DNA of 43,829 bases, from positions 1-43,829 of the forward strand of contig CALVCT010000056.1 of NCBI GenBank assembly GCA_944326055.1, in the 5' to 3' direction. Positions 1 through 43,829 of the stretch are shown here, piece after piece. Both the position numbers and the translations under genes were made by a program. The notes beneath the pieces were generated by a model, which worked only from the letters and a program-made list of their open reading frames with translations, did not search any database and was not told where the DNA came from. The first letter of the stretch is position 1, and the number at the start of each line of letters is the position of its first letter. This DNA is from an uncultured Erysipelotrichaceae bacterium. GTDB taxonomy: Bacteria > Bacillota_I > Bacilli_A > Erysipelotrichales > Erysipelotrichaceae.

Positions 1-254
1 TTAGGAATATTGATAATCTATTAGCGATGATCATGATCACCTGCTCTGATCTTTATAAGCAGATAATGCCTGCTTATAGACTAGATCCTTATGCCCTATG
101 ATCACCCACAAAAACTACATATGCCTCAAATTTATTCGCTTAGTTGTTAGGTAATTAAAATAATTATAGTAGTAGATGGGGATAGAACTCTACCCAAGAT
201 ATACTTCGTGATTCTTTCGCAAAAAATATTTAAATCTTCAAAATAGCGATTTTC
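1..254. other. Intergenic stretch without a gene
   Basis: I find no open frame longer than a few tens of codons on either strand and no tRNA. The sequence is AT-rich with scattered GATC sites. It is probably the 3' flank of a gene outside the window, or decayed sequence. Confidence 0.5.
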
Positions 255-295
255 TGTAAGTTTGTATTGTAAAGGCTTACATTTTAAACTATAAT
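255..295 (+). promoter_or_regulatory. Strong sigma-A promoter with overlapping inverted repeat
   Basis: TTGTAA (267-272) and a perfect TATAAT (290-295) are separated by 17 nt, so transcription should begin near 302. TGTAAG (255-260) and CTTACA (276-281) form a 6-bp inverted repeat around the -35, which could be a repressor site. The promoter drives the folded leader and the two small genes that follow. Confidence 0.7.
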
Positions 296-301
296 GAAGT
301 T

Positions 302-463
302 GAGAAAGAGGGGGCAAGAAGCTTATGTTAAGTTACAATCCTCATAGGTACGGAAACGGCATTGTAGACTAGTTGGGTCTATCTGCGCTTTTTTATGTTT
401 TCAATTTACATCCAACTATAAAACAACAACAAAACATAAGCTAAGTAAAGAAAGGAGAAGATT
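302..463 (+). ncRNA. Structured 5' leader with a predicted pseudoknot (unidentified class)
   Basis: Between the promoter and the SD of the 464 peptide lie about 160 nt with clear secondary structure. AGCTTATGTT (320-329) is perfectly complementary to AACATAAGCT (433-442) and closes a domain of about 120 nt. Inside it, TAGAC/GTCTA (365-369/377-381) forms a hairpin whose 7-nt loop TAGTTGG (370-376) is perfectly complementary to CCAACTA (412-418). With the first loop pair open, this gives a classical H-type pseudoknot (1-nt first loop, 6-bp second stem). The outer helix ends about 10 nt before the SD (AAAGGAG, 451-457). I do not recognise a known riboswitch class. It could be a riboswitch, an autoregulatory leader or a small RNA. 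Confidence 0.45.
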
Positions 464-571
464 ATGAAGAGATTACTTAGTATTTTGTTGACCATTTTGA
501 TGGTTATGAATATCATCCCTATTTCTATCGCTGCTACCAGTTCTGTTGAAATGCAATGTCCAGGACTATGA
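464..571 (+). CDS. Short secreted peptide or gene remnant with Sec signal (35 aa)
   Basis: This small frame is preceded by a good SD (AAAGGAG, 7 nt before ATG). It begins MKRLLSILLTILMVMNIIP, a typical Gram-positive Sec signal peptide with a likely cleavage after ISIAA. That leaves a mature part of only about ten residues, TSSVEMQCPGL, with one Cys. The stop overlaps the next start as ATGA (568-571), so the two are translationally coupled. It may be a genuine leader or secreted peptide, or the 5' end of a larger exported-protein gene whose body was lost when the lipoprotein gene was joined to it. Function unknown. Confidence 0.4.
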   Translation: MKRLLSILLTILMVMNIIPISIAATSSVEMQCPGL

Positions 572-861
572 TCAATAAGTGCTTAATCATTTGTGTTCTC
601 CTGATTATCATGACATCCTGTTCCAATCAATCTAACCAAGACGAAAATAACTTGGCCGCGGAATCACAATCATTAGTAGATGCGTACGCATCGTTACAGA
701 GAGAGTTATATAAAGAAATTATTGAGATTGATGAGCAAATAGATCTTGAAGAAGAGGAACAGGTAAAAGTAGAATTGATTGACCACAAACGTAAGCTTAT
801 GGATATTGTTGAATATGTTAATAGCAAAATGGAAGATGTGCTGGTATCGCAAAGCAGATAG
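568..861 (+). CDS. Small lipoprotein, unknown function (97 aa)
   Basis: The start at 568 is preferred over an upstream ATG at 556, because it overlaps the preceding stop and places the signal peptide MINKCLIICVLLIIMTSC at the N-terminus. LIIMTSC is a lipobox with Cys as the lipidated residue, so the product should be anchored on the outer membrane face. The mature part is Asn/Gln-rich, then acidic and helical (about residues 30-90, with repeated Glu/Leu/Ile spacing compatible with a short coiled coil). No domain is recognised. It is cotranscribed with the 464 peptide from the promoter at 267-295, and a hairpin follows the stop directly. It could be a small surface helix protein or an immunity-like lipoprotein; neither can be supported further. 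Confidence 0.55.
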   Translation: MINKCLIICVLLIIMTSCSNQSNQDENNLAAESQSLVDAYASLQRELYKEIIEIDEQIDLEEEEQVKVELIDHKRKLMDIVEYVNSKMEDVLVSQSR

Positions 862-865
862 GGCA

Positions 866-890
866 AAAGAGGAGCTATTAGCTCCTCTTT
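866..890 (+). terminator. Rho-independent terminator after the small lipoprotein gene
   Basis: A 10-bp perfect stem AAAGAGGAGC / GCTCCTCTTT with a TATTA loop begins 5 nt after the stop codon. The T-run is short, so termination may be partial. Confidence 0.65.
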
Positions 891-1013
891 CATCATGGCG
901 ATTATTGTTTGATGTTGTATATTTTGTACATAGTCTATTATCATTACTCTTGGAAAGACGGCAAAAGGTAATGAATTTGCTTTAGAAGGAAAAACATATC
1001 GATCAAACATTGA

Positions 1014-1216
1014 TAAATAGCACTTTTTGTAATACTGTTGATTGCTGTAATTGCGTTATCTATCTTTATCATTTTTCATCCACTTGGCTTAATAAAAGGA
1101 AATTCTGATATCTTAAGCCAATAGATATTTTAGGATAATTATGGGTATCGTTGATGATGATGGTAATGATAGCAATTGGCACGTATTTATTCCTTTGCAC
1201 TAAACAGGATCAATAA
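1014..1216 (+). pseudogene. Debris of a two-helix membrane protein gene
   Basis: The stretch 891-1294 has no intact gene. In one frame (1023-1124) it reads a hydrophobic helix, LFVILLIAVIALSIFIIF, followed by HPLGLIKGNSDILSQ and a stop. In another frame (1139-1216) a second helix, MMMVMIAIGTYLFLCTK, ends at a stop. Neither fragment has a start codon with an SD. Two membrane segments in different frames, interrupted by stops, are what a small membrane-protein gene looks like after frameshifts. The original family is not recognised. Confidence 0.35.
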
Positions 1217-1294
1217 AAGTCGATGATGCTATAAGAAGATTAAAGATATGTAGAACATCTTGGTACAAATACACAAGGGAAATGAGGGGATAGT

Positions 1295-1699
1295 ATGGAA
1301 TTGATCATATGTACTGATGAAAGAGGTGGAATGGCCTTCAATAAAAGAAGGATCAGTAAAGATACTGAAATAATAAATAGAGTGGAGCAGATCGCAAAGG
1401 GTAACGATATCTATATATTGCCGAGATCTGAATCTTTATTTGAAGAATACGGCATAACAAATTATGTCGTCTGTGATGATATTCAAGTTCCAAAAGAGGC
1501 GCATATTCTTTTTCTGGAATTTAGTGACTTGAAATTTGAAAGACCAGAAGTGATCTATCACTTCAATTTTAATAGACACTACCCAAGCGATGTCAGAACT
1601 GATATAACGTTCAGAAATTATAATTTGCTTTCACAAGAAGATTTTGCTGGATCATCTCATGAAAATATAACATTGTCAGTTTATAAACTAAGGGGGTAA
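1295..1699 (+). CDS. Conserved Bacillota protein of unknown function, DHFR-like N-terminus
   Basis: The gene has 134 codons with an SD (GAGGGG) 7 nt before ATG. The N-terminus MELIICTDERGGMAFNKRR and the C-terminal DFAGSSHENIT are hallmarks I remember from a family of about 130-150 aa widespread in Bacillota. That family is often given misleading automatic names; its role is not established. The beginning resembles the first strand of dihydrofolate reductase, but no DHFR catalytic set is visible. The protein is soluble, with no signal or membrane segment. It lies 7 nt upstream of the damaged nuclease gene, so the two were probably cotranscribed. Unlike its neighbours it looks intact. Confidence 0.55.
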   Translation: MELIICTDERGGMAFNKRRISKDTEIINRVEQIAKGNDIYILPRSESLFEEYGITNYVVCDDIQVPKEAHILFLEFSDLKFERPEVIYHFNFNRHYPSDVRTDITFRNYNLLSQEDFAGSSHENITLSVYKLRG

Positions 1700-1706
1700 C
1701 TAGACG

Positions 1707-2206
1707 ATGAAAAAGATCAAACAATGGTTTATGGGTCTATCAGTCAAACAGCGGATAGTAGCCATCGCTATAGCGTTTGTTGTTATAGTTGCTATTGGAT
1801 CATTAAACAGCGATGATGCATCTAAAGTTGAGCCAATGCCACATCATCATATGAGACATATTGTAGTCTTGATAGCCTTGGAAGATGTGGATCAGTAATA
1901 GCTAGTGTCGGTATCGATATCATGCCGACTGAAGATAGAGGATCTATCAGTGAAGTAACGCCATCAGGATGGGAGCAAGCAAGCTATGATGGAGTCGTGG
2001 ATGGCGGATATCTTTACAACAGATCTCATCTAATAGGTTTCCAATTAACAGGTGAAAATGCTAATGCAAGGAATCTCATCACCGGCACGATGCAATTCAA
2101 TACCGAAGGAATGTTGCTGTTTGAAAACATGGTTGCTGATTATGTCAAGGAAACAGGCAATCATGCTCTATATCGTGTGACTCCTGACTTTAAAGTTACT
2201 ACTTGA
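1707..2206 (+). pseudogene. Broken DNA/RNA non-specific endonuclease (EndA/Endonuclea_NS_2 type)
   Basis: The 5' part (1707 to about 1830) encodes an N-terminal anchor, MKKIKQWFMGLSVKQRIVAI plus hydrophobic helix, as in membrane-anchored Gram-positive nucleases. The rest reads in another frame from about 1832: YCSLDSLGRCG, then MPTEDRGSI, then YNRSHLIGFQLTGENANARN and GTMQFN...FENMVADYVKETGNH. NRSHLIG occupies the catalytic His position of the beta-beta-alpha-metal (DRGH-like) motif, followed by the Asn metal region. The linker between anchor and nuclease domain is shortened and frameshifted near 1828-1850. The frame also ends at VTPDFKVTT, before the usual C-terminal strands. Two independent lesions make this a pseudogene. 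The intact enzyme would degrade extracellular nucleic acid. Confidence 0.75.
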
Positions 2207-2215
2207 ATAATTTCA

Positions 2216-2244
2216 TTGATTTTTGTGTAAGCAATCATTATAAT
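2216..2244 (+). promoter_or_regulatory. Promoter placing the transcript start almost on the yceD ATG
   Basis: TTGATT (2216-2221), a 17-nt spacer and TATAAT (2239-2244). Initiation is expected near 2251 and the ATG is at 2255, so the 5' UTR would be only about 4 nt and no SD precedes the ATG. This indicates a leaderless mRNA. Confidence 0.65.
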
Positions 2245-2254
2245 TATCAAGCTT

Positions 2255-2755
2255 ATGAAATTGACTAGGACAGAGATACTCAAGATGGCTTCTAAAGAGC
2301 CACATATAGTAGATATCAAAAGAGCTGATCTAAATGGTGATCCTTATCTTTTGGGTATCAAAGATACTAAAGGTCAGATCTATTTCGATCTGATCGATGA
2401 AGATAAGATCAGTGCTCGTATCAAAGTAGAAGGTATGATGATATGTCCTTGTGCTATGACACTTGAAGAAGTGGATGTACCTTATACTTTAGATGAAGAG
2501 GTCATTTTCGCTGATACTGATGAAGATGATGATGCGTATCCATTGTTCGATGAGCTTGATATCGATGACTTACTTCTACAACTTGTATTGCCAAATGCGC
2601 CGATTAAGGTTGTAAAAGAAGGCAAAATAGAGTATCCTATTGGGGATGGCTGGCGTGTTTTGAGCGAAGATATGCTAAAAGATCTGCGCAGAAACGAGAT
2701 CGATCCGCGTCTTGCCAAGCTCAAAGAATATAAATTTGATGATGAAAAGGAGTGA
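2255..2755 (+). CDS. YceD/DUF177 family protein (23S rRNA accumulation)
   Basis: The protein has 166 aa and no signal peptide. In mid-protein it shows the family pattern KVEGMMICPCAMTLEE, with the CxC preceding the conserved acidic strand, and VDVPYTLDEEVIFAD. Near the C-terminus DGWRVLSEDMLKDLRRNEIDPRLAKL is typical of DUF177, where the segment around DPRL is conserved. In other bacteria YceD supports 23S rRNA levels and almost always precedes rpmF, as here (6 nt to the rpmF start). The ATG at 2255 is supported by family N-termini that begin near MKW/MKL, although no SD is present. Lengths of about 160-180 aa are normal. Its mRNA appears leaderless. Confidence 0.85.
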   Translation: MKLTRTEILKMASKEPHIVDIKRADLNGDPYLLGIKDTKGQIYFDLIDEDKISARIKVEGMMICPCAMTLEEVDVPYTLDEEVIFADTDEDDDAYPLFDELDIDDLLLQLVLPNAPIKVVKEGKIEYPIGDGWRVLSEDMLKDLRRNEIDPRLAKLKEYKFDDEKE

Positions 2756-2761
2756 GAAAAG

Positions 2762-2908
2762 ATGGCAGTTCAACAGAGAAGAAATTCCAAGACTCGTAAA
2801 GCAAAGAGAAGAACTCATTATAAATTGACTGCACCAACATTAGTTAAGTGCCCGTCATGTGGTGAGTATAAGTTAGCACATCGCGCTTGTGCTTGCGGTC
2901 ATAAATAA
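2762..2908 (+). CDS. rpmF: 50S ribosomal protein L32
   Basis: The product is 48 aa, starting [19 protein letters not shown], the conserved basic N-terminus of L32. It ends with a zinc-binding set [18 protein letters not shown] (CxxC and CxC-type pair), so this is the zinc-containing form. The SD AAGGAG lies 9 nt upstream, inside the end of yceD. The yceD-rpmF pair is cotranscribed and closed by a terminator 11 nt after the stop. L32 is a late-assembling protein of the large subunit near the peptidyl-transferase region. Confidence 0.97.
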
Positions 2909-2918
2909 GGAAAAGAGT

Positions 2919-2940
2919 AAATCGCTTAGGCGATTTTTTC
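2919..2940 (+). terminator. Terminator of yceD-rpmF
   Basis: AAATCGC, TTAG loop, GCGATTT, followed by further Ts. A compact intrinsic terminator directly after rpmF. Confidence 0.85.
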
Positions 2941-3120
2941 TTTATATCTAGGTGTAATCATTCTTTTTTGTATCGATTTTAAACATAATAGATTTAAAGA
3001 TATTGTGATTTTTGTCTATGTTTGTTTATACGGTGATAGTCTTTATACATTTATATATCGCATTATCTTTCAAGTATCATGCATTTTCTGTTAGATTATT
3101 AGTGGAAATGAGGTATTTAT

Positions 3121-4506
3121 ATGAGTGAAAGATATGACGTTGTGATCGTTGGTGGTGGTATCGGTGGTCTTATGTGCGCTTATGGACTTAGTGAGTCAGA
3201 TCCTAAGCTCAGAGTACTACTATTGGAGAGGGGACGCGATATCGATAAGCGTATCTGTCCTATCGTCTCTAAGAAGACTAAGACCTGTCTAAAGTGTGAC
3301 CCTTGTGCGATCATGGAAGGCATGGCTGGCGCAGGAGCTTTTAGTGATGGAAAATATATCATCTCAACAGAATACGGTGGTTGGCTACCAGATCTTTTCG
3401 ATAATGATCTTGTGATGCGATATATCCTTAAAGCAGATGAGATACTCATGAAATTTGGTGCTGATAAAGATGCTTATGAACCAAGTATCGCTTTAAAGAA
3501 AGAGTGTCTAAAGTATGACCTGCACATGCAGTCAGCGAAAGTCAAACACTTAGGTACGGATGCAAATTATCTGACGATGTCTAAACTTATAGAGCATCTC
3601 AAGAATAAAGTCGAGATAGTTACATCCGCTAAGATGACGGATGTCGATATCAAGACCAACACTGTGACATACATCAAAGATCACAAAGAAGAAAGCGTTC
3701 AAGCTTCATCTATTGTCCTAGCCTTAGGTAGAGCTGGAGCTAGCGACTTCAAAGCTTGGGCCAAGAAAAACGACTTAGCGCTCGTCAATAATCAAGTCGA
3801 TATCGGCGTGAGAGTCGAGTTGCCTTATGAGATATGGGAAGACTTTTCAAAAGTCATCTATGAGCCAAAGATAAAATATGCGACAAGAGGTTATCACGAT
3901 ACGGTCAGGATGTTTTGTTTTAATGAAAGAGGACAAGTTGTTACAGAGAATACCGATGGTATCCTTACTGTCAATGGCCACGCCTATAAAGATGAAACTA
4001 AGAAGTCGAAGAATTCAAATTTTGCGCTCCTTTCGACGACGAATTTTACTAGTCCTTTCAATGAACCTATCGAATACGCTAAGAGCGTTGCTTCTTTAGC
4101 TAATAAGATCAGTGGTGGTAGTGTCATCGTTCAACGACTTGGTGATCTGAGAAATGGCAAACGTACGGATGAGAAACGCCTTAAAGAATCTAGTGTCATA
4201 CCTACACTTGATGCTGTGCCTGGTGATCTATCACTATGTATGCCAAAAAGGCAGCTTGATAATATCATCGAGACTCTTGATGCACTATCACAAGTGGCAC
4301 CGGGTACTAATAACTATGACACATTACTTTATGGTGTCGAATGCAAGTATTATTCTGCACGTCCTGAAGCAACAGATTTTATGATCACTGGAACATCAGG
4401 TATCTATGCTTTAGGTGATGGTGCTGGGTTTACAAGATCATTATCACAAGCTGGCGCATCAGGGCTCATGGTCGCTAGTAAGATCGTCAAGGGCGTCATT
4501 CAGTGA
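3121..4506 (+). CDS. FAD-dependent dehydrogenase of COG2509 type
   Basis: The protein has 461 aa with an N-terminal Rossmann dinucleotide site VVIVGGGIGGLMCAYGL (residues 7-23) for FAD. A cysteine cluster follows at residues 46, 56, 59 and 62 (CLKCDPC), then GMAGAGAFSDGK (67-78), all characteristic of the COG2509 group. The C-terminal YALGDGAGFTRSLSQAGASGLMVA is the second FAD contact with the GD motif. The group is uncharacterised; the redox partner and substrate are unknown, and the Cys set may bind a cluster or metal. The SD is GAGG 8 nt before ATG. It converges on and overlaps the apbE 3' end by 11 nt. The neighbouring flavin locus makes a redox role plausible, but this is inference. Confidence 0.8.
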   Translation: MSERYDVVIVGGGIGGLMCAYGLSESDPKLRVLLLERGRDIDKRICPIVSKKTKTCLKCDPCAIMEGMAGAGAFSDGKYIISTEYGGWLPDLFDNDLVMRYILKADEILMKFGADKDAYEPSIALKKECLKYDLHMQSAKVKHLGTDANYLTMSKLIEHLKNKVEIVTSAKMTDVDIKTNTVTYIKDHKEESVQASSIVLALGRAGASDFKAWAKKNDLALVNNQVDIGVRVELPYEIWEDFSKVIYEPKIKYATRGYHDTVRMFCFNERGQVVTENTDGILTVNGHAYKDETKKSKNSNFALLSTTNFTSPFNEPIEYAKSVASLANKISGGSVIVQRLGDLRNGKRTDEKRLKESSVIPTLDAVPGDLSLCMPKRQLDNIIETLDALSQVAPGTNNYDTLLYGVECKYYSARPEATDFMITGTSGIYALGDGAGFTRSLSQAGASGLMVASKIVKGVIQ

Positions 4507-5608
4507 CAAGACTATCTCTAAAGTTCTCACTGCAGGTGATATATTCTTGAGTATCTGTCATCGGTGAGAGGATGCTTGTATCATCTAGCGGTTCTTCTGA
4601 GATCCAGACGACGATGATATCAAGATCATAAGCTTCATTGACTTTTTCGATCAGTTCAAGACCTTCTTCATAATCCAGAACAAAGAATGCTGTACTTAAA
4701 CAATCAGCTATGCCACTATCAGGGACAACGACTGTGACACTTGTATAATAAGTTGCAGGAAAGCTTGTCTCGGGGTCGATGATATGAGAGTAGCGCTGGC
4801 CATCATCAGCGAAATAATAATTTTGATAGTCGCCTGAGGTAACGACGGAGACTTCTTTTTGGTCAGGGATCACAGCGATATTGCCTGAGCCTCTTGGATC
4901 TGTGATACCAACGTTATAACCAGATCCATCAGGTTGTGTACCGATGATCCTTTGGTTACCACCGGCGTTGACAGCGCCATATTCAAGTCCAGCTTCTTCT
5001 AGTGCTTTGGCGATCTTTTCTGTCGCAAAACCTTTAGCTATGCCACCGACATCAAGTGAGACATTGGGATCAGTTATATAGACTGTGCTTGCTTCTTTAT
5101 CGATCTCGATATATTCAAAACCTTTATATTCTTTGACGGCATCTAACTCTTCGGTGCTTGGAATACTACCATATGCTCCATTTTGGTTCTTTATCTTGCC
5201 GGCATCACGATATTCATGCCAGATCTTGAGTGTCGCACCATCAGTTATATCGAAAGCGCCATCTGATATATCATGTATCTCTTCAGCGAGCTCGATCAGT
5301 TCGATCAGGGCTCCATCGACTTTTACAGGTTCTATGCCTGCCATGTCGTTGACGGTCTTGATATTGTTTAGGCCGTCATAGTTGTTATAGATGTCAAAGA
5401 GATCATTGTAATATGAGAACATCTCATTCATCGATTCATAGTAGGCATTAAATTCTTCCTCGCTTTGTACATAAGCATTTAGCTGACACATCGTATCAAA
5501 GCCACAATCATAGTTTACTTTCCTAATGAGCTCATATTCAGGCTCTTTAGCACAACCACTATATAGTAAAAAGATCATTACTACGATCATCATCTTCATT
5601 ATCTTCAT
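4496..5608 (-). CDS. apbE: FAD:protein FMN transferase (ApbE), lipoprotein
   Basis: The start at 5608 is chosen over 5632, because GAGGT lies 6 nt before it and no SD precedes the upstream ATG; this gives 370 aa. A signal peptide ends in the lipobox LLYSGC, so the enzyme is anchored on the outer face. Family motifs seen are SLDVGGIAKGFATEK, VNAGGNQRI, SGDYQNYYF, YSHIIDPETSFP and a terminal DCLSTAFFVL. ApbE transfers FMN from FAD to Thr/Ser in the SGAT motif of exported proteins. Four such motifs lie in the divergent rnfD and rnfG genes, making these its obvious substrates. Its promoter region is shared with rnfC and contains a Rex-like palindrome. Confidence 0.93.
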   Translation of the reverse strand: MKIMKMMIVVMIFLLYSGCAKEPEYELIRKVNYDCGFDTMCQLNAYVQSEEEFNAYYESMNEMFSYYNDLFDIYNNYDGLNNIKTVNDMAGIEPVKVDGALIELIELAEEIHDISDGAFDITDGATLKIWHEYRDAGKIKNQNGAYGSIPSTEELDAVKEYKGFEYIEIDKEASTVYITDPNVSLDVGGIAKGFATEKIAKALEEAGLEYGAVNAGGNQRIIGTQPDGSGYNVGITDPRGSGNIAVIPDQKEVSVVTSGDYQNYYFADDGQRYSHIIDPETSFPATYYTSVTVVVPDSGIADCLSTAFFVLDYEEGLELIEKVNEAYDLDIIVVWISEEPLDDTSILSPMTDTQEYITCSENFRDSLVTE

Positions 5609-5632
5609 AATTACCTCGCTTATCTTCTTCAT

Positions 5633-5650
5633 CTGTTAAAATTGTAACAG
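5633..5650. promoter_or_regulatory. Rex-like operator between apbE and rnfC
   Basis: CTGTTAAAATTGTAACAG is an 18-bp inverted repeat (CTGTTA / TAACAG). Against the remembered clostridial Rex consensus TTGTTAANNNNTTAACAA it matches 11 of 14 specified positions. It overlaps the rnfC -35 and lies upstream of apbE. Rex represses redox genes when NADH is low relative to NAD, and rnf operons are known Rex targets in Clostridia. No rex gene is in the window. Confidence 0.5.
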
Positions 5651-5669
5651 CTTTGTGCTAATATATAAA
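5642..5669 (+). promoter_or_regulatory. Promoter of the rnf operon
   Basis: TTGTAA (5642-5647), a 16-nt spacer and TATAAA (5664-5669). An alternative extended -10, TGTGC-TAATAT, ends at 5664. The leader then carries a strong SD (AAGGAGG) before the rnfC ATG. Confidence 0.5.
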
Positions 5670-5694
5670 GGCTAAAGTTTTAAGGAGGGAAAGT

Positions 5695-6981
5695 ATGTCA
5701 TTTTTGATCGGACCAATGCAGAAACATCTGAATGGTCACAAAGAATTGACAGCACACAACGAGATCTTACATGTTGCTCCACAAGCTAAAGTATATATAC
5801 CTTTAGCGATGGGCAATGCGAAGATCGACGTGCTAGTCAAAGAAGGCGATCTAGTGAAAGTCGGTACGCAAGTAGCGGCGCGCAATGATCACTTCTATGT
5901 GCCTATCTTTGCATCGGTCTCTGGAAAGGTCCTCGGTATCGAAAAGAGGATGGGTCAGAATTTAAGGCCAACAGATCACCTGGTGATCGAAAGTGATGGC
6001 AATATGGAGAAAGCAGAAGGCTTATCTACTTTGAGTAATGATGCGGATAGTGAAGCTATCATCGCATTCATGAAAGAGAAGGGATTGGTAGGCTGTGGTG
6101 GTGCTGGCTTCCCAACATATGTCAAATATCAGACAGACAAATGTGAGACGCTTATCATCAACGCTGTAGAATGTGAACCATATATCACTGCCGATGCACA
6201 GACGATCGAAAGACACAAAGACGATCTACGTCGTGGTGTCTTAGCTATGTTCAAAGCATCGAAAGCTAAAAAGTGTCTCATTGGTATCAAAGAGACGAAA
6301 AAGGAATTGATACCACAATTAGTCGAATTGTTCAAAGATCAAAGCGATGTCACAGTTACACCAGTAAAAGATGTTTATCCGATGGGTTGGGAAAGGACTT
6401 TACTTTATACATTAGTCCACAAACGTTATGACAAACTACCTATCGAAGTCGGATGTATCGTCTCTAATGCAACGACGGCTGTCATGCTGGGTATCGCGAT
6501 GGAGACAGGTATGCCTATCGTTGAGAAGGTCGTTACAGTATCTGGTGATGCTGTTAAAGATCCACACAATGTCATTTGTCCTGTTGGTACACCATTCAGT
6601 GAGCTCGTCAAGACTTGTGGTGGTTATACTACAGAAGTCGTCGATCTTATCGCTGGTGGTCCAATGATGGGTAGTGCTGTCACGAAGGATGAAGTATGTG
6701 TCGGACTTGCTAGTAACGCCGTTACTGTCCTTGAGCATCATGATGTGAAAGAGATAGCTTGTTTACGTTGTGGCAAATGTATCGATCACTGTCCATCTGG
6801 CCTTGAACCTGTCAATATCAATAACGCATTCAAAGCTAATGATATCGATCGTTTGGAGAAACTACGTCCAATGGATTGTATCGAATGTGGTATGTGTTCT
6901 TATATTTGTCCATCTAAGATCGCTGTCACAGAAGGCATCAGAAGAGCTAAGAGAGCTATGGCTCTTAGAGTGAAGAGATAA
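5695..6981 (+). CDS. rnfC: Rnf complex subunit C (NADH-binding side)
   Basis: The protein has 428 aa, starting after SD AAGGAGG. The N-terminal barrel-like region is followed by the Gly-rich GLVGCGGAGFPTYVKY (about residues 131-146), which resembles the NuoF-like NADH/FMN fold. Two [4Fe-4S] motifs come next: CLRCGKCIDHCP near 356-367 and CIECGMCSYICP near 395-406. RnfC is the peripheral cytoplasmic subunit that exchanges electrons with NAD(H). The length is typical for Bacillota. It is the first gene of a seven-gene operon, with rnfD 13 nt downstream. Nothing in it appears damaged. Confidence 0.95.
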   Translation: MSFLIGPMQKHLNGHKELTAHNEILHVAPQAKVYIPLAMGNAKIDVLVKEGDLVKVGTQVAARNDHFYVPIFASVSGKVLGIEKRMGQNLRPTDHLVIESDGNMEKAEGLSTLSNDADSEAIIAFMKEKGLVGCGGAGFPTYVKYQTDKCETLIINAVECEPYITADAQTIERHKDDLRRGVLAMFKASKAKKCLIGIKETKKELIPQLVELFKDQSDVTVTPVKDVYPMGWERTLLYTLVHKRYDKLPIEVGCIVSNATTAVMLGIAMETGMPIVEKVVTVSGDAVKDPHNVICPVGTPFSELVKTCGGYTTEVVDLIAGGPMMGSAVTKDEVCVGLASNAVTVLEHHDVKEIACLRCGKCIDHCPSGLEPVNINNAFKANDIDRLEKLRPMDCIECGMCSYICPSKIAVTEGIRRAKRAMALRVKR

Positions 6982-6994
6982 GGGGGTAAATAAG

Positions 6995-8848
6995 ATGGAA
7001 TTCAAATTTCAAGCGGCGCCACATTATCGCCAAAAATTATCTACCCAAAGGATCATGTGGGATCTGACTCTTGGTCTATTAGTCGTCTATGCCTTTGGTC
7101 TATACAACGCCTATACACTTGGCAGTGCTTATCTGACAAATGCGATCGTCCTTATGGTCACATCTGTTTTAGTTGCACTTATCACTGAAGCAGTATGGGC
7201 TATATGCACAAAAAAGAAAGTCGTGAACTATCTACTCAGCTCATTTGGTTGGATCACAGCCATCATCTTAGTCTTGATGGTCCCTGTCAATACAGAGCCA
7301 TATGCGATAGCTGTAGCTACTTTCTTATGTATTTTCTTTGGTAAGCTCGTCTTTGGCGGTTTCGGTCAAAATATCTTCAATCCAGCTGCTGTTGGTAGAG
7401 CTATCATCTTTGCATCGTTCGCTGGTAGTATCAGTGCTGATCTAGTGACAGCTGCAACACCAACAACGACGATGAGCAGTGCTGGCTGGTTACTGAGCAC
7501 TGAAGCGTTCAATACTTTCTTAAGTGATTTTGGCGGGATCGGTGGCCTTTTCCTTGGTACTTATAGTGGTGCATTAGGTGAAACATCAGATCTCATCATC
7601 TTATTGGTAGGTATCTACCTTGTCTTAAGAGAAGTCATCGATTGGCGTATCCCAGTAACTTATGTCGGTGTCATCTTTGTCAGTACATTATGTATCGGCT
7701 TCAGTAATGGTCTAGGCCTTGATTATGCACTGTTCAGTATCTTTACTGGTGGTGTCATGTTTGGTGCTGTATTCATGTTGACAGATCCTGTCACGAGCCC
7801 GAATACACGAGCTGGTAAGATCGTTTATGCGGCTTTAGCTGCTTTCTTTACTGTCCTTATCAGATATTGTGCTAACTATCCAGAAGGTGTCTTGTTTTCG
7901 ATCTTACTTGTCAATATCTTGACGCCAGTCATCGATAAAGCCTTTGATGGAAAGCAAGTCTTACGCGAAAAGAAGAACGTCACGATCGTCGCTACTTCGA
8001 TCATCGTTGCGTGTGTAGCTATCTACGCATTAGGTTTTACACTTACGAAGTCCGATACTTATCGCAGTATCAATGTTCCAGATGGTCAGACCGTTGCTTT
8101 AGCTGATGATTATAGTGATTATGCAGCTGAACTTGTTTCACAAGATGGTGATACGTATGTCATCTCTGTTAGAGGCTTTGGTCTCATCAATCCTGGTGAT
8201 ATCGCATCACACACTGGACATTCATATTCAAGAAATGAGATCACAGTCACAGTCGATCCTGAGACGAAGACAGTCATAGATATCGAATTCACGACCTTTG
8301 GTGATACACCAGGTTATGGTGATGTCTGCTTAGAAGATACGTTCATGAACCAATTCATCGGCCTTGGTGAAGATGGTGAAGTCAATTGTGTCACTGGTGC
8401 GACATATACGTCAGAATCAGTAGTTGCTGCTGTCAAGCTGGCACTCAATGGCGGTACGTCATATGTCAAAGGTGGCGAAGTAGCCTTGAATAGTGATTTC
8501 AGTGATTATTCAGCTGAAGTTACAGACAATGGTGATGGTACATATCATGTCACAGTCAGAGGTTTCGGTCTCATCAATCCTGGTGCCATCGCATCACATA
8601 CTGGACATTCATATTCAAGAAACGAATTCGATATCACAGTGAACGAAGATGGTAGTGTTGCAAGTGTCGTCTTCAGTACATTTGGTGATACACCGGGCTA
8701 TGGTGATAAATGTCAGGATCAAGGTTATCTCGATTCTTATGTCGGTAAGACACTAGATGATAATGTCGACCTTGTATCGACAGCGACATGGACAGCGAAT
8801 TCTGTTGCTGCTGCAGTAAATGCGGCATTGAGTGCTGCGGCACAGTAA
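6995..8848 (+). CDS. rnfD: Rnf complex subunit D fused to two extra FMN-binding domains
   Basis: The first 350 residues are a normal multi-pass RnfD, with NIFNPAAVGRA, MLTDPVTSPNTRAGK and its own flavinylation region TAATP (Thr155) on an outer loop. Canonical RnfD ends at about 300-350 aa, but this protein has 617. After the last helix come two homologous extracytoplasmic FMN_bind domains. The first (about 355-495) contains CVTGATYTS with Thr470. The second (about 497-617) contains VSTATWTA with Thr598, a weaker motif. The domains share RGFGLINPG, IASHTGHSYSRNE and FGDTPGYGD and are a tandem duplication. Up to three covalent FMN per RnfD are therefore possible. The SD AAGGGGG before ATG is good. 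Confidence 0.93.
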   Translation: MEFKFQAAPHYRQKLSTQRIMWDLTLGLLVVYAFGLYNAYTLGSAYLTNAIVLMVTSVLVALITEAVWAICTKKKVVNYLLSSFGWITAIILVLMVPVNTEPYAIAVATFLCIFFGKLVFGGFGQNIFNPAAVGRAIIFASFAGSISADLVTAATPTTTMSSAGWLLSTEAFNTFLSDFGGIGGLFLGTYSGALGETSDLIILLVGIYLVLREVIDWRIPVTYVGVIFVSTLCIGFSNGLGLDYALFSIFTGGVMFGAVFMLTDPVTSPNTRAGKIVYAALAAFFTVLIRYCANYPEGVLFSILLVNILTPVIDKAFDGKQVLREKKNVTIVATSIIVACVAIYALGFTLTKSDTYRSINVPDGQTVALADDYSDYAAELVSQDGDTYVISVRGFGLINPGDIASHTGHSYSRNEITVTVDPETKTVIDIEFTTFGDTPGYGDVCLEDTFMNQFIGLGEDGEVNCVTGATYTSESVVAAVKLALNGGTSYVKGGEVALNSDFSDYSAEVTDNGDGTYHVTVRGFGLINPGAIASHTGHSYSRNEFDITVNEDGSVASVVFSTFGDTPGYGDKCQDQGYLDSYVGKTLDDNVDLVSTATWTANSVAAAVNAALSAAAQ

Positions 8849-8860
8849 GGGGGTTAAGAT

Positions 8861-9382
8861 ATGAAGAAAGCTCTACAATTAGTTCTCTTTCTAGGGATCA
8901 TCTCTTTGATCTCCGGCGTGGCTGTCGGTTCTGTCAACAGTATCACAGAACCTATCATCCAAGATAATCTCTTAGCTAGTGAGATCACGAATCTTGAAGC
9001 TATGTATCCAGGTGCTGAGTTCACAGCTCTAGAAGTTACAGATGATTCAGGTTACATCCAAGGTGCATATGAAGTCGTTGGTCAAGGTTATGTCATCAAA
9101 GTCCAAACGACAGGTTACAATACTTCTACGCCGATCATCGCTCTTGTCGGTTTCGATAGTGAGGGTACTATCACTGGTCTTATGGCTATCCAACAGCAAG
9201 AAACAGATGGTTTCGGTACGCGAGTCTTTGAAGACGAACAAGTTCAATCGATGTATGTTGGAAAAGGACTCAGTGATACTGTAGACTTGCTCAGTGGAGC
9301 GACAGTCACTAGTACAGCTGTGCAAAGTGCTATCAGTGCTGCACAAGTCGTTGTCAGTAGTCTAATAGGTCTAATAGGTTAA
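8861..9382 (+). CDS. rnfG: Rnf complex subunit G (covalent FMN protein)
   Basis: The protein has 173 aa. An N-terminal membrane helix (about residues 5-27) is followed by an extracytoplasmic FMN_bind domain. It contains GYNTSTPIIALVGFD, QQETDGFG and the flavinylation motif LLSGATVTSTAV with acceptor Thr148. RnfG carries electrons between RnfD and the rest of the complex through covalently attached FMN. The length is typical. An SD (AAGGGGG) precedes ATG. It is the best canonical SGAT substrate for the adjacent apbE product. Confidence 0.96.
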   Translation: MKKALQLVLFLGIISLISGVAVGSVNSITEPIIQDNLLASEITNLEAMYPGAEFTALEVTDDSGYIQGAYEVVGQGYVIKVQTTGYNTSTPIIALVGFDSEGTITGLMAIQQQETDGFGTRVFEDEQVQSMYVGKGLSDTVDLLSGATVTSTAVQSAISAAQVVVSSLIGLIG

Positions 9383-9394
9383 GGGGGTCAAGAT

Positions 9395-10033
9395 ATGTGG
9401 AACAACTTTAAAAACGGTTTTATCAAAGAGAACCCTGTCTTCGGACTATATCTAGGAATGTGTTCATCCTTAGCTATATCGACGTCATTAAATAATGCGA
9501 TCGGTATGGGTGCTTGTGTCACATTAGTCCTTATCGCTTCAAACGTCATCGTATCAGCGATCAGAAAGATCACACCAGATGAGATACGTATTCCAGTCTA
9601 TATCGTCGTCATCGCGTCACTTGTCACAGTCGTTGAGATGGTCGTCCATGCTTTTATGCCAGAGCTATATACTTCGCTCGGTGTCTTCTTAGGACTGATC
9701 GTCGTCAACTGCATCATCTTAGGACGTGCTGAAGCCTTTGCTTCTAAGAATGGTATCGTCGCAAGTGCTGTTGATGGTCTAGGTATGGGACTTGGTTATA
9801 CGTTTGCTCTACTTCTCATCTCTATCACACGTGAGTTCTTATCTACTGCTGGACTTCACTTCTATAATCCATTCAACAGCGAACAATTGCTCTTTGGATT
9901 TACGATCGAAGCTCTAGAACCTTATACGATCTCACTTTTCTCAGCGTCAGTCGGTGCATTCTTGACTTTCGCTTGTTTCGCTGCGATCTTTGCGATATTG
10001 CGCAATCGTTCAAGTAAGAAGGAGGCTAAGTGA
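9395..10033 (+). CDS. rnfE: Rnf complex subunit E
   Basis: The protein has 212 aa with six predicted membrane helices. Family segments seen are the N-terminal NGFIKENPVFGLYLGMCSSL, then GMGACVTLVLIASN, IVVNCIILGRAEAFA and DGLGMGLGYTFALL. The Cys residues of the two half-sites (NC in VVNC and the CSS region) are those that in NqrD/RnfE help to hold the intramembrane [2Fe-2S] cluster with RnfA. An SD (AAGGGGG) is 7 nt upstream. The last codons overlap the proposed GTG of rnfA, as expected for a tightly coupled pair. Confidence 0.95.
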   Translation: MWNNFKNGFIKENPVFGLYLGMCSSLAISTSLNNAIGMGACVTLVLIASNVIVSAIRKITPDEIRIPVYIVVIASLVTVVEMVVHAFMPELYTSLGVFLGLIVVNCIILGRAEAFASKNGIVASAVDGLGMGLGYTFALLLISITREFLSTAGLHFYNPFNSEQLLFGFTIEALEPYTISLFSASVGAFLTFACFAAIFAILRNRSSKKEAK

Positions 10034-10035
10034 TC

Positions 10036-10611
10036 ATGATGGAACTGTTTGCTTTGGCGTTATCTGCCGTCTTGATAAATAATGTCGTCCTATCGAAGTT
10101 CTTAGGACTCTGTCCTTTCTTAGGTGTCTCTAAGTCATCAAAGAATGCGATCGGTATGGGTCTGGCTGTCATCTTTGTCATCTTTGGCGCTTCACTCATC
10201 ACTTATGCTCTGTATCATCTTGTCTTAGTACCAGCTGAGATCGAGTATATGCAACTCATCACTTTCATCTTAGTTATTGCGACTTTTGTCCAATTCATAG
10301 AGATGTTCATTAAGAAGTATAGTCCTGCACTCTATAAGTCACTCGGTATCTATCTACCACTTATCACGACTAACTGTGTCGTTCTATATGTGGCGCAAGA
10401 TAATATCACACAAAACTATGATCTTATCGAGACGATCGTTAATTCGATCGCAGTGCCAGCAGGCTTTATGTTAGTGTTGTACCTCTTCTCTTGTCTTAGA
10501 GAGAGACTAGACAGCGCTGATACTCCAAAAGCATGGAAAGGTAATCCTATCGCTTTAGTCGTAGCTGCACTCATGGCTTTAGCGTTTAGTGCCTTTGCAG
10601 GTATCGTTTGA
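10036..10611 (+). CDS. rnfA: Rnf complex subunit A
   Basis: The protein has about 191 aa and six membrane helices, with the hallmarks INNVVLSKFLGLCPFLGVS and LPLITTNCVVLYVA. Its two Cys-containing loops pair with those of RnfE to bind the membrane [2Fe-2S] cluster. Three starts are possible. GTG at 10030 overlaps the rnfE stop and lies 4 nt after the SD AAGGAGG. ATG at 10036 (10 nt) is chosen because family proteins begin MELF or close to it. ATG at 10039 is also possible. The stop overlaps the next start as TGATG. Confidence 0.95.
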   Translation: MMELFALALSAVLINNVVLSKFLGLCPFLGVSKSSKNAIGMGLAVIFVIFGASLITYALYHLVLVPAEIEYMQLITFILVIATFVQFIEMFIKKYSPALYKSLGIYLPLITTNCVVLYVAQDNITQNYDLIETIVNSIAVPAGFMLVLYLFSCLRERLDSADTPKAWKGNPIALVVAALMALAFSAFAGIV

Positions 10612-10799
10612 TGAATATACTATATGGGATGTTGTTTATCATTGCTTTAGGTAGTGTCTATGTCCTTGGTTATTACTTTAACCACAAGACACCAAAACCT
10701 AAAGGTTGTGAAAACATGACAGCAGCATGTGAAGGTTGTCATGTGACAAGTTGCGACAACAACCCGCAAAATGAATACAAGGAGAAAGAAAATGTTTAA
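10611..10799 (+). CDS. Small Cys-rich single-helix membrane protein inside the rnf operon
   Basis: The protein has 62 aa, with ATG overlapping the rnfA stop (TGATG). One N-terminal membrane helix (about residues 3-23) is followed by a charged stretch. Four cysteines follow in a CX6CX2CX4C arrangement (Cys33, 40, 43, 48) plus a His at 44, then a polar tail. The layout resembles FeoB-associated Cys-rich membrane proteins, but here it sits between rnfA and rnfB, and its 3' end overlaps the rnfB start. By position it could bind an Fe-S cluster or metal and serve the Rnf complex, perhaps replacing something lost from RnfB. That is inference; no known function is recognised. Confidence 0.7.
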   Translation: MNILYGMLFIIALGSVYVLGYYFNHKTPKPKGCENMTAACEGCHVTSCDNNPQNEYKEKENV

Positions 10800-11100
10800 T
10801 GTCATCTTGGTAATGCTCGTATTAGGCTGCGTCCTTGGGGCGATCTTATATATCGCATCAGTAGCTTTCCATGTCGAAGTGGATGAGCGTGAAGAGAAAG
10901 TCGCAGAGATGCTTCCAGGATATAACTGTGGATCTTGTGGATATCCAGGCTGCAGTGGTCTAGCTAAAGCACTCATAAGTGGCGAGACAGATACTGTCAA
11001 TTGCCGTCCATGTAAGCCAGATCAAAGAGCAGCTATCGTAGAATATATCAATACGACACCAGGTCCAAACGGTGAGAAGCTCACTGTAAAATCGATCTAA
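10792..11100 (+). CDS. rnfB: Truncated Rnf complex subunit B, single [4Fe-4S] domain
   Basis: The start at 10792 follows SD AAGGAG at 8 nt; the product is 102 aa. It has the N-terminal membrane helix (about 4-26) and the Fe-S domain with NCGSCGYPGCSGLAKAL (Cys46, 49, 54) and Cys71 (Cys74 also present). It then stops at KLTVKSI. Ordinary RnfB continues with one or more 2[4Fe-4S] ferredoxin domains and is about 190-440 aa. A strong terminator 5 nt after the stop shows there is no downstream remainder, and no CxxCxxC ferredoxin motif occurs nearby in any frame. The ferredoxin-interacting clusters are therefore missing from this subunit. The frame has no sign of decay, so the short form looks functional. 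Confidence 0.9.
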   Translation: MFNVILVMLVLGCVLGAILYIASVAFHVEVDEREEKVAEMLPGYNCGSCGYPGCSGLAKALISGETDTVNCRPCKPDQRAAIVEYINTTPGPNGEKLTVKSI

Positions 11101-11105
11101 GTCAT

Positions 11106-11134
11106 AAGAGCCCAAAAAAATGGGCTCTTTTTTT
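11106..11134 (+). terminator. Terminator of the rnf operon
   Basis: A 9-bp stem AAGAGCCCA / TGGGCTCTT with an A-loop, followed by a run of Ts. It is one of the strongest intrinsic terminators in the window and fixes the 3' end of rnfB. Confidence 0.93.
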
Positions 11135-11184
11135 GAGGGCTATGTAAGATATCTTTCTTATCTATATGTAAGGAGGCAGATCTT

Positions 11185-11910
11185 ATGAAGAAAAGATATC
11201 TTTTGATGATGTTCGGTGCTCTTTTCATCCTTACCATAACAGTGCTAGTGATCTTTCTTATGATGCCAAGATACATCGAAGTTCCTATTGCGACCCATAC
11301 GATAAGGCCTTGGGAAAAGATCGAAAGTGAAGACATCAGCTATATAAGAGTCGAAGAGACTAAGCTAGCAGACAATGTACTAAAAGAAAGTGAGGAGATC
11401 TTAGATAGATATGTCGTAGCTAAGACGACGATCTATCCTAATTCTTATTTTTATGAGGGCATGTTAGAGGATGAAGAAGGTATGAAAGATGGTGCTTATC
11501 GCTATCTAGCAGGTGATGAAGTAGCTTATGATCTTGATGTAGAGATGATCAAGATCAATAAGACGGCGATAACTGATGGTATGAATATCGATCTATATCT
11601 GACATTAAAGATCGGACAAGAGATCAAAAGCGATATCTTGTTTGAAAACGCCTTAGTTTTGGCCAAGTATGATGAAGAAGGTAAAGAAGTGAGGACTAGT
11701 GATCAAAAGGTCAAGACTTTTACGATACGTATCAAAAGAAAGGATGTCAATTATCTCAATAAAGCTCTGGCTTTAGGCGAGATATCGGCTATTATATCCA
11801 GTGAGGCCTATAGTGATCTTGATGCATCACTTGTGAATGAGAGTAAAGTATTGGAATATCTTGAAGATGAAGATCATATCGATATCACTGATCCTAGTAT
11901 TACTGACTAG
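11185..11910 (+). CDS. SAF-domain membrane-anchored protein
   Basis: The protein has 241 aa with SD AAGGAGG before ATG. A single N-terminal membrane helix (about residues 5-27) is followed by YIEVPIATHTIRPWEKIESEDISYIRVEE. This is the SAF beta-clip pattern, in which bases like PxxxIxxGxxIxxxDI recur in CpaB/RcpC and FlgA-type proteins. VVAKTTIYPNSYFYEGML continues that fold. A C-terminal acidic part lacks a recognised domain. SAF proteins with this layout often help pilus or surface-structure assembly, but no other pilus gene is nearby, so the role is open. The 3' end overlaps the next lipoprotein gene by 44 nt. Confidence 0.65.
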   Translation: MKKRYLLMMFGALFILTITVLVIFLMMPRYIEVPIATHTIRPWEKIESEDISYIRVEETKLADNVLKESEEILDRYVVAKTTIYPNSYFYEGMLEDEEGMKDGAYRYLAGDEVAYDLDVEMIKINKTAITDGMNIDLYLTLKIGQEIKSDILFENALVLAKYDEEGKEVRTSDQKVKTFTIRIKRKDVNYLNKALALGEISAIISSEAYSDLDASLVNESKVLEYLEDEDHIDITDPSITD

Positions 11911-12208
11911 TTGCACTAATACAAAGACAAAGACCTGTAGTATCATTAAGGACCCTTTTGAAGTCACTTATCTCTTTTGGCATGATGCAGAAGTCATCAA
12001 GAGGGCCAATATCCAGATCAAGATCGAAAAGTCGGCTTTTGATAATGATGAAAAGCTCATCACTGAGTATCTTGAGTATTATGATTCATATCAGATCTTT
12101 GATGATCATATCATCATCTATCAGGATATCGACCTTGATATCGAGGGTTTCTACCATATGTCTAAGACGATCGAACACCTTGAAGTCAAAGGCTATAGTT
12201 GTGGATAA
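11867..12208 (+). CDS. Small lipoprotein, unknown function (113 aa)
   Basis: The start at 11867 is chosen because it gives a clean signal peptide, MKIISISLILVLLTSC, with lipobox LLTSC. An upstream in-frame ATG at 11837 would bury the signal. It begins inside the end of the SAF-domain gene in another frame. The SD is weak (TTGAAG region), so translation may depend on coupling. The mature protein has about 97 residues with a second Cys near its start and one at the C-terminus (GYSCG), which could form a disulfide. No domain is recognised. It is probably exported with, and functionally linked to, the SAF protein. Confidence 0.5.
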   Translation: MKIISISLILVLLTSCTNTKTKTCSIIKDPFEVTYLFWHDAEVIKRANIQIKIEKSAFDNDEKLITEYLEYYDSYQIFDDHIIIYQDIDLDIEGFYHMSKTIEHLEVKGYSCG

Positions 12209-12287
12209 AACATCTCTTTATCTTTGCGTCTTCTCTTTATGATATAGCTCATACTGTTGATCTTAAGTATATCTTTAGTGAACTCTT

Positions 12288-12297
12288 GTGCTAAAAT
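12288..12297 (+). promoter_or_regulatory. Extended -10 promoter directly before a GTG start
   Basis: TGTGC-TAAAAT with the hexamer at 12292-12297. Six nt separate it from the GTG at 12304, so the expected initiation base is the G of the start codon. No convincing -35 and no SD are seen. Confidence 0.5.
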
Positions 12298-12303
12298 GGT
12301 CGA

Positions 12304-12933
12304 GTGAAGAAGATATTGCTGATCATCGTGCTAGCGCTACTTGTGACATCTTGTGCAAGAGCTACTGATGTCAAAGAGGCTGTAGAGACTACAGTCGATC
12401 TTTTTGTGAACAGCGATATCAATAATGCGCCTAATCACGATAAGACATACTATAGCTACTATTTGCCACAGGGCGTCACTAATCTTGAAAGTGGTGATAC
12501 ATATAATATCTTGGAAATAGGTGGGTACAAGGTCTTGATCAATATCGATATCGATCAGATCATCTCTGATGAGTATTATACTGATGCTGAGAAAAGTGAT
12601 GTATATAGTCTTTTTGAGCCAGTCTATTCCTTTGAAGGAAGGCTATATGAAGACATGACATTCGATCTCAGGGTCTACGCTATCGATGATAAACATCTTC
12701 TCTATTTGATCATCGACGATGTTGCTATTGCTTCGCTTATCGATCTTGATGCGATCGATCAGATACTCTATGACATGCTCGTGGTCGGGACTAGCATAAG
12801 GACACGTGATGATCTCATCATCAACGATTTCTCAAGTCGTGATGTCATCGATTATCACCAAGAGACGATCGATCTTTTTGAGATCATCGTTCCACAAGAT
12901 GGAAGATTAGAAGAACTGCTCAAGCCTAATTGA
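12304..12933 (+). CDS. Lipoprotein, unknown function (209 aa)
   Basis: A GTG start opens MKKILLIIVLALLVTSC, a signal peptide with lipobox LVTSC. The mature part is strongly acidic, rich in Asp, Ile and Tyr, with alternating hydrophobic strands such as KVLINIDIDQII and DDKHLLYLIIDDVAIASLIDL. This suggests a beta-rich globular surface domain. No known domain is recognised. The mRNA appears to be leaderless, because an extended -10 ends 6 nt before the GTG. The following gene begins 32 nt downstream with its own SD. Confidence 0.6.
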   Translation: MKKILLIIVLALLVTSCARATDVKEAVETTVDLFVNSDINNAPNHDKTYYSYYLPQGVTNLESGDTYNILEIGGYKVLINIDIDQIISDEYYTDAEKSDVYSLFEPVYSFEGRLYEDMTFDLRVYAIDDKHLLYLIIDDVAIASLIDLDAIDQILYDMLVVGTSIRTRDDLIINDFSSRDVIDYHQETIDLFEIIVPQDGRLEELLKPN

Positions 12934-12965
12934 TTTGTGATAGAATAATGTATAGAGGTATGGAT

Positions 12966-13682
12966 ATGAATGTAAAGAAGATATTTGATTTGATATTTGA
13001 ACCCGTCGAAGATGAAGAGGAAGAAAAGGTCATCGTCGATAAACCTCTTGAAAGCCAAGCTTTCAAGAAACAAGAAAAGAAAACAGAGATCAAGCCTTTA
13101 AATAATGCACAGATCGTTAGTGATAAGAGAGCTGAGATCAAGAAGAAAGATGTCTTGGATCGTAATTTCCAGCGTTTTGATATCAGTGCTGAAGATAAGA
13201 AGAAGACAAAAAAGACTGAATTGAAGCCGATCACAAAGTATGAATCACAGCCAGCCATGAGTCCGATCTATGGTATCCTTGATGAAAATGGTGAAGCTAA
13301 GAGTGAACCATCACCTAATTATGCACCATCCGCAAAGCCTAGATCCAAAAAGAGTCCTCTTGGTACAGTCTTATCACCTATCTATGGTGTCTTAGGGCAA
13401 AATGAGCCAAAGGAAGAAAAAGAGATCATTGCTAAAGATGAGGATATAAAGACGAAAGTTGTTCCACAATCAAACGTCGAACCACTTGCCGAAAGTTTCG
13501 ATGACATCAAAGTCATCAAGGCTGAGATCAAAGAAGATGACTTAGAGGTAAAGAAGCAGATGGTCGATAGTATCAAAGAAACTTCTTATACCGAAGTATT
13601 AAAAAGACCAAGCACAGAAGAGGAGACTTATATCTCAAGTGAAGATATCACACTTTTCGATCATCTAAAAGGTGACGAATAA
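12966..13682 (+). CDS. Low-complexity charged protein with paired SPIYG motifs, upstream of murC
   Basis: The start at 12966 is chosen because GAGG lies 7 nt before it; the product is 238 aa. An N-terminal amphipathic segment, MNVKKIFDLIFEPVEDEEEE, is followed by a long Lys/Glu-rich, largely disordered region. It contains two copies of a short motif, MSPIYGILDENGE and LSPIYGVLGQNE, about 42 residues apart, and ends in an acidic helix (LFDHLKGDE). There are no membrane segments. Its GTG-adjacent end overlaps the murC SD, so the two are coupled. In Bacilli the gene before murC is often a division or DNA-translocation gene, so a divisome linker role is possible. This is inference. Confidence 0.6.
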   Translation: MNVKKIFDLIFEPVEDEEEEKVIVDKPLESQAFKKQEKKTEIKPLNNAQIVSDKRAEIKKKDVLDRNFQRFDISAEDKKKTKKTELKPITKYESQPAMSPIYGILDENGEAKSEPSPNYAPSAKPRSKKSPLGTVLSPIYGVLGQNEPKEEKEIIAKDEDIKTKVVPQSNVEPLAESFDDIKVIKAEIKEDDLEVKKQMVDSIKETSYTEVLKRPSTEEETYISSEDITLFDHLKGDE

Positions 13683-13683
13683 G

Positions 13684-14994
13684 ATGTATTATTTTATCGG
13701 TATCAAAGGCAGCGGCATGGCAGCTCTTGCCATCATGTTGCATGATCTAGGGAAAGAAGTAATAGGTTCAGATCTTGACCGTTACTTTTTTACTGAAGAC
13801 GAACTCATCAAACGCGGCATCAAGATCTTACCTTTTGATCCAGCAAATATCAAAAGCGGATATACAGTGATCATCGGCAATGCCTTTTTAGAAGACTTTC
13901 CTGAAGTCATAGCTGCTAGAAGTAACAAGAATTGTACTTGTTATAGATATCATGAGTATGTAGGAAAACTCATGGAAGATTATACCAGCATCTCGATCGC
14001 TGGCTCTCATGGCAAAACGACGACGACGGCGATGTGTGCGCAGATGATGTCGAAGTTCAAAGAGACAGGCTATCTCATCGGCGATGGCGAGGGGCACCTT
14101 AGACAGGATAGTGAATACCTTTGTGTGGAGTCTGATGAGTTTAGAAGGCATTTCTTGGCTTATCATCCAAACTACGCCATCATCAACAATATCGAGATCG
14201 ATCATACAGATTATTTCAAAGATGAAGAAGATTATTTTGCGGCTTATCAGGATTTTGTCGATAATGTCAAGGATGCTGTCTTTTACTATGGTGATGATAA
14301 GGAATGCCAAAGATTGGATATTAAGGTCTCAAGCTTCTCTTATGGTTTTAGTGAAGCCAATGATTTTGTTGCGACTGATATCATCGAATCAAGCGAAGGG
14401 ACGAACTTCTCACTCTTTTTCAAAGACAACTTTATCTACAATTTCAATCTGCCTTTTGTAGGCAGACACTTGTTGATCGATGCGCTAGGTGTCATAGCTT
14501 TAGGTATCGTCTTATGCTTTGATCCGGCACATATCGAAAACGCACTTAGATATTACGAGAGTCCTAAACGTCGCTTTAAAGTCGATAGTATCGATGATAT
14601 CACGATCATCGATGATTATGCTCATCATCCAACGGAAGTCAAAGTGACGCTTGAAGCAGCTAAGAAACGTTTTGATGACAAACGTCTAGTCGCTATCTTC
14701 AAGCCACATCGCGCAAGTCGTGTCTTATATTTCGCTGATGATTTTGCTAAGGCACTCAAAGTTGCAGATGATATCTATCTTCTAGAATTCAATTCGATCG
14801 ACGATAAACAAGATGGTACAGACATCGATATAAGTTATCTAAAAGACAGGATCGAGGGTAGCGTGATCCTAAGCGAAGATGCTTTAGGCGCTAAGGTCTT
14901 GGCACAGTATCATGATGCTGTATTATGCTTTATGTCGTCTAAAGATATATACGACTTAGAAGATCTTGTGCGAAAAGAATTAAAAAAACGCTAA
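13684..14994 (+). CDS. murC: UDP-N-acetylmuramate-L-alanine ligase
   Basis: The protein has 436 aa from ATG 13684, 9 nt after AAAGGTGA; a GTG at 13672 is possible but less well placed. Motifs seen are the UDP-binding MYYFIGIKGSGMAALA (residues 1-16), the ATP-grasp P-loop AGSHGKTTTTAM, CVESDEFRRHF and INNIEIDHTDYF. The Mur signature DDYAHHPTEV and FKPHRASR follow in the C-terminal domain. MurC adds L-Ala to UDP-MurNAc in the cytoplasm, the first peptide step of peptidoglycan synthesis. The gene order murC then ytxG-like, ytxH-like, ccpA, tyrS matches Bacillus subtilis, with insertions and losses. Confidence 0.95.
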   Translation: MYYFIGIKGSGMAALAIMLHDLGKEVIGSDLDRYFFTEDELIKRGIKILPFDPANIKSGYTVIIGNAFLEDFPEVIAARSNKNCTCYRYHEYVGKLMEDYTSISIAGSHGKTTTTAMCAQMMSKFKETGYLIGDGEGHLRQDSEYLCVESDEFRRHFLAYHPNYAIINNIEIDHTDYFKDEEDYFAAYQDFVDNVKDAVFYYGDDKECQRLDIKVSSFSYGFSEANDFVATDIIESSEGTNFSLFFKDNFIYNFNLPFVGRHLLIDALGVIALGIVLCFDPAHIENALRYYESPKRRFKVDSIDDITIIDDYAHHPTEVKVTLEAAKKRFDDKRLVAIFKPHRASRVLYFADDFAKALKVADDIYLLEFNSIDDKQDGTDIDISYLKDRIEGSVILSEDALGAKVLAQYHDAVLCFMSSKDIYDLEDLVRKELKKR

Positions 14995-15001
14995 CAAGCT
15001 A

Positions 15002-15030
15002 TTGAAAGCATTTTCAAATAACTTTACAAT
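15002..15030 (+). promoter_or_regulatory. Promoter with an overlapping cre-like site before ytxG/ytxH/ccpA
   Basis: TTGAAA (15002-15007), a 17-nt spacer and TACAAT (15025-15030). Both hexamers are identical to those of the tRNA operon promoter. TGAAAGCATTTTCA (15003-15016) fits the cre consensus TGWAARCGYTWNCW at 13 of 14 positions, with only the central G changed. It covers the -35, where bound CcpA would repress. CcpA is encoded by the third gene of this transcript, so autoregulation is the natural reading. Confidence 0.65.
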
Positions 15031-15054
15031 AGAGTTATAGTCGTGAGGTGAACT

Positions 15055-15429
15055 ATGGATCAATTTATAACATCAGCTTATCTACTCGCTGTCGAGCTTT
15101 TACCGATAATCGGAGTCGCTGTTTTAGTTGTCCTTATCGTTCTTTTAATCAAGCTCATCAAGCTTACAGATAAGACTTCTGAAACGTTAGATAGGAGTCA
15201 CGGTACTTTAGACCTCATAGACAAGAGCATCGAGAAAGTCCAAGTACCACTTGATAGTGCGGTCAAGTTGTCAAAGACAGTCGATGAAGTACACGAGGCG
15301 ACAGTCAAGGCTGTCAAAGACTCAGCTGTCTATCTCAAAAAGAATAAAGAAGAGATCAAAGAGAAGATCGATGGTCTACTTAACAAAAACAAGAAGAAAG
15401 ATCCACAGGACATGAGTGACATCTTATAA
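15055..15429 (+). CDS. YtxG-like (DUF948-type) membrane protein
   Basis: The protein has 124 aa with an SD (GAGGTGA) before ATG. One membrane helix (about residues 16-36, IIGVAVLVVLIVLLIKLIKL) is followed by a helical region. Repeated Thr/Asp/Lys spacings such as TLDRSHGTLDLIDKSIEKV and AVKLSKTVDEVHEATVKAVKDS are compatible with a coiled coil, and the end is Lys-rich. Length, layout and position between murC and a YtxH-like gene fit YtxG. The role of the family is not established; general-stress association is known for ytxGHJ in B. subtilis. Sequence identity alone would not make this call; synteny does. Confidence 0.6.
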   Translation: MDQFITSAYLLAVELLPIIGVAVLVVLIVLLIKLIKLTDKTSETLDRSHGTLDLIDKSIEKVQVPLDSAVKLSKTVDEVHEATVKAVKDSAVYLKKNKEEIKEKIDGLLNKNKKKDPQDMSDIL

Positions 15430-15443
15430 AGGAGGGCATGCAT

Positions 15444-16190
15444 ATGGATGAGAAAGAAAGACAAGAATTAGAGTCATCTATCGATGCAACAGTCGAGGAG
15501 ATGAAAAAGAAGATCGAAGAGATCAGTGCTGCTGCTGATGAAGAAGTTGCTGACGATGACATCAAAGGCAAGATCACAGCCCTCAAGGACAAGACTGTCG
15601 ACGTCCTAAGTGCTGCGATTGATAAACTCAAAGCTACAGCGAAAGACGTCAAAGATTCAGAGAGGGTCAAGAGGACTGTCGAATATGTCGGTGTGAAATC
15701 GAAAGAATTAGCTGATGTCACGATCAAGAAGATCAGGGAACTAAAAGACTCAGAAGAGTTCAAAGCCAATGTGAAGAAAGCTAAAGACAGCGCTGTCGAT
15801 ATCGCAACTAAAGCGAAAGATGGAGCTATCGACCTCACAAGTAAAGCTATCGACAAAGCTAAAGAAGTGAGAGATTCTAAAGAATTCCAAGAAGGTGTCG
15901 ATAAAGTCAAAGAAGGTCTAGACAAAGCTGGCGATAAGGTCAAAGATCTCTATGATCAAGCAATGGAGAATGAAAATATCGCTAAAGTCGTAAATACAGT
16001 CAGTGAAAAAGCGGCGCAGGCTTACGAGACTGTCAAAACGAACATCGATGAGTATATGGCAAGGCCAGATGTACAAGAAAAGATCGATAATGCGAAGAAA
16101 ACGACTGTCGACACACTACAAAAAGGTGTTGATTCATTGAGGGCATGGTTATATCCTGATAACGATGGTTCCAAAAAGGATGATCAATGA
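15444..16190 (+). CDS. YtxH-like amphipathic helical repeat protein
   Basis: ATG 15444 is chosen because it lies 8 nt after GGAGG; an ATG at 15438 is only 2 nt away. The product has 248 aa, is almost entirely Lys/Asp/Glu/Ala and lacks a membrane segment. Segments such as KDGAIDLTSKAIDKAKEVRD, KVKEGLDKAGDKVKDLYDQA and KDKTVDVLSAAIDKLK repeat with about 11-residue spacing, as in LEA-like or apolipoprotein-like helices that lie on membranes. Its position matches ytxH. It may form long amphipathic helices under the membrane or protect proteins under stress. The stop overlaps the ccpA start as ATGA. Confidence 0.6.
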   Translation: MDEKERQELESSIDATVEEMKKKIEEISAAADEEVADDDIKGKITALKDKTVDVLSAAIDKLKATAKDVKDSERVKRTVEYVGVKSKELADVTIKKIRELKDSEEFKANVKKAKDSAVDIATKAKDGAIDLTSKAIDKAKEVRDSKEFQEGVDKVKEGLDKAGDKVKDLYDQAMENENIAKVVNTVSEKAAQAYETVKTNIDEYMARPDVQEKIDNAKKTTVDTLQKGVDSLRAWLYPDNDGSKKDDQ

Positions 16191-17182
16191 AGCGCGTCAC
16201 GATCTATGATGTCGCAAGAGAAGCCAATGTTTCATTAGCTACTGTCTCCCGTGTCATCAACGGTTCCGATGTCGTTAAAGAAGCTACACGTAATAAGGTC
16301 CAGGATGCCATTACAAAACTTGGGTATAAGCCAAATGCGATCGCTCAAGGGTTAGCTTTACAAAGGACGACTACCATAGGGCTCATCATACCAGAAGCGA
16401 GTTTTACTTATATCGGTCAGATCATCAATGGTCTGCTCGATGTTGCTAAGATATATAACTACAATGTCATGTTGCATACGATCACAGAAGGTATCACTGA
16501 TGCTGAAAAGATCGTCGATGTCATCATCAAGTCGCGTGTCGATGGTGTCATCGTTTATAGCGACAAGATGATGGAAGATAGTATAACGACGCTCAATAGC
16601 TACAATATACCTATCGTTATGATCGCTAATAAAGCATCTGGTGAATCACTTTGCTCTGTCTATATCGATATCGCTAAGGCGATAAGAGAGCTCTGTAATC
16701 GTTATATCGGTTATGGTGTGACAGATATCGCTGTCTTAGAAGACAGGAAGAATCGTAACTCATCAAGGCTCATGGCTCATGGTGCTAAACAAGCTTTTGA
16801 AGCTAATGGCCTCTCTTGGAACAACTACATCGAGATACCGAATGAATATCGCTCGACTTATCGTTTTGTCAGGAAGTACTTTGAAGATCATAGACATGGC
16901 CTCGTCATTGCTTATCGAGATTCACAAGCTATGGCTGTACTCAATTCCGCACGTGAGAATGGCATCGCTGTTCCAGATGATATGGAAGTCGTCTGCTTCG
17001 TCGATACGAAGTATAATTCAGCAGTGAGACCGATGATCTCATCATTCTCGATACCGTCATATGATCTAGGTGCTGTCAGTATGCGTGTCATGACTAAGAT
17101 GTTAGAGAACGATAGAGTGACAGACAAAGAGAAATGTCTCAGCTACTTATATACCGCAAGACAAACGACTAAACATCACTAA
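16187..17182 (+). CDS. ccpA: LacI-family regulator, probable catabolite control protein A
   Basis: The protein has 331 aa. The N-terminal LacI helix-turn-helix is VTIYDVAREANVSLATVSRV, followed by the hinge GYKPNAIAQGLA. A periplasmic-binding-protein-like core begins TTTIGLIIPEASFTYIGQII. Both the sequence around the hinge and the location between ytxH-like and tyrS genes fit CcpA, which binds HPr-Ser-P and represses or activates carbon genes at cre sites. A cre-like site lies over the promoter of its operon. Start ATGA overlaps the upstream stop. Assignment within the LacI family rests on synteny as much as on sequence; another sugar regulator is possible. Confidence 0.78.
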   Translation: MKRVTIYDVAREANVSLATVSRVINGSDVVKEATRNKVQDAITKLGYKPNAIAQGLALQRTTTIGLIIPEASFTYIGQIINGLLDVAKIYNYNVMLHTITEGITDAEKIVDVIIKSRVDGVIVYSDKMMEDSITTLNSYNIPIVMIANKASGESLCSVYIDIAKAIRELCNRYIGYGVTDIAVLEDRKNRNSSRLMAHGAKQAFEANGLSWNNYIEIPNEYRSTYRFVRKYFEDHRHGLVIAYRDSQAMAVLNSARENGIAVPDDMEVVCFVDTKYNSAVRPMISSFSIPSYDLGAVSMRVMTKMLENDRVTDKEKCLSYLYTARQTTKHH

Positions 17183-17203
17183 GGGACCTCAAGGGTCCCT
17201 TTC
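17181..17203 (+). terminator. Terminator after ccpA
   Basis: AAGGGACC / GGTCCCTT with a 5-nt loop directly at the ccpA stop. The T-run is short. Confidence 0.75.
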
Positions 17204-17229
17204 CTGTAGCGTCTTTTAGCTTATTAGAG

Positions 17230-17235
17230 TATAAT
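17230..17235 (+). promoter_or_regulatory. -10 element of tyrS
   Basis: TATAAT lies 24 nt before the tyrS ATG, with an SD (AAGGAG) between. No good -35 is visible. No T-box leader fits in this 57-nt gap, which is unusual for an aminoacyl-tRNA synthetase gene of a Gram-positive. Confidence 0.5.
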
Positions 17236-17259
17236 CTAGACGTTCAAAAGGAGAATATT

Positions 17260-18489
17260 ATGCAATTATTTGATGAACTTAAATGGCGCGGTCTGATCAA
17301 AGACATGACTTCGCCTGAGATAGAAGAGAAGATAAATAAAGGTGGAATGACATTTTATATAGGAACTGATCCGACTGGTGATAGTCTGCATTTAGGTCAT
17401 CTGTCATCTTTTTTGATCGCTAAGCGACTTAAAGATGGTGGACATCATCCGATCTTGCTTATTGGTGGGGCTACTGGTCGCATTGGCGATCCTAAACCTA
17501 ATGCTGAAAGAGAAATGAAATCGATAGCTGAGATCGAGCACAATATCCAAGGTCTTACTGAACAAGTCACAAAACTCTTTGGCTTTGAAGTCGTCAATAA
17601 CTATGATTGGACGAAAGATCTAACAGTCATTGATTTCTTTAGAGAATTTGGTAAATATATCAATGTCAACTACATGCTTGATAAAGATATCATCAGGCGT
17701 AGGATGGACACTGGTATCACTTATGCTGAATTCAGTTATATGCTCCTTCAAGCTATGGATTTCTATCACTTATATGAGACGAAGAATTGTACGATGCAAG
17801 TGGCTGGTAGTGACCAATGGGGCAATATCACTGCTGGTGTCGATCTGATCAGAAAGAAGCTGGGCAAAGAAGCGTATGCTTTCACGATGCCTCTAGTCAC
17901 TGATAAGTCAGGTAATAAGTTTGGTAAATCTGAAGGCAATGCCTTATGGTTAGATAGAACTAAGACATCACCTTATACGATGTATCAATTTTTATTAAAT
18001 GTTGAAGATGAGATGGTCATTGATTATTTAAAGATCTTCACTTTCTTATCAAAGGAGGAGATCGAAGCTCTCGAAGTAGATCACAGAGAGAATCCACATC
18101 TAAGACATGCTCATAAAGCATTAGCTAAAGAAGTAGTCACTTTCTTACACGGTGAAGAAGGATACAAGGAAGCACTCAAGATCACTGATACACTGTTTGG
18201 TGGCGATATCAAAGAGTTGACAGTAGCTGAGCTCAAAGATGGACTAAAAGATGCTCCGCATACAGTCATCACATCTGGAACTAATATCTGTGATGTCTTA
18301 GTTGCGTGCGGTGCATGTAAGTCAAAAAGAGAAGCTCGTGATCTTATCAAAGGCAATTCGATATCTCTCAATGGTGAGAAGATAAATGATCATGAGCTGA
18401 CTCTTGAAGTCGATGATGCTTTTGATAGAGAGCTTTCTATCATCAAGAAAGGGCGCAAGAACTGGTACGTCATAGGATTTGAAGGATGA
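17260..18489 (+). CDS. tyrS: Tyrosine-tRNA ligase
   Basis: The protein has 409 aa. The class I signature is DPTGDSLHLGHL (HIGH variant, about residues 39-50), and KFGKSEGN is the KMSKS equivalent. YAEFSYMLLQAMDF and QVAGSDQWGNI form the tyrosine and adenylate site. A C-terminal S4-like RNA-binding domain runs VLVACGACKSKREARDLIKG. The length is normal for bacterial TyrRS. It is the usual neighbour of ccpA in Bacilli. The stop overlaps the next lipoprotein start (ATGA). Confidence 0.96.
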   Translation: MQLFDELKWRGLIKDMTSPEIEEKINKGGMTFYIGTDPTGDSLHLGHLSSFLIAKRLKDGGHHPILLIGGATGRIGDPKPNAEREMKSIAEIEHNIQGLTEQVTKLFGFEVVNNYDWTKDLTVIDFFREFGKYINVNYMLDKDIIRRRMDTGITYAEFSYMLLQAMDFYHLYETKNCTMQVAGSDQWGNITAGVDLIRKKLGKEAYAFTMPLVTDKSGNKFGKSEGNALWLDRTKTSPYTMYQFLLNVEDEMVIDYLKIFTFLSKEEIEALEVDHRENPHLRHAHKALAKEVVTFLHGEEGYKEALKITDTLFGGDIKELTVAELKDGLKDAPHTVITSGTNICDVLVACGACKSKREARDLIKGNSISLNGEKINDHELTLEVDDAFDRELSIIKKGRKNWYVIGFEG

Positions 18490-18977
18490 AGCGATTATTA
18501 GCGATCTTTCTATGTCTTTTACTTATCAGTGGTTGCAGTCAAAATGACGATCATACGATGGATGAGCGTTATTTTGATATGCTTGCATTACTTGAGAGTG
18601 AACAGAATTATCAAACGCCAGTCAATTATGCAGTGAGTGTCGAGCTCAGTGCGACAGATGATGGAAATTATCGCTATTATGTGATCATCGATGAGCCTAA
18701 GATCGCTATGTATGAGATCCAAGCCATGGCGATCGTTGAAGGTGATGACTATAGTCAGACGATGGCTGCAAACGTTGGGATCTTTGAGGGTGTCAGTTAC
18801 GCTATGATCCCAAATCAGACGAATGTCGATGCAGGATATGTCGGTGGTCTTTCGATCTCAGGACTTACAGATCACGCACCTTGCAGAGTCTTGGTCATGG
18901 TCCGCTACCGTTTGGAGGGAGATCATGAAAGTGTCATTCGCGAATATTATAGTTTCGATGTCGATGTGACGGAGTGA
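18486..18977 (+). CDS. Lipoprotein, unknown function (163 aa)
   Basis: The signal peptide MKRLLAIFLCLLLISGC carries the lipobox LISGC. The mature part is beta-rich (NYRYYVIIDEPKIAMYEIQA, RVLVMVRYRLEGDHE) and mixed in charge, with a single further Cys. No domain is recognised. The start overlaps the tyrS stop and the stop lies 1 nt before the flippase gene, so all three are translationally coupled. Coupling to a lipid-carrier flippase hints at an envelope role, which cannot be tested from the sequence. Confidence 0.6.
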   Translation: MKRLLAIFLCLLLISGCSQNDDHTMDERYFDMLALLESEQNYQTPVNYAVSVELSATDDGNYRYYVIIDEPKIAMYEIQAMAIVEGDDYSQTMAANVGIFEGVSYAMIPNQTNVDAGYVGGLSISGLTDHAPCRVLVMVRYRLEGDHESVIREYYSFDVDVTE

Positions 18978-18978
18978 T

Positions 18979-20610
18979 ATGGCTAAGAAACAATCTCTGC
19001 TCATGGGAGCTCTAGCAGGCTCTTTTGGTATCTTCATATCTAAATTATTAGGACTCTTTTATGTCGTGCCACTCAATTCATTGGCAGGAGAGTCCAATAT
19101 GGCGTTCTATAGTATCACCTATACTTATTATGATCTTTTATTAAAGATCTGTAGTGCAGGGATACCTTTTGCGATAGCAGCATTAGTAGCTAAATATTTG
19201 AGCCGTGATGATTATAAGACAGTCTTGCTGATCAAGAAGCTGGGCGCTTCTTTTTCACTTGCTTTGAGCTTCATCGTTGCGATCGTCTTTCTTCTCATCA
19301 GCTCGCCACTGGCAAGTGCCGTCTTGGGAAGTGAAGCATCAGCAAGCGACATAAAAGCTCTCAATGATCTTTTCTATATCCTGTCACTAGCTTTGATCTT
19401 GGTGCCTTTTTTAAGTGCTCTTAGAGGCTATTATCAAGGATTGAAATTGATGAAGGAATATGCAGCAAGCCAGGTCATTGAACAATTAGTACGTGTCAGT
19501 GGTATCATCATCTTAGGCTTCATCTGTGTCTCTATCTTACATCTTGATTCGATCTACGCTATCTACATGGCGATCTTCTCTGCCGCTTTAGGAGCGCTCT
19601 TTGCGATCATATATGTTTTAAGGAGTGCCAAAGACACAGATAAAGAGATAACCCTCAAAGCACAGAGTGCGATCAAAGAAGCTCGTGATAGTAAAGCACT
19701 CTTGCGGGAGATGTTGGCGCTTGGCGTACCTTATCTCATCATCTCCTTTTTAGGAACGACCTCCGCTCTTATCAACAGCAATCTTTTCATCGATTTTGCG
19801 ACGACTATCGGCATCGATTATGAGGAAGCGATGTTGGCGCTTGGTATCTTGCAAGTCAACTGTAATAAGATAGCCGCTATTCCACAAGTCCTCACTTTAG
19901 GTTTTAGTGCTGGTCTTGTTCCATATCTGACAGAATCTTTAGAAAGACGTGATATGAGGACACTTCGCACTTATATCTCACAGATCTTAGAGACCGTTCT
20001 CTTCTTTTTGATCCCTATCGTTATCTGGCTTATCATCTATGCTCGTCCTGTTTACTATATCATGTATGGTGGATCAAACTTAGATCTTGGCACAGATATC
20101 TTTATCGTTTCGTCACTTACGACGTTCACTGATACGATAGCGCCGATCATCTCATCGATGTGTATGACGCTTAGACAAAGGCGTTCGACGATCTTGATCT
20201 TGCTTGCATCGACGATCATCAAGCTCGCGACTTTCTATCCTTGTGTCATCTTATTTGGCTATAATGGCATGACGATCTCAACAGCTATCGCTTCGATCGT
20301 TGCTATCGCACTCAATCTCTTCGTGCTGTATAAGTCATATGGGGCATCATACCGCAGAGTATATAAAAGAGCACTATTCATGTTTATAGCGGCTTTTGTC
20401 TCTTGTCTTCCACTTGTCTTGACCTATATCGGCTTTGATTTCAATTATGATAGTCGTATCATCTGCATATTGATCTTAGCTATCTTTGGTATCTTGTCAT
20501 TGATCTTATACTTTGGTGCTGCTTCTTTCTTTGGTTTGATCAAGGCACTCTTTAAAAAAGATCTCAAAGGCTTGATACAGGACATCAAACTTCGCTTCTT
20601 TGTTAGATGA
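18979..20610 (+). CDS. MurJ/SpoVB-type lipid-linked oligosaccharide flippase
   Basis: The protein has 543 aa with about 14 membrane helices and the MOP-superfamily N-terminus SLLMGALAGSFGIFISKLLGLFYVVPL. Other family segments are ALRGYYQGLKLMKEYAASQVIEQLVRV (the conserved RGYYQG loop) and YTYYDLLLKICSAGIPFAIAALVAKY. The closest groups are YtgP/SpoVB, which translocate lipid II or other polyprenyl-linked precursors. In a Gram-positive with murC close by, lipid II flipping is likely. The 3' end overlaps convergent ispH by 8 nt, and its terminator lies inside the ispH coding sequence. Confidence 0.85.
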   Translation: MAKKQSLLMGALAGSFGIFISKLLGLFYVVPLNSLAGESNMAFYSITYTYYDLLLKICSAGIPFAIAALVAKYLSRDDYKTVLLIKKLGASFSLALSFIVAIVFLLISSPLASAVLGSEASASDIKALNDLFYILSLALILVPFLSALRGYYQGLKLMKEYAASQVIEQLVRVSGIIILGFICVSILHLDSIYAIYMAIFSAALGALFAIIYVLRSAKDTDKEITLKAQSAIKEARDSKALLREMLALGVPYLIISFLGTTSALINSNLFIDFATTIGIDYEEAMLALGILQVNCNKIAAIPQVLTLGFSAGLVPYLTESLERRDMRTLRTYISQILETVLFFLIPIVIWLIIYARPVYYIMYGGSNLDLGTDIFIVSSLTTFTDTIAPIISSMCMTLRQRRSTILILLASTIIKLATFYPCVILFGYNGMTISTAIASIVAIALNLFVLYKSYGASYRRVYKRALFMFIAAFVSCLPLVLTYIGFDFNYDSRIICILILAIFGILSLILYFGAASFFGLIKALFKKDLKGLIQDIKLRFFVR

Positions 20611-21511
20611 GTTTCGATAAGATGATCTCTGGTACCTTGAAGGTACCTTTTTTGTCATATTCTTTTAGTACTTCGATAACTTGATCGCGCAGATAGTTAG
20701 GTGTAGAAGCACCAGATGTGACATAGATGACACTAACATCTTTTAAGTCTTGAATGTCGATATCTTGCGCACTGCGGATCAGATATACTTTTTTGATACC
20801 ACGAGATTTGGCGATCTCTTTGAGCTTGTTGGAGTTGTTGGAAGTGGGGTCGCCAACGACATATAACACATCAGCATCAGTGATCTTATAGATCGCCTCT
20901 TGGCGCATGCGGGTGGCACTACAGATCTCATCAGAAAAGACAGCCTTAGGATAGCGTTCTTTGATGATGTTTACTAGTTGTTCGATCTCAGTGATCGACA
21001 TCGTTGTCTGATTGGTTATGAAGACTTTAGAGTAGTCTTGAAGATCGTTTAGTGAACTTTTATCTTCAATGAGATGGATATGTGGGCTGATGCTTAAGAC
21101 AGCCATGGCTTCAGGGTGTTTGTCTTTACCGATATATAGCACTTCATAGCCTTCTTTCAATCTGTCTTTGATCAAACATTGTGTCTTGTAGACAAAAGGA
21201 CAAGTCGCATCCAGGATACGCAGGCCTTTTTCTTTCGCTTTTTTGTATAGATCATCACTTATGCCGTGTGCACTAAAGACGATGATACCATCATCGATCA
21301 TTTCGATCAGCTCTTCTTTTGACTTATCTTTATCATCAAGGGTGATGATATCCATCTTACTTAGCGCATCACTGATGTATTCGTTATGGACAAGATGGCC
21401 TAAGATATAGATCTTAGCATTTGGTTCGTCTTTTCTTAGTTCTTTGACTTTTTTGATCGCTTCGATGACGCCGATACAAAACCCAGAAGGTATGACTTTC
21501 TTTATTTCCAT
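20603..21511 (-). CDS. ispH: 4-hydroxy-3-methylbut-2-enyl diphosphate reductase
   Basis: The protein has 302 aa. The three cluster cysteines are visible: SGFCIGV (Cys12), DATCPFV in the middle and SDEICSATRMRQEAI later. NNSNKLKEIA and VTSGASTP complete the active site. IspH carries a [4Fe-4S] cluster and makes IPP/DMAPP in the last step of the MEP pathway, feeding undecaprenyl carrier synthesis. The promoter appears to place initiation on the ATG: TGC-TAGAAT ends 6 nt before it and there is no SD. Its divergent neighbour is cshB, the same pair as in B. subtilis but in opposite orientation. Confidence 0.95.
   Translation of the reverse strand: MEIKKVIPSGFCIGVIEAIKKVKELRKDEPNAKIYILGHLVHNEYISDALSKMDIITLDDKDKSKEELIEMIDDGIIVFSAHGISDDLYKKAKEKGLRILDATCPFVYKTQCLIKDRLKEGYEVLYIGKDKHPEAMAVLSISPHIHLIEDKSSLNDLQDYSKVFITNQTTMSITEIEQLVNIIKERYPKAVFSDEICSATRMRQEAIYKITDADVLYVVGDPTSNNSNKLKEIAKSRGIKKVYLIRSAQDIDIQDLKDVSVIYVTSGASTPNYLRDQVIEVLKEYDKKGTFKVPEIILSKLI
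20631..20653 (+). terminator. Plus-strand terminator inside the ispH 3' coding end
   Basis: GGTACC (20631-20636), loop TTGAA, GGTACC (20642-20647) and a run of six Ts. It follows the flippase stop at 20610 on the plus strand but is also read as ispH codons on the minus strand. Confidence 0.6.
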
Positions 21512-21562
21512 AAAGCAATTCTAGCACAAGCATAGAAAATAGTTAGGGAAGATGTTAAAATA
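21512..21562. promoter_or_regulatory. Back-to-back promoters of ispH and cshB
   Basis: The whole divergent gap is 51 nt. On the minus strand TGC-TAGAAT (hexamer 21518-21523) lies 6 nt before the ispH ATG. On the plus strand TGT-TAAAAT (hexamer 21556-21561) is followed by ATG at 21563 and ATG at 21569, with TAGAAA (21533-21538) as a possible -35 at 17 nt. Both genes lack an SD, so both mRNAs are probably leaderless. Confidence 0.6.
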
Positions 21563-21568
21563 ATGAGC

Positions 21569-22897
21569 ATGGAACTAAAGAAAGAGACACAGAGATTATT
21601 AGATATATATGGCTTTAAAAAATTGACAGAGGTACAAAAGTCGACGCTGATAGCCGCAAAAGAAGACCAGGATCTTGTCGTCATCAGTCCAACAGGTACA
21701 GGAAAGACACATGCCTTCTTACTACCTATCGTTGAAAAGATCGATGTCAAAAGTCAGACCACACAAGTCGTCATCTCTTCACCGACAAGAGAGTTAGCAC
21801 TACAGCTTTTTGAAGTATTTAGACCGATCAAGGAAGTATATCCTGATCTTAAGATCAGACTATTGAGTGGTGGCAGTGATTCAAAGCGCACAAAAGAAGG
21901 CCTTAAAGTCGAGCCGCAGATCGTTATCGGTACACCTGGACGTCTATCTGATCTATATGCAAGTGGCGATCTAAGGGTCGATCATACGAAGATCTTCGTT
22001 ATCGATGAAGCGGATATGACGCTGGAATTCGGTTTCCTTGAAGATATCGATAAGATCTTTGCTAGGATGACAGGGCATCCTGAAGTAATGTGCTTCAGTG
22101 CCACTTTGCCTGAAGGACTTAAGCCTTTCATCAAAAGATACCTTGACGCTCCAAAGATCATTCATGTGAAGACGAATGAAGAGTTCGATCCAGATATCGA
22201 ACATATCATGATCTCTTGCCGTCATATGAGCTATGAAGACGCATTGGTCTCGATCATAAGTGGATTTAAGCCTTATACCTGCATCGTGTTCGCTAATGAT
22301 AGAGAGGCTTGTGAAAGAGCTTATGACAAGTTGAGGGACTTAGGCGTCAGTGTTGGCATCTTACATGGTGGCCTTGATCCACGAGTCAGAAAAAGAGTCC
22401 TCAAAGCTCTTATGCGTCATGCCTATACTTATCTTGTAGCTACTGATATCGCTGCGCGTGGCTTAGATATCGAAGGTGTGACACATGTCGTATCTTTAGG
22501 TCTACCAAGTGATCTATCTTTCTATATACATCGCAGTGGACGTACTGGACGTAAAGGACAAAGCGGTACCTGTTTCTTGCTTTATAAAGACGAAGATGAA
22601 AGAGGCATAGAAGCTCTCAAGCGCAAAGGCATCGATTTTAAGGCTAAGTCTTATCGCTCTGGGGTCTGGAAAGATGTCATCAAGCGTAAGCGCGATATCT
22701 CAAAGAGTGAGGAGTTAGAAAAAGAGATCGCTAAGACACTGTATCGCAAGAAAGAAAAAGTAAAACCTAATTATAAAAAGAAGAAGACGCAAGCGATCGA
22801 GAAGATCAAGCGTAAGCGTCATCAGGAATTCATCCGTCAAAAGATCAAAGAAGAGAAGAAAGCTCGTTATAAAGAAAGAGGCAAGAAAACATCATGA
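21569..22897 (+). CDS. cshB: DEAD-box RNA helicase, CshB type
   Basis: The product has 442 aa from ATG 21569; ATG 21563 would add two residues but lies within the predicted promoter discriminator. Helicase motifs appear in order: Q-motif region near FKKLTEVQ, SPTGTGKTHA (I), SPTRELALQ (Ia), GTPGRL (Ib), IDEADMTLEFGF (II), FSATLPE (III), ATDIAARGLDIEGV (V) and HRSGRTGRKG (VI). A Lys/Arg-rich tail of about 60 residues (RKKEKVKPNYKKKKTQ) is typical of RNA-binding CshB-like proteins. It likely unwinds RNA during cold growth, ribosome assembly or decay. Pairing with ispH supports the CshB assignment. The stop overlaps the next start (ATGA). Confidence 0.9.
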   Translation: MELKKETQRLLDIYGFKKLTEVQKSTLIAAKEDQDLVVISPTGTGKTHAFLLPIVEKIDVKSQTTQVVISSPTRELALQLFEVFRPIKEVYPDLKIRLLSGGSDSKRTKEGLKVEPQIVIGTPGRLSDLYASGDLRVDHTKIFVIDEADMTLEFGFLEDIDKIFARMTGHPEVMCFSATLPEGLKPFIKRYLDAPKIIHVKTNEEFDPDIEHIMISCRHMSYEDALVSIISGFKPYTCIVFANDREACERAYDKLRDLGVSVGILHGGLDPRVRKRVLKALMRHAYTYLVATDIAARGLDIEGVTHVVSLGLPSDLSFYIHRSGRTGRKGQSGTCFLLYKDEDERGIEALKRKGIDFKAKSYRSGVWKDVIKRKRDISKSEELEKEIAKTLYRKKEKVKPNYKKKKTQAIEKIKRKRHQEFIRQKIKEEKKARYKERGKKTS

Positions 22898-24249
22898 CGG
22901 CCTTCTTAAGGAAGTATATCGGGCCACGTGAGTTCTATGAGCGGACTTTTCGAGTGGCTTTACCTTTAGCCATGACTTTACTTCTTTCATCATGCATGTC
23001 GATCATCGATTCGATCATGGTCTCATCGATCGGCATGGTCACGGCTGTTGGAAATGCTTCACAATTCTTGACTCTTCACGATGGTATATCATGGGGCATC
23101 ACCTCAGGCATCGCGATCTATGCAGCTCAGTTTTTTGGTGCTAGGCAATATGACAATATGACAAGGACTTTAGGACTTAGTATCGTCCTTACTTTCACTA
23201 ACGCCTTGTTTTGGGCGATAGTCGCTTTTCTTTTTGCTGATCAGATCTTGCTATTTTATCTTGATGATCTAGGTCTTCTAGTACATTCAAGAAGCTATCT
23301 CAATATTGCGATCTTATCGACTTTTCCATCGGCTTTAAACATGTCTTTCAATGTCATGTATAGATCAAGTCAAAACACGAAACTACCTTTTATCATGTCT
23401 TTGATCGGTGGATTAGGCAATGTCATCTTCAATTCACTATTTATCTATGTCATGGAGATCGGCGTCATGGGAGCAGCTTTAGGAACGCTGGTCGCTCAAT
23501 CTTTTGTGACTGTTTGTTATATTGCTTATATGGTGAGGACGAAGCCACTTTTTTTCAAAGGGTTCAAGAAGATCTTTGATCTGAAGCCTGCATTTGTGAA
23601 GCCTATCTTTATGAAAGCTATGCCACTTATCATCAATGAGACTTTCTTTGGCTTTGGCTCTACGCTTTTCGTCAAGGCGTTTGGAATGCTTGGAACGAGA
23701 AATATGGATGCTTATTATGTAGCTAATCAGGTCTTCAATATGTTTACTTTTGCCGTACATGGTTATGGTGGTGCTGTATCAGTGCTTATCGGTTCTAGAT
23801 TAGGTGAGGGGAGGATCGAAGAAGCTAAAGAAGAATCTAATTATCAATTAGGTCTCGGTCTCATCCTCGGCGTCGTCTTGGTCGCGATCATGTTGGCGTT
23901 CAAAGATCTCATCTTGTCACTTTTCTCGATCGCTGATGAAACTACTTATCAGATCGCTGGGGGACTATTAGCTGTCTTTAGTATCAAAGTCTTTCTCAGG
24001 ATGTTCAATTACTTGATGTTTTCAACACTTAGAGCCGGTGGTGATGCAAAGATCATGAATCTGCTTGATTCTGGTATCATGTATCTTGTCGGTATCCCTC
24101 TAGCTTTCATCTCGGTATGGATAGGTATCACAGACATCGTCCTTGTTTTACTTATCTGCCAGATCGAACAATTAGTGCGTCTAGTCATCACGATGTATCG
24201 CTATAAGAGTGGTGTCTGGGCTAAAGATCTAACGAAAGGACTAGCATGA
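22894..24249 (+). CDS. MATE family efflux transporter
   Basis: The protein has 451 aa and twelve predicted helices. The N-terminal half, FRVALPLAMTLLLSSCMSIIDSIMVSSIG, and NASQF...GITSGIAIYAAQFFGARQY are MATE hallmarks. The second half repeats the fold (GFGSTLFVKAFGMLGTRNMD; YYVANQVFNMFTFAVHGYGGAVSVLIGSRLGEG). MATE proteins export drugs or metabolites against Na+ or H+ gradients; the substrate cannot be told. ATGA overlaps on both sides put it in a tightly coupled run from cshB to rimO. Confidence 0.9.
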   Translation: MTAFLRKYIGPREFYERTFRVALPLAMTLLLSSCMSIIDSIMVSSIGMVTAVGNASQFLTLHDGISWGITSGIAIYAAQFFGARQYDNMTRTLGLSIVLTFTNALFWAIVAFLFADQILLFYLDDLGLLVHSRSYLNIAILSTFPSALNMSFNVMYRSSQNTKLPFIMSLIGGLGNVIFNSLFIYVMEIGVMGAALGTLVAQSFVTVCYIAYMVRTKPLFFKGFKKIFDLKPAFVKPIFMKAMPLIINETFFGFGSTLFVKAFGMLGTRNMDAYYVANQVFNMFTFAVHGYGGAVSVLIGSRLGEGRIEEAKEESNYQLGLGLILGVVLVAIMLAFKDLILSLFSIADETTYQIAGGLLAVFSIKVFLRMFNYLMFSTLRAGGDAKIMNLLDSGIMYLVGIPLAFISVWIGITDIVLVLLICQIEQLVRLVITMYRYKSGVWAKDLTKGLA

Positions 24250-24596
24250 AGAAAAAAGAGATCATCATCATCGCTATCATCTTGGTGGTAGCTTTATGTG
24301 GACTGATATATTTCTATCTCGATCATAAAGACGAGACTTTAGTCGAAGTCATCAGTCACGACGAGGTTACAGGTGAAGATACTGTTATCTTACAGTTTGA
24401 TATGATGGAAGATGCTTATTATGAACTGGAAGTACCTAATGGTCACTTCCATATCGAAGTCAAAGATGGTAGATATCGCGCTATCGATGTCGATTGTCCT
24501 AATCAGAATTGTGTCAATGTCGGTTGGGTACCATCTTTAGGAGTCTATACACCGATCATCTGTATACCTAATGGTATCACTATCCAGGTGAAGTAA
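24246..24596 (+). CDS. NusG domain II-containing membrane protein
   Basis: The protein has 116 aa with one N-terminal helix (about residues 5-24) and an external beta domain. Its signature is DVDCPNQNCVNVGWVP, followed by IICIPNGITIQV, the features of the NusG_II family. The CPNQNC pair may be redox-active or bind metal. The family has no known function. In many Bacillota it is followed, as here, by a Gx-type membrane protein, and such pairs are often seen with ApbE or Rnf genes. This window has both apbE and rnf 14 kb away. Coupled by ATGA to the MATE gene. Confidence 0.8.
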   Translation: MKKKEIIIIAIILVVALCGLIYFYLDHKDETLVEVISHDEVTGEDTVILQFDMMEDAYYELEVPNGHFHIEVKDGRYRAIDVDCPNQNCVNVGWVPSLGVYTPIICIPNGITIQVK

Positions 24597-24597
24597 T

Positions 24598-25092
24598 ATG
24601 CAAGGATCTAAAGTAAGACGTTTGACATATGTGACGATGCTCAGTGCTTTAGCGATCGTCATCAATCTCGTTGAGAGTTATTTTATCCCACCGATCCAGT
24701 TTGGGATACGTTTTGGTCTAGCCAATATCATTGCCCTCATTACGATCGAGATCTTAGGAACTAAAGAGATGATCATCGTCAATGCGATGCGTGTCACGAT
24801 AGGTTCTTTACTAAGAGGGGTGATCTTTGGAACGACCTTCTTTATCTCTTTTGGTGGTGTGCTTTTATCGACGATCATTATCGTCATCATGCATAAGATC
24901 AAGGCATCTTTGTGGTTTACATCGATGATGAGTGCGATCTTCCATAGTTTGGGTCAAGTATTAGTGGTCATGTTCATATATAGGCAAGAAGCGGTGATAG
25001 CGATCTTGCCACTACTTGCGGTCTCATCGATCGCGACAGGCATACTTACAGGTTTTATCGCTAATGAATGTGTAAAGAGGTACAAAAGATGA
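24598..25092 (+). CDS. Gx-transporter / Hpre_diP_synt_I family membrane protein
   Basis: The protein has 164 aa with five or six helices. It begins KVRRLTYVTMLSALAIVINLVE and continues IPPIQFGIRFGLANIIALI, with the repeated Gly-x patterns and ECF-S-like layout of this family. It was once described as heptaprenyl diphosphate synthase component I, but it lacks prenyltransferase motifs and is more like a substrate-binding membrane subunit or Gx transporter. Its partner is the NusG-II protein 2 nt upstream. The stop overlaps the rimO start (ATGA). Confidence 0.75.
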   Translation: MQGSKVRRLTYVTMLSALAIVINLVESYFIPPIQFGIRFGLANIIALITIEILGTKEMIIVNAMRVTIGSLLRGVIFGTTFFISFGGVLLSTIIIVIMHKIKASLWFTSMMSAIFHSLGQVLVVMFIYRQEAVIAILPLLAVSSIATGILTGFIANECVKRYKR

Positions 25093-26387
25093 ATCTAGGA
25101 CTTATATCGTTAGGCTGTGCTAAAAACTTAGTCGACAGCGAACATATCTTAGGAATGTTCAAGGATAGTGACATCAAGATCGAGAGCGATCCTAAGAAGT
25201 GTGATGTGATCATTATCAATACATGTGGTTTTATTGAGAGCGCGAAAAAAGAAGCTATCGATACGATATTAGAGATGGCTGAATATAAATCTCATAGACT
25301 TAAGAAACTTATCGTCTGTGGCTGTCTTTCACAGCGTTATAAAGATGAGCTCATCAAAGAGATCCCAGAAGTCGATGCATTCATTAAGATCGATGATTAT
25401 GATAGATTAGATAAGATCTTCAAGGAACTCTTAAAAGAAGAAAAGATAAAGAGATTCAAAGACACAAGAGAGCTCGTCACACCGAAGTATTTTGCCTATC
25501 TCAAGATCTCTGATGGCTGTGATAATCGCTGTGCTTATTGTGCGATACCTTTGATCAGAGGCAATTGTAAGTCCTATAGGATCGAAGATCTCTCACAAGA
25601 GGCTTTAGAGCTTTATAAAAAGGGTGTTAGAGAACTTTGTGTCATCGCTCAAGATACGACTTATTATGGTCATGATCTATATGGAGAGTTTAAATTAGCT
25701 GAGCTATTGAAAGAACTTGATAAGATACCTTTTGAATGGATCAGAGTCTTATACATGTATCCAGATGAGATCACTGATGAACTTCTATATACGATGAAAC
25801 AAGCAAAACATGTCATTCCATATTTCGATATCCCTATCCAATATGGTAATGATGAGATGCTTAGACTCATGAATAGAAGAGGTAGTGTCAAGCTCATCAA
25901 AGAACGCATCGCTATGATCAGAGAACTATTTGAGGAGCCTATCATCAGAACGACACTCATCACCGGTTTTCCACACGAGACCGAAAAGACTTTCGCTGAT
26001 ACGTTAGATCTTGTAAAGGAGATCGGCTTTGATTCACTTGGTGCTTTTACTTACTCTAAGGAAGAGGGCACTAAAGCTTATGATATGACTGAAGAAGTTG
26101 AACCTGAGCTGGCTTTAAGGCGCTATGAGACACTGATGCAGTTGCAAAGTCAGATCGTAAGAGAGCTCAATGAAAAGAAAGTTGGCAAGATACTTAAAGT
26201 ATTAGTGGAAAAGAAAGAAGAGCTTTTTGATCGTTATATCGGACGCTCGATCTATTCAGCGCCAGATGATGTGGATGGTAAGGTCTATATCAAGACTAAG
26301 GAAGCATTAGAGATCGGCTCTTTCTATGATTGCATCGTAGAAAGTACCGATACCTATGATCTATATGCAAAACTCAAGGAGGAATAG
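25089..26387 (+). CDS. rimO: Ribosomal protein S12 methylthiotransferase
   Basis: The start at 25089 is chosen because SLGCAKNLVDSE should lie at the N-terminus and AGAGG precedes it; a start at 25068 would lie in the upstream gene. The product has 432 aa. The N-terminal cluster cysteines are in LGCAKNL, NTCGF and VCGCLSQRY. The radical-SAM motif is CDNRCAYCAIP, and the C-terminal TRAM-like domain runs VGKILKVLVEKKEELFDRYIGR. RimO methylthiolates the conserved Asp of ribosomal protein S12. DSEHILG and the IPL-type radical-SAM context separate it from MiaB. Confidence 0.94.
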   Translation: MNLGLISLGCAKNLVDSEHILGMFKDSDIKIESDPKKCDVIIINTCGFIESAKKEAIDTILEMAEYKSHRLKKLIVCGCLSQRYKDELIKEIPEVDAFIKIDDYDRLDKIFKELLKEEKIKRFKDTRELVTPKYFAYLKISDGCDNRCAYCAIPLIRGNCKSYRIEDLSQEALELYKKGVRELCVIAQDTTYYGHDLYGEFKLAELLKELDKIPFEWIRVLYMYPDEITDELLYTMKQAKHVIPYFDIPIQYGNDEMLRLMNRRGSVKLIKERIAMIRELFEEPIIRTTLITGFPHETEKTFADTLDLVKEIGFDSLGAFTYSKEEGTKAYDMTEEVEPELALRRYETLMQLQSQIVRELNEKKVGKILKVLVEKKEELFDRYIGRSIYSAPDDVDGKVYIKTKEALEIGSFYDCIVESTDTYDLYAKLKEE

Positions 26388-26390
26388 AAA

Positions 26391-27287
26391 ATGAGTCTAT
26401 ACATTGGAGTTGACCTTGGTGGAACGAATGTTCGTGTCGCTAAAGTCGATGAGAAGGGACAGATCTTAGAGGACATCAAAGAACCATCATACGCAAACGA
26501 GGGACCTAAGGTCGTCTTGGATCATATCGTCGATATGATCAAAAGGATAACTGACTACAAGGAATGCGCTGGCATCGGTCTTGGTGTACCAGGACCTGTC
26601 GATGTCGTGAACGGTTGTATGACGATCTCCACGAACATCAAAGGTTTCAGCGGCTATCCTGTAGTTTCGACACTTAAAGAAGCGCTAGATATGCCGATCT
26701 TCATGGACAATGATGCGAATGTCGCTGGCCTTGCGGAAGCGATGCTGGGAGCAGGAAAAGGACTTCCTATCGTCTACTACATCACACATTCGACAGGTAT
26801 CGGTGGTGCTTTGATCATCGATCAGAAAACGATCTCTGGAAGAAGAGGCTATGCAGGTGAGATCGCTAATATAATCGTCGATCGTGACCGCAAGAAGTAT
26901 AATTACCTCAATGTCGGTGCGATCGAAAATGAGGCAGCAGGTCCAGCCATCGCTCGTAAAGGCCAGGAGATCCTAGGAACAGAGACGACAAAAGATGTCT
27001 TCGATCTTTATAAGAAGGGAGATCCTAAAGCCGTCAAGATCATCGATGATATGGCTTATGACTTTGCTCAGATGATGTCAGCCATCGCGTGTGTCGTCGA
27101 CCCATATATATTCGTTATCGGTGGCGGTGTCGCTCAAAACAATTCAGAATGCTACTTCGATAGGATACGTAATTACTATCGTTCGATGGTCCATGAAAAA
27201 CTACAAGATGTACAGATCGTAAATGCGATCTTGCCTGAGCCAGGCGTCGTTGGAGCAGCGATGCTGGTGAAATCAGCAGGACTATAG
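26391..27287 (+). CDS. ROK-family sugar kinase, probable glucokinase
   Basis: The protein has 298 aa. The N-terminal ATP site is IGVDLGGTNVRVAKVDEKG, followed by GLGVPGPVD and the catalytic Asp region FMDNDANVAGLAEAMLGAG. YYITHSTGIGGALI and a second phosphate loop at FVIGGGVAQ follow. The ROK zinc site normally has GHxx(9-11)CxCGxxGC(x)E. Here the corresponding region reads RGYAGEIANIIVDRD and lacks the cysteines, so it is a zinc-less variant. Probably phosphorylates glucose or a related hexose. It lies 3 nt after rimO, with SD AGGAGG. Confidence 0.85.
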   Translation: MSLYIGVDLGGTNVRVAKVDEKGQILEDIKEPSYANEGPKVVLDHIVDMIKRITDYKECAGIGLGVPGPVDVVNGCMTISTNIKGFSGYPVVSTLKEALDMPIFMDNDANVAGLAEAMLGAGKGLPIVYYITHSTGIGGALIIDQKTISGRRGYAGEIANIIVDRDRKKYNYLNVGAIENEAAGPAIARKGQEILGTETTKDVFDLYKKGDPKAVKIIDDMAYDFAQMMSAIACVVDPYIFVIGGGVAQNNSECYFDRIRNYYRSMVHEKLQDVQIVNAILPEPGVVGAAMLVKSAGL

Positions 27288-27298
27288 AAAGGATATAT

Positions 27299-28534
27299 AT
27301 GCCAAGTAAAGAACTACTAAAAGAGTATGCCAAGCTAGCTGTAAAGCTTGGTACGAATCCTAAAAAAGGACAATATCTTGTCATTACAGCACCAGTTGAA
27401 GCGCATGAGTTTGTCGAACTTTGCGTCAAAGAAGCTTATGATCACGGTGCTGGGTTTGTCAGTGTTGATTGGACAGACCGTGTGATCACAAGGATGAATT
27501 ATGAACGTGTCGATACAGAGATACTCAAAGAGGTACCTGATTGGCGCATCGCAAAGATCAAGAATGCGATCGAGAAGGGCTATTGTACATTGCATATCGA
27601 TAGTCCAGATCCTGAATTACTAGAAGGCATCGATCCAAATAAGATCAAAGAAGTCCAGATGGAATCGATGAAGGCGACTAAACCCTATCAATACTACTCC
27701 ATGAACAATATCGGCCAATGGTCGATAGTTGCTTATCCTAACAAGCGTTGGGCTAAGAAGGTCTTTCCAGATCTTGATGAAGATGAAGCATATGAGAAGA
27801 TATGGGAAGCGATCTTGTATACATCGCGTGTCTTTGAAGGAAAGGATGTCGTCAAAGAGTGGGAAGAGCACAATAAAGAGATGCATCGTCACTCAAAGAT
27901 CCTTAATGACTATGCATTTGAAAAATTGCATTTTAAAAATAGCCTAGGTACTGATCTCATCGTCCATCTTGTCGATGGTCATATTTGGTGCGGAGGCGAT
28001 GAAAAGACGCCTGATGACCAAATATTCAATCCTAATATCCCAACTGAAGAAGTTTTCACGATGCCAGATCATAGAGCCATCGATGGTACGGTCGTCAGTA
28101 CGAAACCATTGAGCTATAGTGGAAAGCTGATCTCACGTTTCACCTTGACTTTTAAAGATGGTAAAGTCATCAAAGCACAAGCTGATGATAATCAAGAAAC
28201 ACTAGATCAGATCTTGGCGACCGATGAAGGATCGAAATCTCTTGGCGAAGTAGCTCTTATCTCTTATGATTCACCGATCTCAAATAGTGGTATCCTCTTC
28301 TATGACACACTTTTTGATGAGAATGCATCATGTCATCTAGCGCTTGGTGCTTGCTATCCAACAACGATCGTAGGTGGTGAGAAGATGACGACTGAAGAAT
28401 TATATGCTAAAGGTGGAAATGATTCGATGAACCATGTCGATTTCATGTTCGGTAGTAAAGATATGTCAGTCATTGGTATCACTAAAGATGGTAGAGAGAT
28501 AGAAGTCTTCAAAGATGGAAACTTCTGCATCTGA
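27299..28534 (+). CDS. Aminopeptidase, M29 family (AmpS/PepS/AmpT type)
   Basis: The protein has 411 aa starting MPSKELLKEYAKLAVKLGTN, the family's usual beginning. Conserved segments are YHDHGAGFV-like in YDHGAGFVSVDWTD, IWCGGDEKTPDDQIFNPNIP with EEVFTMPD (metal ligands Glu/His region), SLGEVALI, and LFDENASCHLALG with NHVDFMFGSKDM (metal-binding His/Asp). M29 enzymes are cytoplasmic two-metal aminopeptidases (Co, Zn or Mg) that finish peptide breakdown. It lies 11 nt after the ROK gene and ends the long plus-strand run at a terminator. Confidence 0.94.
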   Translation: MPSKELLKEYAKLAVKLGTNPKKGQYLVITAPVEAHEFVELCVKEAYDHGAGFVSVDWTDRVITRMNYERVDTEILKEVPDWRIAKIKNAIEKGYCTLHIDSPDPELLEGIDPNKIKEVQMESMKATKPYQYYSMNNIGQWSIVAYPNKRWAKKVFPDLDEDEAYEKIWEAILYTSRVFEGKDVVKEWEEHNKEMHRHSKILNDYAFEKLHFKNSLGTDLIVHLVDGHIWCGGDEKTPDDQIFNPNIPTEEVFTMPDHRAIDGTVVSTKPLSYSGKLISRFTLTFKDGKVIKAQADDNQETLDQILATDEGSKSLGEVALISYDSPISNSGILFYDTLFDENASCHLALGACYPTTIVGGEKMTTEELYAKGGNDSMNHVDFMFGSKDMSVIGITKDGREIEVFKDGNFCI

Positions 28535-28539
28535 TGATC

Positions 28540-28565
28540 AAGGGCACTTCGGTGCCTTTTTTCTT
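28540..28565 (+). terminator. Terminator after the M29 aminopeptidase
   Basis: AAGGGCAC, TTCG tetraloop, GTGCCTTT and a T-run. A strong intrinsic terminator. Confidence 0.92.
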
Positions 28566-28601
28566 TTTGAGATGATCATCGATCAATGCATAAATTTACT
28601 A

Positions 28602-28630
28602 TTGAAATGTGCCTTTGAGTTTGCTACAAT
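28602..28630 (+). promoter_or_regulatory. Promoter of the tRNA operon
   Basis: TTGAAA (28602-28607), 17 nt, TACAAT (28625-28630). Initiation is expected near 28637, 12 nt before tRNA-Cys. Confidence 0.85.
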
Positions 28631-28648
28631 CATCTAGCACGAAGTTTC

Positions 28649-28722
28649 GGTTCCTTAGCCAAGTGGTAAGGCAATAGACTGCAACTCTGTGATCGCCAGT
28701 TCGAATCTGGCAGGAACCTCCA
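28649..28722 (+). tRNA. tRNA-Cys (GCA)
   Basis: All four arms fold. Acceptor GGTTCCT / AGGAACC, anticodon loop CTGCAAC, T arm GCCAG-TTCGAAT-CTGGC. U73, the Cys identity base, precedes an encoded CCA. Confidence 0.96.
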
Positions 28723-28727
28723 GTCGT

Positions 28728-28813
28728 GGGGGTATGGCGGAATGGTAGACGCGTCGGACTTAAAATCCGGCGGTAGCAATACCGTAAGGGTTCAAGTCCC
28801 TTTACCCCCACCA
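28728..28813 (+). tRNA. tRNA-Leu (UAA)
   Basis: Acceptor GGGGGTA / TACCCCC, anticodon TAA, a long variable arm (class II), A73 and encoded CCA. It reads UUA/UUG. Confidence 0.95.
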
Positions 28814-28825
28814 ATATAAAAATGT

Positions 28826-28902
28826 GCGCCCATAGCTCAACTGGATAGAGCGTTTGACTACGGATCAAAAGGTTGCGGGTTCAAGTCCTACTGGGCGCGC
28901 CA
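28826..28902 (+). tRNA. tRNA-Arg (ACG)
   Basis: Acceptor GCGCCCA / TGGGCGC, anticodon loop CTACGGA (A34 would be deaminated to inosine), encoded CCA. It reads CGN codons. Confidence 0.95.
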
Positions 28903-28912
28903 TTAAATCTAA

Positions 28913-28989
28913 CGGGATGTAGCACAGCTTGGTAGTGCACTTGATTTGGGATCAAGGGGTCGCAGGTTCAAATCCTGTCATCCCGACCA
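28913..28989 (+). tRNA. tRNA-Pro (UGG)
   Basis: Acceptor CGGGATG / CATCCCG, anticodon loop TTTGGGA, encoded CCA. Confidence 0.95.
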
Positions 28990-29015
28990 TTAGATTTTAT
29001 TCGTGTAACACAAAT

Positions 29016-29092
29016 GGCGAGGTAGCTTAGTTGGTCAGAGCGCTCGGTTCATACCCGTGAGGTCGTGAGTTCGAATCTCACCCTCGCTACCA
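29016..29092 (+). tRNA. tRNA-Met (CAU), elongator
   Basis: Acceptor GGCGAGG / CCTCGCT (G1-U72 pair), anticodon loop TTCATAC, encoded CCA. The overall sequence is like Bacillus elongator tRNA-Met. One T-T mismatch (28-42) is present in the anticodon stem. It is not an initiator because the 1-72 pair is intact and the GGG/CCC stem is absent. Confidence 0.9.
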
Positions 29093-29099
29093 ATTGTGT

Positions 29100-29176
29100 G
29101 GACCCTTAGCGCAATTGGTCAGAGCTACCGGCTCATAACCGGTTGGTTACAGGTTCGAGTCCTGTAGGGTCCACCA
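29100..29176 (+). tRNA. tRNA-CAU, probably tRNA-Ile2 (lysidine-modified)
   Basis: Acceptor GGACCCT / AGGGTCC, anticodon loop CTCATAA, anticodon stem ACCGG / CCGGT, encoded CCA. The sequence resembles the Bacillus tRNA-Ile2 read as AUA after TilS modification. With an elongator and an initiator CAU tRNA also present, the third CAU gene is best called Ile2. The D stem has one G-A mismatch (12-23). Confidence 0.85.
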
Positions 29177-29179
29177 GAC

Positions 29180-29270
29180 GGAGGAATACCCAAGTGGCTG
29201 AAGGGGATGGTCTTGAAAACCGTTAGGTCGGGAAACCGGCGCCTGGGTTCGAATCCCAGTTCCTCCGCCA
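29180..29270 (+). tRNA. tRNA-Ser (UGA)
   Basis: Acceptor GGAGGAA / TTCCTCC, anticodon TGA, long variable arm, G73, encoded CCA. Last gene of the seven-tRNA operon. Confidence 0.95.
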
Positions 29271-29286
29271 GTTATTGAAAGTTGAA

Positions 29287-29311
29287 AGTGCTGAAAGATC
29301 AGCGCTTTTTT
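29287..29311 (+). terminator. Terminator of the tRNA operon
   Basis: AGTGCTGA, AAGA loop, TCAGCGCT (one G-U) and a T-run, 17 nt after tRNA-Ser. Confidence 0.9.
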
Positions 29312-29569
29312 GTCTTAGGGTCAGATAATCTAAACTAGAATAGGACGAACGAAAAAGACAGTATCTACCTTATTGATATTGATAGTAATAAATCGCGATT
29401 TTTATCCGTACTATGATCATGAATAAGCTATATGAATCTCACTTATACAATGCTATTTGTTGATTGATTAAAATTGGCCACAAAATAATCTATGGATCTA
29501 TGCGAATATAGAAGATAACCACTCGAGTTTTAGAATCGAAGGCCTTTATTATGTTTAGATGTTGATGAT
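29312..29569. other. Intergenic stretch without a recognised gene
   Basis: 258 nt, AT-rich, between the tRNA terminator and the 3' end of a minus-strand lipoprotein gene. No coding frame, tRNA or clear terminator for the minus strand is seen. Confidence 0.5.
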
Positions 29570-30301
29570 CTATGATCCGATCGAAGAATCATCGACAATA
29601 TAATTACACCTGTAGCTATATTCACCAATATCGGCGATCGCTCGGATCAATGTTTGACCTTTTGATCGATCACTGATAACGAGAAATGAAAGTGTGTCAT
29701 GTTCACTTTCGCCGATCTTGATCTGATAGGCATGGCCTACACTTTTAAGCGAATAAAAACTATCGATATCATCATCATAGGTATATGGATCGCTACTTTG
29801 GATGATCTCATAGAGATAGGAATCTTTATATTCGATCCCTATGCCGATCGGACTCTTTTCTCCTATATCGACTTCTGGCCAAAATAGCACGTTATCTTCT
29901 TTGATACTATTCATCAGCTCGGACAATGATACTTCTATATCTTCGCCATTAAGTTCATGCCATATAAGTCCTACCTTGCCCTCATCCTCTTTAGCGTAGT
30001 ATTCATTGGCTCTATGAAACCAGGCAAGATCATAATCTTTGACACTAAGTTCTTCATTCTGTGTAAGATCATCTAAACTCAATACTACTGCCTCATCCTC
30101 GAGATCATCGACTGGAATATCACTAAAGGTATCATTCATCATACCGATATAATAGATCTCACGTCCAGGATATAGATCCTTGATAAGCATCGATGTTTCA
30201 GTGATCTCAGTCGGTGGCATAGAGGGTCTGATGGTGCTATTCGTTCCACAAGCGGTCAATAGTAGGACGACAGGAAGTAGTGTCACAAATACTCTTTTCA
30301 T
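29570..30301 (-). CDS. Lipoprotein divergent from the HTH-TPR regulator (243 aa)
   Basis: The start at 30301 is chosen because GGAGGGAAAG immediately precedes it; an ATG at 30313 forms part of that SD. The signal peptide is MKRVFVTLLPVVLLLTAC with lipobox LLTAC. The mature part is acidic with many Asp/Glu/Tyr, and segments such as REIYYIGMMNDTFSDIPVDD and HAYQIKIGESEHDTLSFLVI suggest an alpha/beta surface domain. No family is recognised. The 213-nt gap to the divergent regulator holds a 16-bp perfect palindrome over its probable -35. The end of the signal peptide (VVLLLTA) resembles enterococcal lipoprotein-derived pheromones in size and hydrophobicity. Confidence 0.6.
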   Translation of the reverse strand: MKRVFVTLLPVVLLLTACGTNSTIRPSMPPTEITETSMLIKDLYPGREIYYIGMMNDTFSDIPVDDLEDEAVVLSLDDLTQNEELSVKDYDLAWFHRANEYYAKEDEGKVGLIWHELNGEDIEVSLSELMNSIKEDNVLFWPEVDIGEKSPIGIGIEYKDSYLYEIIQSSDPYTYDDDIDSFYSLKSVGHAYQIKIGESEHDTLSFLVISDRSKGQTLIRAIADIGEYSYRCNYIVDDSSIGS

Positions 30302-30387
30302 CTTTCCCTCCATTTCATTACTGCTTTATTATCTAAATGATTCACGCTCATTGCGGCAAAGTAGATATACATCCACCTTGGATCTTT

Positions 30388-30403
30388 AAACAAGTACTTG
30401 TTT
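30388..30403. promoter_or_regulatory. 16-bp perfect palindrome, candidate operator
   Basis: AAACAAGTACTTGTTT lies in the gap between the lipoprotein gene and the HTH-TPR gene. On the minus strand TTGTTT within it could be the -35 of the lipoprotein promoter, with TATATC 18 nt on. A dimeric regulator such as the neighbouring HTH protein could bind here. Confidence 0.5.
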
Positions 30404-30480
30404 TCTAATTTGATTATAGATAACTTTTAATATGTTGTACATTGCCTCTTTTTGGCTCATTTTTGGACCTTAAAAAGCAA

Positions 30481-30509
30481 TTTACTTATGATCTATCATC
30501 ACCTATAAT
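30481..30509 (+). promoter_or_regulatory. Promoter of the HTH-TPR regulator
   Basis: TTTACT (30481-30486), 17 nt, TATAAT (30504-30509). Only 5 nt separate the -10 from the ATG at 30515 and there is no SD, so the mRNA should be leaderless. Confidence 0.6.
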
Positions 30510-30514
30510 TAGAT

Positions 30515-31684
30515 ATGCGAGTTATTGATATGGACATCTTTAAAGCAGGATCATTAAAGAATATCTTACGTCGCTATCTAATCGATTATCGTCACTGTAA
30601 TAGATCAGCGACGTTAAGCGCTATTTCGGAAGTCGTAGCGTATGATAGAACATATATATCAAGATTATTGAATGGCAAAAAAGATTCTGAAAAGGCTTTG
30701 ATACATATCATCAAGAAATTAGTACCTTCATTTATAATCGATAAGAAGGTCATCGCTGAAGGCAGAGAACTCTTAGATAAGATCTTGATCGCTTATTATA
30801 TGGATGATGATTTATCTCTTTTTAAAGATAGATTCATGGAAAATAAGACGATCTTTCTTGATTCATCATTACGATATCGTTATATGTTTTATGATATCTT
30901 ACTCATGGAGGAAGATAAAGACTTTAGGGAGTGTGCAAGTCTGATCGAAGATGGCGTGATAGATAGTGATGATATAGGATTGTTTCATCTAGTGTTGGCT
31001 AAAAGATATCTAGATGCAAGATCATATGAGCAAGCAAAAGAATGCTGTTTAAAAGCCCTGTCGTTTGGATCGAATGATCTTATCTGTGCTTTAGCTTGCC
31101 ATAGACTTTCTATAGCTCTATCTTTTCTTGAAGACTATCATGAAGCGATCGATAATGCTAAAAGAGCTAAACGTGCGTATGAGATATATGGTGCTCATAA
31201 GCGTATCGAAAGTATCGATCTGATCCTTGGTGTCTTATATCAATATACTAAAGAAGATAAAAAGGCTATAGATCTCTATAAGGGATTACTAGAAGCTAAG
31301 GACGTTACGATCATCAGTAAGGCATTTGAACAACTACTCTTTGCTTATATCAAAAATGATATGAGATATGAAGCATACAAGCTCATCGAACAAAAGCCAA
31401 ACGATGCAGATACCTATGAGATCAATAATCTCATCTTGTGTTATTCATATATATTTGATGATCACGAACTCTTTGAGAGACAATCATTGCTCTTAGCATC
31501 TCAAGAAGGTCATGCTCCGTATACTTATATCACACAAATGCTGGAGCAGATCAAAAATGGTGATGACTATAAAGTACAAGAGAGTCTTGATAAGATAATG
31601 AAAGATATCGATAAAGAAGATGATGAGTATTTCATCATCGATAAGATAATGTTGCACTATCATGGCGATGATCATAGAATTTAA
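30515..31684 (+). CDS. HTH-TPR transcriptional regulator, RRNPP-like
   Basis: The protein has 389 aa. The N-terminal helix-turn-helix is at about residues 33-65 (LSAISEVVAYDRTYISRLLN). It is followed by a long helical repeat region with TPR-type helix pairs: LFHLVLAKRYLDARSYEQAK, CHRLSIALSFLEDYHEAIDN, LILGVLYQYTKEDKKAIDLY. Such HTH-TPR proteins (Rgg, PlcR, PrgX, AimR group) usually sense short peptides. No obvious propeptide gene lies beside it; the divergent lipoprotein signal peptide is the best candidate source. ATG 30515 is used; ATG 30530 is an alternative. The mRNA appears leaderless. Confidence 0.7.
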   Translation: MRVIDMDIFKAGSLKNILRRYLIDYRHCNRSATLSAISEVVAYDRTYISRLLNGKKDSEKALIHIIKKLVPSFIIDKKVIAEGRELLDKILIAYYMDDDLSLFKDRFMENKTIFLDSSLRYRYMFYDILLMEEDKDFRECASLIEDGVIDSDDIGLFHLVLAKRYLDARSYEQAKECCLKALSFGSNDLICALACHRLSIALSFLEDYHEAIDNAKRAKRAYEIYGAHKRIESIDLILGVLYQYTKEDKKAIDLYKGLLEAKDVTIISKAFEQLLFAYIKNDMRYEAYKLIEQKPNDADTYEINNLILCYSYIFDDHELFERQSLLLASQEGHAPYTYITQMLEQIKNGDDYKVQESLDKIMKDIDKEDDEYFIIDKIMLHYHGDDHRI

Positions 31685-31705
31685 ATAGAAATTGGAGGAT
31701 CGTGG

Positions 31706-31972
31706 ATGATCGATAGGAAGAAGATGTATCTTACAAGTTTGATGATGCTTTTGCTTGGCATAGCGACTATCTTTATTGGTGTTTTTATCGAATCGATGAT
31801 AGTGATCGCTTTAGCGATCGTGATCTTGATCTTCTGTATCATCTTTTTAGTAAAAAACAATCGCTGCCCATATTGTCATGGCTATTTGGATAGGACACCT
31901 ATTGAAGGTTATTGTCCACATTGTGGCGAGTTTCTGACGGGTGATGAAAAGGTGAAGAGATGGCCGATATAA
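31706..31972 (+). CDS. Small two-helix membrane protein with zinc ribbon
   Basis: The protein has 88 aa with an SD (GGAGG). Two close membrane helices (about residues 8-50) are followed by a cytoplasmic zinc ribbon, CPYCHGYLDR...GYCPHCGEFL (two CxxC pairs). Such proteins are common in Bacillota with unknown role. It is 21 nt after the regulator and overlaps the DUF2200 gene by 13 nt, so the three probably form one transcript. Confidence 0.7.
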   Translation: MIDRKKMYLTSLMMLLLGIATIFIGVFIESMIVIALAIVILIFCIIFLVKNNRCPYCHGYLDRTPIEGYCPHCGEFLTGDEKVKRWPI

Positions 31973-32295
31973 GAAAGATGTATCTTAAAGATGTCTTGCC
32001 TTTGCTTATGAATAAGGTCTTGCGCAAAGGACGTTCTAAAGAAGAGTTCTACACCGTCATACTGTGGTTTTTAGATATATCTAAAGAGAGTCTAGAAGAG
32101 CTATCGTTTTTAACATATGAAGAGTTCTTTTCAAAAGTAAAGATATCAGATTCTAAGCTATCGAAGATCAAAGGTAAGATCTGCGGCATCAGAGTTGAAG
32201 ATATCGAAGATGATGTGATCCACAAAGCACGGGCTCTTGACAAGATCGTGGATGATCTTGTCAAAGGTAAGAGCATCACGAAGATCATTGGCTGA
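31960..32295 (+). CDS. DUF2200 family protein
   Basis: The protein has 111 aa. It starts ADIRKMYLKDVLPLLMNKVLRKGRSKEEFYTVILWFLD and includes SKIKGKICGIRVEDIEDDVI and LDKIVDDLVKGKSITKIIG, both of which match the DUF2200 pattern as I remember it. The protein is small, helical and cytoplasmic with no known function. ATG 31960 lies within the end of the zinc-ribbon gene, with AAGGTGAAGAG in front. Confidence 0.8.
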   Translation: MADIRKMYLKDVLPLLMNKVLRKGRSKEEFYTVILWFLDISKESLEELSFLTYEEFFSKVKISDSKLSKIKGKICGIRVEDIEDDVIHKARALDKIVDDLVKGKSITKIIG

Positions 32296-32303
32296 TTTTG
32301 TAC

Positions 32304-32332
32304 TTGCACGTCTTTTAGCTTTATGTTAAGAT
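32304..32332 (+). promoter_or_regulatory. Promoter of the tRNA-fMet / tRNA-Phe pair
   Basis: TTGCAC (32304-32309), 17 nt, TAAGAT (32327-32332) with an extended TGT. Initiation near 32339, 21 nt before the first tRNA. Confidence 0.65.
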
Positions 32333-32359
32333 TGTTAAGCGCTGGAAAGTGCATGATAT

Positions 32360-32436
<77 letters not shown>

Positions 32437-32437
32437 T

Positions 32438-32513
32438 GGTTCTGTAGCTCAGCAGGTAGAGCATCGGACTGAAAATCCGTGTGTCGCCAGTTCAACTCTG
32501 GCCGGAACCACCA
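32438..32513 (+). tRNA. tRNA-Phe (GAA)
   Basis: Acceptor GGTTCTG / CGGAACC (with G-C/T-A variations), anticodon loop CTGAAAA, T arm GCCAG-TTCAACT-CTGGC, encoded CCA. One nt separates it from tRNA-fMet. Confidence 0.95.
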
Positions 32514-32523
32514 TTTAGTATTA

Positions 32524-32548
32524 AAAGCCTTGGATAAAGGCTTTTTTT
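32524..32548 (+). terminator. Terminator of the tRNA-fMet/Phe pair
   Basis: AAAGCCTT / AAGGCTTT with loop GGATA and a T-run. Confidence 0.88.
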
Positions 32549-32708
32549 CTACTTGCAGATATAATTTAAGATTTTGTAAACATACCCTTTATAATAAGAT
32601 TTGAAAAAGAGATCTTGATACATATCTTTATGTGAAATGACGATATGTTAAGAGCTCTTTTTATATCTGATAAGATATATTGAAAAACTGTTATTTTTAT
32701 TTACATCC
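32549..32708. other. Gap at the orientation and composition switch, no gene
   Basis: 160 nt, very AT-rich, between convergent transcripts. It contains no coding frame. A loosely dif-like stretch near 32551-32583 was considered and rejected. Confidence 0.5.
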
Positions 32709-32742
32709 AATGAAAAAGTCCGCCATTTCTGACGGACTTAAA
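32709..32742 (-). terminator. Terminator of the pot operon
   Basis: AAGTCCG / CGGACTT around a 10-nt loop, followed on the minus strand by TTTTT. It ends the operon 21 nt after the potD stop. Confidence 0.8.
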
Positions 32743-32762
32743 ATTACTTGCATCTTTATATC

Positions 32763-33842
32763 TTAGCTGTTTTTAACTTTGATCCAAAGCTCAGAGATCA
32801 TCTCTCTAACCGGCTCATTGTTGCGGAAGACTTCATCCTTATCGTTCTGTTCTCTTGGAATATAGGCATCATTACCTTCAAAGTCACCCCCTGCAGCTGT
32901 CATATCTGCCAATACTTCAGCGTTGGAGCTGGCATAGCCGACTGTAGCAGCATTGTCATAAGATTGATCATATTCCAGTACAAAGTTGATAAATTCATTA
33001 GCCAATCCCGGACAATCAGCATTTGACGGGATGACCATAGCATCATTCCAATAGTTAGTGCCGCTCTTTTCTGGAGCATAGAAGGCCATATTTTCATTTT
33101 CACTTAAAATATAAGCTGCATCGCCTGAATACATGACGCCCATTGCCTTTTCACCAAAGATCAGTCCATCGATTGCTTCATCAGTAGCGTAAGCCGGTTC
33201 CATCTTTTGATCAAGTTCGACAAGCCATTCATAAGCTTCATTGATCTCATCTTCATTTTCTGTATTCATCGAATAACCTAAAGCCTTTAAAGCTACCATG
33301 AAAGAATCACGTTCAGAATCATACATATAGATCTGACCTTTGTATTTCTCGTTTCTTAATACTTCCCACTCTTGTGATACGACATCATCTTCAGAAACGA
33401 TCGTCTTATCATAAACGATACCGACATTGCCCCAGAAGTAAGGAACACTGTAAGTATTATCCGGATCATAAGGTTTATTTAATACACCATCATATAAATT
33501 ATCCAGATTGGTAACGATATTTTTATCAATCGGCTGCAAGAGATCCTCTTCGATCATTCTTTCGATCATGTAGTCACTTGGAACTAAAACATCATAATGC
33601 GAACCGCCCAGTATTTTAGTGTACATGGCCTCATTGGATTCAAACAGCGAATAATTTACTTTTACATTGAATTCATCCTGGAAGTTGTTGATAACATCTT
33701 CCCCGATATAAACTCCCCAGTTATAAACATTCAATACATCACAGCCATACTCGTTGTTGCCGGCATCAGCATCATCACTAGAGCAGGCACCAAGCGTTAA
33801 AGCCATGGCCAGAGTCAATAATAAACTAATAAATTTCTTCAT
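32763..33842 (-). CDS. potD: Spermidine/putrescine ABC transporter substrate-binding lipoprotein
   Basis: The protein has 359 aa with signal peptide MKKFISLLLTLAMALTLGAC and lipobox LGAC. The mature protein begins with an Asp/Asn-rich linker, then NVYNWGVYIGEDVINNFQDEF, the PotD/PotF beginning, and KILGGSHYDVLVPSDYMIERM. Acidic and aromatic residues typical of the polyamine site follow (YFWGNVGIVYD; GVMYSGDAAYIL). It lies outside the cell on a lipid anchor and delivers polyamine to PotBC. Start and potC stop overlap by 17 nt. Confidence 0.95.
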   Translation of the reverse strand: MKKFISLLLTLAMALTLGACSSDDADAGNNEYGCDVLNVYNWGVYIGEDVINNFQDEFNVKVNYSLFESNEAMYTKILGGSHYDVLVPSDYMIERMIEEDLLQPIDKNIVTNLDNLYDGVLNKPYDPDNTYSVPYFWGNVGIVYDKTIVSEDDVVSQEWEVLRNEKYKGQIYMYDSERDSFMVALKALGYSMNTENEDEINEAYEWLVELDQKMEPAYATDEAIDGLIFGEKAMGVMYSGDAAYILSENENMAFYAPEKSGTNYWNDAMVIPSNADCPGLANEFINFVLEYDQSYDNAATVGYASSNAEVLADMTAAGGDFEGNDAYIPREQNDKDEVFRNNEPVREMISELWIKVKNS

Positions 33843-34626
33843 GTTTCTTGAATTTCCTTTCTTTGATCAGTGGTACTATATTAACGACAATTAAAATAGC
33901 CGTAATTGCAATGACGATCAATGTCGATAAGGCATTGACGGTAGGATCGATCCTTCTGACACTCGTATAAACATAAGTGGAGATATTGTTGATGCCAGGA
34001 CCAGTAACGAAATAAGAGATGACAAAATCATCAAAAGACATCGTAAAAGCGATCAAGGCTCCCGAGATGATGCCCGGCAAGATCTGCGGGATGATGACTT
34101 TGTATAAAGCTTTAAACGGCGTACAGCCTAGATCTAAAGCTGCCTCGGCTAAATTGTCATCGACCTGTCTTAGCTTTGGCATGATCGATAAGATCACATA
34201 AGGGATACAAAAGATGATATGTGCCAAAAGCAAAGTGATGAAACCAAGACGAATATTCAAAGCGGTAAAAAAGAGCATCAGACCGATTGCTGTCACTATT
34301 TCCGGATTAAGCATCGGTAAATTGTTTATCTGCGTGATCGACTCTTTGATAAGCCGGCGTGACTTGCTTAGACCGATAGCCGTTATTGTACCGACAATGG
34401 TTGAAACGACTGTCGCTATGACAGCGATGATCACAGTGTAATAGATCGCATCCATCATCATCTGATTGCCGAACATCTTTTCATACCATTCCAAAGAAAA
34501 ACCGGTGAAATGAGTCAAAGATCTTGAATCATTGAATGAGAAGACGACGACATAAACGATCGGCAGATAAAGAAACAGCAGGATGATCGCTAAATATAAT
34601 TTGGAAAGCGGTTTTTTCTTCATCAT
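33826..34626 (-). CDS. potC: Polyamine ABC transporter permease PotC
   Basis: The protein has 266 aa and six helices, starting KKPLSKLYLAIILLFLYLPIVYVVVFSFNDS. The permease EAA loop EAALDLGCTPFKALYKVIIPQ is conserved, followed by ISGALIAFTMSFDDFVISYF, typical of PotC. It forms the channel with PotB. It overlaps potB by 4 nt (ATGA) and potD by 17 nt. Confidence 0.95.
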   Translation of the reverse strand: MMKKKPLSKLYLAIILLFLYLPIVYVVVFSFNDSRSLTHFTGFSLEWYEKMFGNQMMMDAIYYTVIIAVIATVVSTIVGTITAIGLSKSRRLIKESITQINNLPMLNPEIVTAIGLMLFFTALNIRLGFITLLLAHIIFCIPYVILSIMPKLRQVDDNLAEAALDLGCTPFKALYKVIIPQILPGIISGALIAFTMSFDDFVISYFVTGPGINNISTYVYTSVRRIDPTVNALSTLIVIAITAILIVVNIVPLIKERKFKKHEEIY

Positions 34627-35402
34627 CTGTCCTCCTTGCTGTAGTCGAATTTTCTTGTAAAATACATCGAGATCAGGATGACGACGGTCATGATCAGACT
34701 GATGGCGCTGCCAAAGTTCCAGTCACCGGTAGTGACAAAGTAATTCTCGACAAGATTGCCGACTAATACATAACTTCCGCCGCCTAAAAGCCTTGGAATA
34801 AAGAAACTTGATACGGCCGGCAAAAAGACCAAAGTGATGCCAGAGATAATGCCTGGAACACTTAAAGGCAGCGTAACTTTCAAAAAAGCCTTTTTATTGT
34901 CACAACCCAGATCATGTGCAGCCGTGATCAGATCTCTATCCATCTTGGATAAAGAAGTATAGACCTGCAGGATCATAAACGGCAAGAAGTTATAGATCAT
35001 GCCGATATAGACTTTAAGTTCCGGAGATAGACCGCTTTCAATAAGTAAACCTCGCCAGGCATAAGTTCTTACAAGCATATTGATCCACATCGGGAATGTT
35101 ACAAGCAAGACCATCAAAGTCTGTGAATTAGGCTTTAGCTGAGCCATGAAATAAGCACATGGATAACCGATGACGATACAGATGATAGTCGTTATGATCG
35201 CCAGTTTCAGTGATCTCAGCAAGACATTGACAAAGATGGAATCACTGAAGAAACGAATAAAATTATCAAGGGTAAACGATACCGTCATGACAGCATTGCC
35301 TTCTTTGCTGAAAGCGTAGAAGACGATCATCAGCATCGGTATGACGATAAAGATACCAGCCCAGATAATATAGGGATATACCATTCTTCTAAAGCTTTTC
35401 AT
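34623..35402 (-). CDS. potB: Polyamine ABC transporter permease PotB
   Basis: The protein has 259 aa and six helices. PotB family segments include YPIIWAG-like YPYIIWAGIFIVIPMLMIVFY at the start, LVTFPMWINMLVRTYAWRGLL, and the EAA-type loop TAAHDLGCDNKKAFLKVTLP. The start overlaps the potA stop by one base (TAATG). Confidence 0.95.
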   Translation of the reverse strand: MKSFRRMVYPYIIWAGIFIVIPMLMIVFYAFSKEGNAVMTVSFTLDNFIRFFSDSIFVNVLLRSLKLAIITTIICIVIGYPCAYFMAQLKPNSQTLMVLLVTFPMWINMLVRTYAWRGLLIESGLSPELKVYIGMIYNFLPFMILQVYTSLSKMDRDLITAAHDLGCDNKKAFLKVTLPLSVPGIISGITLVFLPAVSSFFIPRLLGGGSYVLVGNLVENYFVTTGDWNFGSAISLIMTVVILISMYFTRKFDYSKEDR

Positions 35403-36976
35403 TACATCTTCACCATCTTTTCCATAACGTGAATGTCTTCGGGACTGATATTCAAGAAAACTTTAGTGCCTTCTTCAAAATACTCGGTAGTATGGATCTT
35501 GTATTCCCGACCCTGGGTAGCGAAAGTTATCTTGTAGTCGCCTTCTTTAATATCCATCGGATCAAAATCGAAGTTGACATCATCGATACCGATTTCTTCA
35601 TCATCATCCAAAGACCAGGCATAAGCATCAGCCCAGGTCTTCAGATCGACAGAGATTGCCATCGATTCCTTGATCTCATCAACTGTCTTATAAAAGTCAA
35701 AGGCTGTGATACCGATGTTGGAAGCTTTATCTTCAACATATTTCGGTTCAACGACATTGACATGCACCGTTATCAAAGTACCGTTATGAGTCTTGAAAGT
35801 TACCGGATATTTGCCAGGTCTTTCTTCGATGTCATATTCTACGGCCGAGATCGAAATATCTTCGTCATTTATTGAATCCCAGGCCTGAGCATTGGCTCTG
35901 GCAACGATCTCTTCATCAGTTATATCCTTGACATCCTCAAGATCCATCGTAAAGTCATTGGCATGCATCTTTTCATTCTGATCTTGATTAAAGACATCTC
36001 TATCATCTAAAACATGCATCGTAACCGTTTTAGAAGTACCGATCTTTGTCTGGACGATGACTTCATAGTGAACTCCCTTAAAGAGGACTGATTTAACGAT
36101 ACCGGTCATTTTACCCTTGTTGACTTTAGAGATCTTGATGTCTTCAGGACGGATGACGACATCGACATTTTCATTTTCTTTAAAGCCGAAGTCAACACAT
36201 TCATAATCTTTATCATCGAATGACACCAGATAATCTTTCTTCATCACACCATCCAAGATATTGGATTCGCCGATGAAGTTGGCAACATATTCATTAACCG
36301 GCTCATTGTAGATCTCTTGGGGGGTACCGATCTGCTGGATATTGCCATCTTTCATGACGACGATCTTGTCTGACATCGTCAACGCTTCTTCCTGATCATG
36401 AGTGACAAAGATGAAGGTTATGCCGACTTCCTGCTGGATACGCTTCAATTCATGCTGCATCTCTTTGCGCAGTTTGAGATCTAAAGCCGCCAGCGGTTCA
36501 TCCAAAAGCAAGACATCCGGTTCATTGACTAAAGCTCTAGCGATCGCTACCCGCTGCTGCTGACCGCCCGATAGTGAAGTGACATCCCTTTTTTGAAAAC
36601 CGTTCAGACCGACTAATTCGATCATACGATCGACTTTAGTCTTGATGATGTCTTTAGGTGTCTTTTTTATCTTTAGACCGAAAGCGACATTTTCATAAAC
36701 ATTCAAATGCGGAAATAAAGCATACTTTTGAAAGACCGTATTGATCGGTCTTTTATAAGGCGGTACATCAGAGATCTCATTGCCGTCAAAGATGATCTCG
36801 CCCTGATCTTGTGAAAGGAATCCGCCCAAGATCCTGAGCAAAGTCGTCTTGCCGCAGCCCGAAGGACCTAAAAGTGTCACAAATTCATTCTCATTGATGT
36901 CTAGGTTGATACCTTTTAAAACGATATTGTCATCAAACTTTTTAACGATGTTGCGAAATTCGATCAATTTTTTCAT
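35402..36976 (-). CDS. potA: Polyamine ABC transporter ATPase with a domain inserted in the TOBE region
   Basis: The start at 36976 is chosen because AAGGGGAAG precedes it; a start at 37045 would run into the upstream gene. The product has 524 aa against about 350-380 for normal PotA. ATPase motifs are [14 protein letters not shown] (Walker A), [15 protein letters not shown] (signature), [12 protein letters not shown] (Walker B) and [10 protein letters not shown]. The TOBE domain starts near residue 245 and finishes with [19 protein letters not shown]. Between them, residues about 340-493 are an insert of two similar beta-rich units, each with an A-W-x-D/N-D-E/D stretch and a GxYxxTFxTxxG strand, reminiscent of bacterial Ig-like folds. 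The insert could be a regulatory or dimerisation domain. Confidence 0.93.
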
Positions 36977-36989
36977 TTTATCTTCCCCT

Positions 36990-37529
36990 TTAAAATACTG
37001 GCGGTGTACAGATCCATAAGAACTTGGCGATCCGTTCACTTTCATTTACAAAATAATGTTCGTCGTTTCCTTTTAAATAAAACGTTTCCCCTTTGCGAAT
37101 GTCGATCTTCTCATCTTTGGAAGTATTGACAAGCGTGATCTTGCCCCGCAAGACATAACCGAATTCTTCACCCTCATAAGGCTGAACGACAAAGGTTTCA
37201 GAACCGGGTTCAAGCTCATATAAGATCGGCTCCATCTCATTCTTTTGGGCATTGGGAACTAACCAGGTGATCAAAGAATCTTCATTTTCTTTGACATAGA
37301 AATCATCGTTGGTAAATACCGATGGCTCATTGGTTTCCTCTTTGAAAAAACCGGCCATATTCACCCCTAAAACTTCAATGATGTCTTCAAGGGTCGAGAT
37401 GCTTGGCGAAGAGATGTTACGTTCAAGCTGCGACAAGAAACCTTTAGACAGTTCACAGCGGTCAGCCAGCTCTTCAAGCGTTAAACCGTTTTTCATCCTT
37501 AACTGTTTGATACGATTGCCGATATCCAT
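36990..37529 (-). CDS. XRE-cupin transcriptional regulator (PuuR-like)
   Basis: The start at 37529 is chosen because GGGGGAAAG precedes it; an upstream ATG at 37565 lies in the operator. The product has 179 aa. The N-terminal XRE helix-turn-helix is [20 protein letters not shown] with [20 protein letters not shown]. The C-terminal cupin is [21 protein letters not shown]...[14 protein letters not shown]. Cupin-XRE regulators of this layout control polyamine and amino-acid genes (PuuR). It lies 13 nt upstream of potA and is likely cotranscribed with it, so it probably senses polyamine and represses the whole operon. A perfect palindrome lies just upstream. Confidence 0.88.
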
Positions 37530-37546
37530 CACTTTCCCCCTTTCTG

Positions 37547-37563
37547 GTTTAGTATTACTAAAC
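37547..37563. promoter_or_regulatory. 17-bp perfect palindrome, candidate XRE-cupin operator
   Basis: GTTTAGTATTACTAAAC, two 8-bp arms around a central T, 18 nt upstream of the regulator ATG and downstream of the predicted initiation point near 37584. Autorepression is the likely role. Confidence 0.65.
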
Positions 37564-37590
37564 ATATTGTTTAATTACATCACAAAGTAA

Positions 37591-37618
37591 ATTATATATA
37601 ATAAATCATAAAAAGCAA
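37591..37618 (-). promoter_or_regulatory. Promoter of the regulator-potABCD operon
   Basis: On the minus strand TTGCTT (37613-37618), 16 nt, TATAAT (37591-37596). Confidence 0.6.
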
Positions 37619-37640
37619 TATCTTTTTACTATTTTTTAAG

Positions 37641-37669
37641 AAAAATAAAAAGACCTCTAAAAGAGGTCT
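37641..37669 (-). terminator. Terminator after trxA
   Basis: AGACCTCT / AGAGGTCT with a 3-nt loop, followed on the minus strand by a T-rich run. Confidence 0.88.
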
Positions 37670-37686
37670 GGATAGAAGCGATAGGA

Positions 37687-37998
37687 TTATTTGCTTAAGG
37701 CCGAATCCAAGAAAGCCCGCATGCTTTCTTTGGGCTGCATGCCGCCGGTCTTGGCAACTGTTTCCCCATCTTTGATGACAAAGACGGCCGGTATTGACAT
37801 GATGCCGTATTTGGCAGCCAGTTCTTCCTCATTATCGACATTTACTTTAACAAAAGTAACATCCGGATACTCGCTGTCAAGTTCTTCTAAGACCGGTCCT
37901 AACATCTTGCATGGTCCGCACCAGTCGGCATAGAAATCTACTAAAGTGTATCCTTCTTTTATCGTTTCTAAAAATTCTTGTTTGTTTACGATCTTCAT
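37687..37998 (-). CDS. trxA: Thioredoxin
   Basis: The protein has 103 aa with the active site DWCGPCKMLGPVLEEL (WCGPC) and the cis-Pro loop MSIPAVFVIKDG. This is the cytoplasmic disulfide reductant. An SD (AAAGGAG) precedes ATG. It lies 33 nt downstream of nagB, perhaps in the same transcript, and ends at a terminator. Confidence 0.97.
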   Translation of the reverse strand: MKIVNKQEFLETIKEGYTLVDFYADWCGPCKMLGPVLEELDSEYPDVTFVKVNVDNEEELAAKYGIMSIPAVFVIKDGETVAKTGGMQPKESMRAFLDSALSK

Positions 37999-38031
37999 AA
38001 TAACTTCTCCTTTAAGAAAAGTATAAAATGA

Positions 38032-38763
38032 TTAGTATTTTTTCTCAAGCAATGTGCTCGCAGCCTTGTCGATGACTACAGTAACATTTGGATGGTTCTG
38101 TAAGATCGAAGCCGGAAGATCTTCACTGACTTCCCCTTCCAGCATACCTTTTACAGCTTTGGCTTTATTTTCGCCATTTGCTACTAACAGGATATTCTTA
38201 GCCTTCATAATAGTAGCTAAGCCCATCGTGCAGGCCTGATAAGGCACTTCTTCACCAAGCGGATCAAAGAAACGAGCATTGTCTTTTCTGGTAGATTCCT
38301 TAAGATCAGTGACATGAGTACCTAAAGTAAACGGTGTACCCGGTTCATTAAAACCGATATGACCGTTAGAACCGATACCTAAAAGCTGAATATCGACCGG
38401 ACATTTTTCAATAGCTTCATCATAAGCCTTGCAGTTGGCTTCTAAATCGCCAAGTCCGCTAGGAATATGGATATTTTCTTCTTTAATATCGACATGATTG
38501 AATAACTGTTCATGCATGAAAGTATAATAGCTTTCTTTGTGGTCTTTCGGCAAACCGACATATTCATCCAGGTTGAAAGTGATGATATCTTTATAGCTGG
38601 TCTTGTTTTGGATATGATCCTTGATCATGTTCTTGTAAAGACCGACCGGACTAGAACCGGTAGCCAGACCTAAGACCTTGCCTGGCTTTAAATAATCCTT
38701 CATTACTTCAAAGGCAGCTTTAGAGAGTTCTTCATAATTCTCTACGATAATAACTTTAAACAT
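38032..38763 (-). CDS. nagB: Glucosamine-6-phosphate deaminase
   Basis: The protein has 243 aa. Conserved segments are LGLATGSSPVGLYKNMI (phosphate loop), FNLDEYVGL (catalytic Asp) and GSNGHIGFNEPGTPF (active-site His/Glu). The deaminase converts glucosamine-6-P to fructose-6-P plus ammonia. It starts 14 nt after the epimerase-like gene. SD GGGGG is about 11 nt away. Closest to the short Bacillota NagB without the allosteric extension. Confidence 0.95.
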   Translation of the reverse strand: MFKVIIVENYEELSKAAFEVMKDYLKPGKVLGLATGSSPVGLYKNMIKDHIQNKTSYKDIITFNLDEYVGLPKDHKESYYTFMHEQLFNHVDIKEENIHIPSGLGDLEANCKAYDEAIEKCPVDIQLLGIGSNGHIGFNEPGTPFTLGTHVTDLKESTRKDNARFFDPLGEEVPYQACTMGLATIMKAKNILLVANGENKAKAVKGMLEGEVSEDLPASILQNHPNVTVVIDKAASTLLEKKY

Positions 38764-38777
38764 TGCTCAATATCCCC

Positions 38778-39614
38778 CTATTTTTTAATGCTTATTGCAT
38801 AAGTTGTATAAAATGATTGTTTGGCATCCAGTTCAATGATGCCATCACGCTTAGAAAAATCAGTACCGTTATCTGTAAAATCATCATGCGAATACCATGG
38901 TTCGATGCAGAAAAACGGTGCATCCTGTTTCTTCCAGAAAGCCAAATATGTAAAATTGGCAAAATCAATGACGATCTCATGACGAGCGCTTTTTAAAGCC
39001 ACTGAATTAGAACTCAGATCTTTGTACATCAAAGTATCAAAGACTTCAAAGATCCGTCTTGATAACTTCAGTTTATGATCTTTGATAAGTTCCAGTTCGA
39101 TCGAATTGTTTTCTTCATCAAGCGGAAACTCTAAATAATAATCTTCAAATTTCTCATCGCTTTCAAGCGGGCAATTAAAAGCCGGATGAAGTCCGAAACC
39201 AAACGGCATCACCTCTTCACTCTCGTTAGTGATGCGGTATTCGATCTTTAACTTATCACTCTCAAGCGTATAGGCAACCTGCAAGGCAAAATCATAAGGA
39301 TATAATTCCTTAGTCTTGTCATCACTTTTTAAGACCATCTCCACTTTGTTTGCATCATGTTTGACTAAAGCAAACTCAGCATGACGGGCAATGCCGTGAT
39401 TGCCCATGTGATATTCCTGACCTTTGAAGATCTGGGTCTTTCTGAAAGTGTTGCCTACCTGCGGAAATAAGATCGGATTGCGGCCTGACCAGTAAGCTTT
39501 ATCGCCTTGCCACATATATTCAATATCGCTGTCAAGACGCTTAAAACTGTAGATCTGGGCACCATCTGTTGAGATAACGGCTTTCGCCAGATCGCTTTGA
39601 ATAAGATATTCCAT
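38778..39614 (-). CDS. Aldose 1-epimerase family protein (YihR/LacX-like)
   Basis: The protein has 278 aa. The fold signs are IYSFKRLDSDIEYMWQGDKAYWSGRNPILFPQVG (galactose mutarotase-like, with the R-NP motif), GNHGIARHAEF, FGLHPAFNCPL and PFFCIEPW. These correspond to the His and Glu catalytic area of the LacX-type epimerases. The sugar substrate cannot be read. It is 2 nt from pduL and 14 nt from nagB, so it may be part of an amino-sugar or central-metabolism transcript. Confidence 0.85.
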   Translation of the reverse strand: MEYLIQSDLAKAVISTDGAQIYSFKRLDSDIEYMWQGDKAYWSGRNPILFPQVGNTFRKTQIFKGQEYHMGNHGIARHAEFALVKHDANKVEMVLKSDDKTKELYPYDFALQVAYTLESDKLKIEYRITNESEEVMPFGFGLHPAFNCPLESDEKFEDYYLEFPLDEENNSIELELIKDHKLKLSRRIFEVFDTLMYKDLSSNSVALKSARHEIVIDFANFTYLAFWKKQDAPFFCIEPWYSHDDFTDNGTDFSKRDGIIELDAKQSFYTTYAISIKK

Positions 39615-39616
39615 AA

Positions 39617-40186
39617 TTATTTAACAAGTTCACCCATGGCTGAACCTTTGATACAGGCGGCGTTTGCCTCATCAGTATCGATATGCATAGCCAAAGCATA
39701 CTTGTCAGAAACTCTGATCACGGTATCGCCGAATACTAAAGAACGTCCTTCGGTTTCAACTTTTACATTTACGATCTCGCCGTTTTCTACACCGTATTTC
39801 TTAGCATCTTCCGGTGTCATGTGAATATGACGTTTAGCAGCGATGACTCCCTTGTCAAGATCGACTTCGCCATTTGGACCGATGACTTTAACACCATTGG
39901 TTCCTTCAATATCTCCTGATTCTCTGACTAAGGCTTCAACACCTAAAGTTCTGGCATCGGTCAAAGATACTTCGACTTGCGAGTCTTTTCTTTCCGGTCC
40001 TAAGACTGACATCTTAAGTTCACCTCTTGGACCGACGACTCTTACCTTTTCTTCGCAAGCGAATTGACCGGGCTGTGAAAGATATTTCTTAGGTGTCAAT
40101 TCATAACCCTCTCCAAAAAGAATAGCGACATGTTCCTTAGTCAAATGAATATGTCTGGCTGATACTTCAACTAAAATCTTGTCCAT
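39617..40186 (-). CDS. pduL: PduL-type phosphate acyltransferase
   Basis: The protein has 189 aa. The zinc-binding repeats are ARHIHLTKEHVAILFG at the start and AKRHIHMTPEDAKKYG in the second domain, with VRVVGPRGELK and VKVIGPNGEV as the CoA-binding strands. PduL converts acyl-CoA to acyl-phosphate. With no microcompartment genes around and no shell-targeting extension, it probably acts as phosphotransacetylase for ATP generation from acetyl-CoA. SD GAGGGAG before ATG. Confidence 0.93.
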   Translation of the reverse strand: MDKILVEVSARHIHLTKEHVAILFGEGYELTPKKYLSQPGQFACEEKVRVVGPRGELKMSVLGPERKDSQVEVSLTDARTLGVEALVRESGDIEGTNGVKVIGPNGEVDLDKGVIAAKRHIHMTPEDAKKYGVENGEIVNVKVETEGRSLVFGDTVIRVSDKYALAMHIDTDEANAACIKGSAMGELVK

Positions 40187-40252
40187 TTTAACTCCCTCTT
40201 TCTATATGTTATACAAGTAAATTATAGTACAAAATGCTGATTTTTTGCAGAT

Positions 40253-41440
40253 TTATTCGATACCTTTTCTTTTTAGACGATGATGGATATATTCTGAAAA
40301 GAAAGTGTAGACACAAGCTGTAAACGGAACAGCGATAAGCATACCGACTACTCCCATGCCATAGGCGGAAAAGAAGCCTGAAAAGAATAATACCGATACA
40401 ACGATCCAGATGGCTGGCAAACCTAAACCTTTGCCGATAAACTTCGGATAGATGATATTGCCGTCAATGTTCAATACCAGCTGGAAGATAACGATAAAAA
40501 GTAAAGACTGCAAAGGATTGATCGTCAATAGGATAAAGCAGGCAATGACCATGGCGACCATCGAACCGACGACCGGTATCACGGCTGAAACTCCGCACAT
40601 CACAGCGATAAGGATAGCGTATGGCATTCTGAAGACGATCATCAAAAGATAGACCATCACCCCAACGACACACACTTCGACGAATTTGCCGCCCACAAAA
40701 TCTCTGAAGATCTCATTGGATATATCGGCGATCCGCAATATCTCATCAGAAATATCTTTAGAAAAGAGTGCTTTTGTCGTCTTTTTCATCTGTGTGATCA
40801 GTTTCTCTTTAGACCCCAACATATACATAGCGATCATAAAGCCCATACAGATATAGAACAGATACGATCCGAAATTGGCGATCTGAGTAATGGTTTCAAG
40901 ACCGGTATGAAGCAGAATGTCTGAGATCTCTGATAAGATGTTTGAATAATCCAGACCCAAAAGATCCATTAAACTGTTAAAGTCAAAGGCCTTGACATCA
41001 TTGATGAGATTAGGATCGACATGAAGATTATTCATGATATTGATGATGCCTTTCATAAAGTCATTAAAATAACCGTTGGCATTAGAGATCAGTCTGGCAA
41101 AAGAAGTGACAAGTTCCGGTATCAAAACCATCAATACCAAAGATATTACCGCAAATAAAAAGATAACGGCCAAAGTGATGGATATGCCTCTTGAATGACG
41201 ATAGATAAAATTATTTTTATCTAAGTGTTTATGGATCAGCTTTTCAATAAAACCCATCGGGATATTTAAGACAAAAGCAAAGATCAATCCATAAAACAAA
41301 GCATTGAGATTAACTATCACTAAATGCAAAAAATCGACAACAACTCCAAAATTCAAGACTAAAAGTCCCATTAAGCCGGCATAGCTTATGATGATCAGCC
41401 ATGATTTTACTTTCTTCAACTCTTCTTTAAACTTGTTCAT
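40253..41440 (-). CDS. AI-2E family transporter
   Basis: The start at 41440 is chosen because TATAAT ends 6 nt before it; a TTG/ATG-type start at 41458 would lie in the promoter. The product has 395 aa with seven or eight helices, the family's central segment GVSAVIPVVGSMVAMVIACFIL and a C-terminal LPAIWIVVSVLFFSGFFSAYGMGVVGMLIAVPF. The family includes autoinducer-2 exporters and Na+/H+ antiporters; substrate unknown. There is no SD, so it is another probable leaderless gene. Confidence 0.88.
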   Translation of the reverse strand: MNKFKEELKKVKSWLIIISYAGLMGLLVLNFGVVVDFLHLVIVNLNALFYGLIFAFVLNIPMGFIEKLIHKHLDKNNFIYRHSRGISITLAVIFLFAVISLVLMVLIPELVTSFARLISNANGYFNDFMKGIINIMNNLHVDPNLINDVKAFDFNSLMDLLGLDYSNILSEISDILLHTGLETITQIANFGSYLFYICMGFMIAMYMLGSKEKLITQMKKTTKALFSKDISDEILRIADISNEIFRDFVGGKFVEVCVVGVMVYLLMIVFRMPYAILIAVMCGVSAVIPVVGSMVAMVIACFILLTINPLQSLLFIVIFQLVLNIDGNIIYPKFIGKGLGLPAIWIVVSVLFFSGFFSAYGMGVVGMLIAVPFTACVYTFFSEYIHHRLKRKGIE

Positions 41441-41446
41441 AGTTAC

Positions 41447-41452
41447 ATTATA
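41447..41452 (-). promoter_or_regulatory. -10 of the AI-2E gene, 6 nt before ATG
   Basis: TATAAT on the minus strand, then GTAACT and ATG. No convincing -35. A leaderless arrangement. Confidence 0.55.
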
Positions 41453-41484
41453 TACCATTTTAGGATTTAATAGTTTAAAATAAC

Positions 41485-42099
41485 TTAATCCTTAACAAAA
41501 CTGATGATCTCTTCTTCCACTCTTAAGGCGTACTTCTTATGTCCTTGCGAGTTGGGATGGATGCCATCTAGCAGATCTGCATCATCTAAAAAATCAAACA
41601 TAGGCAAGTAAAAAACACCATTATTCAAACACAGATTTTTCAGCTTCTTATCATAAGCGCTTATCTTAGCGTTGTCATAAGACTTGCTAGTATCAAAACG
41701 AAGCGGCTTCACTTTAGTTTCATCAACTCTGCTCAATCCGATAAACATGACATCATCCGTATATTTTCTGGCTTCTTGAATAAGCCAAGCGATGTTATCG
41801 GTAAATTCTTTTATCGAAACACGATCTTTATCAGCGAAAGTCTGGGCATCATTGATACCGATGGCAAAGACGATGACCGTTTTAAAATCCTTGATGATCC
41901 TTGGCTTTAAGTCGCTTGCAAAACGTTCTTTGACCTCTTGCGTGACATTGCCGTCAATGCCCATATTAAAAACGTTATATTCATCCTCGCTGGAAATGTT
42001 CTCTAAAGACAGCCTGAGACGATTGACCCAGCCGCCTTTTTCATTGTCACCTACACCATAAGTGATACTGTCACCAAAAATAACGATATTAAACTTCAT
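41485..42099 (-). CDS. GDSL/SGNH-family hydrolase
   Basis: The protein has 204 aa from ATG 42099. The catalytic blocks are IVIFGDSITYGVGD (Ser in block I), IDGNV (Gly block II), AIGINDAQ (Asn block III) and DGIHPNSQGHKKYA (Asp and His, block V). It lacks a signal peptide and is cytoplasmic, probably an esterase or lipase with unknown substrate. A CATAAT element lies 10 nt before ATG without SD. Confidence 0.9.
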   Translation of the reverse strand: MKFNIVIFGDSITYGVGDNEKGGWVNRLRLSLENISSEDEYNVFNMGIDGNVTQEVKERFASDLKPRIIKDFKTVIVFAIGINDAQTFADKDRVSIKEFTDNIAWLIQEARKYTDDVMFIGLSRVDETKVKPLRFDTSKSYDNAKISAYDKKLKNLCLNNGVFYLPMFDFLDDADLLDGIHPNSQGHKKYALRVEEEIISFVKD

Positions 42100-42109
42100 G
42101 ATCAATGTT

Positions 42110-42115
42110 ATTATG
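42110..42115 (-). promoter_or_regulatory. -10 of the GDSL gene close to its start codon
   Basis: TGC-CATAAT-like element (GTGCATAAT on the minus strand), 10 nt before ATG 42099; expected leader about 4 nt, no SD. Confidence 0.4.
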
Positions 42116-42149
42116 CACTATATAATATCTAAGCACAACAGTTAAACAT

Positions 42150-42177
42150 AATAAAAAGTCCTTTATTCAGGACTTTG
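42150..42177 (-). terminator. Terminator after tRNA-Leu
   Basis: AAAGTCCT / AGGACTTT with a 6-nt loop and, on the minus strand, a following T-rich run. Confidence 0.8.
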
Positions 42178-42186
42178 ATTACATCA

Positions 42187-42269
42187 TGGTGCGGGTGAAG
42201 GGACTCGAACCCCCACGGTCGCCCGACAGATTCTAAGTCTGTTGCGTCTACCAATTTCGCCACACCCGC
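42187..42269 (-). tRNA. tRNA-Leu (UAG)
   Basis: Acceptor GCGGGTG / CACCCGC, anticodon TAG (loop CTTAGAA), long variable arm, A73, encoded CCA. It reads CUN codons. It has its own promoter on the minus strand. Confidence 0.95.
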
Positions 42270-42280
42270 AACGCCTATAA

Positions 42281-42309
42281 ATTATACTATATGCCAAAAT
42301 AAAAGACAA
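42281..42309 (-). promoter_or_regulatory. Promoter of tRNA-Leu
   Basis: On the minus strand TTGTCT (42304-42309), 17 nt, TATAAT (42281-42286). Its -35 lies in the metK terminator. Confidence 0.75.
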
Positions 42310-42333
42310 CCACTATTTTCAAAAAAGTGGTTG
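42300..42333 (-). terminator. Terminator after metK
   Basis: CAACCACT (42307-42314) / AGTGGTTG (42326-42333), 11-nt loop, then a T-rich run on the minus strand. Confidence 0.8.
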
Positions 42334-42341
42334 CCGATCAT

Positions 42342-43490
42342 TTAGCGATTGATATATTCTTTGATCGCTTCGACTTTGTCTAATCTCTCATAAGTCGGTG
42401 CGATATCATTGCGGCCGAAATGACCGTAAGAAGCCAGATATTGATAGCTCTGCTTAGTCAGTTGCAATTCCTCAATGATGTGTTTGACTGAAAGATCAAA
42501 GAAGTGCTCGATCACTTCATAGATCTTATCTAAGGCTACATGTTCGCTACTCTCAGTATTGACAAAGATCGATACCGGATGACTGACTCCGATCACATAA
42601 GCGGCCTGCAGCATCACTCTGTCACAAAGTCCGGCTGCTACCAGATTCTTAGCGATATAACGCAAATAATAAGCAGCACTGCGGTCAACTTTAGACGGGT
42701 CTTTGCCGCTGAAAGCACCGCCCCCATGCATACAATAGCCCCCATAAGTATCAACGATGATCTTGCGGCCTGTCAGACCGCTATCACCCACCGGTCCGCC
42801 GATTACGAATTTGCCGGTCGGGTTGATATAGATCTTGGTATCTTCATCGATCAGATCACTTGGAATAACTTCATCGATAACATATTTTTTAAGATCGTTT
42901 CTTAAATCATCTAAAGCTATCTTTTCATCATGCTGGTTAGATAAAACGATGGCTTCGATCCTTTTGATCTGGTCATTTTCATCATATTCGACCGTGACCT
43001 GGCTTTTGCCGTCGGGTCCAAGATAATCAAGAGTATTCTTGCGGACATCAGCGAGTTTCATCGCCAGTTTAGTAGCCAGATCATAGGCCAAAGGCATATA
43101 GTTTTCTGATTCATTGGTTGCATAGCCGAACATCATGCCCTGATCTCCTGCACCCATCTCATCTTCTTTTTCGACGCCTTGACGAATATCGCCAGACTGT
43201 TCATGGATCTTTTGAATGACTTTGATCTTGTCATATTCAAAACCCCAGCGTTCATCATCATAGCCGATCTCTTTGATCTTGGCTCGGGCGATCTTTTCAT
43301 AATCGATGCTGCACTTGGCATGAACTTCACCAGTCAGATATAATGTGTCATAACTGGCTACACTTTCTATGGCGATACGGGCATTTTCATCCTCTTTTAA
43401 TATCGCATCCACAAAAGCATCCGAAATCTGATCACAGACTTTGTCAGGATGCCCTTCGCATACTGATTCACAGGTAAATAATTTTTTCAT
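42342..43490 (-). CDS. metK: S-adenosylmethionine synthetase
   Basis: The start at 43490 is chosen because GGAGGATTTG precedes it and the protein then begins MKKLFTCESVCEGHPDKVCDQ; a start at 43550 lies inside the riboswitch platform. The product has 382 aa. Motifs are GHPDK (ATP site), GAGDQGMMFGYA, YINPTGKFVIGGPVGDSGLTGRKI and DTYGGYCMHGGGAFSGKDPSKVDRSAAY. MetK makes SAM from Met and ATP and is controlled by the S-box leader just upstream. Confidence 0.97.
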   Translation of the reverse strand: MKKLFTCESVCEGHPDKVCDQISDAFVDAILKEDENARIAIESVASYDTLYLTGEVHAKCSIDYEKIARAKIKEIGYDDERWGFEYDKIKVIQKIHEQSGDIRQGVEKEDEMGAGDQGMMFGYATNESENYMPLAYDLATKLAMKLADVRKNTLDYLGPDGKSQVTVEYDENDQIKRIEAIVLSNQHDEKIALDDLRNDLKKYVIDEVIPSDLIDEDTKIYINPTGKFVIGGPVGDSGLTGRKIIVDTYGGYCMHGGGAFSGKDPSKVDRSAAYYLRYIAKNLVAAGLCDRVMLQAAYVIGVSHPVSIFVNTESSEHVALDKIYEVIEHFFDLSVKHIIEELQLTKQSYQYLASYGHFGRNDIAPTYERLDKVEAIKEYINR

Positions 43491-43504
43491 CAAATCCTCC
43501 TTCC

Positions 43505-43531
43505 AAAATAAAACCTCTTGGAAAAAGAGGT
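43505..43531 (-). terminator. Expression-platform terminator of the metK S-box
   Basis: CCTCTT / AAGAGG stem on the minus strand, then a T-rich run, 15 nt before the metK start. It forms when SAM is bound, stopping metK transcription. Confidence 0.88.
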
Positions 43532-43545
43532 CAATCATCTTTCTC

Positions 43546-43640
43546 CTCATCTATCAGACTCTCGTCTGTAGGACTTAGCACCTTGTAAAACAGGTTGCCG
43601 GACTTCAAAGGGCCTATTCCCTCCATCACTCTTGATAAGG
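43546..43640 (-). promoter_or_regulatory. SAM-I (S-box) riboswitch of metK
   Basis: Minus-strand landmarks are CTTATCAAGAG then TGATGGAGGGAATAGGCC, GAAGTCCGGCAACC and GGTGCTAAGTCC, closing with GATGAGGAG as P1. These are the conserved S-box nucleotides. High SAM would favour P1 and the downstream terminator. An upstream minus-strand promoter TTGCGC-N17-TATACT (43658-43686) starts inside the dus 3' end. Confidence 0.95.
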
Positions 43641-43670
43641 TTTTATTTCTATCCGATAGTATATATCATT

Positions 43671-43829
43671 CTAGTTGCCGGCGCAATAATAATCATCTAA
43701 AAATAACTGATATTTATTAAAAATATCGATAAGATCCTGCATCGTAACTATCTTGTTGAGATCATTTTTGACCTTGGTGGCATAAGGAAGTCCGGTAATA
43801 TAATGTACCGAAAGACCACGCATCTTAGC
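43671..43829 (-). CDS. tRNA-dihydrouridine synthase, C-terminal fragment (5' end outside the window)
   Basis: 52 codons up to the TAG stop. MRGLSVHYITGLPYATKVKNDLNKI matches the C-terminal helical domain of Dus enzymes, whose pattern is near H-x-x-WY-x-KGLP-x-x-x-x-x-R. Which paralogue (DusA/B/C) cannot be told from the fragment. Dus reduces uridine to dihydrouridine in tRNA D-loops using FMN and NADPH. The reading frame is intact to the window edge. Confidence 0.8.
   Translation of the reverse strand, partial: AKMRGLSVHYITGLPYATKVKNDLNKIVTMQDLIDIFNKYQLFLDDYYCAGN

Follow-up and report, generated by a model that had tools for sequence, protein, structure and literature searches.

A short RnfB with a single predicted [4Fe-4S] domain in the Rnf operon of an uncultured Erysipelotrichaceae bacterium

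The clostridial and A. woodii Rnf complexes (PDB 7zc6 and 9eri) have six subunits, and their RnfB proteins, 260-330 amino acids (AAs) long, carry a transmembrane helix, a first [4Fe-4S] domain called FdI or B8, and a C-terminal part with extra clusters that is the proposed ferredoxin docking site (PMC9588780, PMC11889175). FdI of C. tetanomorphum, for which a CFeSP 4Fe-4S-type fold is reported, is highly mobile, with the membrane anchor on one side and the larger FdII+III part on the other; its proposed role is to carry electrons to RnfA/E (PMC9588780). In A. woodii, the B8 domain (RnfB residues 30-100) inserts between RnfA and RnfE, and mutations made to test this proposed route targeted its cluster cysteines among other sites (PMC11889175).

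The RnfB of Thermotoga maritima has a mass of 10.56 kDa and one predicted [4Fe-4S] cluster, a cluster number that its authors say remains to be established (PMC7414866); the C. tetanomorphum authors describe this shortened protein as consisting of FdI only (PMC9588780). In that work C. pasteurianum ferredoxin served T. maritima membranes as donor for NAD+ reduction, and the Rnf complex, purified as a ferredoxin:NAD+ oxidoreductase, transported Na+ (PMC7414866). The Na+-NQR shares with the Rnf described here its membrane core and a small mobile Fe-S domain on a membrane anchor, which feeds the NqrD/E cluster; unlike it, NQR has NqrF (FAD, [2Fe-2S]) in place of RnfB, and its NqrA is without cofactors.

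The operon and its RnfB

The window is the whole stretch of DNA that was analysed, 43,829 nucleotides of contig CALVCT010000056.1 (assembly GCA_944326055.1). All six Rnf subunits, RnfABCDGE, are encoded in one complete rnfCDGEAB operon of which rnfB is the last gene, and apbE diverges from it. The features are:

4496-5632, minus strand: ApbE-family FMN transferase, divergent from the operon (PF02424)
5695-6981, plus strand: RnfC, with RnfC_N, Complex1_51K (NADH/FMN) and SLBB domains and two C-terminal [4Fe-4S] clusters (Pfam, TIGR01945)
6995-8848, plus strand: RnfD, with an added membrane helix (residues 325-347) and two FMN_bind domains fused to it (PF03116 and two PF04205 stretches, AlphaFold, Foldseek)
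8240-8449, plus strand: first RnfD FMN_bind domain, motif TGATYT
8627-8833, plus strand: second RnfD FMN_bind domain, motif STATWT, without the usual Gly
8861-9382, plus strand: RnfG, one membrane helix and FMN_bind, flavinylation motif SGATVT (PF04205, PDB 7zc6_G)
9395-10033, plus strand: RnfE, two conserved cysteines (GMCSSLA, VVNCIILG; TIGR01948, 7zc6_E alignment)
10036-10611, plus strand: RnfA, two conserved cysteines of the membrane [2Fe-2S] cluster (GLCPFLG, TTNCVVL; TIGR01943, A. woodii 9eri_A alignment)
10611-10799, plus strand: C62, a 62-AA Cys-rich membrane protein (C-x6-C-x2-C-x4-C) between rnfA and rnfB, of a class-wide family by profile search
10792-11100, plus strand: short RnfB, with an N-terminal membrane helix, an FdI/B8-type [4Fe-4S] domain and a conserved C-terminal tail (PF04060, PDB alignment, AlphaFold)
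11106-11129, plus strand: terminator-like stem-loop, then a T run, 5 nt past the rnfB stop

The gene order, an RnfB of about 10.5 kDa and its one predicted [4Fe-4S] cluster are those of T. maritima, compared here by published mass and description; unlike the window, T. maritima has no RnfD-FMN_bind fusion or Cys-rich protein mentioned in the consulted part of PMC7414866. Cofactor motifs are kept in RnfA, RnfE, RnfG and RnfC: the four cysteines of the RnfA/E membrane cluster are present in alignments to PDB chains, and RnfC has its NADH/FMN domain and two [4Fe-4S] clusters (PF01512, PF13375 and Fer4 families; alignment to 9eri_C). NCBIfam scores lie above the cut-off for RnfA (TIGR01943, 240 bits, cut-off 229), RnfE (TIGR01948, 215.3, cut-off 213.4) and RnfC (TIGR01945, 354, cut-off 246), and below it for RnfB (64.9, cut-off 68.7), RnfD (196.3, cut-off 207.05) and RnfG (49.5, cut-off 102); these last three count against the explanation that we favour below. 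NqrF does not take over the donor side here: the operon encodes no NqrF (FAD, [2Fe-2S]) and has RnfB in its place. Directly after the operon, at 11185-11910, the window encodes a CpaB/RcpC-like protein (SAF-type, Flp pilus assembly).

The rnfB frame runs on the plus strand from an ATG at 10792 to a stop that ends at 11100 and encodes 102 AAs. The protein has a single hydrophobic helix close to its N terminus, followed at residues 41-73 by the FeS domain with four cysteines (PF04060, 49.8 bits, cut-off 23), in accord with the sequence-only reading of this gene as a membrane helix plus a single [4Fe-4S] domain. Nothing else in Pfam matches the protein, Fer4 families included; only the N-terminal half of each of the NCBIfam rnfB and RsxB models is matched, and the alignment to PDB RnfB chains 7zc6, 8ahx and 9eri covers their first 74-95 residues. 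The AlphaFold model (mean pLDDT 91) has as its best Foldseek matches the N-terminal 4Fe-4S domain of the corrinoid iron-sulfur protein CFeSP (rmsd 1.3 over 50 columns; Foldseek E 0.04, probability 1.00). A mobile FdI/B8 [4Fe-4S] domain on a membrane anchor, which marks an Rnf, is thus found in the window RnfB, and the C-terminal poly-ferredoxin domain of the long-RnfB (Clostridia-type) Rnf is not (102 AAs, no Fer4 match). Judged by its sequence, RnfB here keeps the anchor and the mobile domain and is without only the ferredoxin-docking poly-cluster part; the earlier view that the missing part receives electrons from ferredoxin in the known complex agrees with the docking site proposed for it (PMC9588780, PMC11889175).

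The terminator that had been read 5 nt past the rnfB stop is present as a consensus match only, in a region where terminator-like sites are about as frequent as the shuffle mean. No ferredoxin motif was found 3' of rnfB, as had also been noted. The only PF04060 match in the genome (81 contigs, 98.54% complete) is the window rnfB, and this search found no second RnfB, and hence no paralogue with ferredoxin domains of the kind that would have spoken against the earlier reading.

Short and long RnfB among relatives

Among the best 150 rnfB matches listed in the order (one best match per genome, frames measured from stop to stop), 133 frames are shorter than 150 codons, with a median of 108 and at least one (G078) ending at a contig edge; 15 frames have 250-300 codons and 2 are other proteins. 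In a sample drawn from the phylum, every listed match belongs to the window's class; the matches make up 30 loci in 27 genomes, 21 with a short RnfB and none with a long one; the others are seven NQR operons with NqrF and two loci with neither found. The idea that relatives have a full-length rnfB here and that this strain carries a deletion fails on these counts, the short form being the usual one. True NQR operons are thus present in other Bacilli of the sample, namely in other families of the same class (L110, L114, L119 and L122-L125, with an NqrF-like protein); of the genomes concerned, three (G353, G259, G288) carry another Rnf/Nqr set besides. L116 and L126 are Rnf loci in which the pattern used did not find an FeS-domain RnfB after rnfA.

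Ten columns, the four FeS-domain cysteines included, are invariant in 39 short RnfBs. Most Erysipelotrichaceae sequences keep the tail YLNxTPGPDGxxxxVK as far as the stop, and other families of the class have a related C-terminal tail. Because tail and end point are conserved in many relatives, the stop is not accidental. There is next to no chance that the short RnfB is a truncation, frameshift or assembly artefact of one strain, a notion to which nothing beyond the length lends weight and which is at odds with dozens of independent genomes in which the length is equal and the tail conserved, the lack of a downstream ferredoxin motif and the terminator-like stem directly after rnfB; the order- and class-wide surveys reject a local deletion or artefact. 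By these comparisons the 102-AA protein is the ordinary form in its class and a known kind of RnfB.

We compared 44 short-RnfB operons (84-145 AAs from the first possible start) with 25 long-RnfB operons (260-306 AAs), 14 of the latter from the window's order. In a tree of RnfA, RnfE and RnfC together the short-RnfB operons group apart from the long type (43 of them with support 0.996; only the placement of L012, at 0.12, is uncertain), and the order's long-RnfB operons lie among Clostridia sequences, a position that suggests their acquisition by transfer. The RnfC tail is CPSKI.VTE in the short type and CPAKR..TQ in the long type, as in the clostridial and A. woodii complexes. Of the claim that RnfB signals an altered Rnf type, the distinct subtype stands, on the tree, the RnfC tail, RnfD and the Cys-rich protein; the departure from the ordinary does not, as this form of RnfB is the ordinary one in its class. 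We found no literature that names RnfB together with Erysipelotrich-.

The RnfD extension and the Cys-rich protein

The clostridial and A. woodii RnfD, of about 310 AAs, has no extension, whereas in the window RnfD Foldseek relates the core of the AlphaFold model to RnfD/NqrB and the extension to RnfG/NqrC. The two tandem FMN_bind domains are 53% identical to each other, and the topology suggests that they face outside, as in RnfG; flavinylation of the second is doubtful because STATWT replaces the usual [S/T]GAT. FMN_bind domains occur on 33 of 42 short-type RnfD proteins versus 3 of 23 long-type ones. Since nine short-type proteins (L006 and L008, for example) have no such match, the extension is not tied to the short RnfB. 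In three long-RnfB operons of the window's family (L061, L065, L072) RnfD has about 525 AAs with an FMN_bind domain, and the best RnfG match is the same ORF, which suggests an RnfD-RnfG fusion. L032 and L033 are Rnf operons with an 84-AA RnfB and a 476-AA RnfD in which a separate rnfG was not found.

The frequency of FMN_bind on short-type RnfD, the adjoining apbE gene and the published proposal that a multi-flavinylated RnfG gives Rnf a second exit (PMC8238504) would all suit a complex that is mainly an electron exporter, driven by NADH or ferredoxin, in which the extracytoplasmic FMN domains of RnfG and of the RnfD extension pass electrons to an outside acceptor and the ferredoxin dock is dispensable. 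We consider this unlikely: FMN_bind is missing from RnfD in 9 of 42 short-type cases, the genome's FMN_bind matches all fall within the operon and so reveal no flavinylated terminal reductase, RnfC keeps its NAD and [4Fe-4S] domains, and direct transfer between RnfC and RnfB is judged unlikely in A. woodii, over >30 Å (PMC11889175).

The C62 ORF overlaps the rnfB start by 8 nt. Its family has an N-terminal helix followed by NxKTPxPxGCExLxxxCxGCxxxSC, with four cysteines that are invariant in 16 aligned proteins. By profile search, every short-type locus examined in the Erysipelotrichales has such a Cys-rich membrane protein of 56-70 AAs encoded between rnfA and rnfB, as do most short-type loci from the class's other families; no long-type locus has one. 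It is missing from Acholeplasmatales and from some further loci with a short RnfB (L013, L018-L022, L032, L033), and in distant members from other families only three cysteines remain (C-x2-C-x4-C). L116, mentioned above for its unlocated RnfB, does encode it. C62 reaches the cut-off of no Pfam or NCBIfam family; among the 16 Cys-rich members Pfam matches up to E 1 do not include NqrM, and three match the FeoB-associated PF12669 weakly (best E 0.0021), the window C62 not being one of them.

Could C62 be the separate protein that supplies the missing ferredoxin part, with a cluster beside RnfB that relays electrons from ferredoxin to FdI? Its presence in every examined Erysipelotrichales short-type locus and in no long-type locus, its four invariant cysteines, and the positive residues past the helix, which suggest a cytoplasmic Cys domain, are compatible with this. 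We nevertheless regard such a relay as highly improbable, as some short-RnfB lineages are without the protein, others keep three cysteines, which is poor for a [4Fe-4S] electron carrier, and there is no Fer4-type match. We see in the Cys-rich protein a candidate for maturing the RnfA/E cluster, which is a likelier role than that of a missing ferredoxin domain. In NQR, NqrM is a small membrane protein needed for the NqrD/E cluster (PMC12174285), and C62 is likened to it in function only; an Rnf counterpart of NqrM was not found in the literature searched.

Electron donor and coupling ion

The genome encodes a 2[4Fe-4S] ferredoxin (57 AAs in an 86-codon frame), an [FeFe]-hydrogenase and a PFOR-like protein (1172-codon frame, identified by reading). 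It also encodes EtfB, an EtfA carrying Fer4 and an FAD oxidase side by side, a cluster that we take to resemble the LctBCD lactate dehydrogenase. The eight Fer4_7 matches in the genome fall in seven genes (those for RnfC, PFOR, the hydrogenase, the small ferredoxin and EtfA, and two others), none of which is recognisable as the missing RnfB part. With one PF04060 match and no fitting Fer4_7 gene, both a second RnfB and an orphan RnfB ferredoxin part, such as the multi-cluster ferredoxin that had been suspected elsewhere in the genome, are rejected. The c subunit of the F-type ATP synthase (L131:1501-1689) contains the segments GIGQG and AVAET; Q..ET residues are, we assume, typical of Na+ sites, and they suggest an ATP synthase of the Na+ type.

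The sequence-only reading held that a separate protein or a different donor must replace the missing part of RnfB. Missing ferredoxin domains imply neither another donor nor a separate protein in their stead, because the FdI-only RnfB of T. maritima works with ferredoxin (PMC7414866). We think it quite probable that RnfB here is complete in a minimal form, with soluble ferredoxin reducing FdI directly, electrons passing on through Rnf to NAD+, and a cation being pumped. Sequence, domains, fold prediction, conservation and the presence of all partners are the basis for this in the present genome, and donor, path and ion coupling are taken from T. maritima and the solved structures. Reduced soluble ferredoxin would reduce the FdI cluster directly, as in T. 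maritima; the FdI domain would swing to RnfA/E and reduce the [2Fe-2S] cluster; electrons would then pass to the RnfG FMN, the RnfD flavins, RnfC and NAD+, following the solved structures. Cation export would be coupled to this flow, probably of Na+, as T. maritima and the structures indicate. Besides this ferredoxin-to-NAD+ path, electrons might also leave by way of the added FMN domains of RnfD.

Across a broad group of Bacilli, from the gut and from the environment, RnfB usually has the minimal FdI-only form known from T. maritima, and a large poly-cluster domain would therefore not be needed for ferredoxin docking. The less ordinary features of this group are the FMN_bind extension of RnfD and the Cys-rich protein, rather than the length of RnfB. 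A more tentative possibility is that the features are linked in a Bacilli subtype of Rnf, with an FdI-only RnfB, a Cys-rich protein dedicated to building or feeding the RnfA/E cluster, and a flavinylated RnfD as second exit outside the cell. The small Cys-rich protein may be a maturation factor of Rnf, in the role that NqrM has in NQR.
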